Below, piece by piece: positions 1-64,000 of a DNA stretch of 64,000 bases (position 1 is its first letter; the number at the start of each line of letters is the position of its first letter). Under the pieces are notes generated by a model. That model worked only from the letters and a program-made list of their open reading frames with translations, made no database searches and was not told the origin of the DNA. The stretch is taken from the NCBI GenBank assembly GCA_020832185.1, contig JAFIFE010000006.1, positions 62,001 through 126,000 of the forward strand, in the 5' to 3' direction. Both the position numbers and the translations under genes were made by a program. The DNA comes from Alkalibacterium sp. (lineage in GTDB: Bacteria; Bacillota; Bacilli; Lactobacillales; Carnobacteriaceae_A).

Positions 1-174
1 GAAACGACGCTTTCTGTAGAGGTTGAACGTCATCAGGGAGTCAACGACCTGTTTAATCAACTCTCCGAGCAAGGTCTAAAAGTACTGTCTATGCGCAATA
101 AATCAAACAGATTAGAAGAATTGTTCTTAAAAATCACAGAAGACAAACACCAAGTGGAGGACTCACATGTTTAA
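1..174 (+). CDS. ABC transporter ATP-binding protein, C-terminal fragment (partial)
   Basis: Reading frame 1 is open from the first base and ends in TAA at 172-174, giving about 57 residues. They end in an LEELFLKIT segment, which resembles the LEDVFLKLT-type tail that closes the ATPase subunits of drug and polysaccharide ABC-2 exporters. The catalytic motifs lie before the window. The frame overlaps the start of the following permease gene by 8 bases, the tight coupling typical of an ATPase-permease pair. Family assignment rests on this tail and on the neighbour. Confidence 0.75.
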   Translation, partial: ETTLSVEVERHQGVNDLFNQLSEQGLKVLSMRNKSNRLEELFLKITEDKHQVEDSHV

Positions 175-937
175 CCTTTATTTTATAGCTCTAAAAAGTC
201 TCGCGGTTAAAGAAACGAACCGTTACCTGCGTATTTGGGTACAAACCCTTGTGCCGCCAGTCATCACCACGTCACTGTACTTTGTTATTTTCGGAAATCT
301 GATTGGTGGACGAATCGGTGAAATGGAAGGCTTCTCCTATATGGAATTTATCGTTCCCGGACTGATCATGATGTCAGTGATCACGAGTTCTTATTCGAAT
401 GTGTCTTCCTCTTTTTTCTCACAAAAATTTCAGAAGAACATTGAAGAACTGCTGATTGCACCTGTCCCGACACACATTATCATGTGGGGATTTGTCATCG
501 GTGGGCTTGGAAGAAGTATCCTGGTGGGAACGCTGGTGACGATTATATCCTTGTTCTTTGTGCCGCTTCAAGTTTACTCGTGGCTCATGGTCATCCTGAC
601 CCTTTTAATGACGTCTATTCTGTTCTCCTTAGCAGGCTTACTGAATGGAATTTTTGCCCAATCATTCGATGATGTATCGATCGTGCCGACATTCGTCCTG
701 CAGCCACTGACCTATCTGGGTGGGGTGTTTTACGCCATCTCGATGCTGCCACCATTCTGGCAAGCTGTCTCACGGGTCAATCCGATTGTCTACATGATCT
801 CTGGATTCCGTTATGGGTTTTTAGGCATCATCGATGTCCCGCTTCTATTATCTATCTCTATACTCGTACTCTTCATCGTTGTCCTGTATGCCATCGACTG
901 GCATTTGATTGAAAAAGGGCGCGGATTAAGAAGTTAA
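167..937 (+). CDS. ABC-2 type transporter permease (YadH-like)
   Basis: Predicted 256-residue membrane subunit of an ABC exporter. About six hydrophobic segments are visible, with the family's conserved central part (FSYMEFIVPGLIMMSV, then IEELLIAPVP) and the C-terminal FVLQPLTYLGGVFY stretch. This is the arrangement of ABC2_membrane proteins of the YadH/NodJ type. It starts inside the end of the ATPase gene, after GTGGAGGA at 154-161. The substrate cannot be told from sequence. An intrinsic terminator follows, so this is the last gene of its operon. Confidence 0.88.
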   Translation: MFNLYFIALKSLAVKETNRYLRIWVQTLVPPVITTSLYFVIFGNLIGGRIGEMEGFSYMEFIVPGLIMMSVITSSYSNVSSSFFSQKFQKNIEELLIAPVPTHIIMWGFVIGGLGRSILVGTLVTIISLFFVPLQVYSWLMVILTLLMTSILFSLAGLLNGIFAQSFDDVSIVPTFVLQPLTYLGGVFYAISMLPPFWQAVSRVNPIVYMISGFRYGFLGIIDVPLLLSISILVLFIVVLYAIDWHLIEKGRGLRS

Positions 938-952
938 TACAATTTAAAATCG

Positions 953-1002
953 ACACTCTCCCTCTTTGACCGTTAAGTTGAAGGGCGAGAGTGTTTTATT
1001 TT
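953..1002 (+). terminator. Intrinsic terminator after the ABC-2 permease
   Basis: CACTCTC (954-960) and the adjacent CCT pair with AGG and GAGAGTG (987-993), followed by TTTTATTTT. It closes the ABC exporter operon. Confidence 0.85.
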
Positions 1003-1116
1003 GCGGATATGGCAGACAAGATAGTTGCGTGGATTCAGCAATCAGGGTAGTGTGTTTAGTGTAAAGACGCTATTATTGGATACTAAAATAGACGACTTAA
1101 TGGAGAGGTGATAAGT

Positions 1117-1563
1117 ATGCCGTTCGATTATGATTTAGATTTTGACACGATAGATTTTCGTGAACAGCCTGAACTTTACAGAGTAGGCAGAGGGGAACAA
1201 GGGGTGTTGCTGGTCGAACCTTACAAAGGAGAGATACTTCCGCACTGGCGATTCAAAACACCAGAAATCGCAGAAGAGTCATCTGAAAAAATCTATCAGA
1301 TGTACCTGGATTACAAAGAAGCGGGAGATTTTGTCGGAATGGATATGGCAAGGAAATTCCTTCAAATGGGTTACACAAGGTCCCGCCGTTACGCAAACTA
1401 TAAAGGCGGTAGAAAATACGATAAGGATGGGGAAGTAAAAGAAAGAGACATCGACCAGGAAAAGGCAGAATCTGCTGCCATATTCGAAAAGAAATGGATC
1501 ATCGTCAGAGAAGATGAAGACTATCTCAAGTTGAAGAAAGAGCATCAAAAAGCCTATGGGTAG
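1117..1563 (+). CDS. DUF4385 family protein
   Basis: Small soluble protein of 148 residues with no known function. I recognise the DUF4385 family from its conserved FDYDLDFDTIDFREQPELYR start and the phrases VGRGEQGVLLVEPYKGEILP and MARKFLQMGYTRSRRYANYK. The start is set at ATG 1117, seven bases after GGAGAGGTG; an upstream in-frame GTG at 1108 overlaps that ribosome binding site and is unlikely. It is monocistronic, between the ABC operon terminator and its own palindromic terminator. The C-terminal half is rich in Lys and Glu. Confidence 0.85.
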   Translation: MPFDYDLDFDTIDFREQPELYRVGRGEQGVLLVEPYKGEILPHWRFKTPEIAEESSEKIYQMYLDYKEAGDFVGMDMARKFLQMGYTRSRRYANYKGGRKYDKDGEVKERDIDQEKAESAAIFEKKWIIVREDEDYLKLKKEHQKAYG

Positions 1564-1600
1564 CAGGGATTATACAAGTGATAGGATAGAAAATAAACGA

Positions 1601-1639
1601 GTTATTCAATCAAGTTAACTTGATTGAATGACTTTTTTT
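1601..1639 (+). terminator. Palindromic intrinsic terminator
   Basis: A nearly perfect palindrome centred on GTTAAC (arms GTTATTCAATCAA and TTGATTGAATGAC) is followed by TTTTTTT at 1633-1639. It ends the DUF4385 transcript. Confidence 0.85.
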
Positions 1640-1801
1640 GTGCGAATGGGAATCAAACATGAGAAAAAGAACAGGCAGACTATTATGGGGTCACGACGAC
1701 CTGTTAACAGTACTATTAACGAAAGAAGTAAGGTATACTTTAAGTGTAATTTTAAGCAGTGCCGAGATCCATTACCTTTTTAAGAAAGGATGTCATGATC
1801 A

Positions 1802-2320
1802 ATGAAATCTAATCTGTATCTAGTCCTGCTTGTTAGTGCCTTATCTTTAGCAGAGTGTACAACTGATAGTGACACGAGTGAAGAGAGTAATGATAACACT
1901 TCAGCTGAAGAAGGAAATAATAATGAAGAAGTGGATCAGCCTTCGAAGGAGCAGTTGCTCGAACCACCGGGCTTAAGTATTCAAGTTGGTGATGAGACGG
2001 TCAACCCAGTTCCTGGCACATACAGTTGGAGTGTTGAGAATGAAGATGGGACAATTACAGCAACAGAAGTAGATATTGCGCCACCACCAGAGCTGGTCAG
2101 AACGATTGACGCCATGGAAGTAACGGAAGACACACCCATCGAGCTTAATTTCGAAGCAGAACCCGATCGTTATTCTGTAAGGATTTTGAATGAACAGAAC
2201 AACGTGACAAGTGAATCAGACGAAGTTGATCTATCTGGTGAAGGAAAAGTAATCTACGAAGTCATGGCCCACTGGGATCAAGGGACAGCAACATATGCGT
2301 TCTCTTTGATTATTGACTAA
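1802..2320 (+). CDS. Putative secreted lipoprotein, function unknown
   Basis: Protein of 172 residues beginning with a short hydrophobic signal that ends LSLAEC at residues 14-19. This is probably a lipoprotein signal, although Glu at the position before Cys19 is unusual (Gly, Ala or Ser is expected). A highly acidic low-complexity linker (about 20-50) follows, then a compact domain with the phrases PPGLSIQVGDETVNPVPGTY and YEVMAHWDQGTATYAFSL. I recognise no named domain; similar proteins are usually annotated as hypothetical lipoproteins of Bacilli. The ribosome binding site AAGGA lies about 11 bases before ATG. Confidence 0.7.
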   Translation: MKSNLYLVLLVSALSLAECTTDSDTSEESNDNTSAEEGNNNEEVDQPSKEQLLEPPGLSIQVGDETVNPVPGTYSWSVENEDGTITATEVDIAPPPELVRTIDAMEVTEDTPIELNFEAEPDRYSVRILNEQNNVTSESDEVDLSGEGKVIYEVMAHWDQGTATYAFSLIID

Positions 2321-2361
2321 GTCTAACAAGCGATTCGTCTAAATAGAAAGGGAATATGAAA

Positions 2362-2913
2362 ATGAATAAACCAGTTTTATTCATTCACAGTGCCGGGCCA
2401 CAGGACAAACAACAAGGAAGTACTAAATTGGTCACTTATCTGCAAAATGAGCTCAACGAGGATCATCACTTGATTATTCCTAGAATGCCTGACCCAAAGA
2501 ATCCGACATATGTTGAATGGAAGAGGGAACTGAATAAGCAACTACAGCGATTAGATGAAGAGGTCATTTTAGTAGGGCATTCATTAGGGGGATCCGTGCT
2601 GCTAAAATACCTATCTGAGGAACTGTGTGATTTAACCATTAAAGGATTGTTTGTTATCTCTTCTCCCTACTGGGGATTAGATGACAACTGGCAGCTTAAA
2701 GATTTTATGCTCAATCCTCATTTTGAGAAAAAATTACCATCTCTTCCTTGTATAACTCTTTATCATAGCCGTAATGAAAACATAGTGCCGTTTACACATC
2801 ATGAGGCCTATGCAGAAAAAATTCCACAAGCTATTTTAAGACCGCTTGAAGGAAATCGCCATTTGTTTGATGAAGGATTGCCACAGTTAGTCACCGATAT
2901 AAATGCACTTTGA
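2362..2913 (+). CDS. Alpha/beta hydrolase, RBBP9/YdeN-like
   Basis: Small serine hydrolase fold of about 183 residues. The N-terminal VLFIHSAGP strand and oxyanion segment are followed by the nucleophile elbow GHSLGGS (Ser about 74) and a C-terminal His in GNRHLFDEG. The acid position usually written DDxxVP reads NENIVP here, so Glu may replace Asp in the triad, or the activity may be altered. The start at 2362 lies eight bases after AAAGGGA; an ATG six bases earlier would be too close to it. Substrate is unknown. It is separated from the preceding lipoprotein by about 40 bases and may be cotranscribed. Confidence 0.8.
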   Translation: MNKPVLFIHSAGPQDKQQGSTKLVTYLQNELNEDHHLIIPRMPDPKNPTYVEWKRELNKQLQRLDEEVILVGHSLGGSVLLKYLSEELCDLTIKGLFVISSPYWGLDDNWQLKDFMLNPHFEKKLPSLPCITLYHSRNENIVPFTHHEAYAEKIPQAILRPLEGNRHLFDEGLPQLVTDINAL

Positions 2914-2993
2914 CCACATCTGTCTATCTGCATTAATTGAATAGAGCTATTAGTCCAATTGCCTATAGACCCATTTATGATCGTCAATCAATG

Positions 2994-3049
2994 AAAAATA
3001 CACGTCCATTACTGCACACAAAAGGTCAGTAGTAGAAGTGTATTTTTTT
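2994..3049. terminator. Bidirectional terminator between convergent genes
   Basis: AAAATACAC pairs with GTGTATTTT, with ACTG/CAGT inside, and T-runs in both directions. It serves the hydrolase on the plus strand and the DUF4336 gene on the minus strand. Confidence 0.8.
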
Positions 3050-3058
3050 GACGCCGTT

Positions 3059-3808
3059 TCATTTTTCCAGCCATCTGAATGCCCTCTTCAGTTCTTCCGT
3101 CCCGTTTGTATCATACCAGCGGCCATGTGCCAGGATGATCTTTTCTGGTTGCCATCTGAGCATTCGTGTATAGCATTCTCGAGCCTGTTTTTTATTTCCT
3201 GAAAAGGTCAGTCGCATGTCGATAGGTGTTTTGCCATCCGGATCTGCGATTCCAGCGAGTTTATATACGCTTCTCCAGAAGATATTTGACGTACGCTTGG
3301 GTTCGAAATTTTCAATCAAGTCAGTCAATATTAATGTGCGGCTGCTTTTATGAAAAAAAACCACTTCCTCAAGTGCCCGACTGCCTTTAAAAATAAGCTG
3401 ATCTATCTCATCTGACCAGTCAGAAGGTGCATCATCTTTTAGGGGGTGGTCAAAATCAACCGGAATATTCTGAGACTGTGCACGTTCTTCAACACCAGGA
3501 CTCGACCAGGTAGTGGCATTGGGGTAAGACGTTTTCCACTCGGATATATAGGCGTAATGAATCTTGTTAGGGGAAACGAGATGCTTAACCTCACCTAGCT
3601 GATTGATAGCGTTCATTAGTCCATGGTCTGGTTTAATTGGAGAATGGCACCATAATGAGCCGTCTTTTAACTTAATAATCGTCATTCGTGTGGAGAAAGG
3701 GATGCCAACGTTCATCACGCTCATTTTGATCAGTCCACCGTCGACGATCCAGATGTTCTCATCTACTTTTTTAAGCTTATTCAATGGGTCATACAAGGGG
3801 ATGGTCAT
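3059..3808 (-). CDS. DUF4336 domain protein (metallo-beta-lactamase-like fold)
   Basis: Predicted cytosolic protein of 249 residues. It has the DUF4336 pattern: the start IPLYDPLNKLKKVDENIWIV, the phrase GSLWCHSPIKP, the strand HLVSPNKIHYAYISEWK, and a C-terminal IILAHGRWY. The family is a divergent branch of the metallo-hydrolase superfamily with few metal ligands kept and no established reaction. I start it at 3808, directly after AAAGGAGG; the open frame extends 19 codons further upstream over the predicted promoter. The gene is monocistronic. Confidence 0.8.
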   Translation of the reverse strand: MTIPLYDPLNKLKKVDENIWIVDGGLIKMSVMNVGIPFSTRMTIIKLKDGSLWCHSPIKPDHGLMNAINQLGEVKHLVSPNKIHYAYISEWKTSYPNATTWSSPGVEERAQSQNIPVDFDHPLKDDAPSDWSDEIDQLIFKGSRALEEVVFFHKSSRTLILTDLIENFEPKRTSNIFWRSVYKLAGIADPDGKTPIDMRLTFSGNKKQARECYTRMLRWQPEKIILAHGRWYDTNGTEELKRAFRWLEK

Positions 3809-3849
3809 GCAATCGCCTCCTTTTATTATCTGGATATAGTTGTATTTAC

Positions 3850-3879
3850 AGTATAGACCTTTCAAACGACTAGTGTAAA
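3850..3879 (-). promoter_or_regulatory. Promoter of the DUF4336 gene
   Basis: On the minus strand, -35 TTTACA (3879-3874) and -10 TATACT (3855-3850) are separated by 18 bases. The gene's start at 3808 lies downstream with AAAGGAGG between. Confidence 0.6.
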
Positions 3880-4212
3880 TCTTTTTTGTTAAGCAGCTTT
3901 TTTAACTGTAAATCAGGACAAAAGGACTGACGCCAAACCGACTTAGGGGAATTTTCTGCTGTCGTTCAATCAAAGGGTAAGTATCCCTGGTCGATTCGTA
4001 AGTTAGCACAGTCAATATATTTAAGGAAACGTTTTGATTGCAGTAGAATTTAAGCGTATAGTAAGGCTATCATCACCCTTTCTTTATGGGGCATATAGAA
4101 TCATTAAACGGGTGATAATCAAAAAAATGGGTCAAAATAAAAGTAGCCGATGACATAACAGAGACTGACTAAGAGCATTCGATCATTCCTTTAAATGAAA
4201 TGAGGTCACTAC
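3880..4212. other. Intergenic region between divergent genes
   Basis: About 330 bases with no plausible gene. It holds the minus-strand promoter at its left edge, a plus-strand promoter at 4034-4062 and a 150-base leader before the nitroreductase. The leader contains a weak hairpin (ATCACCC at 4072 with GGGTGAT at 4110, 31-base loop) without a T-run. I recognise no known riboswitch in it. Confidence 0.5.
4034..4062 (+). promoter_or_regulatory. Promoter upstream of the nitroreductase
   Basis: -35 TTGATT, 17-base spacer, -10 TATAGT. It is about 150 bases ahead of the gene, implying a long untranslated leader. Confidence 0.55.
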
Positions 4213-4842
4213 ATGATAAAAACTAACGATTTTTCAGACATAATTCTAGGACGAAAATCTATTCGGCTTTACGACCAGACGGTAAAAATTCCTCACGAGG
4301 AAATGCTTGAAATGATCCAGAAGGCCACAAAAGCTCCATCATCAGTTAATTTGCAGCCTTGGCGATTTGTAGTGGTAGATAGTGATAAAGGGAAAGAAAA
4401 GTTAAGACCTCTGGTTCGGTGGAATACAAAACAAAATGATACCTCAGCCGCAATGGTCTTGATCTTCGGAGATTTACGCTGCTACGAGTATGGAGAAGAC
4501 ATTTATGATAAAGCAGTGGCAGAAGGAAAGATGTCAAAAAAAATGAGAGATGATCAGCTGGCAGACATCATTCCTGAGTACAAAAGCTTCCCTAAAGAGA
4601 AAATGAAAAAGGCAGTCAGACTCGATTCTTGTTTAGCAGCGATGCAGTTCATGCTTGTTGCACGCAGCCACGGGTATGATACAAACCCTATCGGCGGATT
4701 CGAGTATGGTCAACTGGCAGAAATAGTTGGATTAGACAAAGATCGCTATGTACCGGTTCTTATTTTGGCAGTGGGTAAAGCTTTAGAGACTGGGGAAGAA
4801 ACGGTCCGGTTAGAGGCAGAACAACTCACTACGTTTGTATAA
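4213..4842 (+). CDS. Nitroreductase family protein
   Basis: FMN-dependent oxidoreductase of 209 residues. The FMN-phosphate binding RKSIRLYD (14-21), the PSSVNLQPWRF segment (42-52) and the C-terminal NPIGGFEY motif define the nitroreductase fold. Members reduce nitroaromatics, quinones or flavins with NAD(P)H; the substrate here is unknown. TGAGGTC upstream of ATG 4213 acts as a modest ribosome binding site. It is a single-gene transcript closed by a strong terminator. Confidence 0.87.
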   Translation: MIKTNDFSDIILGRKSIRLYDQTVKIPHEEMLEMIQKATKAPSSVNLQPWRFVVVDSDKGKEKLRPLVRWNTKQNDTSAAMVLIFGDLRCYEYGEDIYDKAVAEGKMSKKMRDDQLADIIPEYKSFPKEKMKKAVRLDSCLAAMQFMLVARSHGYDTNPIGGFEYGQLAEIVGLDKDRYVPVLILAVGKALETGEETVRLEAEQLTTFV

Positions 4843-4862
4843 AAGATGATGAGTCATCACAA

Positions 4863-4896
4863 AAAAGACAATCGTGAATGCTGCGATTGTCTTTTT
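4863..4896. terminator. Strong intrinsic terminator
   Basis: AAAAGACAATCG pairs with CGATTGTCTTTTT across a 9-base loop. A-run and T-run on the two sides make it usable from both convergent genes. Confidence 0.88.
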
Positions 4897-4997
4897 ATTA
4901 TTTATATGATTTTTCTACACAGGCATCGAGTGCAATCGATGATTCAGCCAATTTGTAGGTTTAATGGGGTCAGCTGTCATGCGTGTACGATTAGTAT

Positions 4998-6032
4998 TTA
5001 GAGCAGATTAGTTTGTGACAGAAATTGTTTCACTTGTTCTTTCGCACCTTCTAAAGACTGTTCTTCAATCGGTACGACCTGGTGTTCAGATTGAGCCGTT
5101 GAGTAACTGTAGTGCGGGTCATAATAATAAATCAGAAGGTTCTTGACGACTTCCGGGTAATCTCTTTGGTCAAGTGCTTCTTCAATGATTTTAGCTACAG
5201 GTGTATGAATGCGTCGCTTGATTCGGTTGAATGAGTCGACGAACTCCTCATGATAATCGTCAGGGGAATAGTCATCCAGGATGATGTTCACGCGTTCATT
5301 AATGGGAAGATCAATAAACAACTGCGGACTAGTTTCTTTATGCTGATAAAAGCGTTCAGGAATGACGACTTTCCCGATTCGCGCGCTTTCTCCTTCGATA
5401 AGCACGTAAGGTTTATGTTGATAACGAAGGAGTTCTTCTCCCAATAACAGGTTGAACATGCGCTGATTGCTTGGTTCAAGACCGATTTGACCGAAAATAG
5501 ACCCTCGGTGACAAGCCATTCCTTCAAAGTCGATCACGGGATAGCCTTCTTCTTTCAATTCACGCAGGATATGGGTCTTCCCATTCCCCGTGTGCCCATT
5601 CAATACATATAGAGGTGGAAGGGGCAGAGTATCAATCTGCTCTTTCATCCAGTTGCGGTACGCTTTAATGCCACCGGTTAAACGGTTGACAGGAATCCCC
5701 ATTAAATCAAGGACGGTAGCGGCAGTCTGACTGCGCATGCCGCCCCTCCAGCAGAAGACGGTGGCAGGGGCCTCTAATGCTTTAAACGCTTTAATAAATG
5801 TAGGGAGCTTTTTCGAAAATAGTTCTAAGCCAAGTTCTTTTGCGGCTTCTTGTCCATCGTGTTTATAAGTGGTGCCGACCTGAGCCCGTTCGTCATTTGT
5901 AAAGAGAGGGATGTTAATGGCACCAGGAATCGTGGCTTCTTCAAATTCAATCGGGGCACGCACATCGACAATGATGGTCTTGTCTTGTTCTTTTGAGTGA
6001 AAAAGCTCTGGTGGTGTAATGTTAGTTAGCAT
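4998..6032 (-). CDS. mnmH: tRNA 2-selenouridine synthase
   Basis: Enzyme of 344 residues that replaces the sulfur of 2-thiouridine at the tRNA wobble position with selenium, using selenophosphate. An N-terminal rhodanese domain carries the active-site Cys94 in FCWRGGMRSQ; a C-terminal P-loop domain has GHTGNGKTH at 146-154. Both are the hallmark of MnmH/SelU. The gene lies 14 bases downstream of selD, which makes its selenium donor, so the two form an operon. Full length for the family. Confidence 0.95.
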   Translation of the reverse strand: MLTNITPPELFHSKEQDKTIIVDVRAPIEFEEATIPGAINIPLFTNDERAQVGTTYKHDGQEAAKELGLELFSKKLPTFIKAFKALEAPATVFCWRGGMRSQTAATVLDLMGIPVNRLTGGIKAYRNWMKEQIDTLPLPPLYVLNGHTGNGKTHILRELKEEGYPVIDFEGMACHRGSIFGQIGLEPSNQRMFNLLLGEELLRYQHKPYVLIEGESARIGKVVIPERFYQHKETSPQLFIDLPINERVNIILDDYSPDDYHEEFVDSFNRIKRRIHTPVAKIIEEALDQRDYPEVVKNLLIYYYDPHYSYSTAQSEHQVVPIEEQSLEGAKEQVKQFLSQTNLL

Positions 6033-6046
6033 ACATGTGTCCTTTC

Positions 6047-7087
6047 TTACTTGACATAAATATGACCGGAATCGCCTTCTGTCACTTCGCCGATCAGTTC
6101 AGCGTGGATTCCACTTTGTACAAGAGCGTTTAGAAGTGCTGACGCATCTTCTTTACTCACGGCCATCAGTAGTCCACCGGAAGTGACGGCATCTGCCAAG
6201 ATAAGCTGGTCTATGTCGTCGAATTTAGAATCAAAATGCACGACGTCTTTCACGTGTTTCAGATTGTTTTTTGATCCACCGGGGATAACCCCCTGCTCAG
6301 CCAGTTCACGTACATGCGGCAAAACAGGGACATCGTTTTTATTAATCGTTATGGCCTGATGGCTTTCAGTAGCCATCTCAGTCAGGTGACCCAGTAAACC
6401 AAAGCCCGTTACATCAGTACAGGCATGGATGTCGTAAGGTTTCATCACTTCTGCGGCCGTTTTATTCAGTGTAGCCATGACGTGTGTCACGTTGTTAGTG
6501 TCCTCTTCTGAAAGTAGCCCTCGTTTAATGGCAGTCGTCGAAATACCTACCCCGATTGGTTTTGTCAGAATCAGCTGGTCGCCTTTTTCAGCACCGGAAT
6601 TGGTCAGGATGTGGTCAGGATGAATGGTCCCAGTCACTGAAAGGCCAAACTTGGGTTCCTGATCATCGATCGAATGGCCTCCAACTAAATTGCAGTTCGC
6701 TTCCTGACACTTATCACTAGCACCGCGTAGAATCTCAGTTAAAATCGCTTTATCCAAGGTGTGAATTGGAAACGCAACGATGTTCAGTGCTGTGACAGGC
6801 GTTCCACCCATAGCATAGACATCACTCAATGCATTCGCAGCTGCGACTTGTCCAAAATCATACGGATCATCAACGATGGGTGTAAAGAAGTCCAAGGTCT
6901 GAACAATCGCCAGGTCGTCCGTCAGTTTGTAGACGCCCGCATCGTCTCCAGTATCTAGTCCGACAAGTAAGTTCGGGTCTTTTTTAGTTTCCGGTAGCGT
7001 GTTTAAAACCTCACGTAAATCACTTGGGCCGATTTTACAGCCACATCCGCCTTTAGTCGTGAGAGTAGTCAATTTAACTTGGGTCAT
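6047..7087 (-). CDS. selD: Selenide, water dikinase
   Basis: Enzyme of 346 residues that makes selenophosphate from selenide and ATP. The N-terminal KGGCGCK motif supplies the catalytic Cys15 and Lys18 (E. coli Cys17/Lys20); the active-site codon is a plain Cys, not a TGA. Further family motifs are GLDTGDDAGVY, ALNIVAFP and VGGHSIDDQEPK. It is followed by mnmH only, and no selA, selB or selenocysteine tRNA is in the window. Ribosome binding site GAAAGAAGGA precedes ATG 7087. Confidence 0.96.
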   Translation of the reverse strand: MTQVKLTTLTTKGGCGCKIGPSDLREVLNTLPETKKDPNLLVGLDTGDDAGVYKLTDDLAIVQTLDFFTPIVDDPYDFGQVAAANALSDVYAMGGTPVTALNIVAFPIHTLDKAILTEILRGASDKCQEANCNLVGGHSIDDQEPKFGLSVTGTIHPDHILTNSGAEKGDQLILTKPIGVGISTTAIKRGLLSEEDTNNVTHVMATLNKTAAEVMKPYDIHACTDVTGFGLLGHLTEMATESHQAITINKNDVPVLPHVRELAEQGVIPGGSKNNLKHVKDVVHFDSKFDDIDQLILADAVTSGGLLMAVSKEDASALLNALVQSGIHAELIGEVTEGDSGHIYVK

Positions 7088-7306
7088 TTGTTATCCTTCT
7101 TTCATTTAGTTGAATGTAAGTATTTATAGTTTACCACTCTTTTTGATTTTTTTTCAGGGAATGATGGTTATGGTAACTAAAGGTTATTTATTATAGGAAA
7201 ATTTACAGAAATAGAGCCTTTTTTATATAACGTGTGATCGGACATTATGTTACTATAATTTTGAAGAGGCAGTCTTATAAACTGACTTTTGACAAGGAGG
7301 AGTTAC

Positions 7307-7750
7307 ATGAAAATAAATTTAACCAAGAACCAGTACAGATCACTCATCGATTTGGTGCATTTGGGTGACATGATGGTCAACGGCATTCGAACAACTGATA
7401 AGATAGAAGAATATGAAGAGTTGAGGGAATATATCTACTCGTTTGCTAAGCAGATGGGGTGCGGAGACTGTATTAAATATGATGCAAAGTACGGAATGCA
7501 TTTTGAAACAAGAGATTTCGAAACAGGAAAAATAGAAGAGTATATAAGTGAGTATGATAACGAAGTCTTTTGGACAGAGTTACCTTCTCGACTGGCTGAT
7601 CGTGATATAATCAGACTTCAGAAATTGACAGGAGAAATAACTGATAGAGAAGAGCGGCTAAGAAAAGTGTGGGCTAAAGAAGAAGAGTATCAAGTCGAAT
7701 TTGAAAATAATGGACTTGAAAATGTGGAAGTGAAATTTCAGGATAAATAA
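7307..7750 (+). CDS. Conserved hypothetical protein
   Basis: Predicted soluble acidic protein of 147 residues that I know only as a conserved hypothetical of Firmicutes and spirochaetes. It begins KINLTKNQYRSLIDLV, contains a short Cys pair (MGCGDCI) and a patch EYISEYDNEVFWTELPSRLA, and ends in a charged helix. The start at ATG 7307 follows AAGGAGGAG with ideal spacing; the open frame continues upstream to a TTG at 7289 that is not needed. It is divergent from selD, with the two promoters sharing about 200 bases. No function can be assigned. Confidence 0.72.
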   Translation: MKINLTKNQYRSLIDLVHLGDMMVNGIRTTDKIEEYEELREYIYSFAKQMGCGDCIKYDAKYGMHFETRDFETGKIEEYISEYDNEVFWTELPSRLADRDIIRLQKLTGEITDREERLRKVWAKEEEYQVEFENNGLENVEVKFQDK

Positions 7751-7777
7751 GTAGAAAGAAAAACAAAACCCTCCACT

Positions 7778-7809
7778 AAGACACCAGGCTTAAGTGTTTA
7801 AGGTACACT
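7778..7809 (+). promoter_or_regulatory. MerR-type promoter with dyad, upstream of the merR-like gene
   Basis: AAGACA (7778-7783) and TACACT (7804-7809) are 20 bases apart, longer than a normal spacer, with a dyad CTTAA-GTGT-TTAAG (7789-7802) between them. This is the layout of promoters twisted into activity by MerR regulators, so autoregulation is likely. Confidence 0.5.
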
Positions 7810-7833
7810 ACTGTTAAGAGAGGGGAGCTGCAC

Positions 7834-8580
7834 ATGTACAGAACATCAGATATAGCAAGAGCGATTGGTGTACATCCCAATACTGTCAGGTTGTATGAAA
7901 AAAACGAACTCATTCCATATGCAAAACGCCAGCCCAATGGGTACCGTACCTTTTCTGATTTTCATTTGGATCAATTTAGATTAGCCCGTACAGCTTTTGA
8001 AATTGAAATCCTTCAAAATGGGTTACGAAAAACAGCCGTCACGATAGTCAAACTATCCGCGCAAAGAAAGTTTGACCAGGCTCTAACATTAGCGGATGAG
8101 TACCTGGAGCAAATAGGCAGTGAGATCGAACATGCAGAAGAAGCGCTGGTCATCGTCCGCAGTGAACTGAATGATGAAAAAGGTGAGGCCGATAGTGCTG
8201 AGCATGGATTAACACGAAAAGAAGCAGCCCAGCAGTTGACGGTTACGATCGATACGTTAAGAAATTGGGAAATGAATGGCTTGCTGACGGTAAAACGGAA
8301 CCACAATGGTTACCGAATGTATACCCATGAAGATATGCAGCGGTTGAAAATTATCCGTTCTCTCAGAGTGGCGAATTATTCACTTTCGGCTATTCTTAGG
8401 ATGCTTAATGCACTGAAGTACGATTCCACAGTGAATATTGAAGAAGTGATCAATACACCCAGACAGGATGAAGAGATTGTTTCAGCCTGTGATAATCTGC
8501 TGACGTCTCTACACAAGGCGGAAAAAAATACCCAGTCTCTCATTGAAAAATTGACTGAACTTAAAAAAAAGTATACCTAA
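7834..8580 (+). CDS. MerR family regulator with two HTH domains
   Basis: Regulator of 248 residues with two tandem MerR-type winged helix domains: residues 1-60 (YRTSDIARAIGVHPNTVRLYE) and about 125-190 (TRKEAAQQLTVTIDTLRNWE), each followed by an NGYR wing. A helical linker (about 65-115) joins them. It has no large effector-binding domain. Doubled-HTH MerR proteins usually sit next to an ABC exporter they control, as here. GAGGGGAGC precedes ATG. An inverted repeat at the 3' end separates it from the exporter genes. Confidence 0.85.
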   Translation: MYRTSDIARAIGVHPNTVRLYEKNELIPYAKRQPNGYRTFSDFHLDQFRLARTAFEIEILQNGLRKTAVTIVKLSAQRKFDQALTLADEYLEQIGSEIEHAEEALVIVRSELNDEKGEADSAEHGLTRKEAAQQLTVTIDTLRNWEMNGLLTVKRNHNGYRMYTHEDMQRLKIIRSLRVANYSLSAILRMLNALKYDSTVNIEEVINTPRQDEEIVSACDNLLTSLHKAEKNTQSLIEKLTELKKKYT

Positions 8581-8590
8581 CCCTCCACTT

Positions 8591-8625
8591 TAACACCAGA
8601 CCCCTGTGCTGGTGTTATTCTTTTT
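8591..8625 (+). terminator. Terminator or MerR operator between regulator and exporter
   Basis: TAACACCAG (8591-8599) pairs with CTGGTGTTA (8609-8617), followed by TTCTTTTTA. It can act as a terminator. It also fits a MerR promoter: TTAACA, about 20 bases holding the dyad, then TATTCT. The preceding bases repeat those upstream of the regulator. Confidence 0.6.
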
Positions 8626-8651
8626 ATAGGTTAAAAAGGAGGAAGAATGTC

Positions 8652-9371
8652 ATGACTGTTACAATCAAGGTAGAACACATGAGCAAGTCTTATAATGGCA
8701 TCACTGTTGTAGATGACCTGACACTCGACGTGGCGAAAGGAGAAGTGTTTGGACTGCTGGGCGCAAACGGAGCAGGAAAAAGCACAACCATTGAGTGTGT
8801 CATAGGAACGAAGAAAAGTGACAAGGGGAGAGTATCTGTGTTGGGTATGGATCCTCTGTCGCATCGAAAAGAGGTATATGAAAGAGTCAGTGTACAGTTT
8901 CAGGAATCGAACTATCAGGATAAAATCCGGGTGGATGAGCTCTGTGAAACGACTCAGGCGTTGTATCAGAATACGACTGACTATAAAGAACTCCTCGACC
9001 AATTTGGATTATCTGATAAATTGAAAAATCAGGTAAATGATCTGTCTGGCGGACAAAAGCAGCGCCTGTTCATTGTGCTGGCGCTGATACCCGATCCGGA
9101 TGTTGTCTTTCTGGATGAACTGACAACAGGTCTTGATGCACGTGCGAGAAGAGATGTCTGGAAAAAACTGGCTGAGTTAAAGAAAAAGGGACTGACTATC
9201 TTTTTGACCTCTCACTTTATGGATGAAGTAGAAGCACTATGTGACACAATCTGTATCCTGAAAAAAGGGAAATCCGTCTTTTATGGCACGGTCAAGGACG
9301 CCATCAGCAGCAGCCCATATGAGTCGTTTGAAGATGCGTATTTATGGTATACAGATGAGGAGGACAAATAG
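8652..9371 (+). CDS. ABC transporter ATP-binding protein
   Basis: ATPase of 239 residues driving the permease encoded immediately downstream. Walker A is GANGAGKS (37-44), the signature LSGGQKQR (131-138) and Walker B VVFLDE (151-156), all intact; the usual Pro after the catalytic Glu is Leu (LDELTTGLD). The DrrA/CcmA-like length and the MerR neighbour suggest export of a drug or small toxic molecule, but no substrate is shown. The AAAGGAGGAAG site lies about nine bases upstream of ATG 8652. Confidence 0.9.
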   Translation: MTVTIKVEHMSKSYNGITVVDDLTLDVAKGEVFGLLGANGAGKSTTIECVIGTKKSDKGRVSVLGMDPLSHRKEVYERVSVQFQESNYQDKIRVDELCETTQALYQNTTDYKELLDQFGLSDKLKNQVNDLSGGQKQRLFIVLALIPDPDVVFLDELTTGLDARARRDVWKKLAELKKKGLTIFLTSHFMDEVEALCDTICILKKGKSVFYGTVKDAISSSPYESFEDAYLWYTDEEDK

Positions 9372-10103
9372 ATGACTACTTTTTACACCCTATTTAAAAC
9401 AGAACTGAAACTTTCTTTCAGAGGGATGGACATGTTTATATTTGCCATCTGTATGCCTGTTATTGCAATGGTGATATTAGGCATAGTCTATGGCACCGAT
9501 CCAGCTTATCCCGGGGCGGACTATACGTTTATCGAGCAGTCTTTTGGGGCAGTATCGACGATTGCCATTGCTGCTGGAGGTGTAATGGGGCTTCCACTCG
9601 TCATTTCAGATTACAGAGACAAGAAAATCTTGAAGCGACTACAAGTCACACCGACGAGTCCGACACTACTGTTAGCTGTTCAGTTTCTAGTGTATGCCTT
9701 TTATGCACTGACCTCGTTGGGCCTTGTGTTCCTGACTGGGTACCTTTTCTTTGGACTTCGTCTAGAAGGATCCTTGATTTTATTCCTGGGAGCATATGCC
9801 TTAGTTTTACTGTCTCTATTTAGCATTGGCCTACTGGTAGGGGGTGTCTCACCGAATATAAAAATAGCCAGTGTCCTGGCAAGTCTCTTATATTTCCCGA
9901 TGCTGTTATTCTCAGGAGCCACCCTTCCTTATGAAATCATGCCCTCAGCTATGCAGTCTGTATCTGAGATTATGCCGCTGACTCAAGGAATAAAATTGCT
10001 GAAAGCTATCTCATTAGGCTACCCTGTAGAAAACGTATGGTTCGCACTGACTAGTCTTATTGCGTTGGCAGTGTTATCTGTAAGCTACTTCAAGTGGGAG
10101 TAA
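9372..10103 (+). CDS. ABC-2 type transporter permease
   Basis: Membrane subunit of 243 residues with about six transmembrane helices. Its ATG directly abuts the ATPase stop codon. The family's features are present: a cytosolic N-terminus, the KKILKRLQVTPTSP amphipathic stretch after the second helix, and a C-terminal YFPMLLFSGATLPYE segment typical of DrrB/YhhJ-like exporters. Together with the ATPase it should form a homodimeric export pump. A UUCG-capped terminator follows. Confidence 0.88.
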   Translation: MTTFYTLFKTELKLSFRGMDMFIFAICMPVIAMVILGIVYGTDPAYPGADYTFIEQSFGAVSTIAIAAGGVMGLPLVISDYRDKKILKRLQVTPTSPTLLLAVQFLVYAFYALTSLGLVFLTGYLFFGLRLEGSLILFLGAYALVLLSLFSIGLLVGGVSPNIKIASVLASLLYFPMLLFSGATLPYEIMPSAMQSVSEIMPLTQGIKLLKAISLGYPVENVWFALTSLIALAVLSVSYFKWE

Positions 10104-10122
10104 ATAAGTGTTAAAAAACTAT

Positions 10123-10152
10123 AAGAACCTCTTTTCGAAGAGGTTCTTTATT
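10123..10152 (+). terminator. Intrinsic terminator with UUCG tetraloop
   Basis: A perfect 11-bp stem AAGAACCTCTT/AAGAGGTTCTT is closed by TTCG, followed by TATTT. It ends the exporter operon. Confidence 0.85.
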
Positions 10153-10275
10153 TATGCATACTAAATGCTAAGTATGTATTATTCTTATCAAATGTATACA
10201 GATAATATGATACAATTTAGTATACGTACATATATAGAAAAAGAGTGTCATTAACTTTAAAGGAGTGAGAGAAAA

Positions 10276-11325
10276 GTGAGTTTTTTCAATAAGATAAGTG
10301 ATCCAATATTTTTAAAAGAAAACAGTAATACTGAAGAACAGTTAAGAATCTTAAAAGAACTGGAGCCGGCTCTCAATACTGAAGGAGTGAAGAGATTAAA
10401 ACAAGATATAAAAAACCTGGAGTATGGAATGTCGGGAGAAAATACGATAGAGTTTGAGTTAAGAAATAGTCATATGCCGATGGTTGTTCTTCATGATATT
10501 TACTTAGTAGATGGGGATTTAAGTGCACAAATTGACTACTTGGTGTTCACAAAAAAACTATGCTTCATTATAGAAAGTAAAAATCTTTATGGAAATATAG
10601 AGATCAACAACGCAGGAAGTTTTATTCGTACCACAGAATTTAGAAGGCTTAAAAAAAGAGAGGGCATTTATTCACCAATCACTCAAAATCAGCGTCATAT
10701 GGACTTAATGAAAAAAATTAGAGTAAACAGTAAAAAAAGCAAGTGGAAAAAGTCTGTTTCAGAGAGAAAATTTGATGATTATAATAAACCTGTCGTTGTA
10801 CTCGCTAATCCCAAAACTGTACTTAATGCAAAGTTTGCAAAAAAAGAGATCAAAGAAAAAGTCATACGAGCAGATCACCTGGTCAAGCACATAAAAGATA
10901 CATATAAACAGTCAAATAGAATAGCTCTTTCTGATAAAGACATGCTTGCATGGGCACAATCGTATTTGGATGCACATAAGGAAAGTGTAAAACACTATAC
11001 AAAAAAATATGAACCCTATAAACTGGAAGCCACCAAACAGAACAGGAATAAAATAGAGACCCTTATAACTGAAGACGAACCAATAGTACATAAAGTGTTA
11101 CAAGAAAAGACAACAGACATAGTTGAAGAATTAAAGCATTTCAGATTGAAAAAGAGCCGGGAAGAAAAAATTAAGGCGTATTATATTTTTAGTGATAAGC
11201 AGCTAAAATCATTAATTGATAAAATGCCTAAGAGCGCAGAAGAGCTTAAAAGAGTAGAAGGCTTTGGTGTGACTAAAGTAAATAAATATGGGGAAGAAAT
11301 TGTCCGAATCATTCAGAAGTATTAG
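10276..11325 (+). CDS. NERD domain protein with C-terminal HRDC domain
   Basis: Protein of 349 residues starting at GTG 10276 after AAAGGAGTGAG. Residues about 50-170 form a NERD (nuclease-related) domain with the PD-(D/E)xK-like core: Asp87 in QIDYLVF and Glu100/Lys102 in IIESKNL. The middle is Lys-rich. Residues about 280-349 look like an HRDC nucleic-acid-binding domain (AYYIFSDKQLKSLIDKMP, then RVEGFGVTKVNKYGEEI). The combination suggests DNA or RNA processing. The role is unproven; NERD proteins occur in both housekeeping and defence settings, and no defence genes are nearby. Confidence 0.85.
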   Translation: MSFFNKISDPIFLKENSNTEEQLRILKELEPALNTEGVKRLKQDIKNLEYGMSGENTIEFELRNSHMPMVVLHDIYLVDGDLSAQIDYLVFTKKLCFIIESKNLYGNIEINNAGSFIRTTEFRRLKKREGIYSPITQNQRHMDLMKKIRVNSKKSKWKKSVSERKFDDYNKPVVVLANPKTVLNAKFAKKEIKEKVIRADHLVKHIKDTYKQSNRIALSDKDMLAWAQSYLDAHKESVKHYTKKYEPYKLEATKQNRNKIETLITEDEPIVHKVLQEKTTDIVEELKHFRLKKSREEKIKAYYIFSDKQLKSLIDKMPKSAEELKRVEGFGVTKVNKYGEEIVRIIQKY

Positions 11326-11345
11326 TTAAGGCAGGAGAGCTGAGT

Positions 11346-12101
11346 ATGAAACTAGAAGGAGCCATTGCACTCGTTACGGGTGTAAGCCATGATCACGGAA
11401 TAGGAGCGGCTGTTTGCCGTGAGTTAGCCAAAGAGGGAGCCGACATCTTCTTTACGCATTATCAGTCTGAAAGGGATTGGCCAGCAGATTTCCAGGAAAA
11501 ATTAAGGACTGAAAATGGAGTTAGATGCAGGCACATAGACATCGATTTGGCCGACCCGAATGCAGCGGTCAAAATAATCAAAACGGTTAGGGAACAAATG
11601 GGGATTCCAAGGATTTTGGTCAATAATGCAGCTCATTCTACTAGAGATGGGTACATGGAGTTGAATGCTAAAACACTCGATGATCATTATGCAGTCAATA
11701 TGAGAGCGACATGTTTACTAAGTGTTGAATTTGCTCGTCTCTTTAAGCAGCACAAACAGTCGGGAGGGAGAATCATCAACCTGACATCAGGGCAAGCACA
11801 GGGACCAATGCCGGGGGAACTAGCTTATGGCGCAACAAAAGGAGCCATATCAGCTTTTACCCTATCGTTATCAGCGGAACTGGCCCCTCTAGGGATTACG
11901 GTAAATGCGATAAACCCGGGTCCCACAGATACCGGATGGATGACGCCAGAGATAAAAGAGTCGTTAGCAGCAAAATTCCTATCAGGTCGAATGGGAATGC
12001 CTGAGGATGCTGCCCGCTTAGCTTTATTCCTGGCAAGTCAAGAAGCTCAATGGATTACTGGCCAGATCATCAACTCAGAAGGCGGGTTTTTAAGAGCATA
12101 G
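11346..12101 (+). CDS. SDR family oxidoreductase (FabG-like)
   Basis: NAD(P)-dependent short-chain dehydrogenase of 251 residues. The cofactor motif is TGVSHDHGIG (11-20), the NNA motif is at 93-95, and the catalytic residues are Ser148, Tyr161 and Lys165 (YGATK). The C-terminal ITGQIINSEGG is the usual FabG-like ending. Substrate is unknown; it is not near fatty acid genes, so it is probably not the housekeeping ketoacyl reductase. It lies 20 bases after the NERD gene and may share its transcript. Confidence 0.88.
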   Translation: MKLEGAIALVTGVSHDHGIGAAVCRELAKEGADIFFTHYQSERDWPADFQEKLRTENGVRCRHIDIDLADPNAAVKIIKTVREQMGIPRILVNNAAHSTRDGYMELNAKTLDDHYAVNMRATCLLSVEFARLFKQHKQSGGRIINLTSGQAQGPMPGELAYGATKGAISAFTLSLSAELAPLGITVNAINPGPTDTGWMTPEIKESLAAKFLSGRMGMPEDAARLALFLASQEAQWITGQIINSEGGFLRA

Positions 12102-12168
12102 ATTGAAAAAAACAGAGGAGAGAAGAAGCCGTTTCGTTGTTTCAGAGACCTCTCTAATGGAAACAAAC

Positions 12169-12220
12169 TAATAGAATGTTTGTCATTTGATTCTCACATT
12201 CTATTACTGATTATATTTTT
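12169..12220 (+). terminator. Inverted repeat, probable terminator
   Basis: A perfect 11-bp inverted repeat TAATAGAATGT/ACATTCTATTA with a 16-base loop, followed after a few bases by ATATTTTTTA. The offset T-run makes termination likely but not certain. Confidence 0.55.
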
Positions 12221-12282
12221 TACTTTCCACGGAACACCAAACCTTATATACTAGAATCATATGACATTTAGGAGGAACCTTA

Positions 12283-12642
12283 ATGAGTAAATTACCAAAG
12301 GCGATTGGACCTTACAGTCCGTACCGTATTGCCGGAAACCAGTTGTATACCTCAGGGCAACTGCCGGTTGATCCAGAAACAAATGAATTAGTCGATGGAT
12401 TCGAAGCTCAGGCAAGACAATCATTTAAGAACATTCAGTCAATTCTGGAGCTGGAAGGAAAGGAACTGTCAGCTATTACAAAACTGACCGTACTTGTTTC
12501 TGACCTGGCAAACTTCGCAACAGTGAATGAAGTGATGGAAGATCTGTTCTCAGAACCCTATCCGGCACGTACTGCATACCAGGTAGCCCGTTTACCAAAA
12601 GATGCGTTGATTGAGATTGAAGCGATTGCTGATTTAAGCTAA
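12283..12642 (+). CDS. ridA: RidA family enamine/imine deaminase
   Basis: Trimeric cytosolic enzyme of 119 residues of the YjgF/YER057c/UK114 family, which hydrolyses reactive 2-aminoacrylate and other enamines released by PLP enzymes. The family's substrate-binding Arg is present (Arg96 in YPARTAYQVARLPKDALIEIE-type sequence), as is the N-terminal AIGPYSPYRIAG. These indicate an active member. TAGGAGGAACC precedes the ATG and a strong terminator follows, so it is monocistronic. Confidence 0.93.
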   Translation: MSKLPKAIGPYSPYRIAGNQLYTSGQLPVDPETNELVDGFEAQARQSFKNIQSILELEGKELSAITKLTVLVSDLANFATVNEVMEDLFSEPYPARTAYQVARLPKDALIEIEAIADLS

Positions 12643-12656
12643 ATAGTATAATTGCA

Positions 12657-12702
12657 AAACACCACAAATCCTTTGAGTAGAGGGACTTGTGGTGTTTTTT
12701 TA
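12657..12702 (+). terminator. Strong intrinsic terminator after ridA
   Basis: AAACACCACAA pairs with TTGTGGTGTTT, ending in a run of seven T. Its A-rich left side may also serve the convergent minus-strand gene. Confidence 0.88.
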
Positions 12703-12749
12703 GCAGACACTGTGACATATTCACGATTTAAACTTTATCCTTAACCAAT

Positions 12750-13319
12750 CTAGTAATCAATCAAACGGCCATTGTCATTCCACTGGCCATAAAGCTTATT
12801 GTCACGCGTATGTGAGATAAACTTTTCCAATCGTCTATTATACAAATCAGGTTGGTTTTCGTTACCTTGGATATTATCCAGACGAATGCACTTATAAAGT
12901 TCAGGTAATTCAAGAAAATTCTGGTAGACTACGTCATCTGCTTTCAAACGCTTTTCAATGGCAGGGTCTATTCTGAACGAGTCAGGAGACATATCAGGGA
13001 GTACCTTTCGGCCACTATCTTTCATCAAACCGAGTTTCTCCAAACGTCGGACGCGTTCTTTGTTCAATTCAGTCCAGTTACTGTTTTTTCTTCTGGGAGA
13101 TAGCCGTTGAGCGGGCTCTCCGCTAGGCAGCTTCTTTTGGATGCCATCTATCCACCCGAAACAAAGCGCTTCTTCAACCACATCTAAATAATAAAGCGTG
13201 CCTGGTTGTTCAGACCTGCTTGCAATAACCCAGCAAAATCTTTCTGTCTTCGCATTCTCTTCAAACCAGGCACGTAAATCCTCTCGGGAGTTTATATCTA
13301 GCAAGTTACTGATTTCCAT
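12750..13319 (-). CDS. YdeI/OmpD-associated family protein
   Basis: Protein of 189 residues belonging to the YdeI/OmdA group. The conserved segments ALCFGWIDGIQKKL, RLSPRRKNSNWTELNKERV and the Leu/Lys-rich C-terminus (YNRRLEKFISHTRDNKLYG) are characteristic. Members are described as bacteriocin-protection or stress-related proteins, and the mechanism is not known. It lies 52 bases downstream of the SGNH hydrolase on the same strand and may be the last gene of that operon. Confidence 0.82.
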   Translation of the reverse strand: MEISNLLDINSREDLRAWFEENAKTERFCWVIASRSEQPGTLYYLDVVEEALCFGWIDGIQKKLPSGEPAQRLSPRRKNSNWTELNKERVRRLEKLGLMKDSGRKVLPDMSPDSFRIDPAIEKRLKADDVVYQNFLELPELYKCIRLDNIQGNENQPDLYNRRLEKFISHTRDNKLYGQWNDNGRLIDY

Positions 13320-13371
13320 CAGGCATCTGTCCTTTATATCAAATTTCTCTATTAGTCACTTTCTATCGTCT

Positions 13372-14157
13372 CTAATTCAAAACCTGATACAGTTGTTCGG
13401 CTATGACTTGGTACCCTGCTCCGTTTGGGTGGAACTGATCAAACGAGAGGTAGTCGTTTAAATGGTACTCAAACACTTCATACGTTGGAATATAAGCCAG
13501 CCTGGTGTCTGAGTTAGCGATCAGTCGCGTTTCGTAGTTCCACTCTAAAAGAATTCTGGCTAATTCCGGTGATTCTTCGGTATAGGGATTATACAGTCCA
13601 ATCAGTGCCAGCTGTGCATCGGGGTTGAGAGATCTAATTGTGCTTATTATTCTCCCTAAATTTTCTCTATATATGGTGAGTGTTTCGTCGAATGAAAGGG
13701 TAAAGTCCAGATTGTCTTCGAATTCCAGACGATTTAAATCATTGCCTCCAATAGAAATGATGATCAGCTGAGCACTGGAAATACTGGCACCATGCTCGCC
13801 GCTCTCAACTAAATCTGCGAGTTGCGTGCTCTCAAAACCGGGCACGGATAGGTTGGCAATACTCGTGTCGGTTTCATCTTCTTCACTTAGCAATGAGAGA
13901 TAGCGTGCGCCTATCCCTAGTTCTTCTTCGTCGCCCACACCAAAGCCTATAGAATCTCCCATGATAAGCACATCAGAAGGCTCTGCTGAAGGACCCGAAT
14001 CCTCAGGAAAGTCAGTTTCATTTTCCACTGTTTCGTTTGTAGACGGGCTGTCATCATTACTGCTGATGACTATTGAAGCAACAAATCCCGATATGAAAAG
14101 GAGAGCTAAAGCTAATGCACTGATTAATAATAAAGGCCATACTACTTTTTTATACAT
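13372..14157 (-). CDS. Membrane-anchored SGNH/GDSL hydrolase
   Basis: Protein of 261 residues with an N-terminal transmembrane anchor (about 6-32), an acidic linker (33-60) and an extracytoplasmic SGNH hydrolase domain. Block I is IMGDSIGFGVGD with nucleophile Ser69; block III is GGND (137-140); block V is DQFHPNG with Asp240 and His243. It should be an esterase acting outside the membrane on a lipid, peptidoglycan O-acyl group or polysaccharide. The gene follows an ABC exporter by 23 bases with AGGAGG before the ATG, suggesting a joint envelope function. Confidence 0.88.
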   Translation of the reverse strand: MYKKVVWPLLLISALALALLFISGFVASIVISSNDDSPSTNETVENETDFPEDSGPSAEPSDVLIMGDSIGFGVGDEEELGIGARYLSLLSEEDETDTSIANLSVPGFESTQLADLVESGEHGASISSAQLIIISIGGNDLNRLEFEDNLDFTLSFDETLTIYRENLGRIISTIRSLNPDAQLALIGLYNPYTEESPELARILLEWNYETRLIANSDTRLAYIPTYEVFEYHLNDYLSFDQFHPNGAGYQVIAEQLYQVLN

Positions 14158-14180
14158 AGGAGTCCTCCTGACTGAATGCG

Positions 14181-15182
14181 TTAGACTAAAACATCCTTGC
14201 GATTAAATAGGATAAAACTGGTGATCAATGACACTAAAGCCCAGATAGACAGAACGAGAATAGAAAACGTCAAGCTCATGCCTTCAATCGGCTGATAGGA
14301 GCCGGTCAGATAGCGGGTCATATCTAAATTGGTAACGAAAAAGTATTTCACTAATTCCCAATCAGACAGGAAAAACTGTAGAAACTGTCCGCCTATCAGT
14401 GTGGCCATCACTATGCCGATAGCTGACGAACTTGTCTCTACGACAACCGAAATCAGCAGGGTAATGGTAGCCACAACGACAGAGACAAACCATAAGAGAG
14501 AATAAATCAGCAGAGTATACTGAAAGCGGGAAATCAGGATAGTCGAGTCCGAAATCAACGTTCCTTCAAATGAGCTGAATCCGGTCACGATGGGTTCACT
14601 GAACCCCCACTCTCGAAAGAATAAATAGGAAATCGAAGTGGACAAGACAGCAATGACAAAGACTAATACAGTCGTCATGATCAGAAGAGCAATATATTTG
14701 CTTAATAAGACTTTCCACCGGGGGACGGCTCGTGTAAGCAGGATCTTGATGGTTCGTTTGGAAAATTCATTTGAAACTAGGTCGGCAGCTAAGATAACAA
14801 TAAGAAGAGGGATAAATAAAATGATGCCTTGTTCTACAAATTCCACACTAAATTTGGATGCGGTCGGTGTGACGGGGTTGATGTCATTGTCAATAAAATA
14901 AGTGAGCTGTTCGATTTCTCTGTCAAAAGAAGCCCGGACATTTTCGGGGATGAATTCATTGCTGCTGCGCTCGCGGAGGTCATCAAGTCTTTGAGTCGTC
15001 AAGGCTCGCCAGTCAAAGGCTACGCCGCCAGATTCTGCTTCAAACTGCTGTATGTTTCTGTCATATGCATATTTCTGGCCATATGAGAACAGACTGATAA
15101 AAATCACAAGCAGAGCAATGATCAGCGGTATTTTTTTCTTAAAAAATATCTTGAGTACTTCGTTTTGAGTTAAGGCAATCAT
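14181..15182 (-). CDS. ABC transporter permease (ABC-2 family)
   Basis: Membrane subunit of 333 residues. An N-terminal helix (about 19-36) is followed by a 70-residue extracytoplasmic loop, then five hydrophobic segments. The conserved ADLVSNEFSKRTIKILLTRAV cytoplasmic motif is the typical ABC2_membrane_4/5 coupling helix seen in bacitracin- and lantibiotic-type exporters. The gene starts 13 bases after the ATPase gene and precedes the SGNH hydrolase. Its substrate is unknown. Confidence 0.87.
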   Translation of the reverse strand: MIALTQNEVLKIFFKKKIPLIIALLVIFISLFSYGQKYAYDRNIQQFEAESGGVAFDWRALTTQRLDDLRERSSNEFIPENVRASFDREIEQLTYFIDNDINPVTPTASKFSVEFVEQGIILFIPLLIVILAADLVSNEFSKRTIKILLTRAVPRWKVLLSKYIALLIMTTVLVFVIAVLSTSISYLFFREWGFSEPIVTGFSSFEGTLISDSTILISRFQYTLLIYSLLWFVSVVVATITLLISVVVETSSSAIGIVMATLIGGQFLQFFLSDWELVKYFFVTNLDMTRYLTGSYQPIEGMSLTFSILVLSIWALVSLITSFILFNRKDVLV

Positions 15183-15195
15183 ATGCGCACCTCGC

Positions 15196-16104
15196 TTAGA
15201 TTTTATGTTTTTTTGTAAGCATTAAAAACAACTCTTCCAGTGTCTGCTTTTTATTTTCAACATATGTGAGTTCAAAACCTGATTTAACGAGCGTTTTATT
15301 TATGTCTGAAAGCTTTTCGACATCGACTATAGCTTTTAGATCATGCGCCTCAATACTAGACTCTATATTAAACCTTGTTTTAAGGATCGATTGTGCTTTT
15401 ACTGGATCATCCAAAGTCCAGATTACTTCACCAGTAGAGAGAACGTCATTAATGGATGCGTTTCTGATGATCGTGCCGTTATTTATAATGCTGACTCGGT
15501 CACACATCAGCTGAACTTCGCTGATCAGATGCGATGAAATCAGAACGGAAATGCCTTTTTCCCGAGCCAGATTCTTTACGATTTCTCTGAACTCATGTAT
15601 CCCCTGAGGATCGAGTCCATTTGTCGGCTCATCCAGGATCAGAAGTTTGGGTTTATGGATGAGGGCCTGAGCCAAACCGATCCGCTGCTTCATCCCCATG
15701 GAATAGACACTGACTTTGTCGTGGATGCGGTTCTCCATACCCACTAATGTGACCGCATCGTCGATATCTTCTTTGGTCACGCCTTTGGACATACTGCCCA
15801 GCATCTCAAGATTTTTATAGCCGCTCATGTAATCATACAAATCTGGACCTTCGATAATGCACCCAACATTGCTCATCGCTTTTACAAAATCTTTTTTCAA
15901 AGAATAGCCACAAATCGTGACATCGCCGGAAGTGGGTTTTGACAAGCCAACAATCATTCTTAACGTCGTTGTTTTCCCGGAGCCATTTGGACCTAAAAAA
16001 CCTAAAATTTCTCCCTGCTTAATATCAAAGCTGACTCCTTTTATAATCTGAGTGTGCTTGATCTGTTTTGTCAGGTCTGAAACCTGGAGTACGGATGTAT
16101 CCAT
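15196..16104 (-). CDS. ABC transporter ATP-binding protein
   Basis: ATPase of 302 residues for the adjacent permease. Walker A is GPNGSGKT (38-45); SMGMKQRIGLAQAL provides the signature region and LLILDEPTNGLD Walker B. A C-terminal extension of about 80 residues resembles the DUF4162-like tail of BcrA/YxlF-type exporters. Start chosen at ATG 16104, which has TGAGG seven bases upstream; an ATG four codons earlier lacks a good site. First gene of a probable minus-strand operon: ATPase, permease, SGNH hydrolase, perhaps the YdeI-like gene. Confidence 0.9.
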   Translation of the reverse strand: MDTSVLQVSDLTKQIKHTQIIKGVSFDIKQGEILGFLGPNGSGKTTTLRMIVGLSKPTSGDVTICGYSLKKDFVKAMSNVGCIIEGPDLYDYMSGYKNLEMLGSMSKGVTKEDIDDAVTLVGMENRIHDKVSVYSMGMKQRIGLAQALIHKPKLLILDEPTNGLDPQGIHEFREIVKNLAREKGISVLISSHLISEVQLMCDRVSIINNGTIIRNASINDVLSTGEVIWTLDDPVKAQSILKTRFNIESSIEAHDLKAIVDVEKLSDINKTLVKSGFELTYVENKKQTLEELFLMLTKKHKI

Positions 16105-16291
16105 GTTGAACCTCATTTCTCAGATGGAATCTGGTAGATTAGTTAGGTCTATTGTAGCACTATACATAAGGGTTCAATAGCAGAACGCTAAGCAAAATCG
16201 GATTTCACTTAAAAAGACAATTTAATTAAAACTCTTAGGGTGAAAGCGTTCATCGGATTTGTAAGTAGACGAGACGATACTTCTACAGGCG

Positions 16292-16300
16292 TGGTATAAT
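16292..16300 (+). promoter_or_regulatory. Extended -10 promoter of pepF
   Basis: TGGTATAAT is a consensus extended -10 (TG at 16292, TATAAT at 16295-16300); no good -35 is seen. Transcription would begin near 16307, which supports the downstream ATG for the gene. Confidence 0.6.
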
Positions 16301-16364
16301 ACGGTCAACTAATGTGAGGGTTAGACTAGTTACCTTCAAATATTCTAATGGTGAAAGGACGAAG

Positions 16365-18182
16365 ATGATGGAAGAGCAATTACAGCATAGATCAGCGGTA
16401 AAAAAGGAGTTAACATGGGATTTATCTGCTATTTTCGAGACAGAATCCGACTACAAGAAAGCCGTAACAGAATTATCCAAAGAGGTTGAGCAATTTACTG
16501 CTCACTATGATGGTAAACTGAACCAGCCGGAAAGTATTATAGAGGCGATCAGAATGTATGAACACATTAGAGCGGTGTCCTTACATGTTTATCAATATAA
16601 ATTGCTCCCTGTTACGGTGGATATCACAGACAGTGAAGCGCAGGAAGCGTACAGATACATATCGAATGTCCTGTCAGAGGTTAATGCCAGATTGAGCTTT
16701 TTTAAATCACAGGTCGAGGATCTGGATGATTCTGTTCTAAACGAGGTTAGTGAGCAGGCACCTGAGTTCGCTCCATTTATTCGCTATGTCAAAACAGCCA
16801 AGCAAAATAAATTACACCCCAAAGCAGAAGAAACATTGGCTTTGCTTGATCCGGTACTTGACTCGTTTTCAGAAATTTTCGAACAGGCAAGGTTAGCTGA
16901 TGCAGATTTTGGACGCTTTGAAGTGAACGGAACAGTCTATCCGTTAAGTTTCGTTCTCTACGAAGAAAAATATATGTACCATGAGGATCAGGCGGTTCGC
17001 CGCGCTGCTTATGACCAGTTCAATAAAGTATTAAGTCAATACAAAAACAGTATTGCCACAGCTTATTATAATCAGGTTCAAAAAGAGAAAACACTGGCAA
17101 CCATGAGAGGCTATGAGTCTGTATTTGATTATCTTCTGGCAGATCAGGAAGTCAGCAGGGATTTGTATGACCGTCAAATCGACACGATTCTGGCAGATTT
17201 TGCACCTGTTATGCGCAAATACATTACGCATTTGAAGGACGTTCACGGACTGGACAGAATGACCTATGCTGACTTGAAAATAGATTTAGACCCTGAATAT
17301 AATGTACCGGTGAGTATTGAATCGTTTAAGGAAATGCTGACTGATGGATTAAGTCCGCTGGGAAATGATTACGTGGCGATGATTAACCGTGCGTTTCCAG
17401 AAAGATGGATCGATTTTGCTCAGAATAAAGGGAAAGAATCGGGGGCATTTTGCTCAGCGACTTACGGAAAACAACCGTATATATTGATGAACTGGACGGG
17501 TCAGCTTGCAGATGCCTATACACTGTTCCATGAACTGGGGCATGCGGGTCAGAGCCTGCTGTCTAATGAACAGAATACATTGACTGCTTCAGATCCTTCC
17601 CTATATCTGATTGAAGCACCGTCGACCTTTAATGAACTATTGTTGACCGATTACTTGAGAAACAAGACGGAGGATCCGAGAATGGAACGGAACGTCATTG
17701 CGCTGATGATCGCACAGACCTACTTCCATAATTTTGTTACTCATTTACTCGAAGCAGCGTACCAGCGTGAAGTATACAGGTTGATTGATGCAGGTAAAAG
17801 TTTTGATGCGGCTAAACTAGGTGAGTTGAAACGATCGGTACTGGAAGGCTTTTGGGGAGAGGCTGTCGAAATTGAAGAGGGCGCAGAGCTGACTTGGATG
17901 CGTCAGATTCATTATTACATGGGGCTTTATCCTTACACGTATTCTGCCGGATTGACCATAGCGACTCAAGCCTTTCTGAACATAAAAGAAGGAAAAATGA
18001 ATGCAGAAGGCTGGCTTAACTTTCTCGCCATGGGCGGACAGAAGATGCCCGTCGAAGCAGCTAAAGCGGCCGGGGTGGATATCACAACCGACAGACCCCT
18101 TCAGGATACGATTCGATACCTCGATGAATCCGTGGACCGCATGATCGAGTTGACAGATCTGATTGAAAAAAGAAGAGACTAA
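16365..18182 (+). CDS. pepF: Oligoendopeptidase F
   Basis: Zinc metallopeptidase of about 605 residues (family M3B) that cleaves oligopeptides in the cytosol. The catalytic HELGH motif is at about 389-393, and the downstream SLYLIEAPSTFNE supplies the third ligand Glu. The N-terminal ELTWDLSAIFETESDYKKAV is typical. The open frame begins at GTG 16314, but that codon sits within a few bases of the predicted transcription start, whereas ATG 16365 follows AAAGGA by five bases. Length is normal for PepF. Confidence 0.95.
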   Translation: MMEEQLQHRSAVKKELTWDLSAIFETESDYKKAVTELSKEVEQFTAHYDGKLNQPESIIEAIRMYEHIRAVSLHVYQYKLLPVTVDITDSEAQEAYRYISNVLSEVNARLSFFKSQVEDLDDSVLNEVSEQAPEFAPFIRYVKTAKQNKLHPKAEETLALLDPVLDSFSEIFEQARLADADFGRFEVNGTVYPLSFVLYEEKYMYHEDQAVRRAAYDQFNKVLSQYKNSIATAYYNQVQKEKTLATMRGYESVFDYLLADQEVSRDLYDRQIDTILADFAPVMRKYITHLKDVHGLDRMTYADLKIDLDPEYNVPVSIESFKEMLTDGLSPLGNDYVAMINRAFPERWIDFAQNKGKESGAFCSATYGKQPYILMNWTGQLADAYTLFHELGHAGQSLLSNEQNTLTASDPSLYLIEAPSTFNELLLTDYLRNKTEDPRMERNVIALMIAQTYFHNFVTHLLEAAYQREVYRLIDAGKSFDAAKLGELKRSVLEGFWGEAVEIEEGAELTWMRQIHYYMGLYPYTYSAGLTIATQAFLNIKEGKMNAEGWLNFLAMGGQKMPVEAAKAAGVDITTDRPLQDTIRYLDESVDRMIELTDLIEKRRD

Positions 18183-18228
18183 GTGACTATTAAAAAGAAG
18201 CTAATTAAAATAGGAGAGGACGACACAC

Positions 18229-18516
18229 ATGAAGATGATCAACGCGACTTTTTTTATAAAGAAAGACAAGCGGGAAGCTTTTTTATCAGATATAACAGAC
18301 CTGATCGAATCGAGCAGGCAAGAAAAAGGGTGTCTGTACTATCATCTGTATGAATCTATGGAAGAACCCAATACCTTTGTGATGGTGGAAACCTGGGAAA
18401 ATCAGGAAGCTATCGATAATCACAACCAGAATCCGATGTTGCTTAAGCTTGGAGAGAAATTGCCTGAGTACAGCGAAAAAGAGCTTGATCTCAAAATATC
18501 TGATTTAATAGAGTGA
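18229..18516 (+). CDS. Antibiotic biosynthesis monooxygenase (ABM) domain protein
   Basis: Small dimeric alpha+beta-barrel protein of 95 residues. The ABM pattern is clear: INATFFIKKDKREAF, EKGCLYYHLYESMEEPNTF, and VETWENQEAIDNHNQNP. Members include quinol monooxygenases such as YgiN and heme-degrading enzymes; the Trp-Glu-Asn and His-x-Asn positions are kept. GGAGAGGA nine bases before the ATG is the ribosome binding site. It may be cotranscribed with pepF, 46 bases upstream. Confidence 0.87.
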   Translation: MKMINATFFIKKDKREAFLSDITDLIESSRQEKGCLYYHLYESMEEPNTFVMVETWENQEAIDNHNQNPMLLKLGEKLPEYSEKELDLKISDLIE

Positions 18517-18572
18517 TCCCAGACAGTCTTTTGGAGTAGAAACAATCACTATCAGTTAGGACCACTAAAACG

Positions 18573-18625
18573 AAAAGAGCTTTCAAAATCAGAGTGAAAT
18601 CCTGACGTTGAAGGCTCTTTGTTTT
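18573..18625. terminator. Bidirectional terminator
   Basis: AAGAGCTTTCAA (18575-18586) pairs with TTGAAGGCTCTT (18608-18619), with A- and T-runs outside. It separates the ABM gene from the convergent hxlR-like gene. Confidence 0.75.
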
Positions 18626-18974
18626 AGTTTCCCTTAGAATCCGAATTCAGGAGTTCATGATAATTGTCTCCCCAGTCACAGATAGCAGTGACGACGGGTT
18701 CTAGACGGTACCCGATGTCAGTCAATTTATAATCGACTTTTGGTGGAACGACCGGGTAAACCGTTCGCTCGACAATGTGATCTTCTTCTAATTCTCTCAA
18801 TTGCCGTATCAGCATTCGCTGATTCACGTCGGGGAAAACCAGTTGCAGTTCACTCAGTCTTAACGGCGCATCTTGTAGTAACGCCCACACAAGGGCGATT
18901 TTCCAGCGCCCGCCAATGACAGACAGTGCCAAATCTTTGGTCGTATAGAATTCTTTATCTTTATGAGCAATCAT
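18624..18974 (-). CDS. HxlR family transcriptional regulator
   Basis: Winged-helix regulator of 116 residues with the HxlR hallmarks DLALSVIGGRWKIALVWAL, RLSELQLVFPDVNQRMLIRQLRELEE and DYKLTDIGYRLEPV. The N-terminal Cys common in redox-sensing relatives (YodB, HypR) is absent; only Cys99 remains, so a different signal is likely. It is divergent from glutathione-dependent formaldehyde genes. HxlR itself is the formaldehyde-responsive activator of hxlAB in Bacillus subtilis, so control of the neighbouring operon is a reasonable inference. Overlapping divergent promoters and a 14-bp dyad support this. Confidence 0.88.
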   Translation of the reverse strand: MIAHKDKEFYTTKDLALSVIGGRWKIALVWALLQDAPLRLSELQLVFPDVNQRMLIRQLRELEEDHIVERTVYPVVPPKVDYKLTDIGYRLEPVVTAICDWGDNYHELLNSDSKGN

Positions 18975-19000
18975 TAGTTCAAATCCTTTCCCAAAGATTG

Positions 19001-19029
19001 AGTATACCTTAAGGTGACAAAGTTGTCAG
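19001..19029 (-). promoter_or_regulatory. Promoter of the hxlR-like gene
   Basis: On the minus strand, CTGACA (19029-19024), 17-base spacer, TATACT (19006-19001). The spacer and -35 overlap a TGACAA/TTGTCA dyad. Confidence 0.65.
19015..19028. promoter_or_regulatory. Candidate HxlR operator
   Basis: TGACAA-AG-TTGTCA is a perfect dyad apart from its centre. It covers the -35 of the regulator's promoter and lies just upstream of the -35 of the divergent frmA promoter, a position suited to autorepression and activation of the operon. Confidence 0.5.
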
Positions 19030-19031
19030 TA

Positions 19032-19060
19032 TTAACATTTCGGTCCATATCCCCTACAAT
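19032..19060 (+). promoter_or_regulatory. Promoter of the frmA-frmB operon
   Basis: -35 TTAACA (19032-19037), 17-base spacer, -10 TACAAT (19055-19060). It is about 150 bases upstream of the frmA start. Confidence 0.6.
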
Positions 19061-19197
19061 GGGAAATAGAGAGTGATTGCTGGGTGTGTGGCTGGTTCAT
19101 CTTTAAAATGGATCAACTAGAACGTCTCAGCAGATCAACATAAGGGTATTCTCCGAGTGTTCATTGTATACTGGAAATACTGAGGAAAAAAGACTAA

Positions 19198-20325
<1,128 letters not shown>

Positions 20326-20358
20326 AACAGAAGTGAACACGCTTAAGGAGGAATCAGT

Positions 20359-21201
20359 GTGACAGAATTAGAGCGACTAGAAGAGCACCGCGTGTTTGAC
20401 GGCGTGCAGTACAAGTATCGTCATCAATCTAAAACGCTGGGGTGCAAAATGACCTTCAGTTTATTTTTACCGAATAAAGAAACCTTCACTGAGCCCCCAT
20501 TATTGTGGTGGCTGTCAGGATTGACCTGTACCGATGATAACTTTACCCATAAAGCGGGAGCACAGCGATCAGCAGCGCGTCTGGGCATGGCTATGATCAT
20601 TCCGGATACGAGTCCACGAGGGCACGGCATCGCCGATTCAGAAGACTATGATTTGGGTCAGGGCGCCGGATTTTATGTGAACGCTACAGAGGAACCATGG
20701 TCGGCTCATTACAATATGTACGACTACATCATGGATGAATTAACGGATTTAGTACGCGCAGAATTTAACTTGAATGGACCGGAATTTATTTCTGGTCATT
20801 CTATGGGCGGATACGGCGCATTGCTTTTGGGATTGAAAAATCCGGACCGATTCAAATCGATCACAGCCTTTGCACCCATTGTTAACCCGAGCCAGGTTCC
20901 GTGGGGTATTAAAGCATTCACTAACTATCTGGGAGAAAACAAAGACAGTTGGGCACAGTGGGATACACTTGAATTGATGAAACAATATTCAGGTAAGAAA
21001 ACACCAATCCTGATCGATCAGGGTGATGCTGATCAGTTTTATAGTAAAGAACTGGAGCCTGCTAAGTTTGTTGAAGCTGCAGAAGAAAGACAGTACCCTG
21101 TGACTTTACGCATACAAAAAGGGCACGATCATAGCTACTTTACGATCTCGACCTTTATAGAAGAGCACCTAGAGTTTCATATGAATGAACTGAATAAGTG
21201 A
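20359..21201 (+). CDS. frmB: S-formylglutathione hydrolase
   Basis: Esterase D-family enzyme of 280 residues that hydrolyses S-formylglutathione to formate and glutathione, completing the pathway begun by FrmA. Nucleophile Ser148 lies in GHSMGGYGA, acid Asp225 in QGDADQFY and base His258 in KGHDHSY. The FGH-typical SGLTCTDDNFTHKAGAQR is present. GTG start at 20359 follows AAGGAGGA. The gene is 33 bases after frmA and ends at a strong terminator, so the operon is two genes. Confidence 0.94.
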   Translation: MTELERLEEHRVFDGVQYKYRHQSKTLGCKMTFSLFLPNKETFTEPPLLWWLSGLTCTDDNFTHKAGAQRSAARLGMAMIIPDTSPRGHGIADSEDYDLGQGAGFYVNATEEPWSAHYNMYDYIMDELTDLVRAEFNLNGPEFISGHSMGGYGALLLGLKNPDRFKSITAFAPIVNPSQVPWGIKAFTNYLGENKDSWAQWDTLELMKQYSGKKTPILIDQGDADQFYSKELEPAKFVEAAEERQYPVTLRIQKGHDHSYFTISTFIEEHLEFHMNELNK

Positions 21202-21207
21202 CACAGC

Positions 21208-21248
21208 ACACAAAAAAGACACTCACTTCTGAGTGTCTTTTTTGTGTT
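21208..21248 (+). terminator. Strong intrinsic terminator after frmB
   Basis: CACAAAAAAGACACTC and GAGTGTCTTTTTTGTG form a 16-bp stem around a 6-base loop. It can terminate in both directions. Confidence 0.9.
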
Positions 21249-21606
21249 GAATCTGATTATTTCTGAAAGGAACAGATTAATATTTACAATGACCACTCTA
21301 GTCCGTTAACTTTTTGATATCCTAGCTTTTTCTGATAAAATTTTAATAAAGAGACGAATGATAAAGAGAATAAGCACACTTTGAAAAAACAGACAACAGA
21401 AAAAAATTAAAGCTATAATTGACGTGATATATGAGTACCTAGCTGTGGAGTGGGGTATCGATCTCGCAATAGCCACCGGATTTAGGTCTGTATGTCATGC
21501 AGAAAAAATCGAATAAGAGCCTATAGAATAGGAAAATCCATGCTTCTAATAAGACTAGCTATGTTAATTTACAGAAATAAGAGTCAGTCATAGTCGATAA
21601 ACGCCA
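21249..21606. other. AT-rich intergenic stretch without a gene
   Basis: About 360 bases between the frm terminator and the small minus-strand membrane gene. I find no reading frame with a ribosome binding site, no repeat and no known RNA element. It would hold the 3' end of the minus-strand transcript. Confidence 0.4.
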
Positions 21607-21798
21607 TTAAAGGTGGTCATCATCATTAATCTGTGTTCTTAGAACTTGATAAATCTTGTAGAGAATCACAGCTATAAATATAAGCAAAAGAACGGGCAGG
21701 ACGTTGTAAAAGAATTGAAAAAACCAGAATAATAAAGCTGAAAAAAATCCACTTCTATCGATAAATATCGCTTCTTCTATAACAGTAAATAGCAGCAT
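21607..21798 (-). CDS. Small membrane protein, function unknown
   Basis: Protein of 63 residues with one long hydrophobic segment (about 16-50, SGFFSALLFWFFQFFYNVLP through LLIFIAVILYKIY) and an acidic, basic-flanked C-terminus ending NDDDHL. I accept it as real because GGAGGG lies six bases before ATG 21798 on the minus strand and the hydrophobic pattern is coherent. A consensus TTGACA is present in the AT-rich region about 100 bases upstream. No family is recognised. Confidence 0.65.
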   Translation of the reverse strand: MLLFTVIEEAIFIDRSGFFSALLFWFFQFFYNVLPVLLLIFIAVILYKIYQVLRTQINDDDHL

Positions 21799-21985
21799 CA
21801 GCAGCCCTCCTGTAGAAATAATAGCACATCGTTAAAAGAAAGTATATAATTATAATAATATTAATCAATATTAAAAATAGATTTGTCAAAAGATTAAATC
21901 TGAGTATCCTATTGTTCATGGAAGTATAAAAGGCGTTGAGTAACACATCAAAAATGAGTGTTTTAAAGAGAGGACGTGGACGACA

Positions 21986-23218
21986 ATGAAAAAACGAGGA
22001 TATATATCTGCAGCAGTAGTTTGCTTATCAGCTACCCTACTTCTTTCAGCAACGGTTTCAGCTGATGAAGAGCCAGATGAAGAAGCGATCAGAGAAACAA
22101 CACACTTAAAGATTTCCGAAGAGCCTATATTATCTCTGCCAGATGAATTTCCACGACAGTTTACCTATGACAGCCTGGTGGATATCGATTATCCAGAAAG
22201 TGGTGTGAAAGGCATTTTTCTTACTGGAGGCGCAGCAACTGGTGAAAGCTTAAATCAGTTAACAGGCCTGCTTAATTCTACAGAATTGAATTCAATGGTG
22301 ATCGATGTCAAAGATGATGACGGCACAATAGTAATGAACCTGGATTCTGATCATGAGTATGTCGCAGAATTTACTCGAGACTATGTCGACGGGGAAGCAT
22401 TGATGCATCATTTAGAAGAACATGATATTTATCCGATTGCTCGAATTGTTGTATTTAAAGACTCACGTCTGGCGAATGCACGCCCGGACCTCTCATTTAC
22501 AGAGGATAAGGGGGAAGTATGGTCCAATAGGGCTGGGGCAAGCTTTGTGAATCCATACGAACGTGAAGTGTGGGAATACAATGTAGAGGTTGCCAAGCAG
22601 GCAGCGGCATTAGGATTCAAGGATATTCAATTTGATTATGTACGCTTCCCTGAAGGGTTTGGGTATATGGATGAGCAGTTAGACTATTCGCGTGGGGAGT
22701 ATGGGGAGAGTGACTCAGACAACGTGCAGCAGCGTGTAGATGCGGTTACGGACTTCGTTGCCTTTGCTCGCCAAGAACTGCAGGCGTATGATGTTGATGT
22801 TTCTGTAGACATCTTTGGTTATTCAGCGCTTGTTAGGGAAGAGCCCAATATTGGACAAAGCTTTACGCGTATTTCTGAAAATGTCGATGTGATTTCCTCA
22901 ATGATTTACCCAAGTCACTGGGGCCCGGGTAATTTGGGCATTGCTCGGCCTGATTTAGAGCCATATAATCTGGTCTATAATTATATGGATGTTGAAAATG
23001 CAGTCCTGGCAGAATTAGGTGAAGACGCACCTAGGACCAGACCCTGGATCCAGGATTTTACTGCATCCTATTTAGGAGCAGGCAATTATATGCAATACGG
23101 TGACCACGAGGTATCAGAACAGATCCGTGCGCTGCATGAACAAGGTGTTGAAGAATACTTGCTTTGGAATGCAGCTAGCAATTACTCAGAAGGAGCCACG
23201 TTTGATTTTAATGATTAA
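21986..23218 (+). CDS. Putative glycoside hydrolase, DUF4015 family (secreted)
   Basis: Exported protein of 410 residues with a signal peptide ending near ATVSA-DEE (about 26). The rest is the DUF4015 putative glycosidase barrel: VKGIFLTGGAATG, NSMVIDVKDDDG, IYPIARIVVFKD, FKDIQFDYVRFPEGF and VSVDIFGYSAL. Conserved Asp and Glu residues in these strands are candidates for catalysis. Members are thought to act on cell-surface or environmental polysaccharide; no substrate is established. Ribosome binding site GAGAGGACG. Composition is acidic, as in other exported proteins of this window. Confidence 0.87.
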   Translation: MKKRGYISAAVVCLSATLLLSATVSADEEPDEEAIRETTHLKISEEPILSLPDEFPRQFTYDSLVDIDYPESGVKGIFLTGGAATGESLNQLTGLLNSTELNSMVIDVKDDDGTIVMNLDSDHEYVAEFTRDYVDGEALMHHLEEHDIYPIARIVVFKDSRLANARPDLSFTEDKGEVWSNRAGASFVNPYEREVWEYNVEVAKQAAALGFKDIQFDYVRFPEGFGYMDEQLDYSRGEYGESDSDNVQQRVDAVTDFVAFARQELQAYDVDVSVDIFGYSALVREEPNIGQSFTRISENVDVISSMIYPSHWGPGNLGIARPDLEPYNLVYNYMDVENAVLAELGEDAPRTRPWIQDFTASYLGAGNYMQYGDHEVSEQIRALHEQGVEEYLLWNAASNYSEGATFDFND

Positions 23219-23359
23219 GCGATCAACTTCTGAAATCGAGCAGCATTCAGAATCGGATTGACGCAAGCAGAGAAATATGACTAGCTTCAGGTATTTACAG
23301 GGTGATAATCATATGATCCATGATCACTCATCTAAGCTGGAAAGACGAGGAGAGATGTC

Positions 23360-23881
23360 ATGAAAAACAACTATTTAGTCTATTTAGGCTGTATATGTCT
23401 TCTGACATTGGCTGGGTGTAGTAATGGCTCAATTTTTTCCAGGGGAGAGCCGGATATCACCGGGTATGTTATGGATAGTGGGGGCGACAGTATACTGGTT
23501 GTTTATACAGTGCCTACAGATCAGGGACAAACTAATGGATTGGGTGAATATTATGATGCAGTATGGGTCAGTGATGTAACTGAATCTGTAGAGGTAGGCG
23601 AGCAAGTAAGCGTCTGGTTCGAAGGAGGAATTGCAGAGTCCTATCCTGCTCAAACTCAAATGGGAAATCTGGAGATAGTTGACAGTCCCCGTCCGGAGGG
23701 GGCGGATCTTTCTGAAACAGAAGCTTTAAAGGAGGCACTATCTCAAGAATCAATTAATGCTGAATCCCTGGCCGTTCGTTCGATAGCCTATGAAGACAGT
23801 GAGGATGAATGGCTTGTAGTGCTGAGAAATATCCATACTTTTGAGAATTATAATGTTCAAGTAGCGGATCAGGACAATTAG
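23360..23881 (+). CDS. Lipoprotein with DUF3221 domain
   Basis: Protein of 173 residues with a lipoprotein signal ending LTLAGC (Cys20). Residues about 33-110 match the small beta-barrel DUF3221 domain: ITGYVMDSGGDSILVV, then VEVGEQVSVWFEGGIAESYPAQ. A second C-terminal part has the phrase DSEDEWLVVLRNIHTFENYNV. Function is unknown. A second DUF3221-like lipoprotein is at 35168-35512. GAGGAGAG lies before the ATG. Confidence 0.8.
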   Translation: MKNNYLVYLGCICLLTLAGCSNGSIFSRGEPDITGYVMDSGGDSILVVYTVPTDQGQTNGLGEYYDAVWVSDVTESVEVGEQVSVWFEGGIAESYPAQTQMGNLEIVDSPRPEGADLSETEALKEALSQESINAESLAVRSIAYEDSEDEWLVVLRNIHTFENYNVQVADQDN

Positions 23882-24017
23882 AGATAATGTCCATCTAAGA
23901 ATACTAAGAATTGTTGAGCATGAAAACAGCCTTTTATCACTTACGAAAATTCAGAAGAATAGCATGTCAAATGTGCGGCAATACTTTAAACTATAATAAT
24001 AGAATGGAAGGCACAGT

Positions 24018-24479
24018 ATGTTAAATAATAAAAAAAGACTAACATATCTTTTTGGATTAGGTATTGTCATTATGAATTCAGTTTTGATGATGCTTGAACT
24101 GGATCGACTGTTCAGAATTGAAAGTAATAGAGCACTATTCGGGACTCATTCACCGATAAGCCAAAGTGAAGCAATGGAGATGCAGCAGATCATTCAGACC
24201 AGAGAACTGATTTGGACTGGGGTAACGGTCATTAGTATAGCTTTGTTTTTAGTGGCTGTGTATACATTCAAGAGTTATTTACCCCATTTTTTCTTTATAC
24301 TTTCAGGAATCAATTTACTTTTTTCACTCGGAGTATTTATTATTTCATTTATATGGCCCTTTCATATTTTTGAACTTATTGCACCTTTAACCTTACCGCT
24401 CTTGATGAACGTGTTCATTGGCTGGCGTCTGCTGATCATTTTTCTGAAAACAAGGAACCAGAACACTCTCCAAGCTTAA
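24018..24479 (+). CDS. Hypothetical integral membrane protein
   Basis: Protein of 153 residues with four predicted transmembrane helices (about 9-27, 65-85, 90-113 and 118-140) and a 35-residue outside loop after the first. GGAAGG precedes ATG by six bases. A TATAAT lies about 25 bases upstream (TTTAAACTATAATAATAG) without a clear -35. No recognised family. Confidence 0.65.
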   Translation: MLNNKKRLTYLFGLGIVIMNSVLMMLELDRLFRIESNRALFGTHSPISQSEAMEMQQIIQTRELIWTGVTVISIALFLVAVYTFKSYLPHFFFILSGINLLFSLGVFIISFIWPFHIFELIAPLTLPLLMNVFIGWRLLIIFLKTRNQNTLQA

Positions 24480-24576
24480 AAATAGCTGTTAATTGCTGCT
24501 TCAATCTGATATGCTAGTCATTAAAAATATTAAGTGAGCGGGTATCGCAAAAGTATAGGATATGAGGAGTGTTCAG

Positions 24577-25584
24577 ATGAATAGAGCGGATGTACATAAG
24601 TTGCCAAAAGTGGAGCTCCATAGTCACCTTGATGGATCAGTTCCAATGGAGGTCTTGATGGAAATGGCTGAAGAAAAAGGCTGGCCTAAAGAGATGATGA
24701 AAGAAGCCGTAGCTCCTGCAGACTGTGAGGACTTAAAGGACTATTTGTCAGGTTTCGACGTCATTCTATCTGTTCTGCAGTCGGAGAAGAATCTGGAAAG
24801 AGCCGCCTATGCGGTAATCAAAGAGGCGCATAAGGAAAACGTTAAATACATGGAGTTAAGGTTTGGCCCCCTTTTGCATCAGGCAGAAGGCTTAACTACG
24901 AAAGAGACAATCAGGGCTGTCAGTAAGGGTGTGAAGAATGCGACTGAGGATTTTCCGATCGCCGTAAATATACTGATATGTGCCTTGAGAAACTATTCTG
25001 AGGAAGAAAATACAGAGTTGTTTAGAGAGGTCCACGACATAGCTGATGAATGTGTTGTGGGTATCGATGTGGCAGGCGATGAAGCCCGTTACCCTAACGA
25101 ATGTGTCGCATCTGCGTTGTCAGAGGCAAAAACGCTTGGTTTTCAAATGACCATTCATTCGGGCGAATGTGGGTGTGCGAATAGTGTGCTGACGGCGATG
25201 CACTTGGGAGCGACACGCATTGGTCATGGAGTTGCTGTCAAGGATGACCCTGAAGCTATGCAGAAAGTAAAAGAAGGTAACGTGCTCTTAGAACTTTGTC
25301 CCACAAGTAACATTCAAACGCGAGCAGTAAGTGGCTGGGATGCTTATCCATTGCGACAGTTTTTAGATGAAGGGGTTGCCGTCAGTATTAACACGGATAA
25401 CCGCACAGTATCCAATACCACATTGACTGATGAATGGATGCTGTGTATAGAGCACTGTCAGGTGACCTATCAGGAAATAAAAGACTTAAGTTTAACAGCT
25501 ATGAAGCACTCCTTTGCGAATGCCGAAGTTAAAGCAAGTGTGACCAGTACTATTGAAGAACAGTTTGATCACTATGTAAAGTGA
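24577..25584 (+). CDS. add: Adenosine deaminase
   Basis: Zinc hydrolase of 335 residues converting adenosine to inosine in purine salvage. Metal ligands and catalytic residues are visible: HSHLDGS (His15, His17), TIHSGE (His194, Glu197), RIGHG (His217) and NTDNRTVS (Asp274). Start at ATG 24577, eight bases after TGAGGAG; an in-frame ATG five codons upstream precedes the ribosome binding site. Standalone gene closed by a terminator. Adenine deaminase is a less likely alternative given the sequence SGECG and length. Confidence 0.92.
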   Translation: MNRADVHKLPKVELHSHLDGSVPMEVLMEMAEEKGWPKEMMKEAVAPADCEDLKDYLSGFDVILSVLQSEKNLERAAYAVIKEAHKENVKYMELRFGPLLHQAEGLTTKETIRAVSKGVKNATEDFPIAVNILICALRNYSEEENTELFREVHDIADECVVGIDVAGDEARYPNECVASALSEAKTLGFQMTIHSGECGCANSVLTAMHLGATRIGHGVAVKDDPEAMQKVKEGNVLLELCPTSNIQTRAVSGWDAYPLRQFLDEGVAVSINTDNRTVSNTTLTDEWMLCIEHCQVTYQEIKDLSLTAMKHSFANAEVKASVTSTIEEQFDHYVK

Positions 25585-25608
25585 CCATTCTACTTTATAA
25601 TAAGTATG

Positions 25609-25645
25609 AAAGAATCATTCTCAAAGGAGGGTGATTCTTTTTTTA
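25609..25645 (+). terminator. Intrinsic terminator after add
   Basis: AAAGAATCA pairs with TGATTCTTT across a GGAGGG-containing loop and runs into TTTTTTTATT. Confidence 0.82.
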
Positions 25646-26224
25646 TTGCGTAGAATTCCGAATGGGATAGTTTTTTATTTATCAGTATGCCGAAAAACCA
25701 ATAAGGAAGCTATTTTTAAAAAATAGCACCCTCTAGTAAGAGAAAAGGCTAAATTTATGGTTCTGTCGCATTTAAGGACTAACTCAAGATGTAGTCGTTT
25801 TTGAGATAAGACTATAACCGATTTATGCTCTTACTCAGAATTAATATTCTGATCAGTTACACTTAATCAGATAGATTAAACGTAACTGAAATTAATTTTA
25901 AAAATGACTTGCAGGTAGTGACACAGACTACCCTCAAGTCAACACGGTTCACGATTTGAGTTTAACATAGTGGGCGTGACTAACTGTAACTCAAATAGGA
26001 ATATTAAATGAGTTGATCCTAAAACAGAATATTAGGGCGTACTCAAATGAATTTGGATTTCCACCTTTGAATAGTCGTTATGTGTGCTTGTTTATTTAAT
26101 TTTTAGCATGTCATCCATGAGTTTAAAGGATAGGGAAACTAGGTAATAGAGCTTAAGAATTGGAACTAAAGTCAGTAAGATGAGGTGGCTTTCCATTGTT
26201 CTTTATTGTGTAGGGAATACTGGC
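25646..26224. other. Long intergenic region with recurring TTTGAGTT-like words
   Basis: About 580 bases without a credible reading frame in any frame. Words of the form AACTCAA/TTGAGTT recur at 25781, 25955-25962, 25988-25995, 26009-26014 and 26041-26047 in both orientations. No T-box, riboswitch or insertion sequence is recognisable. The promoter of the following regulator lies at its right edge. Confidence 0.4.
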
Positions 26225-26253
26225 TTGTGACAGTGTAAAGCTAACAGTATAAT
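26225..26253 (+). promoter_or_regulatory. Promoter of the Bce-type two-component genes
   Basis: -35 TTGTGA, 17-base spacer, consensus -10 TATAAT, 50 bases before the response regulator start. Confidence 0.65.
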
Positions 26254-26303
26254 GAGGGGCAAGAGATACTAGTTCAAGACTTTGAGATAAAGAGGCGATG
26301 CAG

Positions 26304-26975
26304 GTGTTTAAAATAATGATAGTAGAAGATGATCAGACCATAGCAACAGCGTTAGTAGATGAACTGAAAAAGTGGCAGTACGACGCTTTTTGCGTCACTG
26401 ATTTCCAGAAGGTTTTAGAGACGTTCTCAGAGGAAGGGCCGCAGCTCGTTTTAATGGATATCAACTTGCCTTCATTTAATGGGTATCACTGGACTCAGGA
26501 AATCAGAAAAAGGTCGGGCGTGCCGATTATTTTTATTTCATCACGAACAGATGAGATGGACATGGTCATGGCGATTCAGATGGGGGCGGATGACTTTATT
26601 CAAAAGCCCTTTACGCTAACGGTGGTCATTGCTAAAGTCCGGGCGCTGCTCAGGCGTACCTACGATTATGCCGAGAGTGAGCACTATTTGTCTGCCGAAA
26701 ACGTTATACTGAAGCCTAACGAGTCGACTATATCTTATGGTGACGAAACGGTGGAGTTGACGAATAATGAAACGCAGATCATGGAAGTGCTCTTTCGAAA
26801 TAAAGGAACCTTCGTCTCGAGAGATGCCATCATTACAAAGCTTTGGGAGAGCGAATCGTTCATTGATGATAATACACTGGCAGTCAATATTTCAAGACTG
26901 CGCAAGAAACTGAAAGAAATGGGTAAAGAGGACATTATCAGGACTAAAAAAGGAGCCGGTTATGGAGTCGGATAA
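26304..26975 (+). CDS. OmpR-family response regulator (BceR-like)
   Basis: Response regulator of 223 residues. The receiver domain has Asp9/Asp10, phosphoacceptor Asp52 in LMDINLPSFNG and Lys101 in QKPF; the C-terminal winged helix ends TKKGAGYGVG. The match to BceR-type regulators and the linked kinase and ABC transporter suggest a cell-envelope antimicrobial peptide detoxification module. The GTG at 26304 has AGAGG eight bases upstream and gives the canonical MFKIMIVEDD start; ATG 26298 is possible but too close. It overlaps the kinase gene by 14 bases. Confidence 0.9.
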   Translation: MFKIMIVEDDQTIATALVDELKKWQYDAFCVTDFQKVLETFSEEGPQLVLMDINLPSFNGYHWTQEIRKRSGVPIIFISSRTDEMDMVMAIQMGADDFIQKPFTLTVVIAKVRALLRRTYDYAESEHYLSAENVILKPNESTISYGDETVELTNNETQIMEVLFRNKGTFVSRDAIITKLWESESFIDDNTLAVNISRLRKKLKEMGKEDIIRTKKGAGYGVG

Positions 26976-27978
26976 CAAGCGAAGTGAGAAATGGGCCATA
27001 GCGAAAGGCTTTTTAAAAACATTAAGACCCCAGATCATTTTATTTAGTCTGTACTCGATTATTTTTGGACTTGTTTATTTCCTGACGTATCAGTCCCCGC
27101 GGATTTTCTGGACATCTTTTCAGATTACCTTAGCCGTATTCCTGTTGTCGACTGTCATACAGGGGTATTATTATATGAAAAAGGTCGAAAGAGCGAAACG
27201 AATCAATGATGAGCACATGACGGACTCTGCCCCAGATGCGTATATCAGTCAGCTCTACGAGGAGAGTTACTTCTCGCTAATTGATCAGATGAAAGCTGAC
27301 AATCGAAAAGACATGGAGAAGCAGTCCGATATGATGGATTATTTCTCCTTGTGGATTCATCAGATAAAAACCCCAGTTTCGGCGATGAGCCTCGTCTTGC
27401 AAAGTCAGAAAGAAAAAACAGCTGCCCATAAACAGCTGGAACAGGAACTGATCTACCTGAATGATTACATTCATCTGGCCCTTAATTATCTTAAACTGGA
27501 AGAAACTGGGAAGGAGCTGGAAATCGAATCGGTTGATGTAGACTCTGTGATTAAAACAGTTATTAAAAAATACGCGATCGTGTTTATCTATAATAAAATA
27601 AAGCTGGATTATGAACCGACTGGATTAATCGTCAAGTCAGACCGGAAATGGGTCGAAGTTCTGATTGAGCAGCTCATGTCCAACAGTTTGAAATACGCTA
27701 AACAGGGAACAATTAGACTCTATGCCGGCGATGGGAAGCAGCTGGTCATTGAAGATACGGGCAGCGGGATTAGTCCGTCAGACCTTCCGAAAATATTTGA
27801 AAAAGGCTACACAGGTCTTAATGGCCGGCTACATGACAAATCGACTGGGATCGGTCTGTTTATTTCACGTAAAATAACGCAGAGACTGAACATCACACTG
27901 GATATTGAGTCTGAGCTGACCGTCGGAACAAAAGCGACGATCGATTTTTCCCAAAGGGACACGGTTATGTTCGACTGA
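26962..27978 (+). CDS. Sensor histidine kinase (BceS-like)
   Basis: Intramembrane-sensing kinase of 338 residues. Two transmembrane helices (about 24-42 and 49-71) are joined by a very short outside loop, so it has no extracellular sensor domain. The phosphoacceptor is His133 in SLWIHQIKTPVSAM; ATP-binding boxes include EQLMSNSLKYAK, EDTGSGI and STGIGLFIS. In BceS-type systems the partner ABC transporter itself acts as the sensor, consistent with the genes just downstream. Confidence 0.9.
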   Translation: MESDNKRSEKWAIAKGFLKTLRPQIILFSLYSIIFGLVYFLTYQSPRIFWTSFQITLAVFLLSTVIQGYYYMKKVERAKRINDEHMTDSAPDAYISQLYEESYFSLIDQMKADNRKDMEKQSDMMDYFSLWIHQIKTPVSAMSLVLQSQKEKTAAHKQLEQELIYLNDYIHLALNYLKLEETGKELEIESVDVDSVIKTVIKKYAIVFIYNKIKLDYEPTGLIVKSDRKWVEVLIEQLMSNSLKYAKQGTIRLYAGDGKQLVIEDTGSGISPSDLPKIFEKGYTGLNGRLHDKSTGIGLFISRKITQRLNITLDIESELTVGTKATIDFSQRDTVMFD

Positions 27979-27993
27979 GAAGATAGGAAGATG

Positions 27994-28035
27994 AACCTTA
28001 CAGTTTTGTAAGGTTGCGTTTGATTCTGTAAGGAT
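27994..28035 (+). promoter_or_regulatory. Candidate BceR binding region upstream of the ABC genes
   Basis: A perfect inverted repeat AACCTTACA-GTTT-TGTAAGGTT (27994-28015) is followed by a third half-site TGTAAGGAT (28027-28035) 20 bases on, about two helical turns. A -10-like TATGAT is at 28065-28070 with no good -35, as expected for an activator-dependent promoter. Confidence 0.65.
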
Positions 28036-28100
28036 GGATAAATGCTCCGGGGAATCACCTGACGTATGATAAGAGTAACAAAAGGAAGGAGCAATTATTT

Positions 28101-28871
28101 ATGTCATTTTTAGAAGTCAAACATATCCGCAAAATATACTCAGGTCGAGCAGGTGCTAAAGAAACTACTGCCTTAAAAGATGTCAACTTTTCAGTAAAAG
28201 AAGGTGAATTTATCTCAGTGATGGGGGAGTCAGGATCAGGGAAGACGACGTTGCTGAATCTGCTGTCCACACTCGACAAACCGACTGATGGTGAAGTGAC
28301 ATTAGGCGGGACCTCACTCACATCCATAAAAGAAAAAGAATTGTCGAAATTTAGACGGGAGCAGCTCGGCTTTGTATTCCAGGACTTTAATCTGCTGGAT
28401 AATTTCTCGCTGAAAGACAATATTCTTTTACCGCTGGTTCTGGATCAGACACCAATAGCCGAAATGGAAAAAAGATTACAGCCACTAGTCAAACGATTAG
28501 GCATTGAGGAGCTCACCAATAGCTACCCGTATGAAGTGTCTGGGGGACAGAAGCAAAGAGCTGCAGTCGCCCGTGCGCTGATCACTAAACCTAAATTAAT
28601 ACTGGCAGATGAACCAACCGGTGCATTGGACTCTAAAGCATCTGAAACACTGATGACCCTCTTCTCTGAAATCAATAAGCTGAATCAGACGATTCTAATG
28701 GTCACGCACAGTGCACGTGCAGCCAGCTACTCAAGCCGCGTGGTCTTTATCCGTGATGGAGAAGTCTATCACGAGATTTACCGTGGCGATCAGACAGCTG
28801 ACGCCTTTATGGAAAGGATCTCTCAGGCACTGCTGTTTGCCTTTAACAGGGGTGATCAGAATGAAGCATAA
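28101..28871 (+). CDS. Bce-type ABC transporter ATP-binding protein
   Basis: ATPase of 256 residues of the MacB/BceA type. Walker A is GESGSGKTT (42-50), Q-loop FVFQDFNLLD, signature VSGGQ (146-150), Walker B ILADEPTGALDS. The FQDFNLLDNF wording is diagnostic for the BceA subgroup. With the permease it should remove antimicrobial peptides from their lipid targets and signal to the kinase. The operator at 27994-28035 lies immediately upstream, so expression probably depends on the linked regulator. Confidence 0.92.
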   Translation: MSFLEVKHIRKIYSGRAGAKETTALKDVNFSVKEGEFISVMGESGSGKTTLLNLLSTLDKPTDGEVTLGGTSLTSIKEKELSKFRREQLGFVFQDFNLLDNFSLKDNILLPLVLDQTPIAEMEKRLQPLVKRLGIEELTNSYPYEVSGGQKQRAAVARALITKPKLILADEPTGALDSKASETLMTLFSEINKLNQTILMVTHSARAASYSSRVVFIRDGEVYHEIYRGDQTADAFMERISQALLFAFNRGDQNEA

Positions 28872-30873
28872 CATGTCCTTTAAGCTGGCAGTGTCTAACA
28901 TTAAAGCGAACAAACAGATTTATCTGCCGTTTGTCGTGGCCTCTGCTATCACGGTGGCGATGTTTTTCATGATCGTCTCCCTCTTATCTAATGCCTTTGT
29001 TGAATCCCGTCAGGAGTCACTTGTGCCATTATTTAAATTGGGATCAGGCGTGATTGCTGTTTTTTCTCTCATCTTTATCTTTTATGCTAACAGTTTTCTG
29101 ATGAAGCGTCGTAAAAAAGAAATTGGGTTGTATAACATACTGGGCATGGAGAAACGGCACATCGCACGAATCATTGGAACGGAAACGATGCTGACCTTTC
29201 TAGTCAGCGTACTGACAGGACTCCTTACCGGAATCGTTCTCGGGCAACTGACGTTTTATGCCATTAACTTCATCCTGATTTTACCGGATGACTTTGTGTT
29301 CAGTATTTCTCTGGTCCCTGTTGCGTTGACAGTCGTACTGTTTATGGCCATTTTTCTGGTAACGTATAGTTACAATATTTTGAATATTCAGTTCTCAAAT
29401 CCTATCGAACTGCTCAAAGGAGGAAACGCCGGGGAAAAAGAGCCTAAAAGTTCACCGATTCTATTTCTACTCGGACTGATGTCTCTTGGAGGCGGGTACG
29501 GGATTTCGTTGACAATTGATGATCCGATGCAGGCGTTCTTTTTGTTTTTTGCGGCAGTCCTGCTGGTTATTATCGGTACGTATCTCCTGTTTAATGCTGG
29601 AACAATCATTATCTTGAAATGGTTAAAGAAAAAATCCACGTTCTACTACACACCCGGTCCGTTTATTTCGATATCCGGGATGCTGTATCGTATGAAGCAG
29701 CATGCAACTGGACTTGCTAACATCTGTGTCCTTTCTGTCATGGTCCTGATCTCAGTATCGACCACGGTAGCCCTTTATTCCGGCGCAGAAAGAATGATAG
29801 AGGCAGGATTTGTAAACGATAATAGCTTGTCTATTATGAACATTGATGATACGCCTGTGGAAGAGTTCGAAGCCACAACGGTCAACAATATAATCGAGAT
29901 GGTCGAGCAGCGAACCGCAGCCAGTTCTGTGGAAATGGAAGAACTCCAGACCTATAAACAACTGACAATATATGACAATCAGATCAAAAATGATGCGTTT
30001 ATTTACACACGGTCTGGTCAAGTGGATTTCGATGATGAAACGAGCATGGTCAACACACGGTTTATTTCACTCGATGATTACAATGACATCACCGGTCAGA
30101 ATAGAGATTTGAACTCGGAAGAGCTTCTGTACTATGAAAGTTTACCTGTTCTATCAGGCGACACGTTAGAAATCGAAGGAATAGATTACTCCGTTACCCG
30201 ATTAGATTCTCCACCGGAAGCTGTGGACGTTCAAGTGGAAGACAGGAGTAATGTACTGATTGTTTTTTCAGATGAAGAAATACTTTCGTCTACTATAAAT
30301 CAGTTTAATGACTATGAAGCTGAGTACGTTGAAGAACTGTATTATGAAGCATTCTGGAACACATCGGGGTCTCGAGAAGAGAAGTTAGTGTATGCGAATG
30401 AACTGGACGAGTTGTTTTCTGATCCAATTGATGATGCGTATGCGTTTTTCTATAATAAAGAAGTCTTTAGAGTGAATTATTACGATATTACCGGAGGCTT
30501 TTTGTTCCTGGGCATTTATCTGGGCTTCCTGTTTATTATCGGGACTGTCCTGATCACTTACTTCAAACAGATCTCTGAAGGATACGAAGATAGAGTCAGG
30601 ATACAGGCTATGCAGAAAGTGGGACTGGACAGTGAGATGACGAAGAAAGCGACCCGGTCTCAGGTTATCTGGATGTTCGTACTGCCTCTCGTCGTCGCTA
30701 TTATGCACACAGCAGTGGCTTACCCACTCCTATACCAGATGCTGTCTCTCTTCAGCTTTGTCACACATTCATTACTCGTCACCACTCTGCTTATCGTTTC
30801 ACTGGTATTCAGTCTGATATACGGGATCGTCTATAAAATCACTTCAAGAATTTATCTGAATATAGTCGAATAA
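28861..30873 (+). CDS. Bce-type ABC transporter permease
   Basis: Permease of 670 residues overlapping the ATPase gene by 11 bases. The start at ATG 28861 gives the typical MSFKLAVSNIKANKQIYLPF opening; longer readings run back through the ATPase gene. About ten hydrophobic segments are seen, with a soluble extracytoplasmic domain of roughly 200 residues (about 310-525) between the seventh and eighth, the sensing domain of BceB proteins. The KKEIGLYNILGMEKRHI FtsX motif is present. Peptide specificity cannot be predicted. Confidence 0.92.
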   Translation: MKHNMSFKLAVSNIKANKQIYLPFVVASAITVAMFFMIVSLLSNAFVESRQESLVPLFKLGSGVIAVFSLIFIFYANSFLMKRRKKEIGLYNILGMEKRHIARIIGTETMLTFLVSVLTGLLTGIVLGQLTFYAINFILILPDDFVFSISLVPVALTVVLFMAIFLVTYSYNILNIQFSNPIELLKGGNAGEKEPKSSPILFLLGLMSLGGGYGISLTIDDPMQAFFLFFAAVLLVIIGTYLLFNAGTIIILKWLKKKSTFYYTPGPFISISGMLYRMKQHATGLANICVLSVMVLISVSTTVALYSGAERMIEAGFVNDNSLSIMNIDDTPVEEFEATTVNNIIEMVEQRTAASSVEMEELQTYKQLTIYDNQIKNDAFIYTRSGQVDFDDETSMVNTRFISLDDYNDITGQNRDLNSEELLYYESLPVLSGDTLEIEGIDYSVTRLDSPPEAVDVQVEDRSNVLIVFSDEEILSSTINQFNDYEAEYVEELYYEAFWNTSGSREEKLVYANELDELFSDPIDDAYAFFYNKEVFRVNYYDITGGFLFLGIYLGFLFIIGTVLITYFKQISEGYEDRVRIQAMQKVGLDSEMTKKATRSQVIWMFVLPLVVAIMHTAVAYPLLYQMLSLFSFVTHSLLVTTLLIVSLVFSLIYGIVYKITSRIYLNIVE

Positions 30874-30882
30874 ACAGCAGCG

Positions 30883-30911
30883 AAGCACAGATGACCATCT
30901 GTGCTTTTTTG
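30883..30911 (+). terminator. Intrinsic terminator after the Bce module
   Basis: AAGCACAGA pairs with TCTGTGCTT around TGACCA, followed by TTTTT. Confidence 0.85.
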
Positions 30912-31038
30912 CTATTTAAGTTATATATATATGAATAAAAACACCTTTTATTAAAGTGCGGTGTTTGGTAAACTGGAAAAAATATATAGTTTCATAGGAT
31001 CTGAAAGTTAAAAATGTCTAGTGTAGAGGAGCAAGTAG

Positions 31039-31926
31039 ATGAAGCAGAACGATAAATTATTTAAAGGGATACTGACGGTTGTGAGTATGCTGGTCATTGT
31101 TGGTTATGGAGCGATTATTTACTTAAGCTTAGATGAACCAGTATTTTTCAGGCATGACTATGATGTGGAGATTTATGAAGGGGAAGGTACATATGGAATT
31201 CCTTTTAATTTAAATTATATTACAAATGCTAGTGATGAACGTGAAGTCATTGGGATAGTATTTCCAGATTATCCAGATCTGTATTTTCAGGCAACAGAAA
31301 ATGTGTATGAAGGGTTGGGTGGATTTGAGTGGGACCAGCCCTATAACCAAGTCAGAGGCATCACCTATGGACACTATACGGTAAGGGATGTCTATCTGGA
31401 GATTCAAAGCATGTTGGAAATCGAGGAGTTGAATGATATTGTCCTTAGTGAGTCAACCATTTACTTCAGCGATTCCAGTGAAATGACAGTGGATATCGGA
31501 GAAATTCGTCTATACTCTCAAAAAGCTGAGGGACAATCACTGGTCAACCCTTATAGTGCTGGATCATATGATGGAGTAGTGGAAACGACTTATACGATCA
31601 ACGAAGACATGTCTCTTTCCTTTGATAACAATCAGAATAATGAGCTTAAAGCTGTTGCTGATGAGATACTGGTAAATGGAATAGATGTGACAGATGCAGA
31701 AGTGATAGACATGAACAGCGGAGATAGCTTTAGTGTAACGACTATAGCTGAACGAACGGATAATATACTTCAAGATTATGAGCTGAAAAGTTACGTCTCA
31801 GATATAACCTATACTGCTGAGGATGGAACTGAAAATAGTTTGAGGTTAGCTTCTCTGAGTATGGCCTATCCGGAATTCAATTTTTTAGATTTGTACCGCT
31901 ATCTAAGCGCAAGGGGAGAGCTATAA
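31039..31926 (+). CDS. Hypothetical membrane-anchored protein
   Basis: Protein of 295 residues with one N-terminal transmembrane segment (about 8-29) and an acidic, mostly beta extracytoplasmic part. I recognise no domain. Phrases such as NDIVLSESTIYFSDSSEMTV and SDITYTAEDGTENSLRL suggest repeated beta strands. AGAGGAGCAAG precedes the ATG. It is followed without any gap by a polytopic membrane protein (TAA at 31924-31926, ATG at 31927), so the two are translationally coupled and probably work together. Confidence 0.7.
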   Translation: MKQNDKLFKGILTVVSMLVIVGYGAIIYLSLDEPVFFRHDYDVEIYEGEGTYGIPFNLNYITNASDEREVIGIVFPDYPDLYFQATENVYEGLGGFEWDQPYNQVRGITYGHYTVRDVYLEIQSMLEIEELNDIVLSESTIYFSDSSEMTVDIGEIRLYSQKAEGQSLVNPYSAGSYDGVVETTYTINEDMSLSFDNNQNNELKAVADEILVNGIDVTDAEVIDMNSGDSFSVTTIAERTDNILQDYELKSYVSDITYTAEDGTENSLRLASLSMAYPEFNFLDLYRYLSARGEL

Positions 31927-32505
31927 ATGGAATCAGCATACAAAAAGATTTTCTGGGGATTGATCATTGCAACATTCAGTATAACACTTGGGGTAGTCAC
32001 CATTTTTCCTACTTTTGTGGGATGGCTTGTTGTTCTAAGTGGTGTATCGGATCTGGAAGATCAATTCTCAGACAAACAATTCTCTACAGTATATTTAAGT
32101 GTAGGGGCGCTTGTCCTGCTTTCTCTTGCAGAAGGATTTGTATCAATTTCTCGATTGCCGGACTGGGTACCCGCTCTTCCATTTCTTTTTTTTCCAGTTT
32201 TCCTGTCAGTTATTGAACTGACAGCTTTCCATAAAATACTGGAGGCATCAGCGGATCGCTTAAGAGAAAACAACCATTTTACCAGCAGTACGGTATATAA
32301 CAGAAAAGATAAGGTTTATCTTGTGTTGATGGGATGCTCACTGGTACTGTTAACAGCAGCCTTAACTGCAAACCATGAGACACTTTTGTTCTTTGGACGG
32401 ATCCTGACTCTAATACCAAGGGTATATTTATTGACGATTATGCATGCACTCAGTGAGGAAAATCTGGATGAAAGGTTAGAAGAGTCAGTTCCATTAGAGG
32501 GATGA
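31927..32505 (+). CDS. Hypothetical polytopic membrane protein
   Basis: Protein of 192 residues with about five hydrophobic segments (10-36, 54-72, 82-103, 130-148 and 154-172). There is no recognised family. Its start codon abuts the stop of the preceding anchored protein, and GGGGAGAGC at the end of that gene supplies the ribosome binding site. A bidirectional terminator separates the pair from the convergent map gene. Confidence 0.68.
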   Translation: MESAYKKIFWGLIIATFSITLGVVTIFPTFVGWLVVLSGVSDLEDQFSDKQFSTVYLSVGALVLLSLAEGFVSISRLPDWVPALPFLFFPVFLSVIELTAFHKILEASADRLRENNHFTSSTVYNRKDKVYLVLMGCSLVLLTAALTANHETLLFFGRILTLIPRVYLLTIMHALSEENLDERLEESVPLEG

Positions 32506-32535
32506 GCAATCTGTTTTTAAAAAAGTGCAGCACAG

Positions 32536-32568
32536 TAAAAGCACAGACTCATACAGTCTGTGCTTTTA
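32536..32568. terminator. Bidirectional terminator
   Basis: AAAAGCACAGACT (32537-32549) pairs with AGTCTGTGCTTTT (32555-32567). It lies between the two-gene membrane unit and the convergent map gene. Confidence 0.85.
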
Positions 32569-32587
32569 GTGTATATATGGAAGGGGG

Positions 32588-33328
32588 TTAAGCCGTTATA
32601 ACAACGGGTCCTTCTTTCGTCACAATGATTGTGTGCTCGTATTGAGCAACGTAACTTTCATCTGTCAGCAAGGTCCAGCCATCTTCGGACTCGAAGACTT
32701 CTTTTTCGAGAGTAGAAATGAACGGTTCGAATGCAATGACCATTCCTTCTTTCATCTGAACGTCATCCCATTTTGAAAAGTAGTTGAAAATATGATCGGG
32801 TTTTTCATGAATCGAACGTCCGATACCGTGACCTGTCAGATTTTTAATGACAGTTAAACCGTTTTCTTTAGCAACATCATGGACAGCTTTTCCTAGTGCA
32901 CTAGTGTAGTTTCCCGGCTTAACCTTTTCTAATCCTGCTTCGAAGGCCTCTTTGGCTACATCACAAAGGGTCTTTAATACAGCATTCCCTTTTCCCACAA
33001 CGAAAGATATCCCAGTGTCCGCAAAGTATCCATTCTTCGAGCCTGACACATCGATGTTGATCAGGTCGCCTTCTTCGATCACACGGTCGCGAGGGATGCC
33101 ATGCGCGACTTCTTCATTAACACTGATACAGGTGTACCCCGGAAAATCGTAGACGCCCTTCGGAGCCGATACAGCACCAGCTTTTTCAAATAACTTTCCT
33201 GCCAACTCATCGAGGTCTTTGGTAGTCACTCCCGGTTCAGTTCGCTCGACTAATTCGTCACGGATCGCTCCGCAAATTTTTCCAATTTCTTTTAAGCCAT
33301 TAAAATCGTCTTCCGTTTTTGCAATCAT
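32588..33328 (-). CDS. map: Methionine aminopeptidase, type I
   Basis: Di-metal enzyme of 246 residues that removes the N-terminal Met from nascent proteins. The ligands are Asp93 and Asp104 (INIDVSGSKNGYFADTG), His167 (TGHGIG), Glu201 (FEPF) and Glu231 (QYEHT); substrate-binding His76 is in VAHGIP. Compared with the ribosomal-cluster copy usual in Bacilli, this is a solitary gene with no adk or infA beside it, so it may be the only or a second copy. Ribosome binding site GAAAGAGG precedes ATG 33328. Confidence 0.94.
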   Translation of the reverse strand: MIAKTEDDFNGLKEIGKICGAIRDELVERTEPGVTTKDLDELAGKLFEKAGAVSAPKGVYDFPGYTCISVNEEVAHGIPRDRVIEEGDLINIDVSGSKNGYFADTGISFVVGKGNAVLKTLCDVAKEAFEAGLEKVKPGNYTSALGKAVHDVAKENGLTVIKNLTGHGIGRSIHEKPDHIFNYFSKWDDVQMKEGMVIAFEPFISTLEKEVFESEDGWTLLTDESYVAQYEHTIIVTKEGPVVITA

Positions 33329-33385
33329 TGTAAGTCCTCTTTCCTTTAAGCTTTGGTTATAGTGTTTATGGATCGATTACTTATT

Positions 33386-33943
33386 TTATACTAGGCGTTT
33401 GAACAGTTCAGGATAATTAAGTACTAATCCATCTGAATCAACAGAAATAACTGTATCATAAGTAGTTGAATGATACTTGAAATATCTCATATCTTCTTCT
33501 TGGCGAATGAACTGGTAAGTTTGATCAACTCGTTTGAATGCTAATGAAGGAACTGAGATATAAACCATCTGGAACGCTTCAATCTGACCTAGCTTCCAGT
33601 TTAACCGATTGATAGGCAAAGAATTAGAGAAGGGAGTAGCTGAAATATCAATATCGATTGCTCCTTTAAGATGAGGAAGAGGCTGCCCGTCAAGATTAAA
33701 CCAGTTTCCTAGTCCGTCAGTAGATAATCCCATATGATTTGAATCATTTACGTCGATTTGTACAGTTTTAATCGACCAGTTTTTATCCATCTCGACAGTG
33801 TACTGAGTAGTGTAAGCAGTGTGTTCTTTCTCATCAATAGAAATAAGTGTACTCTGAACAAACATCTGATTGTCAGTTTCCTTAATAGCGAGATGCTCGC
33901 ATCCGCCATTCTCTACATTAGTCCACACTACAGCTGACTTCAT
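33386..33943 (-). CDS. Putative glycolipid-binding family protein (DUF1089-like)
   Basis: Soluble protein of 185 residues. The pattern VVWTNVENGGCEHLAIKETD, WSIKTVQIDVND, GAIDIDISATPFSNSLPINRL and the beta-rich remainder match the family annotated as putative glycolipid-binding (YP_-type DUF1089). The name is structural in origin; no function is proven. Start at 33943 follows GGGGGAAC by eight bases; the frame extends 14 codons further upstream into the phzF-like stop region. Probably cotranscribed with the phzF-like gene, whose stop is 42 bases upstream. Confidence 0.75.
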   Translation of the reverse strand: MKSAVVWTNVENGGCEHLAIKETDNQMFVQSTLISIDEKEHTAYTTQYTVEMDKNWSIKTVQIDVNDSNHMGLSTDGLGNWFNLDGQPLPHLKGAIDIDISATPFSNSLPINRLNWKLGQIEAFQMVYISVPSLAFKRVDQTYQFIRQEEDMRYFKYHSTTYDTVISVDSDGLVLNYPELFKRLV

Positions 33944-33985
33944 ATAAGTTCCCCCAATCCTTCGCTCATAAGAATTATACAGCAT

Positions 33986-34882
33986 TTAATCTATCTGTAC
34001 ATCAAACTCTTTAACGAATATAGCTTGGCCGGCAATGGTGACGTCATATGTGTCTCTATTTTTAGAAACGGCTACATAGACCCGTCCGTCTTTCCCCATT
34101 TCATGACCCTGTTCAACTACTAATTTTCGGGACCCAGGATAAGAATCAGCGATGTATTTGCAGTAATATGCACCCATTGCTCCTGAAGCAGTCCCTGTTA
34201 CTGAATCTTCAACGGATCCCGTACTTGGGGAAGAAAAGTGTCGGCCGTGCATGTCACTTGATGGATCACTAGTTTCCAGACAAAAGGGATGTATCGATGC
34301 ATTAGGATAAGCTTCTAGTAAGTCCGGAAAATCTTTGGTTCTCGGGTTCATGCGATCAAAAGAGGCTAGACGTTTGACAGGAACAAGTAACGTCCATGAT
34401 CCAGTATTCCCATATAACGCAGGTAAGGACTGATCTATCTCAGACTCCTCTAAGCCGATAGCCCGTGCAATAGCTTTTATAGACCCATCGAATGGCTTAA
34501 ATTGTGCGGGAGATTGTGACAATCTTACCGTCCAGTCGTTGTCCGGTGTTGAAGCGATAGTAACAGGTAAAATTCCGGCCTTAGTTTCTATGGTCAATGA
34601 CTCTTTTTCAGGAAGAAGACCGTTAGTTTTTAATGCATACAAAGCAGCAATTGTCGCATGTCCGCATAAATCCATCTCACGTTTAGGTGAAAAGTACCGA
34701 ATTCTAATATCTGCAACATCCGACTTTAAAGGGAAAGCTGTTTCGTTGAAGCCTACTTTGAAAGCAGCGTTTTGCATCTGAGAGGTAGTTAGATGATCTC
34801 CGTTCAAAACGATCCCGGCTGGATTCCCTTTGTCAGGCTGTTTGGAAAAGGCATCATAATGGTAAATTTTTTGTGAGTTCAA
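33986..34882 (-). CDS. PhzF family isomerase/epimerase-like protein
   Basis: Protein of 298 residues with the two-domain PhzF fold. The N-terminal IYHYDAFSKQPDKGNPAGIVL, the catalytic Glu47 in GFNETAF and the CGHATIAALYAL motif are all kept, as is the GTASGAMGAYY in the second domain. Relatives carry out isomerisation in phenazine synthesis, but most, including those in genomes without phenazine genes like this one, have no known substrate. It is the first gene of a likely two-gene minus-strand unit. Confidence 0.88.
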   Translation of the reverse strand: MNSQKIYHYDAFSKQPDKGNPAGIVLNGDHLTTSQMQNAAFKVGFNETAFPLKSDVADIRIRYFSPKREMDLCGHATIAALYALKTNGLLPEKESLTIETKAGILPVTIASTPDNDWTVRLSQSPAQFKPFDGSIKAIARAIGLEESEIDQSLPALYGNTGSWTLLVPVKRLASFDRMNPRTKDFPDLLEAYPNASIHPFCLETSDPSSDMHGRHFSSPSTGSVEDSVTGTASGAMGAYYCKYIADSYPGSRKLVVEQGHEMGKDGRVYVAVSKNRDTYDVTIAGQAIFVKEFDVQID

Positions 34883-35046
34883 TTGGACACTCCTTAATAA
34901 TATGAGATGTATGATAATAGACTGATTTTAGTATAATTCTTATCAGTGTTGATAGTCTAGTGAGAGGAGTATTGAAATAGGCTAAATTAAATAATGATGA
35001 AGAGGTAAGGGGATAGTGGGATGACTATTTATGTTAGAAAGAACAA

Positions 35047-35104
35047 CCCCCTGATTGAAGGTAAGGATACCTTTAAAGTGAGTATCCACTCTTCAATCAG
35101 GGGG
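35047..35104. repeat. 58-nt hairpin with perfect 14-bp arms
   Basis: CCCCCTGATTGAAG (35047-35060) is repeated inverted as CTTCAATCAGGGGG (35091-35104). Inside, GGATAC and GTATCC form a second stem. No T-run follows closely on the plus strand; on the minus strand a moderately T-rich sequence follows. It could be a terminator for the minus-strand lipoprotein side, a structured RNA or a transposon remnant. A 34-codon frame (35021-35125) with a purine-rich leader runs through it. Confidence 0.55.
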
Positions 35105-35167
35105 ATCAATATGTGTTTGGTTTAATCTTGCTTTATTTCTAAAAATGATCAGTACGACTAACATTGA

Positions 35168-35512
35168 CTAGTCAGACACTATTTCTAAGTCAGTTGCTTC
35201 GCGTTGAGGTGGGTCAGTCGTCTGTTCACTGCCACCCCAGCGAACACTTACTAGCATGCCTATTTCCAGTTCCAGTTCTTGAAACTCTCCAGGTCTCAAA
35301 CTATAATAGGCTCCCTCATTTTCCTGGGCTAATTCAATTAACTCATCGGTCGTTCTATTCACAATATCTTCTTCAGTTAAGTTAGGCACGACCAGTATCT
35401 GATCCCATCTATCCTGATTTTCTCTAATCTCTACTATAATACCCTCTTGTCTTGGGCTAAAACAGGCACTGAGTACACTTACCAGAAAAAAAACAAAAAT
35501 TAATTTTTTCAT
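35168..35512 (-). CDS. Lipoprotein, DUF3221-like
   Basis: Protein of 114 residues with a lipoprotein signal ending VLSAC (Cys17). The mature part is a small beta domain: EGIIVEIRENQDRWDQILVV, then LEIGMLVSVRWGG, resembling DUF3221. Function unknown. It is a shorter relative of the lipoprotein at 23360. Ribosome binding site GGAGGTG lies before ATG 35512. It follows the phospholipase D-like gene by 67 bases on the same strand. Confidence 0.75.
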   Translation of the reverse strand: MKKLIFVFFLVSVLSACFSPRQEGIIVEIRENQDRWDQILVVPNLTEEDIVNRTTDELIELAQENEGAYYSLRPGEFQELELEIGMLVSVRWGGSEQTTDPPQREATDLEIVSD

Positions 35513-35579
35513 TCTGCACCTCCTACAGTGATGTATAGAGTGTTTTTACATTTTAGTATATTATACTACACCTTCTTAT

Positions 35580-37064
35580 TTAAAATGTTGACAGACCGCT
35601 CCATTCCTGGAACTGGTAGAGCCTATTTTTCCAGGTAGAAGATTCCGCATGGGTGGTGTAATCGACAGTGTAAAGCCCATCCTGATTTTCCCAGAGGCGA
35701 TCAAAGTAGCTGAGCATTTCAATGATTTCGGGTTGGTCCTTAGATCCGCTCACTCTCACGTTCGTTTCCAGATTGAAATCATCCATGTTTCGTCGTGTGA
35801 AATTGGTCGATCCACCGATCATAGTCACATCCTCCAGCGTTTCAAGCAGGAAAAATTTTGAATGATACTGCTCGCCATTTGAGCGGTACCAGCGAATTTC
35901 GATGCGGCTGTCATCTTTTGTCAGTTCATCGGCTACCGGTCGATTAGGTATGCCAATCTTTTCATTACCGAATGCATCCTGGTTAATGTCTAAAATGAGC
36001 TGGACAGTGACCTCGCGACTTTGAGCATCCCAAAGCGCATCGATAATATCCGAATCAGACAGATAAAATAAGCCGATTTTGATGGCATCCTCTGAAGTAG
36101 CCTGATGAATATAGTCCAGGATCTGTTCTTTGATTTTGCCCTCTGTCAATAATTGAACTTCGTATGCTTCGTCAGATTCTGACACATCTGTTTGAACTGT
36201 AAACGAATCGAACAGTGACGTATCGTAACCAGACATCTCAACAACTGCTTTTTCTGACTCCAGTAAATCATTCAGTAATTCCCCTCGTAGGCGGTAAGCC
36301 ACATTCGAGTGATAGGAGCTGGCATCATGCGGGTTTGCAGAAGAGATAATGGCTTCTTGTTCATTCATAATAATTTTGCGGTGATTTGCCTTAAAGTTCA
36401 ACAAGCCGGTATAGGAACGGATATTGATTTCCGGTCCTTGTGGGCGCAGGATGTTTGGCAGGTAACTTGCATCAGATGTTCCAAACCACTGTAAGTAAGA
36501 CCGGTAAAGTCCGGAATACACAGGGTTCGAGTCTCTTAACGGATCAAGATCAGTAATCATCACGTCGATGCCACTGTCTGTCATTCGCTCCAGTGTATCC
36601 GGAATATAGGAGCCATAAAAAGTATTAATGGGATCTGTTATAAACACAATCTCCAAATCTGGTGTGGACTCTTTTTTAGCAATGAGCGCATCAGCGAACT
36701 CGCTTGAAAGATTAGGGAAGTCAAGATCAGGATCTGTATGATCATAGTCATCATTGAATAAGAACATATCCACCACAATAAACTCTTCCGCATCATCGAT
36801 CAATTGATAGATAGTATCAAATATTTCCTGTTCATGTTCGACTGTGCCATCTGCATTTTCATAAGTTAAATCGTATAAAAACTGAAACTCGCTGGTGTGA
36901 TGGATTTCGCCTTCCATTGAGATTCCATCCGGAACATCTTTAAACTGGTGAATCAGCGAAACGGTTACGGGGATAAAGAAGATGAATAGTAAAACAAATA
37001 TAAGTGTCTTTTTATGTAAACGTGTGGATTGTCTTCTTGAATAAGACTGTCGTTTGGAACGCAT
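35580..37064 (-). CDS. Phospholipase D family protein (membrane-anchored)
   Basis: Protein of 494 residues with an N-terminal transmembrane helix (about 19-40) and two HKD phosphodiesterase motifs: His228/Lys230 in NHRKIIMNEQEAIISSAN and His401/Lys403 in YHSKFFLLETLEDVTMIGGS. Both motifs are intact. The fold is that of cardiolipin synthases and phospholipase D, but the architecture (one anchor, outside catalytic part) differs from ordinary cardiolipin synthase, which has two N-terminal helices. Probably acts on phospholipid at the outer membrane face. Confidence 0.88.
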   Translation of the reverse strand: MRSKRQSYSRRQSTRLHKKTLIFVLLFIFFIPVTVSLIHQFKDVPDGISMEGEIHHTSEFQFLYDLTYENADGTVEHEQEIFDTIYQLIDDAEEFIVVDMFLFNDDYDHTDPDLDFPNLSSEFADALIAKKESTPDLEIVFITDPINTFYGSYIPDTLERMTDSGIDVMITDLDPLRDSNPVYSGLYRSYLQWFGTSDASYLPNILRPQGPEINIRSYTGLLNFKANHRKIIMNEQEAIISSANPHDASSYHSNVAYRLRGELLNDLLESEKAVVEMSGYDTSLFDSFTVQTDVSESDEAYEVQLLTEGKIKEQILDYIHQATSEDAIKIGLFYLSDSDIIDALWDAQSREVTVQLILDINQDAFGNEKIGIPNRPVADELTKDDSRIEIRWYRSNGEQYHSKFFLLETLEDVTMIGGSTNFTRRNMDDFNLETNVRVSGSKDQPEIIEMLSYFDRLWENQDGLYTVDYTTHAESSTWKNRLYQFQEWSGLSTF

Positions 37065-37277
37065 AGATTAACCTTCTTTCATGAATAGGGTGGTGTATAA
37101 AAAACTGACTTAAGTTTATCATATTGACTGCTTATATACTCTCATTTATTTGTAAAAATGTGGTAAACGGATTGTTTTCAATAAAATGACTAAACATTTT
37201 TAAAATAATGTTCAGTGAATAGAAAAAATGTGCTATTATTAATTGGCTATTAGAGAATGATTAAAGGGGAGAAAGAG

Positions 37278-38654
37278 ATGGAACAATTTATGGAGTGGGT
37301 ACTGGATGCGAATGCATTCATTAATGATTTAGTTTGGGGATGGCCGTTTCTTATATTGATTGTAGGGACTGGTGTTTTCCTGACGGTACTCACCAAATTT
37401 GTTGCCTTTACAAAATTTGGATACATACTAAAAAACACATTTCTGAAAATATTTACTAAAGAACAAGTGGGGGAAGGAGAAATCACTGCTTTTCAGGCTG
37501 TTTCAACAGCCCTGGCTGCGACTGTAGGGACTGGTAATATTGCCGGTGTCGGAACAGCTATTGCGATTGGCGGACCGGGAGCGGTGTTCTGGATGTGGGT
37601 AGCTGCATTGTTCGGCATGGCGACCAAGTATGGAGAAGTTGTCTTATCCATTGAATATAGAGAGAAGACAGAAGATGGGCGCTATGTCGGTGGGCCAATG
37701 TATTACCTTCAAAATGGAGCTAATATGAAGTGGCTGGCTGTGACCTTTGCTATCTTTGGAGCTGCGGCTACGTTTGGTATTGGGAATATGGTTCAGTCCA
37801 ATTCTGTCGCTGACTCTTTGAATACGACCTTTGGGATCGAACCATGGATCACAGGCGTAGTACTGGCTGTCCTCGTTGCATTAGTTATTGTCGGAGGTAT
37901 CAAAAAGATCGGAAAAGTGACAGAAATCATCGTTCCCTTCATGGCTGTGATTTATATTGTTGGAGGACTAGTCATCATTATTGCTAATATTCAGCTGGTG
38001 CCAGGTGCATTTGCAATCATCTTCAGAGATGCGTTCACAGGGTCAGCGGCTGCAGGTGGGTTCGTCGGATCCACATTAGCGTTAGGCATTCGTTATGGGG
38101 TTGCTCGAGGCGTCTTCACGAATGAAGCTGGACTGGGGAGTGCTCCGATTGCTCATGCCGCAGCGACAACGGATCATCCAGTAAGACAAGGATTCTGGGG
38201 CGTATTTGAAGTATTTGCAGACACAATCGTTTTATGTACCATTACAGCTTTAGTCATCGTAATGACGGGAGCGGTCGATACAGGACTGGATGGCGCTGCT
38301 CTAACGACCTCAGCTTTCAATGAAGGCCTTCCATATGGTGGGTACATCGTCACATTCGGACTCGTTTTCTTTGCCTTCTCAACACTGCTCGGCTGGTCTT
38401 ATTACGGAGAGCGCTGTATGGAGTACCTGTTTGGACCTAAATCGATCGTATTCTACCGATTATTATTCATTCCACTGATCGTGGTAGGGGCAATAGGAGG
38501 GCTTCGTGCAATCTGGGCGCTCGCAGACACACTGAATGGCTTAATGGCTTTACCTAACTTGATTGGGTTACTGATTTTAAGCCCGGTTATTGTGAAATCA
38601 ACTAAGAATTACTTCGGTAAAGACGGAATATATGAAAGAGAAACACGTCAGTAA
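37278..38654 (+). CDS. Alanine/glycine:cation symporter (AGCS family), copy 1
   Basis: Sodium-dependent amino acid transporter of 458 residues with about eleven transmembrane segments. The AGCS hallmarks GTGNIAGVGTAIAIGGPGAV, TKYGEVVLSIEYREKTEDGR and NEAGLGSAPIAHAAA are present. Start chosen at ATG 37278, seven bases after GGGGAG; the open frame begins seven codons earlier. A very similar paralogue lies at 46613-48001. Alanine, glycine or serine uptake is the usual role. A strong terminator follows. Confidence 0.92.
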   Translation: MEQFMEWVLDANAFINDLVWGWPFLILIVGTGVFLTVLTKFVAFTKFGYILKNTFLKIFTKEQVGEGEITAFQAVSTALAATVGTGNIAGVGTAIAIGGPGAVFWMWVAALFGMATKYGEVVLSIEYREKTEDGRYVGGPMYYLQNGANMKWLAVTFAIFGAAATFGIGNMVQSNSVADSLNTTFGIEPWITGVVLAVLVALVIVGGIKKIGKVTEIIVPFMAVIYIVGGLVIIIANIQLVPGAFAIIFRDAFTGSAAAGGFVGSTLALGIRYGVARGVFTNEAGLGSAPIAHAAATTDHPVRQGFWGVFEVFADTIVLCTITALVIVMTGAVDTGLDGAALTTSAFNEGLPYGGYIVTFGLVFFAFSTLLGWSYYGERCMEYLFGPKSIVFYRLLFIPLIVVGAIGGLRAIWALADTLNGLMALPNLIGLLILSPVIVKSTKNYFGKDGIYERETRQ

Positions 38655-38661
38655 GAAAACT

Positions 38662-38698
38662 CAAACCACCAGACCCTTTAAGGGGTGGTGGTTTTTTG
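38662..38698 (+). terminator. Strong intrinsic terminator
   Basis: AACCACCAGACCC pairs with GGGGTGGTGGTT, followed by TTTTTT. Confidence 0.88.
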
Positions 38699-38743
38699 CA
38701 TGCGTACTAAAAAGGAGTAAGAAGCCGTTGGCAACTAGAGCGA

Positions 38744-39544
38744 TTACGCTATCCTCACCTGAATTTCAATCACGGTATGATCCTGGTTCTTTTGAATCGA
38801 ATCCAGAAGGACTTTTTCGTAGAAGTACCCCTCCAGTTGCAACCCGTTGTCCCTGCTGTACTGCAGTATTTTTTCATAGGGAAGAGAAAGGGACTCCTCA
38901 GTTCCCTGATAGACTAAACTTAAATAACGGCCTGCCGGCTTGAGGTGACCGCTTTTATCTGATACGGGAGCATCTATATATAAATAATCATACTCTTCGC
39001 TGTGTGGGTCTTCTCTTTTTTTATCCGTATGGATCAGTGACCCGTATTCGTTATTGGGAAGAGTATAATTGCTCTGTTTTTCAACCAGCTGGTGTGCTTT
39101 GTCGAGCAGATTCAGTATGGACTGATCTTTTATGCGTTCACTGAGAATAAGGTAGCTATCTTCTAAAACCAGTTCGTTAATAGTCATATGAGAGCGTTCA
39201 GCTGTTTCGATATAGGCGAGTTTACGGGAGATGATGTCTCTAATATTGTGCAGGTCCCGTATCTTAGCATCGACTTCCACTTTTTTCGTTTCCAGCGATT
39301 CAGTGTAGGCCTGGAAACTGCCCGTCAATATCTCTTTGATATCAGTTAGCGGCATATCAAGTTCTCTAAGTGATAAAATAATGCTGAGGTCCATAATTTG
39401 GGTCAGTGAGTAATATCTGTATCCATTAGACTCTCTGCGTTCAGGAGAAAATAGACCGATAGCGTCATAATAGTGTAACGTTCGCTTGTTGATAGACAAA
39501 AGTGCAGCCAGCTCTGCTGTTTTAAGGAATCGTTTATTTTTCAT
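38744..39544 (-). CDS. MerR family regulator with effector-binding domain
   Basis: Regulator of 266 residues. The N-terminal MerR helix-turn-helix (FLKTAELAALLSINKRTLHYYD) and wing (RRESNGYRYYSL) are followed by a dimerisation helix (about 75-120) and a C-terminal part resembling a GyrI-like effector-binding domain (about 160-266), as in BmrR-type drug sensors. It is divergent from a flavodoxin-like gene, and the intergenic region contains a classical MerR promoter with a 19-base spacer, the likely regulated target. Confidence 0.87.
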   Translation of the reverse strand: MKNKRFLKTAELAALLSINKRTLHYYDAIGLFSPERRESNGYRYYSLTQIMDLSIILSLRELDMPLTDIKEILTGSFQAYTESLETKKVEVDAKIRDLHNIRDIISRKLAYIETAERSHMTINELVLEDSYLILSERIKDQSILNLLDKAHQLVEKQSNYTLPNNEYGSLIHTDKKREDPHSEEYDYLYIDAPVSDKSGHLKPAGRYLSLVYQGTEESLSLPYEKILQYSRDNGLQLEGYFYEKVLLDSIQKNQDHTVIEIQVRIA

Positions 39545-39559
39545 TCTGGACGTCCTCCC

Positions 39560-39590
39560 TTGACTCTACAGTTACTGTATACTTTATACT
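39560..39590 (+). promoter_or_regulatory. MerR-activated promoter (19-bp spacer) for the flavodoxin-like gene
   Basis: TTGACT (39560-39565) and TATACT (39585-39590) are separated by 19 bases. The spacer holds the palindrome TACAGT-T-ACTGTA (39567-39579). Overlong spacing with a central dyad is the signature of promoters that MerR proteins activate by DNA distortion. Confidence 0.8.
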
Positions 39591-39602
39591 GAAGCTAGTC
39601 AA
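39574..39602 (-). promoter_or_regulatory. Divergent promoter of the merR-like gene
   Basis: On the minus strand, TTGACT (39602-39597), 17-base spacer, TACAGT (39579-39574). The -10 lies within the MerR palindrome, so the regulator should repress its own gene. Confidence 0.55.
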
Positions 39603-39645
39603 CAGTTCAGAATGGGTTGATGACTATACGGGAGGAGAATGAGAT

Positions 39646-40209
39646 ATGTTAAAGGTTGGCATCCTCTTGCTCGATAGAGGAAAAGAAAAAGAGAGCCTGT
39701 CAATTGCCAAAAAAGCGACCCCTTATTTTAAAAAAGCAGGACGCAGAGCCCAGGGGACAACATTTGAACTGATGAAAACAGTCGACTATACAGAGGCAGG
39801 GGACACTGGCAGACAACTGACTAATGAAGGGCAGCGGAAGTTGAATGAGAAAGACGGGTTTATTTTTATCGTGCCGACGTTTTCAGGTGATGTACCCCAT
39901 GACTACTGTGCGTTCTTCCAGAGTATATCAGCTGAGCTGCTGAACAAAAGCGCCTTGGTTGTCTGTTATGGTCAGGAGAAAGATCGGAAAAATACTAAAC
40001 GACGGATAAATGAGGTTCTGCTGGATTATGATGTTGGATTACCGACTTCTGATATCTTCCTGCCTGAATACGACTTTGTCGAATGGAAAATCAGACAGGT
40101 CATAGATGATTATATTTCCTCCAGATTAAAAGACTACATTCTATGGACAATGGGGATGAAGTATATGAGAAACTTGAAAGAACGGTTAGTCATGCAAGGG
40201 TCTGATTGA
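39646..40209 (+). CDS. Flavodoxin-like/NADPH-dependent FMN reductase-like protein
   Basis: Protein of 187 residues with a flavodoxin-like alpha/beta outline: first strand LKVGILLLD, a strand FIFIVPTFSGDVPHDYCAFF resembling the flavin-binding loop, and ALVVCYGQEKD. The assignment is by outline only; the phosphate loop after the first strand is atypical. It is preceded by a MerR-type promoter, so it is the probable target of the divergent regulator. GGGAGGAG lies before ATG. Confidence 0.6.
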   Translation: MLKVGILLLDRGKEKESLSIAKKATPYFKKAGRRAQGTTFELMKTVDYTEAGDTGRQLTNEGQRKLNEKDGFIFIVPTFSGDVPHDYCAFFQSISAELLNKSALVVCYGQEKDRKNTKRRINEVLLDYDVGLPTSDIFLPEYDFVEWKIRQVIDDYISSRLKDYILWTMGMKYMRNLKERLVMQGSD

Positions 40210-40318
40210 ATGGTTTTTTCTAATGAGCAGCCGAGACTGTCCAGCAAGAAACATTTAAATGTAGTGACTGAGAACCCATTCCTTTAAAAATGACGGATCA
40301 ACTATGCTCAAAGCAGTA
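40210..40318. other. Left part of the repeat-rich intergenic region
   Basis: About 110 bases between the flavodoxin-like gene and the repeat cluster. A GTAGTGACTGAG at 40261 resembles the repeat word that follows. No terminator or gene is visible. Confidence 0.35.
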
Positions 40319-40616
40319 TTGAGACCAGTTAACAAGCATTTATGAAAGGAATTGGGGACATTGTCATTTTAGTGACCAGTTGCTGACAATGTGGATCGTG
40401 AACAGGTTACAAAAGCCTTATTGTGACTAGTTCATAGCGGTAAAGAGATTAAACAGGTTATAAAAGACTTATTGTGACTAGTTCATAGAGGTAAAGGGAT
40501 TAAACAGGTTCCAATAACGGTTTTGTCCCCACTTCTGGACTTGAAAAGTGAGGAACTGGTCTCAAAATCAATATAGTGACTAGTTTATCAAAGGATGACC
40601 GAGGAACTAGTCACTA
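40319..40616. repeat. Cluster of seven GTGACYAGTT-type repeats in both orientations
   Basis: Copies are at 40319-40330 (TTGAGACCAGTT), 40371-40381, 40422-40432, 40473-40483 and 40574-40585 in plus orientation, and 40554-40565 and 40605-40616 inverted. The first and 40554 copies form a 12-bp inverted repeat, nested with GGGGACA (40355)/TGTCCCC (40524) at nearly equal distance; the last two form a 12-bp hairpin with a 19-base loop. No gene lies in the region. Confidence 0.75.
40401..40510 (+). repeat. 51-bp tandem direct repeat
   Basis: Two adjacent 51-base units (40401-40451 and 40452-40502) differ at only four positions; a third begins AACAGGTT at 40503 and then diverges. Each unit contains one TTGTGACTAGTTCATAG word of the surrounding cluster. 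Confidence 0.85.
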
Positions 40617-40681
40617 GGCTGTTTCCATACTGCACTTAACCGATGAAGCGTGCAGATGGGGAACAGAAGCTGAATTAAACC

Positions 40682-40747
40682 AAAAAAAGAAGCACGTGTG
40701 TCCTTTAACAACTCAGTCACTTGTTAAAAGGGAGCGTGCTTCTTTTT
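40682..40747. terminator. Long bidirectional terminator downstream of the lactate oxidase gene
   Basis: AAAAAGAAGCACG pairs with CGTGCTTCTTTTT, enclosing a second stem CTTTAACAA/TTGTTAAAAG. It ends the minus-strand lactate oxidase transcript. Confidence 0.82.
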
Positions 40748-40778
40748 ACTGGCGGTTGTCACAGCGCCTTTTTATGGA

Positions 40779-41891
40779 TCAGTTATTCTTAAACAATGTC
40801 GTTTCTTTTATATCCTGAACGGTCTGTGTACCAGCCAGCTGCATAACGCGTTTGAGGTCTTTGTCGAAGTAGTCAAGAACACTCTTAACGCCTTTCCATC
40901 CGCCTAAAGCTAGTCCGTAGAGAACGGGACGTCCGATTGCGACGATATCCGCTCCACTGGCCAGCGCCTTGAAGATATGCTCTCCACGTCGGATACCTGA
41001 ATCGAACACAATAGGGACGCGGCCTTGTACAGCATCTGCTATGGCTTCAAGCGTTTCAAATGATCCTGGAGCTCCATCAAGCTGACGTCCCCCGTGATTG
41101 GATACCCAGATGCCAGCTGCGCCTGCTTCAATAGCGATAACAGCATCTTCTGGAGCTTGAATCCCTTTAACGAAGACAGGCAAACCTGAATAGTCAGAAA
41201 GGAAGGTCACGTCTCGTGGACTGATTTTCTGTTTAGATTGTGCATAGATATTATTCAATGACATTTTTTCTCCTGTACCTGTTAAGTAGCGAGAGACGAT
41301 CGGCATACCAAAGGGATAGACAAATCTGTTACGACTATCTTTTTCACGGTTGCCTGCAAGAGTGGCATCTGCAGTCAGGATGATAGCAGTCGCGCCATCA
41401 GCTTTGGCTTCATCTACGATTGCTTTATTGATCTCGTCATCTTTACTCATATAAATTTGGAACCAGCGAGGCGATCCGTTCAACCCTTCTTCAATTTCTT
41501 CAAATTTTGCGCCTGAGTAGGCACTGATCGACATGATTGTTCCAAACTCAGCAACCCCTTTTGCCGTTCCAGCTTCCTTGCTTTGATGCGCTAATCCGTG
41601 CGCAGCGATAGGCGCCATGATAAAGGGTGCTTTTATGTCGTGACCAAGTATTGACGTAGAGGTATCCGGGTGTTCGACGTCGGCCAGTACGCGTGGTAAG
41701 ATGCCTTTGTAATTGAACGATTCGATGTTTTTACGTAAGGTGAATTCATCACCGGATCCACCCGAGATATAGTGAAAGCCACCGTGGGGAACCACTTCAC
41801 CTGCTCTTTCTTCCAGCTCTAGAGTATTGACGACCTCAAGTTCTTTTACTTCAGTTGGTGCATTATATTCCATCGTTTTTGTCTGTTCCAT
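40779..41891 (-). CDS. lctO: L-lactate oxidase (FMN-dependent alpha-hydroxyacid oxidase)
   Basis: FMN enzyme of 370 residues oxidising L-lactate to pyruvate with production of H2O2. The sequence is close to Aerococcus viridans lactate oxidase throughout: [47 protein letters not shown] and [10 protein letters not shown]. Catalytic His266 and Arg269 lie in [10 protein letters not shown], and flavin-binding GIRRGEH follows. GGAGGAATTATA precedes ATG. The gene is 52 bases downstream of lrgB and probably its cotranscribed partner. Confidence 0.92.
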
Positions 41892-41943
41892 TATAATTCC
41901 TCCATTAAGTTATAGTTAGATTAATCGATGACTAGTTTTTAGC

Positions 41944-42648
41944 TTAAAATAATAATTGTATGAGCAATAAGCCGAATGGGGCTAAGATGACGACGGCGAT
42001 CCCTGTTAATACGATAGATAAACCGGACATCGCGCCTTGAACGTCTCCCATCTCGATGGCTTTGGTTGTGCCCATCGCATGAGAGCCCGACCCCATCGCA
42101 ACACCTTGAGCAACCGGATCTGAAATGTTCAGCCATTTAAATATAGATGGCCCAACTACAGCACCTAACACGCCGGTAAATACCACGACTGCCACAGTTA
42201 ATGAAGCAATGCCGCCTAATGATTCAGACACACCTAGTGCAATAGCGGTCGTGACTGATTTTGGAAACAGTGTAGCAGCCAGTTCTTCGTTAAACTGGAA
42301 AATCAGGCTTAACCCGACAATCAATAGGGTATGGAAAACGACCCCGATACCGATACCTGATAAAATAGCAACGACATTTGCCCGCAAGTGGTCTATATTT
42401 TTCTTCAATTTGATAGCCAGTGCCACAGTAGCGGGAGTGACCCAAATGTTAATGTATTGTCCACCTATAAAGTAAGTTTCATAGGTTATATCCATCAGAA
42501 GTAAAAGGACAATAGTCATTACAATCGCAAAGACCAGTGGGGTGAAAATAGGGATAGGCCACTTTTTATGTAGTTTCTGTCCCAACAGGTACAGGGCTAC
42601 GGACAAGACGATCCCGAAAAACGGACTTGTAGTGAGTTCTCTAATCAC
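41944..42648 (-). CDS. lrgB: LrgB/CidB family membrane protein
   Basis: Membrane protein of 234 residues with about seven hydrophobic segments. The LrgB hallmarks are PKSVTTAIALGVSESLGGIASLT-type sequence, VGPSIFKWL and GSGSHAMGTTKAIEMG. The family was described as modulators of murein hydrolases and cell lysis; later work on related proteins indicates transport of pyruvate or glycolate-like carboxylates. The GTG start at 42648 overlaps the end of lrgA by 8 bases. Confidence 0.92.
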   Translation of the reverse strand: MIRELTTSPFFGIVLSVALYLLGQKLHKKWPIPIFTPLVFAIVMTIVLLLLMDITYETYFIGGQYINIWVTPATVALAIKLKKNIDHLRANVVAILSGIGIGVVFHTLLIVGLSLIFQFNEELAATLFPKSVTTAIALGVSESLGGIASLTVAVVVFTGVLGAVVGPSIFKWLNISDPVAQGVAMGSGSHAMGTTKAIEMGDVQGAMSGLSIVLTGIAVVILAPFGLLLIQLLF

Positions 42649-43048
42649 TCATATGCTCTCCCTTCAATTGTAATTGTTGTGCTTTGGCAACGGGTCCAGG
42701 GACTTTCGACTTTTGAATAATGAACTGCACGATCAGCCCGACCAGTGCAATCATCAATGTAGTCGAAATAAAGATAACGAGGAGCAGCTGCCACCAGACA
42801 GAACTGATGATGCCAAAGTTTGTCATGAGGCCAACTCCAGCGGGGATGAACAGAATAGCCATATTATTAGTCAGCCATTCACCAACTTCTTCTACCTGAT
42901 CGAGTTTCACCCAATTGAACTGTAGGGCCAAAAACAGTAAGACCATTCCTATTACACTGCCGGGAACTGCAATGGGACTTAAAAACGAAAGGAGTTCTCC
43001 TAATAAAGAAAAAAGGAAAATCCACGATAACTGTCGGATTATTTTCAC
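42641..43048 (-). CDS. lrgA: LrgA/CidA family holin-like protein
   Basis: Membrane protein of 135 residues with four hydrophobic segments and the LrgA pattern PIAVPGSVIGMVLLFLAL and LFIPAGVGLM. It pairs with LrgB. The start is placed at GTG 43048, nine bases after GGAG; a TTG five codons upstream overlaps that site. It is the first gene of the minus-strand unit lrgA-lrgB-lctO and is divergent from the LysR-type regulator. Confidence 0.88.
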   Translation of the reverse strand: MKIIRQLSWIFLFSLLGELLSFLSPIAVPGSVIGMVLLFLALQFNWVKLDQVEEVGEWLTNNMAILFIPAGVGLMTNFGIISSVWWQLLLVIFISTTLMIALVGLIVQFIIQKSKVPGPVAKAQQLQLKGEHMSD

Positions 43049-43184
43049 ATCGTCACTCTCCAATTCTTCTAATAATTTTAGTCTCGCCAGTCAGTTCAAC
43101 GTCTGATTCATTAATCCGATATGCGTCTAAACGGTTGAAATGTAAGCGAATACTTTATGAGGTTAACTATAGCAACCGCTTTCA

Positions 43185-43209
43185 GTTTATGAAATACCGG
43201 TTGTTTATG
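43185..43209. promoter_or_regulatory. Candidate LysR-type regulator site
   Basis: Direct repeat GTTTATG at 43185-43191 and 43203-43209, spaced 18 bases, in the divergent lrgA/lysR intergenic region. The surrounding AT-rich sequence could hold both promoters, but no confident -35/-10 pair stands out. Confidence 0.35.
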
Positions 43210-43279
43210 GTATTATAAGTATTATTTATAAGCTATAACATAGTGATTTCTCTCACTAGTTAAGGAGACACGTACTCAC

Positions 43280-44173
43280 ATGAAGCTACAAGATTTGCAT
43301 TATTTTAAACAGCTGGCAGAAACGCGCAGTTTTACAGAAACAGCCGAAGCTTTCTATATTTCGCAACCGTCGATTTCGATTGCACTGAAAAGACTGGAAG
43401 AGGAATTCAGCACAAGATTGATCACTCGTGATCGTTCGTCGAAAAGTGTGGAATTAACAAAATCGGGTGAATTATTATATCAAAGGTCGCTCGATATATT
43501 GCATTTAGTGAATAAAACTAAAAAAGATATTCATGATTTAGAGTCAAAAAATGTGTATTTAGGATTTTTACCGACGATTGGCGGACACTTTCTTCCAAAG
43601 TTATTTCCTGAGCTGACTTCTTATTTAGGCTCTTTGAAATTTGTGGAAGAAGAAAGTTCTGACGCCATGTTTGAAATGGTCAAAACGAATCGTGTATCAG
43701 CGGCTATTGTTGGAAGTGATGTGCCGCACGTGAAAGAAAAGTGGCTGACTCAAGTCCCCATTGCAGAAAAAGAGATGTATGTCTGGGTGTCACCAACGCA
43801 TCCTTTAGCTAAATACAAAAGGGTCAAAGCGGCTATGCTCGAGAAAACAAACTTTGTGACCCTGGCAAAAGGCTACACTCATCAGAGGATTTTTGAAAAG
43901 TGGACGAATGAGCACGCGATCGATGTGTCCAATATTCATTATACAAATGAAATTCAGACCGCCAATTCCATGATCGCGTCTGGAATGAGTGCCGGTCTCA
44001 TGATCGACTTGCTCGTCTCAGATAGAAAAGGCCTAGTCAAAATCCCTTTAAAAGATCCACCGAAGTTTTACATCAGTCTTCTGATAAATGATCAGGCTGA
44101 CATCACACCCTACCAAAAGCAGTTTAATGAATCACTTGTTGAAGCGGTCAATAAACAGTTTCCTTTGCAATAA
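43280..44173 (+). CDS. LysR family transcriptional regulator (CidR-like)
   Basis: LysR-type regulator of 297 residues. The N-terminal helix-turn-helix is MKLQDLHYFKQLAETRSFTE and AFYISQPSISIALKRLEEEF; residues about 90-295 form a substrate-binding-like effector domain. The position, divergent from lrgA-lrgB and a lactate-metabolising oxidase, parallels CidR and the cidABC operon of Staphylococcus, where the effector is acetate-linked carbon overflow. The effector here is not shown by sequence. Confidence 0.9.
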   Translation: MKLQDLHYFKQLAETRSFTETAEAFYISQPSISIALKRLEEEFSTRLITRDRSSKSVELTKSGELLYQRSLDILHLVNKTKKDIHDLESKNVYLGFLPTIGGHFLPKLFPELTSYLGSLKFVEEESSDAMFEMVKTNRVSAAIVGSDVPHVKEKWLTQVPIAEKEMYVWVSPTHPLAKYKRVKAAMLEKTNFVTLAKGYTHQRIFEKWTNEHAIDVSNIHYTNEIQTANSMIASGMSAGLMIDLLVSDRKGLVKIPLKDPPKFYISLLINDQADITPYQKQFNESLVEAVNKQFPLQ

Positions 44174-44250
44174 AAAGAATCGAATGAAGACGGGCATTGA
44201 ACCTTAAAGCATAGGGGGAAGTGAACGTCTTTTATTTTTTAAAAAAAGAC

Positions 44251-44279
44251 TTGCATTTTAATCAGTTTACATGTAAAGT
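44251..44279 (+). promoter_or_regulatory. marR promoter with palindromic operator
   Basis: -35 TTGCAT (44251-44256), 17-base spacer, -10 TAAAGT (44274-44279). The perfect palindrome TTTACATGTAAA (44266-44277) overlaps the -10, a good site for autorepression by the encoded MarR protein. Confidence 0.65.
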
Positions 44280-44304
44280 GATAGTAGAGAAAGGGATGAT
44301 TCCT

Positions 44305-44742
44305 TTGAAAAAGAATACATTAGCCTCACTCATATGGGTCCGGATGACACGTTTTACGCATCAAAGTACAGTGTTATCTAATGATTTCCTGAAAAAATAC
44401 GCGATCACAGCGGCACAATTTGATGTACTCAACCAGATAGGAACGTACCAGCCTATCTCACAAAGTGAGCTGGCAGATAAAGTCACGATTTCCGCTGGGG
44501 GTATTTCCAGAATGCTGAGTCGGCTTGAGCGCGAAGGCTTCATTTGCCGAAAAGTGGAGTGGAAAGTGAAATGGATCAGTCTCACCGAAAAAGGCAGAGA
44601 AAAACTGGATGACGTTTTTGAGCACCAGCTAGCGTTTCAAACCTCATTGATTGAATCCTGTTTGTCTAAAGAAGAACAGAAATCGTTATATGCGTTAATG
44701 ACAAAAGTACAGAAACAAACTGAAAGACAGTTAAATCGTTAA
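44305..44742 (+). CDS. MarR family transcriptional regulator
   Basis: Winged-helix regulator of about 145 residues. The MarR core is ITAAQFDVLNQIGTYQPISQ, SELADKVTISAGGISRMLSRLEREG and SLTEKGREKL. The frame is open back to GTG 44221, but a promoter with a palindromic operator lies inside that part. I therefore place the start at TTG 44305, nine bases after AAAGGG (ATG 44296 is the alternative). Downstream dioxygenase and FMN reductase genes resemble the quinone-responsive MhqR regulon, suggesting an electrophile signal. Confidence 0.85.
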   Translation: MKKNTLASLIWVRMTRFTHQSTVLSNDFLKKYAITAAQFDVLNQIGTYQPISQSELADKVTISAGGISRMLSRLEREGFICRKVEWKVKWISLTEKGREKLDDVFEHQLAFQTSLIESCLSKEEQKSLYALMTKVQKQTERQLNR

Positions 44743-44758
44743 GCAGTTTGTTTTTTTT
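44713..44758 (+). terminator. Terminator overlapping the end of marR
   Basis: AAACAAACTG inside the last marR codons pairs with CAGTTTGTTT (44744-44753), followed by T8. It would reduce readthrough into the dioxygenase gene. Confidence 0.72.
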
Positions 44759-44803
44759 AGAGCATCACTTGACTAATCAATCGATTTAAAGGAGGAACTA
44801 GTT

Positions 44804-45742
44804 ATGACGACTATTTTAGGGCATCATCATATTTCTATGCTCGTAAAAAATGCGAAAGAAACCAATACATTTTATAAAGATATTCTCGGACTTCGTCGTG
44901 TAAAAATGACCGTCAATCAGGACGACCCGTCAATGTATCATCTCTTTTATGGAGATAAAACGGGAACTCCCGGAACGGGCCTGACATTTTTTGAAATGCC
45001 TAACATTGGGAGAACCCATAAAGGAACAAATGCCATCACGCGTATTGGACTGATGGTGCCGACAGAAGAGAGTTTAACCTACTGGAAATCCAGGTTTGAA
45101 CAAAAAGGAGTCTATCATGGCAGTTTATCCACTTATGGCAACCGGAAAGCACTGAAGTTTGAAGATTCTGATGGGCTTCAGTTAGTTCTTCTAGTTGCAG
45201 GCGGCGAGAGACTAGACCATTGGGAGAGTGTTGAGCAGTCTGATGTCCCTGTAGAACACCAGATACTGGGGATGGGCACGATCGAAATGACAGTGCGTGA
45301 CAGCAAGCAATTCATTCACACCATGACGGAGCTGCTGAAGTACAAGGAGGTCTCCCGCGACGACAATGGCATTCTCTTTCAGACAGCAAAAGGAGACAGT
45401 TTCGGAGAAATTCTGATGAAGCAGCTGGATGGGCCAGATGAAAAACCTGGAAGAGGAAGCATTCATCACTTAGCGATTGGCGTAGATGACAAGTCTGATC
45501 TCAGTCACTGGAATAACGTAGCGAAAGAAAACAGATTTGTGTCCTCAGGAGTAGTTGACCGGTACTATTTCCAGAGTCTCTACTTCCGGGAATCAAACGG
45601 GATACTGTTTGAAATTGCCACACAAGGACCAGGATTCACCGTCGATCAAAACAGCGATCATCTGGGGGAAACACTTGCTCTGCCGCCTTTTCTAGAAGAG
45701 AGACGCGCAGAAATAGAAAGTAAGTTAATACCGATCGATTAA
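44804..45742 (+). CDS. Ring-cleaving dioxygenase (VOC family, MhqO-like)
   Basis: Protein of 312 residues with two vicinal-oxygen-chelate modules. The N-terminal LGHHHISMLVKNAKETNTFY, IHHLAIGVDD (His221/222) and LFEIATQGPG (Glu270) carry the likely iron ligands. Length and sequence match the MhqA/MhqO proteins that Bacillus uses against hydroquinones and catechols. AAAGGAGGAAC precedes ATG. Together with the MarR regulator and FMN reductase it probably forms a quinone detoxification unit. Substrate is inferred from relatives only. Confidence 0.86.
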   Translation: MTTILGHHHISMLVKNAKETNTFYKDILGLRRVKMTVNQDDPSMYHLFYGDKTGTPGTGLTFFEMPNIGRTHKGTNAITRIGLMVPTEESLTYWKSRFEQKGVYHGSLSTYGNRKALKFEDSDGLQLVLLVAGGERLDHWESVEQSDVPVEHQILGMGTIEMTVRDSKQFIHTMTELLKYKEVSRDDNGILFQTAKGDSFGEILMKQLDGPDEKPGRGSIHHLAIGVDDKSDLSHWNNVAKENRFVSSGVVDRYYFQSLYFRESNGILFEIATQGPGFTVDQNSDHLGETLALPPFLEERRAEIESKLIPID

Positions 45743-45766
45743 AAATAGAAGAATAGGAGAATGAAC

Positions 45767-46321
45767 ATGACAAACAGCAAATTAAATATAGGGATTATTT
45801 TAGGTAGCACAAGGGACGGACGCGTCAGCCCACAGGTAGGAGAATGGATCAAGTCAGTAGCAGACGAACGGGAAGACGCTAACTATGAGATCGTTGATAT
45901 TTCAGATTATGAACTGCCATTTGTAGGAACCACCGACGGAAGTGAGCCGGGAGTCAGTGCGTGGAATGATAAAATCAATGAACTGGACGGGTTTGTCTTC
46001 ATCGTACAAGAATATAACCACAGTATAACTGGCGCACTGAAAAATGCGATCGATTTCCTGCGCGAGTCATGGCATGATAAATCAGCGGGGATCGTCAGTT
46101 ACGGGTCTACTGGTGGCGCTCGCGCTGCAGAACATTTACGTGGAATACTGGCCGAATTGAAAGTAGCAGATGTTCGTGTACACCCAACGCTCTCTTTGTT
46201 CACTGATTTCGAAAATTTCACGACGTTCAAACCAGCTGAACTGCATCTGGTCAACGTGAACGCGATGCTTGATCAAGTGATTGCTTGGGGAGGGGCATTA
46301 AAGCCTCTTCGATTGAATTAA
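45767..46321 (+). CDS. NADPH-dependent FMN reductase family protein
   Basis: Flavodoxin-fold reductase of 184 residues. The phosphate loop GSTRDGRVSP, the VFIVQEYNHSITGALKNAID flavin-binding segment and SYGSTGGARAAEHLRG are typical. Relatives reduce quinones, azo compounds or chromate. Start at ATG 45767, seven bases after AGGAG; an ATG two codons upstream is too close. It is 24 bases downstream of the dioxygenase gene, so the two are one operon. Confidence 0.88.
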   Translation: MTNSKLNIGIILGSTRDGRVSPQVGEWIKSVADEREDANYEIVDISDYELPFVGTTDGSEPGVSAWNDKINELDGFVFIVQEYNHSITGALKNAIDFLRESWHDKSAGIVSYGSTGGARAAEHLRGILAELKVADVRVHPTLSLFTDFENFTTFKPAELHLVNVNAMLDQVIAWGGALKPLRLN

Positions 46322-46339
46322 ACACCATTAATATAGAAG

Positions 46340-46386
46340 CGCCACTTCACATTGAGCATCGACTGCTTATGATGGAGTGGCGTTTT
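46340..46386 (+). terminator. Probable intrinsic terminator
   Basis: CGCCACT pairs with AGTGGCG, extended by partly paired CATT/ATGATGG sequence, followed by TTTTA. The short T-run makes it weaker than its neighbours. Confidence 0.6.
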
Positions 46387-46562
46387 ACGTTGATTAGTAA
46401 ACTGTACAGAGCAGTGACGAGCTGATTTCTCTTCGGAGACAATGGATTTATTAAAAAATAAGAAATACGATTAAACGCTTCCTCATTTTTCAGATGTTCA
46501 ACGTGTGATAATGGACCAGCTAAAGGTGGAGTTTCTCAGAAAGTCTTGAATAATAGGTTTTT

Positions 46563-46591
46563 TTTACGGTATAGTATTATTAGATTATAAT
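46563..46591 (+). promoter_or_regulatory. Promoter of the second AGCS symporter
   Basis: -35 TTTACG, 17-base spacer, consensus -10 TATAAT, 21 bases before the start codon. Confidence 0.7.
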
Positions 46592-46612
46592 GAGAAATTA
46601 AGAGGAGAAAAT

Positions 46613-48001
46613 ATGAGTGCGTTTATAGACAGTTTTATGGAAAGATTTATGGCAATCAATGATGTGGTAAATGGGTTAGTTTGGGGCTGGCCTCTTTTAA
46701 TACTGATTGTGGGAACAGGTTTATTTCTGACTATACGAACTAATTTCGTTACCTTTATCAAATTTGGGTATTCAATGAAGCAGACGTTCTTTAAAATGTT
46801 TGCAAAAGATCAGGTCGGTGAAGGGGAAGTATCCGCTTTTGAGGCGGTGTCCACAGCACTGGCTGCTGCGGTCGGAACAGGTAATATTGCCGGCGTAGGG
46901 ACAGCGATTGCCATCGGGGGTCCAGGAGCTGTTTTCTGGATGTGGCTCGCTGCACTAGTCGGTATGGCTACGAAATATGCGGAAGTCGTCTTATCGATCG
47001 AGTACCGTGAGAAAACAGAAGACGGCCGTTATGTGGGTGGCCCCATGTACTATCTGGATAAAGGGGCTAACAAGAAGTGGCTGGCTGTTTTATTCGCTGT
47101 CTTTGGGACCACGGCCACATTTGGAATCGGAAATATGGTTCAGTCCAATTCGGTCGCAGACTCCCTTCAAACCACGTTTAATATAGAACCGTGGATCACA
47201 GGCGTTGTTCTAGCAGTCGCGGTTGCTCTTGTAACAATTGGCGGAATCAAGAAAATCGGTAAAGTGACCTCTGTGTTAGTGCCGTTCATGGCCGCTGTTT
47301 ATATTGTCGGGGGCATGCTGATCATCCTGCTGAATATTCAGCTTGTACCAGCTGCTTTTGGTACTATTTTCCGAAGTGCATTCACTGGGACAGCTGCAGT
47401 AGGTGGATTTGTCGGATCGACCTTCACGATGGCTATCCGGTTTGGTATTGCCAGAGGGGTCTTCACTAATGAAGCCGGCCTTGGGAGCGCGCCGATTGCC
47501 CATGCCGCAGCAACAACGGACCACCCCGTACGTCAGGGACTGTGGGGAATTTTTGAAGTATTCGCAGATACATTAGTTTTATGTACCATCACTGCTTTGG
47601 TCATTGTTATGACAGGCGCATGGGATACAGGTCTTGATGGAGCCGCACTGACGACTGTTGCCTTTGATGAAGGCATGGCCTTTGGTGGATACATCGTGAC
47701 ATTCGGATTAGTTTTCTTTGCCTTCTCAACACTTCTGGGCTGGTCATATTATGGAGAGCGTTGTATGGAATACTTGTTTGGACCGAAATCAATCATCTTC
47801 TACCGTTTACTGTTTATCCCATTGATCGTAGTGGGAGCAGTCGGAGGCCTGCGTGCCATCTGGGCTTTAGCAGATACTTTGAACGGTTTGATGGCTATTC
47901 CTAACCTGGTGGGTCTGTTGCTTCTTAGTCCAGTCGTCGTCAAGTTGACGAAGAACTACTTTGGAAAAGATGGAATCTATCAGCATGAAGAAAAAGGCTA
48001 A
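46613..48001 (+). CDS. Alanine/glycine:cation symporter (AGCS family), copy 2
   Basis: Sodium-coupled amino acid transporter of 462 residues, very similar to the protein at 37278-38654 over its whole length, with long identical stretches (for example NEAGLGSAPIAHAAATTDHP and RLLFIPLIVVGA). It has the same AGCS motifs, including GTGNIAGVGTAIAIGGPGAV. The two copies differ mainly at the N-terminus and in loops. Each has its own promoter and terminator, which suggests different regulation or affinity rather than a recent redundant copy. RBS AAGAGGAG. Confidence 0.92.
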   Translation: MSAFIDSFMERFMAINDVVNGLVWGWPLLILIVGTGLFLTIRTNFVTFIKFGYSMKQTFFKMFAKDQVGEGEVSAFEAVSTALAAAVGTGNIAGVGTAIAIGGPGAVFWMWLAALVGMATKYAEVVLSIEYREKTEDGRYVGGPMYYLDKGANKKWLAVLFAVFGTTATFGIGNMVQSNSVADSLQTTFNIEPWITGVVLAVAVALVTIGGIKKIGKVTSVLVPFMAAVYIVGGMLIILLNIQLVPAAFGTIFRSAFTGTAAVGGFVGSTFTMAIRFGIARGVFTNEAGLGSAPIAHAAATTDHPVRQGLWGIFEVFADTLVLCTITALVIVMTGAWDTGLDGAALTTVAFDEGMAFGGYIVTFGLVFFAFSTLLGWSYYGERCMEYLFGPKSIIFYRLLFIPLIVVGAVGGLRAIWALADTLNGLMAIPNLVGLLLLSPVVVKLTKNYFGKDGIYQHEEKG

Positions 48002-48016
48002 TTAAATGTTATTTAG

Positions 48017-48051
48017 AAAAAGAGAATCTCTTACTAGAGGTTCTCTTTTTT
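48017..48051 (+). terminator. Intrinsic terminator
   Basis: AAAAAGAGAA-CTCTT pairs with AGAG-TTCTCTTTTT across a short loop. Confidence 0.82.
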
Positions 48052-48130
48052 GTGTAAGTGGTCTGACAGAAGGGTTTGGTCATGATTATGAGAAACGAGA
48101 CCGCTATCATTAAGATAATACTAATTTTCG

Positions 48131-48160
48131 TTGACTTTAAGGCGGTCAACTCTGTATACT
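48131..48160 (+). promoter_or_regulatory. Promoter and operator-like dyad of the acetate-type transporter
   Basis: -35 TTGACT (48131-48136), 18-base spacer, -10 TATACT (48155-48160). GTTGAC (48130-48135) and GTCAAC (48145-48150) form a dyad that begins at the -35 and ends in the spacer, so a repressor bound there would block the promoter. Confidence 0.65.
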
Positions 48161-48202
48161 CTTCTCTTGTGCACATAATGAGAATATTAGGAGAGTTTAA
48201 CT

Positions 48203-48850
48203 ATGGAAAAAGAACAGACAGTATCATTTAAGGAAATCACAGCTAATCCAGCACCACTGGGGTTGATCGCATTTGGGATGACAACGGTCCTTTTGAATAT
48301 TCACAATGCCGGTTTCTTCGGACTGGATGCAATGATTTTAGCAATGGGTATTTTCTTCGGTGGATCAGCTCAGGTCATCGCCGGTATTATGGAATTCAAG
48401 AAAAATAATACATTCGGAACGACAGCCTTTACATCATACGGCTTCTTCTGGTTGTCACTGGTTGGTTTAAATCTTTTACCGCTTATGGGATTAGGCGAAG
48501 CACCCAACGCTTTATCGATGGCCGCATTCCTGTTTATGTGGGGTCTGTTCACATTATTTATGTTTGTCGGAACATTACGGATCAACAGAGCATTGCAGGT
48601 CGTTTTCGGTTCATTGACGATTCTCTTCTTCCTGCTGGCTGTTGGTAACTTTACAGGTTCTGCACTGATTTTAACGATTGCAGGCTATGAAGGCATCTTC
48701 TGTGGCTTGTCTGCTATGTATGCAGCAATGGCACAAGTGCTTAACGAAGTTTATGGAAAGACGATCCTGCCGATCGGAGAATATAGCGCCGACAAAGCAT
48801 CTAACAAAGAAAGAAGCAGCGACAAATCGTTTGTATATAATGAAGGATAA
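48203..48850 (+). CDS. Acetate uptake transporter family protein (YaaH/SatP, GPR1/FUN34)
   Basis: Membrane protein of 215 residues with six hydrophobic segments. The family signature [14 protein letters not shown] is at residues 15-28, and [20 protein letters not shown] and [16 protein letters not shown] are also typical. Relatives transport acetate and succinate. Its presence near lactate oxidase and LrgAB genes fits carboxylate metabolism, though it is a separate transcription unit with its own promoter and terminator. Confidence 0.9.
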
Positions 48851-48878
48851 TGAGAACACATAAAAGTGAATAGAACGA

Positions 48879-48935
48879 AACCGATAAATAGTCGAGCAGA
48901 TCAGCTTTCTGTGGCGACTGTTTATCGGTTTTTTT
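48879..48935 (+). terminator. Intrinsic terminator after the acetate-type transporter
   Basis: AACCGATAAA pairs with TTTATCGGTT, with AGTCG/CGACT inside, followed by TTTTT. Confidence 0.85.
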
Positions 48936-48990
48936 GTTTAGAAGTTGGTTACCAGGAGAATAGTGACCTAGAGATAGGTCTTAAGAACCA

Positions 48991-49018
48991 TTGAATAATT
49001 AATATAGAGTGGTATAAT
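48991..49018 (+). promoter_or_regulatory. Promoter of the nfeD-flotillin operon
   Basis: -35 TTGAAT, 16-base spacer ending TGG, consensus -10 TATAAT, about 95 bases before the first gene. I looked for a SigW-type TGAAAC/CGTA pair, as in Bacillus yuaF, and did not find one. Confidence 0.6.
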
Positions 49019-49114
49019 TACTATTATTTAATTAATATAAGATAATATAAATAAATATGTTCTGATACATGCTATCTAAATTGTGTGAAAGAATAGAAAG
49101 GGGGTGAACCTTAT

Positions 49115-49702
49115 TTGATTGAAACAATCTTAGCCAACCAAACGTATATGCAACTCGCTTTCGTGACTTGTCTGATTCTGGCTTTGTTGACGTTACCTTT
49201 GCGGGACATCGTGACTATCGGTTTTTTCGATATCAGTGATTTGTTCGTGAGTTTTATGATTTCTGTATTCATAGGTTATATGATCAACGAAGGCATGCCC
49301 GCCAACGCCGCTATTTCAGTCGGATTATTTGCGCTTATTGTCGTAACGGTTGTGACCTGTGTCGTCTTGCTTAATATCTTCGTAATCATCCCTTTTAGAA
49401 GCCGCTCAGAAAACTCTAGTGCCACTTCGATCAGGCAACTCGAAGGCAAAGAAGGGACGGTATCTATTTCGATTACAGCTGACGGTGTCGGGGAAGTACT
49501 TGTGTATACCGGTTTTACCAAAATCAATAAAATGGCTAAAATTTACGAAAGCGGGAATGAACCCATTGCCTTTATCGAGCAAGGAACAAATGTCTTAGTC
49601 ATGGACGTCAAAGATTCTATTTTGTATGTCATACCGTACACCAATTCAATTCAGGCAACCAATAAACAAGAACCAACGTGGAATAGTAAAAACAAAAAAT
49701 AG
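49115..49702 (+). CDS. NfeD-like membrane protein (YuaF-like)
   Basis: Protein of 195 residues with three to four N-terminal transmembrane segments (about 12-30, 40-60, 65-95) and a C-terminal OB-fold domain (about 105-180: LEGKEGTVSISITADGVGEVLVY). It matches short NfeD1b proteins, which are encoded next to flotillins and help organise membrane microdomains. TTG start at 49115, seven bases after AAAGGGGGTGA. It precedes the flotillin gene by 23 bases, as yuaF precedes yuaG. Confidence 0.88.
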   Translation: MIETILANQTYMQLAFVTCLILALLTLPLRDIVTIGFFDISDLFVSFMISVFIGYMINEGMPANAAISVGLFALIVVTVVTCVVLLNIFVIIPFRSRSENSSATSIRQLEGKEGTVSISITADGVGEVLVYTGFTKINKMAKIYESGNEPIAFIEQGTNVLVMDVKDSILYVIPYTNSIQATNKQEPTWNSKNKK

Positions 49703-49725
49703 AAAACGAAAGCAGGAACTCATTC

Positions 49726-51198
49726 ATGGATACAGCACTTTTCGGAATCATAGGCATCGTTACCATCTCACTCCTTATTATTATTTTACTGGTCAGTCGC
49801 TACCGCATCGCCTCACCGGATATCGCACTCATTATCAGTGGAACGGGACTCGGGAACAAAAATGTCTACACGGATCCACACACAAATAACAAAATGAAAA
49901 TCGTGAGTGGGGGTGGCTCATTCATTTTACCAGTCATTCAGTCGGCGAAGACATTATCCCTATTGTCTTCTAAATTGAAAGTCAGTACACCTGATGTGTA
50001 CACTAAAGAAGGCGTGCCGGTTACAGCAGACGGAACGGTAATCATCAAAGTCGGCTCAAACACTGAAGATATCGCAACCGCCGCCGAACAGTACTTAGGT
50101 AAAGCCACGGAAGACTTAGAAAACGAAGCACGTGAAGTCTTAGAGGGTCACTTACGTTCGATTTTGGGTTCGCTGACCGTTGAAGAGATCTATCAAAACA
50201 GAGATCGCTTTAGTCAGGATGTACAGAAAGTCGCTTCAGTCGATCTGGCTAAAATGGGCTTGACGATTGTTTCCTTTACCCTTAAAGAAGTGACTGACAA
50301 AAATGGCTATCTGGATTCACTCGGTCAAGGACGTATTGCCGAAGTCAGACGTGACGCCGACATTCAGTCAGCCAGAGCCGACAAAGAAACACGTATTGAG
50401 CGTGCTTTAGCTGAACAGCAGTCGAAAAAGGCTGAACTGCAGCGTCAGACAGAAACAGCTGAAGCGGAGAAAGAAAAGAGCCTGCGTGTGGCCGAATACA
50501 AACGTCAAGAGAATGTCGCCACAGCACAAGCTGAAAGTGCTTATGAATTAGAAAAAGCGAAACTGAAAAAACAAGTGATTATCGAACAAGGGAATTCTCA
50601 AATCATCGAGCGAGAAAAACAAATTGAACTGCAGGAAAAAGAAACCATCAGAATCGAGCGTGAGTACGACGCCTCTGTTCGTAAGAAAGCGGAAGCTGAG
50701 CGTTACGCCATCGAGCAGGAATCCGAAGCAAATAAATCAAAAGCCATCGCTGAGTCTCAGGCACGTGCGAAAGAAATTGAATTGAACGGGAAAGCGAAAG
50801 CTGAAAGTATCCGTGAAATCGGTAAAGCAGAAGCTGAAAGTAAAACTGCTCTGGCTAAAGCCCTGAAAGAATATGGACAAGAAGCTATTGCTACCTTGAT
50901 GATCGAAGCATATCCTGAAATGATCCGTGCGGTCTCTGAACCACTGGGGAACATCGACAAAATAACTATTGTTGACAGTGGTAACGGTCAAGGGGCATCC
51001 TCTCTGACTAATACTGCCTTGAATACATTAGCCTCATCACAAGAAGCCTTTAAAGATGCCGTCGGTTTAGACCTTACAAGCCTGATCGAATCATACGCCG
51101 GCACAAAAAATGTGGGTGGACAAGTACGTGAATTAAACAGCACACTAAAAGAGTCAGGAAATAAAGAGTCTGTTCCATCCGAAACAGCAAGTGAATAA
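49726..51198 (+). CDS. floT: Flotillin family protein (FloT/YuaG-like)
   Basis: Protein of 490 residues with an N-terminal membrane hairpin or helix (about 4-25), an SPFH/PHB domain (about 30-210; VPVTADGTVIIKVGS) and a long Ala/Glu/Lys-rich coiled coil (about 215-400), ending in a small C-terminal domain. This is the architecture of bacterial flotillins, which scaffold membrane microdomains. The neighbouring NfeD gene supports the assignment. A terminator follows. Confidence 0.94.
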   Translation: MDTALFGIIGIVTISLLIIILLVSRYRIASPDIALIISGTGLGNKNVYTDPHTNNKMKIVSGGGSFILPVIQSAKTLSLLSSKLKVSTPDVYTKEGVPVTADGTVIIKVGSNTEDIATAAEQYLGKATEDLENEAREVLEGHLRSILGSLTVEEIYQNRDRFSQDVQKVASVDLAKMGLTIVSFTLKEVTDKNGYLDSLGQGRIAEVRRDADIQSARADKETRIERALAEQQSKKAELQRQTETAEAEKEKSLRVAEYKRQENVATAQAESAYELEKAKLKKQVIIEQGNSQIIEREKQIELQEKETIRIEREYDASVRKKAEAERYAIEQESEANKSKAIAESQARAKEIELNGKAKAESIREIGKAEAESKTALAKALKEYGQEAIATLMIEAYPEMIRAVSEPLGNIDKITIVDSGNGQGASSLTNTALNTLASSQEAFKDAVGLDLTSLIESYAGTKNVGGQVRELNSTLKESGNKESVPSETASE

Positions 51199-51220
51199 GA
51201 GCTTAGACAATCAGCAGCAC

Positions 51221-51247
51221 ACCCGTCACGTTGTGGCGGGTATTTTT
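51221..51247 (+). terminator. Intrinsic terminator after floT
   Basis: ACCCGTCAC pairs with GTGGCGGGT around GTT, followed by ATTTTT. Confidence 0.85.
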
Positions 51248-51288
51248 GCTTAGAGTATGGTTAGTATCAGAAATGAGGTGGACTTAGA

Positions 51289-51588
51289 ATGAATAAACGT
51301 TTAAAAGAGGGGCACTATCTGCCACTATCTCTTCTCAGTGCCGTTAGTGTTTACTTGTTTAGTATGATTTTTCAGGAAATGGCATACTGGGGACAAGGTT
51401 TACTGTGGTTCTGGGTGGGTGTTCTCATAACCTATTTAGTTTGGTTTTTAGGGCTGGTGTTTTTAATAATGGCAATCAGAAAAATTAAAATGAACACAGT
51501 TTATTTGATAGGTTACGCAATATCTGGATGTTTGCTAATGACTGGATTTATGTGGGTATCTTTTATCATTATTATGGGACTTGGTTAA
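51289..51588 (+). CDS. Hypothetical small membrane protein
   Basis: Protein of 99 residues with three predicted transmembrane helices (about 10-29, 35-60 and 70-95) and short basic N-terminal and connecting segments (MNKRLKEG, AIRKIKM). No family recognised. GAGGTGG about nine bases before the ATG supports translation. The first of three small membrane protein genes between floT and the sigma factor. Confidence 0.65.
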   Translation: MNKRLKEGHYLPLSLLSAVSVYLFSMIFQEMAYWGQGLLWFWVGVLITYLVWFLGLVFLIMAIRKIKMNTVYLIGYAISGCLLMTGFMWVSFIIIMGLG

Positions 51589-51659
51589 TAACGCTAATTA
51601 GATTAAAGTAAGGCTGATAATATGAATGAACAATTTCGAGAAGGTCTAATAGTGAGAGA

Positions 51660-52091
51660 ATGAAAAAAGATTATATCGAGAGGAGTCGTTTCCATGTGGG
51701 TTATTATTATGGTCTACTAGTATGTATAGGGTTATTTACACTAGTGATTGTCCCTGTAACGGGAAGACTACTTTTAAGACTATTAAGGGGACAGGAAAAG
51801 AAAAGATGGTGGGTATATCTTATTACTCTCATGACATTTCTAATCATTACCTTTCACAGTATTGCGTTTCCTATGTTTAGAGACCTTCCATCTGCGTTAA
51901 GACAGGATACTGCAACGATTGAAGGTGTCATTGAAACAATTTATTTTCCTGGTGGAGACAATGGGTTTATTATAGAGGGGACTGAATATAGAAGGAATCC
52001 CTGGCAGTTTAAACCTGAAGAAGGAAAGCGATATAGATTAAGCTACTTGCCGCATAGTAAATATGTCATAGACTATATGCTTATTGATTAA
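51660..52091 (+). CDS. Hypothetical membrane protein
   Basis: Protein of 143 residues with two predicted transmembrane helices (about 14-36 and 48-70), then an outside part with the phrases DTATIEGVIETIYFPGGDNG and KRYRLSYLPHSKYVIDYML, probably a small beta domain. No family recognised. The ribosome binding site is weak (GAGAGA directly before ATG; AAGG lies too far upstream), so the start is uncertain. Confidence 0.6.
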   Translation: MKKDYIERSRFHVGYYYGLLVCIGLFTLVIVPVTGRLLLRLLRGQEKKRWWVYLITLMTFLIITFHSIAFPMFRDLPSALRQDTATIEGVIETIYFPGGDNGFIIEGTEYRRNPWQFKPEEGKRYRLSYLPHSKYVIDYMLID

Positions 52092-52223
52092 GAGAGTCAT
52101 ATGAGGTATGGAAAAAACAAAGGATTACATTATTTACTTTATGGTAGAAGAATATGAATAATCGGAGTGTCTGATCGTCAGACGATCAAAGCAGCCTGGT
52201 CAAAGGAGAAGGGAGGGATAGAG

Positions 52224-52748
52224 ATGAGCGAAAAGAATCTGAAAGAAAAGTCTGTGGGAGTCCGCCTGAGGTTATCGGCACTGCTTTTTGACTGGCTGTT
52301 TATATGTGTGTATTTATTCGGACTATTTGTTGTCATGATTACTTTTTACCTGGTCGTTATTGGCGAGATACCGGAATTTTCTCATCTACAGTCACAGCTC
52401 GTTGCAATGATTACAACTATCATTCCGATTAGTATCATTTTTTCTGTAATGGAAGGAACAGGTAATTATGCCTCATGGGGAAAGAAAAAGAATCAGCTAG
52501 TGGTTACGTATAGATTTCATCCTGCAAAAGGCAGTCTGATCAGAAACGTATTGAAGTTTCTTCCCTGGCAGCTGGGTCATATGAGTACCATTTACGGAAT
52601 ATATAACGGGTACGACTCTTTATTCCCAATGATATGTTTAGTTTTGTCCTTATCTTTAGCAGTCAGTTATATTCTGATGGGTATCTTCAGAAAAGACGGC
52701 AGACACCTGGCAGATTTGATGGCGGGTTCACAGGTCATCAAACGGTAG
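52224..52748 (+). CDS. RDD family membrane protein
   Basis: Protein of 174 residues with the RDD family layout. The Arg and two Asp positions appear in VGVRLRLSALLFDWLF and the C-terminal DGRHLADLMAGSQVI, with about four hydrophobic segments between. Some RDD proteins have been linked to Na+/H+ exchange, but for most the function is unknown. Start at ATG 52224 after GGGAGGGA; the open frame extends 19 codons upstream without a ribosome binding site. Confidence 0.82.
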   Translation: MSEKNLKEKSVGVRLRLSALLFDWLFICVYLFGLFVVMITFYLVVIGEIPEFSHLQSQLVAMITTIIPISIIFSVMEGTGNYASWGKKKNQLVVTYRFHPAKGSLIRNVLKFLPWQLGHMSTIYGIYNGYDSLFPMICLVLSLSLAVSYILMGIFRKDGRHLADLMAGSQVIKR

Positions 52749-52770
52749 AGCTAACCTAATATGTTCAGCG

Positions 52771-52803
52771 AAACCCCAAAGTTTATATTGATTTGGGGTT
52801 TTT
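52771..52803 (+). terminator. Intrinsic terminator after the RDD gene
   Basis: AAACCCCAAA (52771-52780) pairs with TTTGGGGTTT (52792-52801), followed by TT. Confidence 0.85.
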
Positions 52804-52813
52804 AACTATTTTT

Positions 52814-52842
52814 TGTAAGGTTTTACCCATTAATGCGTCTTA
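52814..52842 (+). promoter_or_regulatory. Candidate ECF sigma autoregulated promoter
   Basis: TGTAAGG (52814-52820), 15 bases, then CGTCTTA (52836-52842) resembles ECF promoters with a CGTC -10. A housekeeping -35/-10 is not evident. The transcript would begin only about 10-15 bases before the GTG, with the ribosome binding site at its 5' end. Confidence 0.45.
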
Positions 52843-52860
52843 TATATAGGAGGTGAGTAA

Positions 52861-53346
52861 GTGGCAACATTCGAAGAAATATATGAACTGTATTTCAAAG
52901 ATGTGTATCTGTTTGTCTTTAGTTTATCAAAGGATAAACACATAGCAGAAGATATCACATCTGAAACATTTCTGAAAGCATTGAGTGCGCTGGATACGTA
53001 TAGAGGGGAGAGTGATGTAAAAGTCTGGCTTTTTCAGATCGCTAAGAATACCTATTTTTCCTATTTACGGAAACACCAGAAAGAAACGGCTTTGGATATG
53101 ATCAGTGACATTGAAGATACACTAAATATTGAGAAAATAGTCTCTTCAGCTGATGAATCGATGAGTGTACATAAAGTACTGCACATGTTGCCTGAACCCT
53201 ATAAAGAAGTATTTACCTTAAGGGTTTTTGGAAATCTGAGCTTCAAGCAGATAGCTGAGGTATTCGGGAAAACGGATAACTGGGCGTGTGTCACTTTCTA
53301 TAGAGCCAAACAAAAAATAAGAGACGAAATGAGGAAACACGAATGA
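52861..53346 (+). CDS. ECF-type RNA polymerase sigma factor
   Basis: Sigma-70 family factor of 161 residues. Region 2 (about 5-70) contains DVYLFVFSLSKDKHIAEDITSETF and VKVWLFQIAKNTYFSYLRKH; region 4 (about 105-155) contains MLPEPYKEVFTLRVFGNLSF and QIAEVFGKTDNWACVTFYRAKQ-like DNA recognition helix. GTG start at 52861 after AGGAGGTGAG. The next gene encodes a zinc-finger anti-sigma factor overlapping by four bases, the usual regulatory pair. The inducing signal is unknown. Confidence 0.92.
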   Translation: MATFEEIYELYFKDVYLFVFSLSKDKHIAEDITSETFLKALSALDTYRGESDVKVWLFQIAKNTYFSYLRKHQKETALDMISDIEDTLNIEKIVSSADESMSVHKVLHMLPEPYKEVFTLRVFGNLSFKQIAEVFGKTDNWACVTFYRAKQKIRDEMRKHE

Positions 53347-54260
53347 GACTATCGTGCGATGTGATAAAAGACTTGACGCCATTATATGCTGAAGGGATGC
53401 TCAGTGAGACATCTGTTGATCTGGTAGAGGAACATCTTGAAGAGTGTGAGGACTGTCAGCTATACTTACAGACAATGAATCAGAAGCAGGACGTTCCAGA
53501 AGATCACAGTGTACTCCCTTTGTTAAAAATGAAAAATCTATTGAGAAAGAAAAAAGCTGTAGCAATAGGAGTCGCTATAGCTTTGACACTCCTGTTCAGT
53601 GCTCTATTCTTTTCTTTTTTAAGCGCACCTGATTATATCCCTTATTCTGAAGGCTTGCTGGAAGTGACCGAACTCTCTGATGGGTCGATCATCGTTCAAA
53701 TGAATCAGGAGGTTCATGGATATGACATAAACGAAACCTCCTCAGAAGATGGAGACGGTTCTGTGTATCATGTGACGACCTGGACGACTACTCTAGGAGA
53801 GGCAGGACTGTCTGATGGAGTGGATAGAATCGTCCTGACTAATGAGGAAGAGTCAGTTGCTTCTGTGTATTATTACCAGACGGATGGAACGCTTGATACG
53901 CTGATTCATGGAAGGAATGAGAATATAAATGGGGGGACAATGATTCTGCCAAGATTGAATTTGACTTATTACTTTGCAGCTGCCGGAATTGTGATGGTGA
54001 CGTCATTAATAGCAGTGCTTGTTTTTCGAAAGCATAATATAATTGCTCGAGGATTATTGGTCATTCTATTAGTTTCAACTTCGTATATCGTCTCTCATAT
54101 GATTGTCAGAGGAATGACCTCTGCATCGTATCAGTCGACAAGAGATCTGCTGGCTATATTAAGCATTACCCTCCCTCTATCAGCGCTGATTTATTTTGCA
54201 ACAGTAAGCTATACTATAAGAAAAGAACGCCAGACTGCAGAAAAAGTGAATGATAAGTAA
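53343..54260 (+). CDS. Zinc-finger anti-sigma factor, membrane-bound
   Basis: Protein of 305 residues. The N-terminus is a zf-HC2 anti-sigma domain with Cys5, His32, Cys36 and Cys39 (HLEECEDCQLY). A transmembrane helix follows (about 72-93), then an outside domain (95-205) and three more hydrophobic segments (about 207-228, 233-256, 265-285). Binding the sigma factor at the membrane until a signal arrives is the expected role. Start ATG overlaps the sigma stop (ATGA). The four-helix layout is longer than in simple single-pass anti-sigma factors. Confidence 0.87.
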   Translation: MRLSCDVIKDLTPLYAEGMLSETSVDLVEEHLEECEDCQLYLQTMNQKQDVPEDHSVLPLLKMKNLLRKKKAVAIGVAIALTLLFSALFFSFLSAPDYIPYSEGLLEVTELSDGSIIVQMNQEVHGYDINETSSEDGDGSVYHVTTWTTTLGEAGLSDGVDRIVLTNEEESVASVYYYQTDGTLDTLIHGRNENINGGTMILPRLNLTYYFAAAGIVMVTSLIAVLVFRKHNIIARGLLVILLVSTSYIVSHMIVRGMTSASYQSTRDLLAILSITLPLSALIYFATVSYTIRKERQTAEKVNDK

Positions 54261-54384
54261 AAAAAGTTGAAGCCTGACTGTAACTGACTATATACAATCA
54301 ATTGTTGAATAAGGAAGGGATACAGTAATAGTAGGAAACTACGAGTCAAGAAATGAAAAATACTTTCTTTCTCAATTTTATTCC

Positions 54385-54413
54385 TTGACTTTAAAAAATA
54401 GACTCCCTATAAT
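54385..54413 (+). promoter_or_regulatory. Promoter of the trp operon and its leader
   Basis: -35 TTGACT, 17-base spacer, -10 TATAAT. Transcription should begin near 54420. I find no convincing second promoter between the leader terminator and the T-box, so both lie on one transcript. Confidence 0.8.
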
Positions 54414-54445
54414 GAGAAACAATTCATAAAACGATTAAAAAGAAA

Positions 54446-54588
54446 GGAGGATCACTCAATTATGGCTAACAATTCATTCATCCAATTGACTGTGCACTAT
54501 TCATGGCAAAGCTGGGGCGTCGACGTACGCGCTGGTTATTGGCGTTGCGCAAAAATTGAATGAGTGAATCCTAAATGAGTGATTCTCC
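54446..54588 (+). promoter_or_regulatory. Shine-Dalgarno/anti-Shine-Dalgarno element in the trp leader
   Basis: The leader frame's ribosome binding site region GGAGGATCACTC (54446-54457) can pair over its full length with GAGTGATTCTCC (54577-54588, one G-U). It can also pair with a second copy GAGTGAATCCT (54562-54572), which starts at the leader stop codon. The two downstream copies are a near-direct repeat, so translation of the leader frame could be switched by RNA folding or ribosome position. Confidence 0.6.
54462..54563 (+). CDS. Putative Trp-containing leader peptide of the trp operon
   Basis: Frame of 33 codons with three Trp codons (15, 18 and 27, at 54504, 54513 and 54540), starting at ATG 11 bases after AAAGGAGG and about 40 bases after the predicted transcription start. 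It ends at TGA 54561, which overlaps an anti-Shine-Dalgarno copy. Trp frequency (3 of 33) is high for a random frame. It may be a regulatory leader peptide or an arrest peptide like TnaC; it could also be a small secreted or bacteriocin-like peptide, but no signal is seen. Confidence 0.55.
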   Translation: MANNSFIQLTVHYSWQSWGVDVRAGYWRCAKIE

Positions 54589-54679
54589 GGTATACACAAA
54601 AGGCATATCTGTAGGGAAGTGTAGCTTCCGTTTACTGTTTTAAAGGGGGGATTGTCCCTGGAGCAGTGTAGATAAGTCA

Positions 54680-54726
54680 TTCTGCAAAGGCAGAAACTCA
54701 TTTAATATGGGTTTCTGTCTTTTTTT
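54680..54726 (+). terminator. Leader attenuator of the trp operon (first terminator)
   Basis: AGGCAGAAACTC (54688-54699) pairs with GGGTTTCTGTCT (54709-54720), followed by a T-run to 54726. TTCTGC (54680-54685) and GCAGAA (54690-54695) form a competing hairpin that uses the same bases, so terminator and antiterminator are mutually exclusive. Confidence 0.78.
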
Positions 54727-54737
54727 AATATCCGATC

Positions 54738-54973
54738 CACACATAAGAGTAGTACATTCACCCATCTCATTACAGAGAACTTGCGACACTGAGAGGCAAG
54801 TATGAGAAGTGAATGGAATGGACTTATGTGAATCTACCTGAAGCACAGTAGGGTAGGTCGATGCATCCCCGTTACCGGATGAGAGTGTAGAAGAGCAGTC
54901 TTCTAAATTGTGGTGGTACCGCGGTATTTATATCGTCCCTCAGTAGTGTAATAGCTAGTGGGGGGCTTTTTTT
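54738..54973 (+). promoter_or_regulatory. T-box riboswitch (tRNA-Trp specific) controlling trpEGDCFBA
   Basis: Stem I is closed by ACATAAG (54741-54747) with CTTATGT (54823-54829). Above it, AGTAGTA faces GAATGGA, giving a loop-E-like specifier loop with codon UGG (Trp), then CATTCAC pairs with GTGAATG. Further hairpins CTCAT/ATGAG and ACTTGC/GCAAGT and a stem III CTACC/GGTAG follow. The T-box core TGGTGGTACCGCGG is at 54911-54924. The terminator uses CGTCCCTC and GGGGGGC before T7 (54967-54973). Uncharged tRNA-Trp should favour the antiterminator. Confidence 0.93.
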
Positions 54974-55015
54974 ATGCAAAAAATACAGCTAATCAAAATT
55001 AGAGGAGAGAAAAAG

Positions 55016-56383
55016 ATGAGTATAGAGTATAAAACGAAACAGATCAATGGAGATATGCTGACACCTATTTCAGTGTATCAGCGCTTGATCGGAGAAAAGA
55101 AATTCATCCTAGAAAGTTCAAGCGGACATGGTGAAAAAGGGCGGTATTCCTTTATTGGAATGAACCCGTATAAAGAAATTATCGGTGACGGACATGTGGT
55201 CACAGTAAAAGAAGGCAGTCGCGAGAAAACAGTTCATAAAAAACCGCTGGAAGTAGTGAAAGAACATATTCCGAATGTGTCACTGGATTTGCCTTTTCCC
55301 TTCTATGGAGGCGCCATTGGGTACATTGGGTACGATGCGATTCATGAATACGAGGACATTGGTGAACGGCTAAATGATGAAATTGAGATGCCGGATATTC
55401 ACCTGATGTTCTATAAGGAACTCGTTGTTTTTGATCATGTGAAACAGGAAGTCACCATTGTGGCACTGGCAATTGATGGAAGGAAAAACCTGGATCAGCG
55501 CATCCAGACCTTTGAATGCATGATCAATCAGCCTGTAGATGAACAAGTGGAGGAGCTGACGCCTCTTGAGTTTACCACTGGTACAGATAAGGAAACGTTT
55601 ATGGCACTGGTCAAAAAAGTGAAACAGCACATTATTGATGGGGACATTTTTCAGGCTGTGTTGTCTCAACGAATGAAGGCGACCTTTGAAGTGGATCCTT
55701 TTACCTTCTACCGAAAACTGAGAGTATCGAACCCTTCACCTTACATGTTCTTCGTCGATTTCAAGGACTATATAGTGCTGGGTGCCTCACCTGAAAGTCT
55801 GATCAAAGTGACAGGGGACACAGTCACTACTAATCCGATTGCGGGGACACGTCCAAGAGGTGCAACAGTAGAGGAAGACGAGGCCCTTGCACACGAGTTG
55901 CTTACGGACGAAAAGGAATGTGCCGAACATAAGATGCTGGTGGACTTAAGCCGAAACGACCTGGGACGTGTGTCTCAAATCGGCTCAATCTCCATCGATA
56001 CATTTATGGAAATTGGACGCTTCCAGCACGTGATGCACATTGTCTCAGAAGTGAGCGGGACCTTGGCAGAAGGCATGACAGGCTTGGATGCACTGACCAC
56101 GACCTTACCGGCTGGAACAGTATCAGGCGCACCGAAAATTCGAGCGATGCAGATCGTCAATGAACTGGAAGACAATCTGCGAGGCGTATATGCCGGATCA
56201 ATCGGCTACATTAATTTAAATGGCGATCTGGATCTGGCATTAGCTATTCGGACAATGGTCGTTAAGGATAAAACGGCGTATGTTCAGGCAGGTGCAGGCA
56301 TCGTCTATGATTCTGATCCGGCAACGGAATATCAGGAAACCTTAAATAAAGCAAAATCCCTACTGGAGGTTGGACAAAAATGA
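55016..56383 (+). CDS. trpE: Anthranilate synthase component I
   Basis: Chorismate-utilising subunit of 455 residues that, with TrpG, makes anthranilate. The N-terminal ILESS (31-35) is the tryptophan feedback site motif. The C-terminal chorismate-binding domain has SPYMFFVDFKDYIVLGASPE, NPIAGTRPRG, HKMLVDLSRNDLGRV and TLPAGTVSGAPKIRAMQ. Start at ATG 55016 after AGAGGAGAG; an in-frame ATG at 54974 sits right after the T-box terminator and has no ribosome binding site. First gene of the operon. Confidence 0.96.
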   Translation: MSIEYKTKQINGDMLTPISVYQRLIGEKKFILESSSGHGEKGRYSFIGMNPYKEIIGDGHVVTVKEGSREKTVHKKPLEVVKEHIPNVSLDLPFPFYGGAIGYIGYDAIHEYEDIGERLNDEIEMPDIHLMFYKELVVFDHVKQEVTIVALAIDGRKNLDQRIQTFECMINQPVDEQVEELTPLEFTTGTDKETFMALVKKVKQHIIDGDIFQAVLSQRMKATFEVDPFTFYRKLRVSNPSPYMFFVDFKDYIVLGASPESLIKVTGDTVTTNPIAGTRPRGATVEEDEALAHELLTDEKECAEHKMLVDLSRNDLGRVSQIGSISIDTFMEIGRFQHVMHIVSEVSGTLAEGMTGLDALTTTLPAGTVSGAPKIRAMQIVNELEDNLRGVYAGSIGYINLNGDLDLALAIRTMVVKDKTAYVQAGAGIVYDSDPATEYQETLNKAKSLLEVGQK

Positions 56384-56970
56384 TTGTGTTGATTGATAAC
56401 TATGACTCATTCACGTATAACTTGTACCAATATTTAGGCGAATGCGGAGAAGACGTGAAGGTTGTCCGCAATGATGCACTGACGGTTGAAGAGCTGCGTA
56501 CGCTAAATCCAAAAGCCATCGTCCTCTCACCAGGACCGGGAACACCGAGTGACGCAGGTATCTGTGTCGATATCGTTAAAGAACTGCAGGCTGAGTTACC
56601 GATTTTGGGCATCTGTTTAGGGCATCAGGCTATTGGTGAAGCATTCGGCGGAACGGTGGGTCATGCGGACGTTGTGAAGCACGGGAAGACGGCTCAAGTG
56701 AGTCATCATCAAGCAGACTTGTTCAAAGGACTGAAAGAAGAAATTGAAGTCATGCGTTACCACTCGCTGGTCATTAAAAGAGACACCATGCCGGACTGCT
56801 TGACGGTAACCGCGACATCGATTACAGATGGTGAAATCATGGCAGTGAAGCATAATTTTTTCCCGATTTATGGGGTGCAGTTCCATCCGGAATCAATCGG
56901 AACCCATGACGGGAAACAGATGATCCAGAACTTTTTAGACACGATCAGCAAAGAGGTGGAGAGAGTCTAA
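56380..56970 (+). CDS. trpG: Anthranilate synthase component II (glutamine amidotransferase)
   Basis: Class I amidotransferase of 196 residues that supplies ammonia to TrpE. Nucleophile Cys79 is in LGICLGHQAIGEAFGG, and the HPES motif (VQFHPESIGTHDG) holds the catalytic His and Glu. LSPGPGTPSDAG forms the oxyanion region. ATGA overlap with trpE couples translation. Without a pab cluster in the window it could also serve para-aminobenzoate synthesis, as in other Firmicutes. Confidence 0.95.
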   Translation: MIVLIDNYDSFTYNLYQYLGECGEDVKVVRNDALTVEELRTLNPKAIVLSPGPGTPSDAGICVDIVKELQAELPILGICLGHQAIGEAFGGTVGHADVVKHGKTAQVSHHQADLFKGLKEEIEVMRYHSLVIKRDTMPDCLTVTATSITDGEIMAVKHNFFPIYGVQFHPESIGTHDGKQMIQNFLDTISKEVERV

Positions 56971-57983
56971 TGAAATCATACATTGAGAAAGTACTGAGGC
57001 AGGAAGACCTGACCATTGAAGAAATGGAAGCAGCCAGTCATTTGTTATTCAGTGACACGACAGATGAACGCCAGAAAGCCTCATTTTTGACAGCCTTGCG
57101 TGCTAAAAGGGAGTCCGTAAGTGAACTGACGGGACTGGCTAAAGTGATGAAAGCAGTCGCTGTGCAGTTGCCTAAAGCCCTGCCTGATGTGATGGATAAC
57201 TGCGGAACAGGGGGCGACGGGTCTCACAGTTTCAATATCAGTACGACGAGTGCGTTTGTATTAGCGGGAGCTGGGATGACCGTTGCGAAACATGGAAACA
57301 GAAGCATTTCCAGTCAGACGGGGAGTGCGGATGTGCTGGAAGAATTAGGTGTACACTTAAGTGCTACACCAGAGGACATGATGGAACTGCTTGAACAAAA
57401 TAATATTGCCTTTTTATTCGCACAGAGTGTGCATCCAGCGATGAAACATGTCATGCCGGTACGTAAAGCGATGGGGATTCCAACGATTTTCAACTTGATC
57501 GGTCCGCTCACTAATCCAGCGTTCCTGACAACACAGCTGATGGGTGTGTACCGCGAAGAGGTGCTGATGGATATCGGACGTGTCCTGCAGAATTTAGGGA
57601 GAAAACGGGCAGTCGTTGTTCACGGAAACGGCGGACTGGATGAAGCGTCATTAGCCGGTATGAATAAATGCGTGTTAGTCACTGAGAACAAATTGTCTGC
57701 CTTTGACCTTTGTCCGGAAGAAGTCGGATTAAGAAGAGCCGAAAACACTGAGCTGAAAGGTGGAAATGCAAAAGAGAATGCGCGGATACTTCGTTCGGTC
57801 CTTGGTGGAATGAAAGGGCCCCACCGCGATGTGGTCGTGTTGAATGCAGGGCTTGGACTGCTGGCAAACGGGAAAGCATCGACCCCGCAGGAAGGGGTAC
57901 AACTCGCAGAAGAAAGCATTGATTCTGGCGCAGCTTTAGAGAAGCTGGATTATTTAGTGGCATACGGGAAAGGAAGACGGTAA
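56970..57983 (+). CDS. trpD: Anthranilate phosphoribosyltransferase
   Basis: Enzyme of 337 residues that transfers the phosphoribosyl group of PRPP to anthranilate. Family motifs are DNCGTGGDGSHSFNISTTSA (PRPP binding), KHGNRSISSQTGSADVLEELG and the anthranilate-site VHPAMKHVMPVRKAMG followed by NLIGPLTNPA. It starts within the trpG stop (TAATG). Normal length. Confidence 0.96.
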   Translation: MKSYIEKVLRQEDLTIEEMEAASHLLFSDTTDERQKASFLTALRAKRESVSELTGLAKVMKAVAVQLPKALPDVMDNCGTGGDGSHSFNISTTSAFVLAGAGMTVAKHGNRSISSQTGSADVLEELGVHLSATPEDMMELLEQNNIAFLFAQSVHPAMKHVMPVRKAMGIPTIFNLIGPLTNPAFLTTQLMGVYREEVLMDIGRVLQNLGRKRAVVVHGNGGLDEASLAGMNKCVLVTENKLSAFDLCPEEVGLRRAENTELKGGNAKENARILRSVLGGMKGPHRDVVVLNAGLGLLANGKASTPQEGVQLAEESIDSGAALEKLDYLVAYGKGRR

Positions 57984-58774
57984 TGGGGACAATCTTAGAT
58001 AAGATCTTAACTGAAAAGAAAAACGAAGTGATACGACTAAAGGAATCTTTCCCTAAAGAAACGCGTCAACGGACTGCACCTGTACGGTCATTCTATGATA
58101 GGTGTAAAGAAGCTGATGATATGCAGGTGATTGCAGAATTCAAACGCTCTTCTCCTTCCAAAGGCGAAATCAATCACAGCATTCACCCGGACAAACAAGC
58201 AGAGATTTATGAAGCAGCCGGCGCATCAATGGTGTCTGTCTTAACAGATGAGCCTTTTTTCGGGGGAACGATGGACGATCTGGCAGCTGTACGTGAAGCA
58301 GTGACGTTACCGGTCCTGAACAAAGACTTTATCATCGATCCCATTCAAATCGACCGAGCTTACGTCTACGGGGCAGATGTAATCCTGCTGATTGCAGCGG
58401 CGTTGTCAGATGACCAGCTGAATACGCTGCACGAGTATGCATCAGATAAAGGGTTAGAGGTCTTAGTAGAAGTGCACAATGAAGACGAACTGAAACGAGC
58501 TCAATTCGTGCAGCCGAAACTGATCGGTGTCAATAACCGTAATTTGAAAACCTTCGAAGTGACACTTGATACAACAGAGGAGCTCGCAAACCTGATTGAT
58601 ACGGATAAGCAGATCCTAGTGAGTGAGAGTGGAATGACGAGTGCAGACGATGCATCTCGTGTATGGAAAGCTGGTGCACGGGCGATATTAGTGGGTGAAA
58701 CCCTCATGAGAGCAGAAAATGTAAAAGAAACGGTCCAGTCTTTTAAGCAGGGGGCGACCAACCATGCTGGTTAA
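57983..58774 (+). CDS. trpC: Indole-3-glycerol phosphate synthase
   Basis: TIM-barrel enzyme of 263 residues that closes the indole ring. Catalytic Lys is in AEFKRSSPSKGEI, further motifs are SVLTDEPFFGG, VLNKDFIIDPIQI, VEVHNEDE, IGVNNRNLKTFEV and SESGM. Monofunctional, not fused to TrpF. The start overlaps the trpD stop (TAATG). Confidence 0.96.
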   Translation: MGTILDKILTEKKNEVIRLKESFPKETRQRTAPVRSFYDRCKEADDMQVIAEFKRSSPSKGEINHSIHPDKQAEIYEAAGASMVSVLTDEPFFGGTMDDLAAVREAVTLPVLNKDFIIDPIQIDRAYVYGADVILLIAAALSDDQLNTLHEYASDKGLEVLVEVHNEDELKRAQFVQPKLIGVNNRNLKTFEVTLDTTEELANLIDTDKQILVSESGMTSADDASRVWKAGARAILVGETLMRAENVKETVQSFKQGATNHAG

Positions 58775-59378
58775 AATATGTGGCATTCAAACACCCGAGA
58801 TGGCAAAAATCGCTGTAGATGCCGGCGCAGACTATATAGGCCTGGTATTCGCAGACAGTAAACGACAGGTGACCATCGAACAGGCGAAAGACATTAAAAA
58901 GGTTCTGTCGAATGCTGAAGTCAAAGTCGTCGGTGTGTTTCGGAATCAGCCAATCACAGAAGTGAATCAGATCAGTCGAGAACTGGGTTTGGATTACGTT
59001 CAGCTGCACGGGAATGAACGTGTCGAGGAATGCAGGAAAGTTGAAACACCGCTTATCAAGGCACTCTCTTTCAATGACATCAGCCAGGCAGGGGCTTTTC
59101 ACGAAGTAGCTGAGTATATTCTGATCGACAGCCCTAAACCGGGGAGTGGAGAGACGTTCGACTGGTCAGCCCTGTCTAAAGACGGTAAAGAGTTTCCCTA
59201 CTTTCTGGCAGGCGGCTTATCACCGGATAATGTCAGAGAAGCCATTATCACGTTGAGTCCGTTAGGGATCGATGTCTCCAGCGGGGTTGAAACAAATGGA
59301 CAAAAAGATGAAAAGAAAATCAGACGATTTATTGACCAAGCCAGACAAAAGGAATGGAAAAGAGAGGAGACAATATGA
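58764..59378 (+). CDS. trpF: Phosphoribosylanthranilate isomerase
   Basis: TIM-barrel isomerase of 204 residues. Catalytic Cys is in [12 protein letters not shown] and catalytic Asp in [17 protein letters not shown]; the phosphate site is [14 protein letters not shown] and IDVSSGVET. It starts 11 bases before the trpC stop and ends in an ATGA overlap with trpB. Confidence 0.95.
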
Positions 59379-60586
59379 ATACATCAAAAGAAACGTTACC
59401 AGATAAAAAAGGGCATTTTGGACAGTTTGGAGGACGCTTTGTTCCAGAAACTCTGATGCCAGCTGTTTTAGAACTGGAAGACGCATATGAGAAAGCAAAA
59501 AATGATCCGGTATTCAAGCGGGAAATGGCAGGGTATTTAAAAGACTACGTGGGTCGTGAAACCCCTTTGACCTTTGCCAAGAGACTGACTGAAGCATTCG
59601 GTGGACCAAAAATTTATCTCAAAAGGGAAGACTTGAATCATACAGGCGCTCATAAAATCAACAATGCGCTGGGTCAGGCACTGCTTACACAGCGCATGGG
59701 CAAGAAAAAAGTTGTGGCAGAAACAGGGGCAGGGCAGCATGGCGTAGCGACTGCCACAGTGTGTGCGCTGCTCGATTTGGAGTGCATTATCTTTATGGGG
59801 AAAGAAGACGTCAGACGACAGAAACTGAATGTGTTTCGAATGGAACTCTTAGGTGCTGAAGTCGTCAGTGTCGATCAGGGCGAAGGCACACTGAAAGATG
59901 CGGTCAATGAGGCGCTGCGCTACTGGGTGGCGAATGTTGAGGATACACATTACATTATCGGGTCTGTCGTAGGTCCTCATCCGTTTCCGAAAATGGTGCG
60001 TGATTTCCAGAGTGTAATCGGAGATGAAACCAGAGAACAGTTTGATGCATTGGAGCACCGGTTGCCCGACGCGATCGTTGCGTGTGTTGGCGGAGGCAGC
60101 AATGCAATGGGAATGTTTGCGCCTTTTGTCAATGAAGCATCCGTCAAACTCTACGGAGCAGAAGCAGCCGGAAAGGGGATCGATACAGGCAAGCATGCGG
60201 CAACACTGACTGCTGGAAAAGTGGGCGTGCTGCACGGCATGATGTCGTATCTCCTGCAGGATGAATCAGGTCAGATCACTGAACCGTACTCTATTTCAGC
60301 GGGGCTGGACTATCCGGGGATTGGTCCGGAGCACAGCTACCTGAAGGATACCAACAGGGTAACGTATGAGGGGATAACGGACCAGGAGGCACTGGATGGA
60401 CTCCAGCTGCTGTCTCGCAAAGAAGGAATCATCCCGGCACTGGAAACGGCGCATGCTATCACTTATGCTCAGAAAATTGCTCAAACGATGGATGCAGATC
60501 AAAGCCTGATTATTTGTCTGTCGGGTAGAGGAGACAAAGACGTTGAAACCGTTCGGGAAAGATTAGGAGGGCAGGTCAATGGGTAA
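59375..60586 (+). CDS. trpB: Tryptophan synthase beta chain
   Basis: PLP enzyme of 403 residues joining indole and serine. The PLP Lys94 lies in [14 protein letters not shown], with the phosphate-binding GGGSNAMG further on and the family start [17 protein letters not shown]. This is the TrpB1 type that works with TrpA. Start at ATG 59375 (ATGA overlap with trpF, after GAGAGGAGA); the frame extends seven codons upstream without a ribosome binding site. Confidence 0.97.
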
Positions 60587-61367
60587 AAAAACATTAGATC
60601 AAGCATTTGAAAAGACTCTCGAAAAGGGAGACAAGATTTTTGTCCCTTACATCATGGCTGGAGATGGTGGGATAGACGCCTTGCCTGAGCGAATTCAATT
60701 TTTAGAAGAGGCAGGAGCGACGGCTTTGGAACTGGGGATTCCTTTTTCAGATCCCGTCGCAGACGGGCCGACCATTCAAGCAGCCGGCCTACGAGCGCTT
60801 GAAGAAAAAGTGACCTTAAAGAAAGTCCTTGATAAGTTGAAAGTAACAAAAAAAGACCGGACGATTCCGATTATTCTAATGACCTATATGAACCCGATCT
60901 GTGCCTACGGGATTGAAGCGTTCGCAAAGGAGAGTGTGGCATCCGGAGTCGATGGACTGATTATTCCAGATCTCCCGATGGAAGAGGAAGAACGGATCAC
61001 GGATCACTTAACAGAAAATAAAGTCGCTTTGATTAGACTGGCCGCCCTGACAAGCCCAATCGACCGCTTAAAAACAATCGCTGAGAAAACTGAAGGCTTT
61101 TTGTACGCTGTCACAGTCAAAGGGACGACCGGCGCACAAGTCGAGTTCCAAAAAGAGGTGGGCGACTACATTAGCAGAGTAAAAGACTTAACGACTAAGC
61201 CTGTCCTGGCTGGATTTGGTGTCTCCACACCCGAACACGTCAGACAACTCAGTGAGTACGGTGACGGAGTGGTAGTAGGCAGTGAAATCGTCACGTGTTT
61301 CCATGAGAACCGGCGAGATAAAATCACAGAGCTGATTGATGCATCGAAACGTCTGCCAGTAAACTGA
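60579..61367 (+). CDS. trpA: Tryptophan synthase alpha chain
   Basis: TIM-barrel enzyme of 262 residues that releases indole from indoleglycerol phosphate. Catalytic Glu51 and Asp62 lie in [28 protein letters not shown] and [11 protein letters not shown] are further motifs. It overlaps trpB by 8 bases, with TTAGGAGGG as ribosome binding site. It is the last gene of trpEGDCFBA and a terminator follows. Confidence 0.97.
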
Positions 61368-61386
61368 ACGCCATAAGTTGATCGAT

Positions 61387-61420
61387 AAGAAGTACCCCTC
61401 AAAGGGTGCTTCTTTTTTTG
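61387..61420 (+). terminator. Terminator of the trp operon
   Basis: AAGAAG-ACCC pairs with GGGT-CTTCTT around CTCAAA, followed by T7. Confidence 0.87.
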
Positions 61421-61429
61421 AAATAGTTA

Positions 61430-61457
61430 TTGATTAAGACAAGAGGAGTGGTACAAT
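61430..61457 (+). promoter_or_regulatory. Promoter of the DUF5050-like gene
   Basis: -35 TTGATT, 16-base spacer ending TGG (extended), -10 TACAAT, about 80 bases before the start. Confidence 0.55.
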
Positions 61458-61536
61458 TATAACAAAAGTAAAATTTATTAACATATATGAAATAATTAGA
61501 GAATCCTTTTAAACGACCCTTTACTGGAGGAATAAT

Positions 61537-62997
61537 ATGAATACGATAAAAAACTGGGCGGACATTGCTTTGAGAGGAACATTAATCATCTTTCTCCCTC
61601 TTCTGCTGCTGCTTTACATTACATATAATCCTATTTTTACCATTGATTTAACTATTCACGGGGTGTTTATCTTTCTTTTTCTGGCTGGCTTCCTCAGGTG
61701 GCTGATTGATAAATACAGACACCAGCGCGTTGAAGAAGAGGTTCAAAGTTTTGACGGGTTGGCTGCTCTCATCGAACAAGGGAAATGGGAAGTAGTCGAG
61801 CATGGCCAAGATAAACTGGTGATCAGACCGACATTCGATGCCCCATTCAATTATGTCCTCAATGATAAAATAACCTTGCGCTATACATCCCGTATGGCAG
61901 TTATCGAAGGCCCTAAGTATTATATCAACATGCTGGCTAAAACTATACGTGGAGAAGAAATCAAGTGGATAAGAAGAGGGACCGCATTAGTAAAAGACGT
62001 GATTTTTATTTCTATAGTCGCCATGCCACTCCTTCTCGGTGGATCCAATGTGTTCTGGAGTTACAATGTGTACCGTCATAATGCAAGACCTGCTTCCGCC
62101 ATTGAAATAGAAAGACCAGAATCAGATGTAAGTGGAAATCGGCCGGAAAACAGTCTGAATCGTGGACAGGCAGTAGAAAACGAAACATTTATCTTTTATG
62201 TAGAGAATCAGCTGAATCTCGTCAGGACAAATAAGGCCTTTGAGAGTAAAGAGTATCTGATTCAAAAAGAAGGTGGCCATGGAATAGGGGATCTGAATAT
62301 AGTAGAAGACTGGCTGTACTTTACGGAAGGTGAAGTCCTTAAACGCATGCGTTTCGACGGGACAGAAGAGACCCCATTGTACGACTTGGGTTATCTGTTG
62401 AACATGCGAATCCAGGGAAACTGGATTTATTTTGAAAGCATGGAAGATGGCTTCAGCATCTATAAAATGGATCTCAATGGACAACACCTCGGAAAAGTAC
62501 TGGACGCTTCGGGAATAGGAATGACTATTCATGAAGACCGTCTCTTAGTGAGTCAAGAAGATAACGATCACCCACGAATCGAAAGTTATGACCTTGAGGG
62601 TGGAGACAGGCAGGACGTTCTTGATGTCTATGCGCATGATGTAATAGTCTGGGAGGATGCTTACTATTACATTGGTGAAGACTCCGCTCTTTACCGTAGT
62701 GAAAAAGGAGAAACAGCTGAGCCGCAGTTGCTGGTCAATGAAGAGGTTGCCTCATTTATACCTACTGATGAAAGCCTGATTTATACTCTTCTTTCAGAGG
62801 AAAACAGGTATTACAGCACGGGTCTTTATCAGGTGAACTTTGATGGGACCGGACAAGCATTGTTATCCGCCTCAAATGATGTGGGTGGCTTTTCAAGAAT
62901 TGGCGATTCTATCTTATTTTCTGCTCAAGATGGCTACGGCATGTATCAGGAAAAAATACTTGATTTGGACAGTGGACGTATTGACCTGCTGAAGTAA
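61537..62997 (+). CDS. Membrane protein with C-terminal propeller-like domain (DUF5050-like)
   Basis: Protein of 486 residues. Two N-terminal transmembrane helices (about 13-29 and 36-56) precede a cytosolic domain of about 90 residues (EEVQSFDGLAALIEQGKWEV), a third helix (about 150-170) and an outside domain (about 210-486). The outside part is made of repeated blades of the form WIYFESMEDGFSIYKMDLNG and WLYFTEGEVLKRMRFDGTE, which resemble DUF5050 propeller repeats. Function unknown. ACTGGAGGA precedes ATG. A paralogue follows in the same direction. Confidence 0.75.
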   Translation: MNTIKNWADIALRGTLIIFLPLLLLLYITYNPIFTIDLTIHGVFIFLFLAGFLRWLIDKYRHQRVEEEVQSFDGLAALIEQGKWEVVEHGQDKLVIRPTFDAPFNYVLNDKITLRYTSRMAVIEGPKYYINMLAKTIRGEEIKWIRRGTALVKDVIFISIVAMPLLLGGSNVFWSYNVYRHNARPASAIEIERPESDVSGNRPENSLNRGQAVENETFIFYVENQLNLVRTNKAFESKEYLIQKEGGHGIGDLNIVEDWLYFTEGEVLKRMRFDGTEETPLYDLGYLLNMRIQGNWIYFESMEDGFSIYKMDLNGQHLGKVLDASGIGMTIHEDRLLVSQEDNDHPRIESYDLEGGDRQDVLDVYAHDVIVWEDAYYYIGEDSALYRSEKGETAEPQLLVNEEVASFIPTDESLIYTLLSEENRYYSTGLYQVNFDGTGQALLSASNDVGGFSRIGDSILFSAQDGYGMYQEKILDLDSGRIDLLK

Positions 62998-63094
62998 AGA
63001 CAAGGACGACCCCGGATTTATTGAGTGGGAAACGCCTGGAGCTATCTATAAATAAAGTATGCTCGGCTTTTAAAAAGAAAAGAGGAACAGTCTA

Positions 63095-64000
63095 ATGAAT
63101 AAAAAACGGGACTATTTAACTATCGGCATACGCACGACCCTGATTATTTTTATCCCTACCATGCTGATGATGTCAGTCATCTATCAGCTCGTTTTTGGTT
63201 CCACGATCCGATTTGACTGGTTTACAGTGTTGATGACACTGACTTTCTTTCTGCAGCTGATGATCAAACGTTACCAGACTCACGTGCTGTACAGGGACGT
63301 CAGTAGTGTAAAGCACCTGGAACACAAACTGCTGGACAACAACTGGGAAGTGACCGACCGCAGAAGAGGCGGGTGGAGCGTAAAACCTGCTTTTGATCGT
63401 CCATTAAGCTTTATACTTAACGGGACAATCGATATACAGTATCTGAATCAGAGAGTCAGGATCGAAGGGCCTACTCTTTATGTGGAAGCTTTGGGAAAAG
63501 AACTGCTTGGGGAGAGCAATCATAACAAAGAATCGGTAAAAACAAAACTGATGATCCTCGTGTCTGCTTTTATCGTACTAATGCCTTTTATCAGCGAGAG
63601 CGGCATCCTCTGGGAAGTGAAAGTATTGATGCATAATGTTCAGGCCAGTGAGACCCCTCCACTGACGTTCATGAATAAGACTCAAAGAGGAAATTCAGTC
63701 GAAAACAGTACAACCGGTGGGTACGGTGTATCAGATGATGAGTATTTCTATCTCATCGAGTATCAGGACAGTTTGGCTAAAATCAACAGAACCACAAACG
63801 AAAAAGAGTACAATCTCCAGTATGCCCCTGACTACTGGCTGGGAGAACTAAACCTGGTAAACGACTGGTTGTATTATACGAATATCGAAAGTTTGAACCG
63901 TATTAAAATAGATGGAACGGATGAACAGGTCATTTATGACTTAGGGTACCTGTCTGACGTCCACATTGTTAAGGACTGGATCTATTTTATCAATGAAGCA
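63095..64000 (+). CDS. Paralogous membrane protein with propeller-like domain (partial)
   Basis: Frame open from ATG 63095, after AAGAGGAAC, to the window end (302 codons, no stop), so the C-terminus is missing. It has the same layout as the preceding gene: two N-terminal helices (about 9-27 and 37-53), a cytosolic domain (LLDNNWEVTDRRRGGWSVKP corresponds to the GKWEV region upstream), a third helix near 155 and blades such as WLYYTNIESLNRIKIDGTDE. The proteins are clearly related but well diverged, pointing to an old tandem duplication. Confidence 0.78.
   Translation, partial: MNKKRDYLTIGIRTTLIIFIPTMLMMSVIYQLVFGSTIRFDWFTVLMTLTFFLQLMIKRYQTHVLYRDVSSVKHLEHKLLDNNWEVTDRRRGGWSVKPAFDRPLSFILNGTIDIQYLNQRVRIEGPTLYVEALGKELLGESNHNKESVKTKLMILVSAFIVLMPFISESGILWEVKVLMHNVQASETPPLTFMNKTQRGNSVENSTTGGYGVSDDEYFYLIEYQDSLAKINRTTNEKEYNLQYAPDYWLGELNLVNDWLYYTNIESLNRIKIDGTDEQVIYDLGYLSDVHIVKDWIYFINEA

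Follow-up and report, generated by a model that had tools for sequence, protein, structure and literature searches.

The window analysed here, a 64,000-nucleotide stretch of an Alkalibacterium genome, carries a trp operon with the gene order trpEGDCFBA (by eye) behind a single long leader. The first gene, trpE (55016–56383, plus strand; identity confirmed by Pfam, start picked by eye in a mechanical frame from 54974), is preceded, from 5′ to 3′, by a promoter, an extended Shine–Dalgarno (SD) sequence, a short leader frame, segment B, a linker, segment E, a first terminator, a T-box, and a second terminator. This anatomy is real and conserved, and the layout drawn up in the first-pass annotation (promoter, frame with three Trp codons, terminator, UGG T-box, and trpE) was confirmed by scans, Rfam, and alignment of relatives. 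The promoter (TTGACT-17-TATAAT, 54385–54413, plus strand) has 11 of 12 consensus matches and is the sole plus-strand match within 54000–55600. Its pattern, TTGAC(A/T)-17-TATAAT, is present in all seven leaders compared, the window's among them, and scan and conservation together bear out the single consensus promoter noticed at first. The number of promoter sites alone is unremarkable, with three found on both strands against a mean of 4.1 in shuffled sequences. Directly upstream of the promoter, a sigma-70-family sigma factor gene overlaps a gene with a zf-HC2 domain (52861–54260), the two being a likely sigma/anti-sigma pair. Past trpA lie two successive genes (61537–64000) that are alike by eye, the first with a DUF5050 domain.

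The element nearest to trpE is a T-box leader (RF00230; 54730–54943, plus strand; 109.7 bits against a gathering score of 93, model positions 1–219) with the specifier UGG and the T-box bulge sequence GUGGUGGUACCGCGG (54910–54924, plus strand) inside it. The second terminator, the T-box's own (54934–54973, plus strand), was read by eye and was unflagged by the terminator scan. At the other Alkalibacterium loci, the T-box scored over gathering in five out of five (98–121 bits), and the specifier stands in the context GGAA-UGG-(A/G)C in all six T-boxes of the genus, which fits the regulated pathway; the complete UGG T-box followed by trpE that had been proposed is hence present. The bulge at window positions 54914–54917 reads UGGU in all six species. 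The spacing is less uniform: about 50 additional bases separate the T-box from the first terminator in L005 (~1160–1210), and the gap from the T-box to the trpE match is about 90 bases longer in L002 (~2865–3030) than in L003. A T-box forming a separate transcript, with a start between 54727 and 54740 as the first-pass annotation had envisaged, was rejected, the sequence scan having found no promoter-like site between the two elements.

The first intrinsic terminator (54686–54726, plus strand), found by scan and aligned in 7/7 leaders, has a stem of 16 pairs, 5 of them G–C, at 54686–54722, followed by a U tract to 54726. Its 5′ arm, segment C (region 3; GGCAGAAACUCAUU, 54689–54702, plus strand), is invariant in all seven leaders while its partner, segment D (region 4), is altered at three or more sites in two species, a contrast that a second partner of C would explain. 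One alternative partner of this arm is segment B′ (AAUGAGU, 54559–54565, plus strand), which overlaps the stop codon of the leader frame and is not kept in L005. Segment E (UUCUGC, 54680–54685, plus strand) is able to pair with GCAGAA at 54690–54695, the E–C core UCUGC..AGGCAGA being present in 7/7 leaders. Of the strong terminator with a competing hairpin previously suggested at 54680–54726, the terminator is thus confirmed, and the competitor is real as a possible pairing.

The leader frame MANNSFIQLTVHYSWQSWGVDVRAGYWRCAKIE (54462–54563, plus strand) runs from the ATG at 54462 to the TGA at 54561–54563 and has 33 codons, with Trp as residues 15, 18, and 27. It is preceded, at the long spacing of 11 nt, by the extended SD sequence AAGAAAGGAGG (54440–54450, plus strand), which we take to be complementary to the 16S tail and which is identical in six of the seven leaders and replaced by ACGAGAGGAGG in L005. 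All seven leaders keep the SD sequence, the ATG, an open frame, and two or more Trp codons, Trp 15 and Trp 27 being present in every one and Trp 18 in six. Indels occur directly after the frame and in the linker but none inside the frame, and the L005 frame stops five codons later, giving five extra C-terminal residues. In dinucleotide shuffles of 54414–54729, an SD-led frame of 8–80 codons with at least three TGG appeared in 19 out of 5000 (513 out of 5000 when the SD requirement was dropped), and stop-free shuffles of the leader frame held at least three in-frame TGG in 42 out of 1673; the three-Trp frame seen at the outset is therefore SD-led and rare by chance. In a simulation that treats lineages as independent, an equal number of random substitutions left all six other frames open in 2.5% of the trials. 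Variable frame sites at codon positions 1, 2, and 3 number 13, 8, and 14, respectively. The frame has a pN/pS of 0.61, with pN of 0.121 compared with 0.111 in trpE, and pS of 0.197 compared with 0.740 in trpE. It is a fair reading of these substitutions that the frame is translated and that constraint acts more on its RNA than on its peptide. As the constraint on synonymous sites exceeds that on the peptide, we regard the dependence of the first element on translation as only likely.

In Pfam and NCBIfam searches, no family matched the peptide at the chosen thresholds. Nascent-peptide arrest, in which the peptide would stall the ribosome by itself on free Trp or another signal like TnaC, is favored by the identity of the residues W15–Q16, V20, R23–C29, and I32–E33 in all seven leader peptides. 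Against this stand the variation in the same half of the peptide (residue 22 is V, K, or T, residue 21 is D or N, and W18 becomes Q), the longer C-terminus in L005, a pN/pS of 0.59 in codons 13–33, and the direction of the response, induction at high Trp being wrong for a biosynthetic operon; we consider peptide arrest very unlikely.

The entire leader frame is enclosed by a conserved hairpin (model R1; 54442–54588, plus strand). Its closing helix, P1, is formed by segment A (region 1; 54446–54461, plus strand), consisting of the SD and the bases ahead of the start codon, as the 5′ strand, and by segment B (region 2; 54574–54588, plus strand) as the 3′ strand, which holds AUGAGUGAUUCU at 54575–54586 in 7/7 leaders. 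Helix 1 has 15 pairs, with 100% of the cells paired in the seven sequences, and the GGAGG end of the extended SD is the outermost part of the hairpin. The RNA of 54420–54728 folds at −111.1 kcal/mol (z, −7.6; equally stable shuffles, 0/100). Over the 54 consensus pairs of the hairpin, 95.5% of the cells are paired in the seven sequences, compared with 35–44% when the partners are slid. Covariation is present but modest, because the seven sequences are alike: four pairs have changes on both sides (reached in 14/500 shuffles) and the covariation score is reached by 4/500 shuffles, counts that lean in favor of the hairpin, since the sequences were aligned to fit the structure and relatedness alone can lift values above those of shuffles. 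When the frame is recoded with synonymous codons drawn evenly, the hairpin becomes weaker on average in 7/7 species (z, −1.3 to −2.8), with 1 to 29 of 300 recodings, depending on species, being as stable as the native frame. The adjoining linker (54589–54679, plus strand) has a predicted hairpin, which as a conserved feature is partly supported, its folding z ranging from 0.0 (L003) to −3.9. The mean pairwise differences among the six leaders of the genus are 0.123 for the frame, 0.524 for the linker, 0.099 for segment E with the terminator, and 0.215 for the T-box; conservation is thus stronger in the upstream element than in the adjoining T-box, save for the fast-evolving linker inside it.

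The UGG runs of the frame form part of the G–U-rich helix 4. In the one leader from outside the genus (G103, described below), AGCUGG in this helix has become AACCAA, by which three wobble pairs turn into Watson–Crick pairs, one G–C pair is lost, and Trp18 is replaced by Gln; that Trp18 was lost via these changes suggests that the RNA mattered more there. The hairpin could accordingly be imagined to sense general translation capacity through SD accessibility, with the Trp codons as a side effect of helix strands rich in UGG: the outermost strand of the helix is formed by the SD, the UGG runs fall within helix 4, and Trp18 is dispensable in G103. We attach little probability to this explanation, against which speak the rarity of an SD-led three-Trp frame (19 of the 5000 shuffles above) and its position before a trp operon.

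A further alternative is a riboswitch for Trp or a shikimate-pathway compound, in which the ligand would stabilize P1 and the frame would be incidental or serve initiation only. It would agree with a nucleotide constraint stronger than the peptide constraint, with a riboswitch-like topology, the 3′ strand of P1 doubling as antiterminator strand, and with the loss of Trp18 in G103 while the helix was kept. The hairpin is, however, a plain, extended rod in which few unpaired bases are conserved and the apical loop varies (CGACGU, CGACAA, or UAACAC), SD conservation extends past the hairpin-paired part, and the ATG and the open frame are retained in 7/7 leaders. In addition, the Rfam search of 54380–55020 gave no family match for the hairpin at E up to 10; the sub-threshold matches fall on the terminator and the T-box, and Trp_leader is not among the seven matches. 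A riboswitch seems to us quite improbable.

It is rather probable that the first attenuator is read by translation via its Trp codons and the second, the T-box, by tRNA, in series on one transcript. Three mutually exclusive pairings, 1:2, 2:3, and 3:4, are possible in 7/7 leaders in the folding model; the 2:3 strands are invariant, and hence covariation is no test of that pairing. The enterobacterial trp attenuator (trpL) operates with Trp codons in a leader frame, exclusive pairings, and a terminator. The upstream element likewise combines a short frame containing Trp codons with three mutually exclusive pairings and an intrinsic terminator before the trp genes, but differs from trpL in that region 1 lies on the SD side of the start site, which places the whole frame inside hairpin 1:2, in that the Trp codons are spaced by 3 and 9 codons instead of being adjacent, and in that a linker of 96–106 nt separates regions 2 and 3. 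In the mechanism that we infer, segment A would pair through the SD with segment B just past the stop codon, thereby enclosing the leader frame in the hairpin, with C available for terminator formation with D. Under a shortage of charged tRNA-Trp, ribosomes would stall at the Trp codons, and a second ribosome held behind, or starting at the SD, would cover A; B or B′ could then pair with C, and RNA polymerase would read past the first terminator. At the T-box, uncharged tRNA-Trp would pair with UGG and stabilize the antiterminator. Because trpE would be transcribed only after both attenuators are passed, a Trp shortage would be read twice, via translation and directly by tRNA, and the two responses would be combined.

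The folding model was evaluated with ribosomes at several positions. Without ribosomes, A–B pairing was formed in 7/7 leaders and C was not paired with B, so that terminator 1 forms in the model. With ribosomes queued to any Trp codon (P site on codon 14 or 17, so that the A site holds Trp 15 or Trp 18, or on codon 27), ACUCAU of C paired with B or B′ in 7/7 leaders, the pairing of C being weak in L005 (~2 to 3 of 7 positions). A count omitting B′, which had given little or no B–C pairing, was superseded by this recount including it. A lone stalled ribosome without a second one behind did not free B, and A–B pairing was still possible. With a ribosome at the stop codon and a queue behind it, B was freed and paired with C in 6/7 leaders; with a ribosome alone at the stop codon, A–B persisted in 6/7. 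As the queued-at-stop state would favor readthrough, termination in Trp-rich cells would need sparse loading or prompt release. Segment E paired with GCAGA in every modelled state before D was made, and is therefore a part of the antiterminator fold that is not diagnostic of the state. Once the complete terminator is available, C–D wins in every modelled scenario, with the antiterminator 7–13 kcal/mol worse, so that the switch must be kinetic, being decided during transcription. The choice is likewise made during transcription in other attenuators.

A trpE-like match was found in 50 of the 99 genomes searched (the window's own and its relatives), including 6 of the 12 inside the genus. Both the upstream element and the T-box are present in all six trpE-bearing genus genomes, and the upstream element is absent from the six genus genomes without trpE. 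The first-pass annotation had asked whether the upstream segment might be missing from relatives that keep the T-box; it is kept in every genus member with the T-box, and once also without it. Because of this co-occurrence, and because neither such a loss nor a promoter-like site between the elements turned up, the reading as two serial attenuators on one transcript ahead of trpE is well supported. Of the stacking proposed initially, the serial pair on one transcript has therefore stood (6/6 genomes), with the reading of the first member through translation of its Trp codons as a likely interpretation. In these alkali-loving lactic acid bacteria, the trp genes appear to be guarded by two successive RNA off-switches.

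In wider searches, which used strict filters and can miss diverged forms, model R1 matched 7 of 395 genomes of the order, 1 of 398 of the class (the window's own), and 1 of 18 of the family of G103 (G103 itself). Among at least 118 pattern-matched stretches, R1 was strong in four (L055, L071, L094, and L129), with weak reverse-strand matches on two of these hairpins, and the remaining 114 of those retrieved gave no R1 match at E up to 1. A mobile repeat was rejected, as the element is single-copy in each of the seven genomes carrying it.

The seventh copy, that of G103 (L162:5478–9096), belongs to another family of the same order and contains the promoter, the frame, the hairpin, and the terminator. 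Of its T-box, only the first part of stem I is recognizable by eye, and the Rfam T-box was not found in this leader at the gathering score (0/1). The downstream genes are trpE, trpG, and that of DAHP synthase, followed by apparent aroB, aroA, and aroC (the latter by eye). The trpE genes of G103 and L002 are 93% identical (pS, 0.33), while the only trpD match of G103 lies ~1.9 Mb off on the contig and is 41% identical to the window's trpD; this disparity suggests that the copy was transferred from an Alkalibacterium, the T-box being lost afterwards. The intact element beside a truncated T-box indicates that the upstream element can stand without the T-box, and it probably works alone in G103. 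It is possible, though rather unlikely in our view, that the upstream element represents a self-standing attenuator class, in which a leader frame inside a sensing hairpin closed by the ribosome-binding site would couple initiation and Trp-codon elongation to termination, which would be transferable alone as in G103, and whose RNA core may sense a ligand or delay the ribosome.

Other means of trp control were looked for in the 12 genus genomes. Control by TRAP was rejected, since mtrB was found in none of them (among 14 controls, only Bacillus subtilis matched), and so was control by TrpR, with none over the cut-off and one partial sub-threshold match (21.4 bits) in the window's genome; RNA control is therefore the expected route. 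Among the 24 other trpE loci of the order, a T-box core motif was found by pattern in all 24. Of the 20 loci scanned with Rfam, which exclude L021, L023, L025, and L029, 13 have a T-box at the gathering score and seven have none. A scan of the 24 loci that listed SD-led frames only gave three with at least two TGG, each rejected as a leader: the L010 frame sits within an upstream peptidase-like gene, the L020 frame is the tail of a longer one lying far upstream, and the L013 frame starts with TTG at the T-box core itself. No leader frame comparable to the window's was thus found among these loci by the SD-led scan.

In the leader of B. subtilis rtpA, the T-box precedes the peptide, which acts on the translation of the regulator gene. 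The transcript of this anti-TRAP leader has both a T-box for tRNA-Trp and a Trp leader peptide, giving two readings of uncharged tRNA-Trp (PMC11255114). The statement in the first-pass annotation that no example of the combination was known must thus be tempered: rtpA joins the same two components (PMC11255114), though in the other order and at the level of translation, whereas here the leader frame comes first, with its own terminator, ahead of a biosynthetic operon. Leader-peptide attenuators of trp, sharing with the upstream element the features named above for trpL, occur in Corynebacterium and Streptomyces (PMC1262725). In Firmicutes, His leader peptides are reported as replacements of T-boxes (PMC2965389); a survey of His control sought them only at loci without visible T-box or HisR control and could therefore have overlooked a stacked pair (PMC9413887). 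The ilv-leu leader of Staphylococcus aureus is Leu-rich and without T-box stem I features (PMC5794164). Salmonella mgtCBR has tandem, additive attenuators in one leader, which, unlike those described here, are both leader-frame dependent and read different signals, ATP and proline (PMC3641672). The odc1 motif (uORF-25-1) of alphaproteobacteria has a hairpin in which the ribosome-binding site is sequestered, together with a short, conserved upstream frame, but concerns another gene and other organisms, with a proposed choice of two start codons and no T-box (PMC8632094).

In the literature on T-boxes with leader peptides and trp or tandem attenuators, a search outside which most subscription papers fell, we did not recognize the present arrangement, and no paper was found on Alkalibacterium with T-box and tryptophan. 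The best reading is a translation-read Trp attenuator stacked ahead of a tRNA-read one, both being of known kinds and their stacking a new variation, with an unusual closed-hairpin form of the first. The same signal would be sensed by two serial sensors, translation and direct tRNA binding, on a biosynthetic operon of an order that usually relies on T-boxes alone, which makes it testable why both are kept: for a sharper response, for a wider range, or for separate readings of tRNA charging and translation. Because one probably transferred copy lost the T-box and kept the leader-frame attenuator, G103 offers a natural experiment.

Serial attenuators ahead of trpE also exist in the form of tandem T-boxes, thrZ and trpE of bacilli being preceded by two or three (PMC2494555); the first element here differs in not being a T-box. 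Two Rfam T-boxes are present in 8 of the 20 scanned Lactobacillales trpE loci (L008, L009, L011, L012, L014, L015, L018, and L019). In the window's own genome (G000), tandem T-box matches (L170 and L174, C19:12615–13190), scoring 105.7 bits and 87.5 bits, the latter below the cut-off, lie ahead of an apparent ABC transporter ATPase gene.
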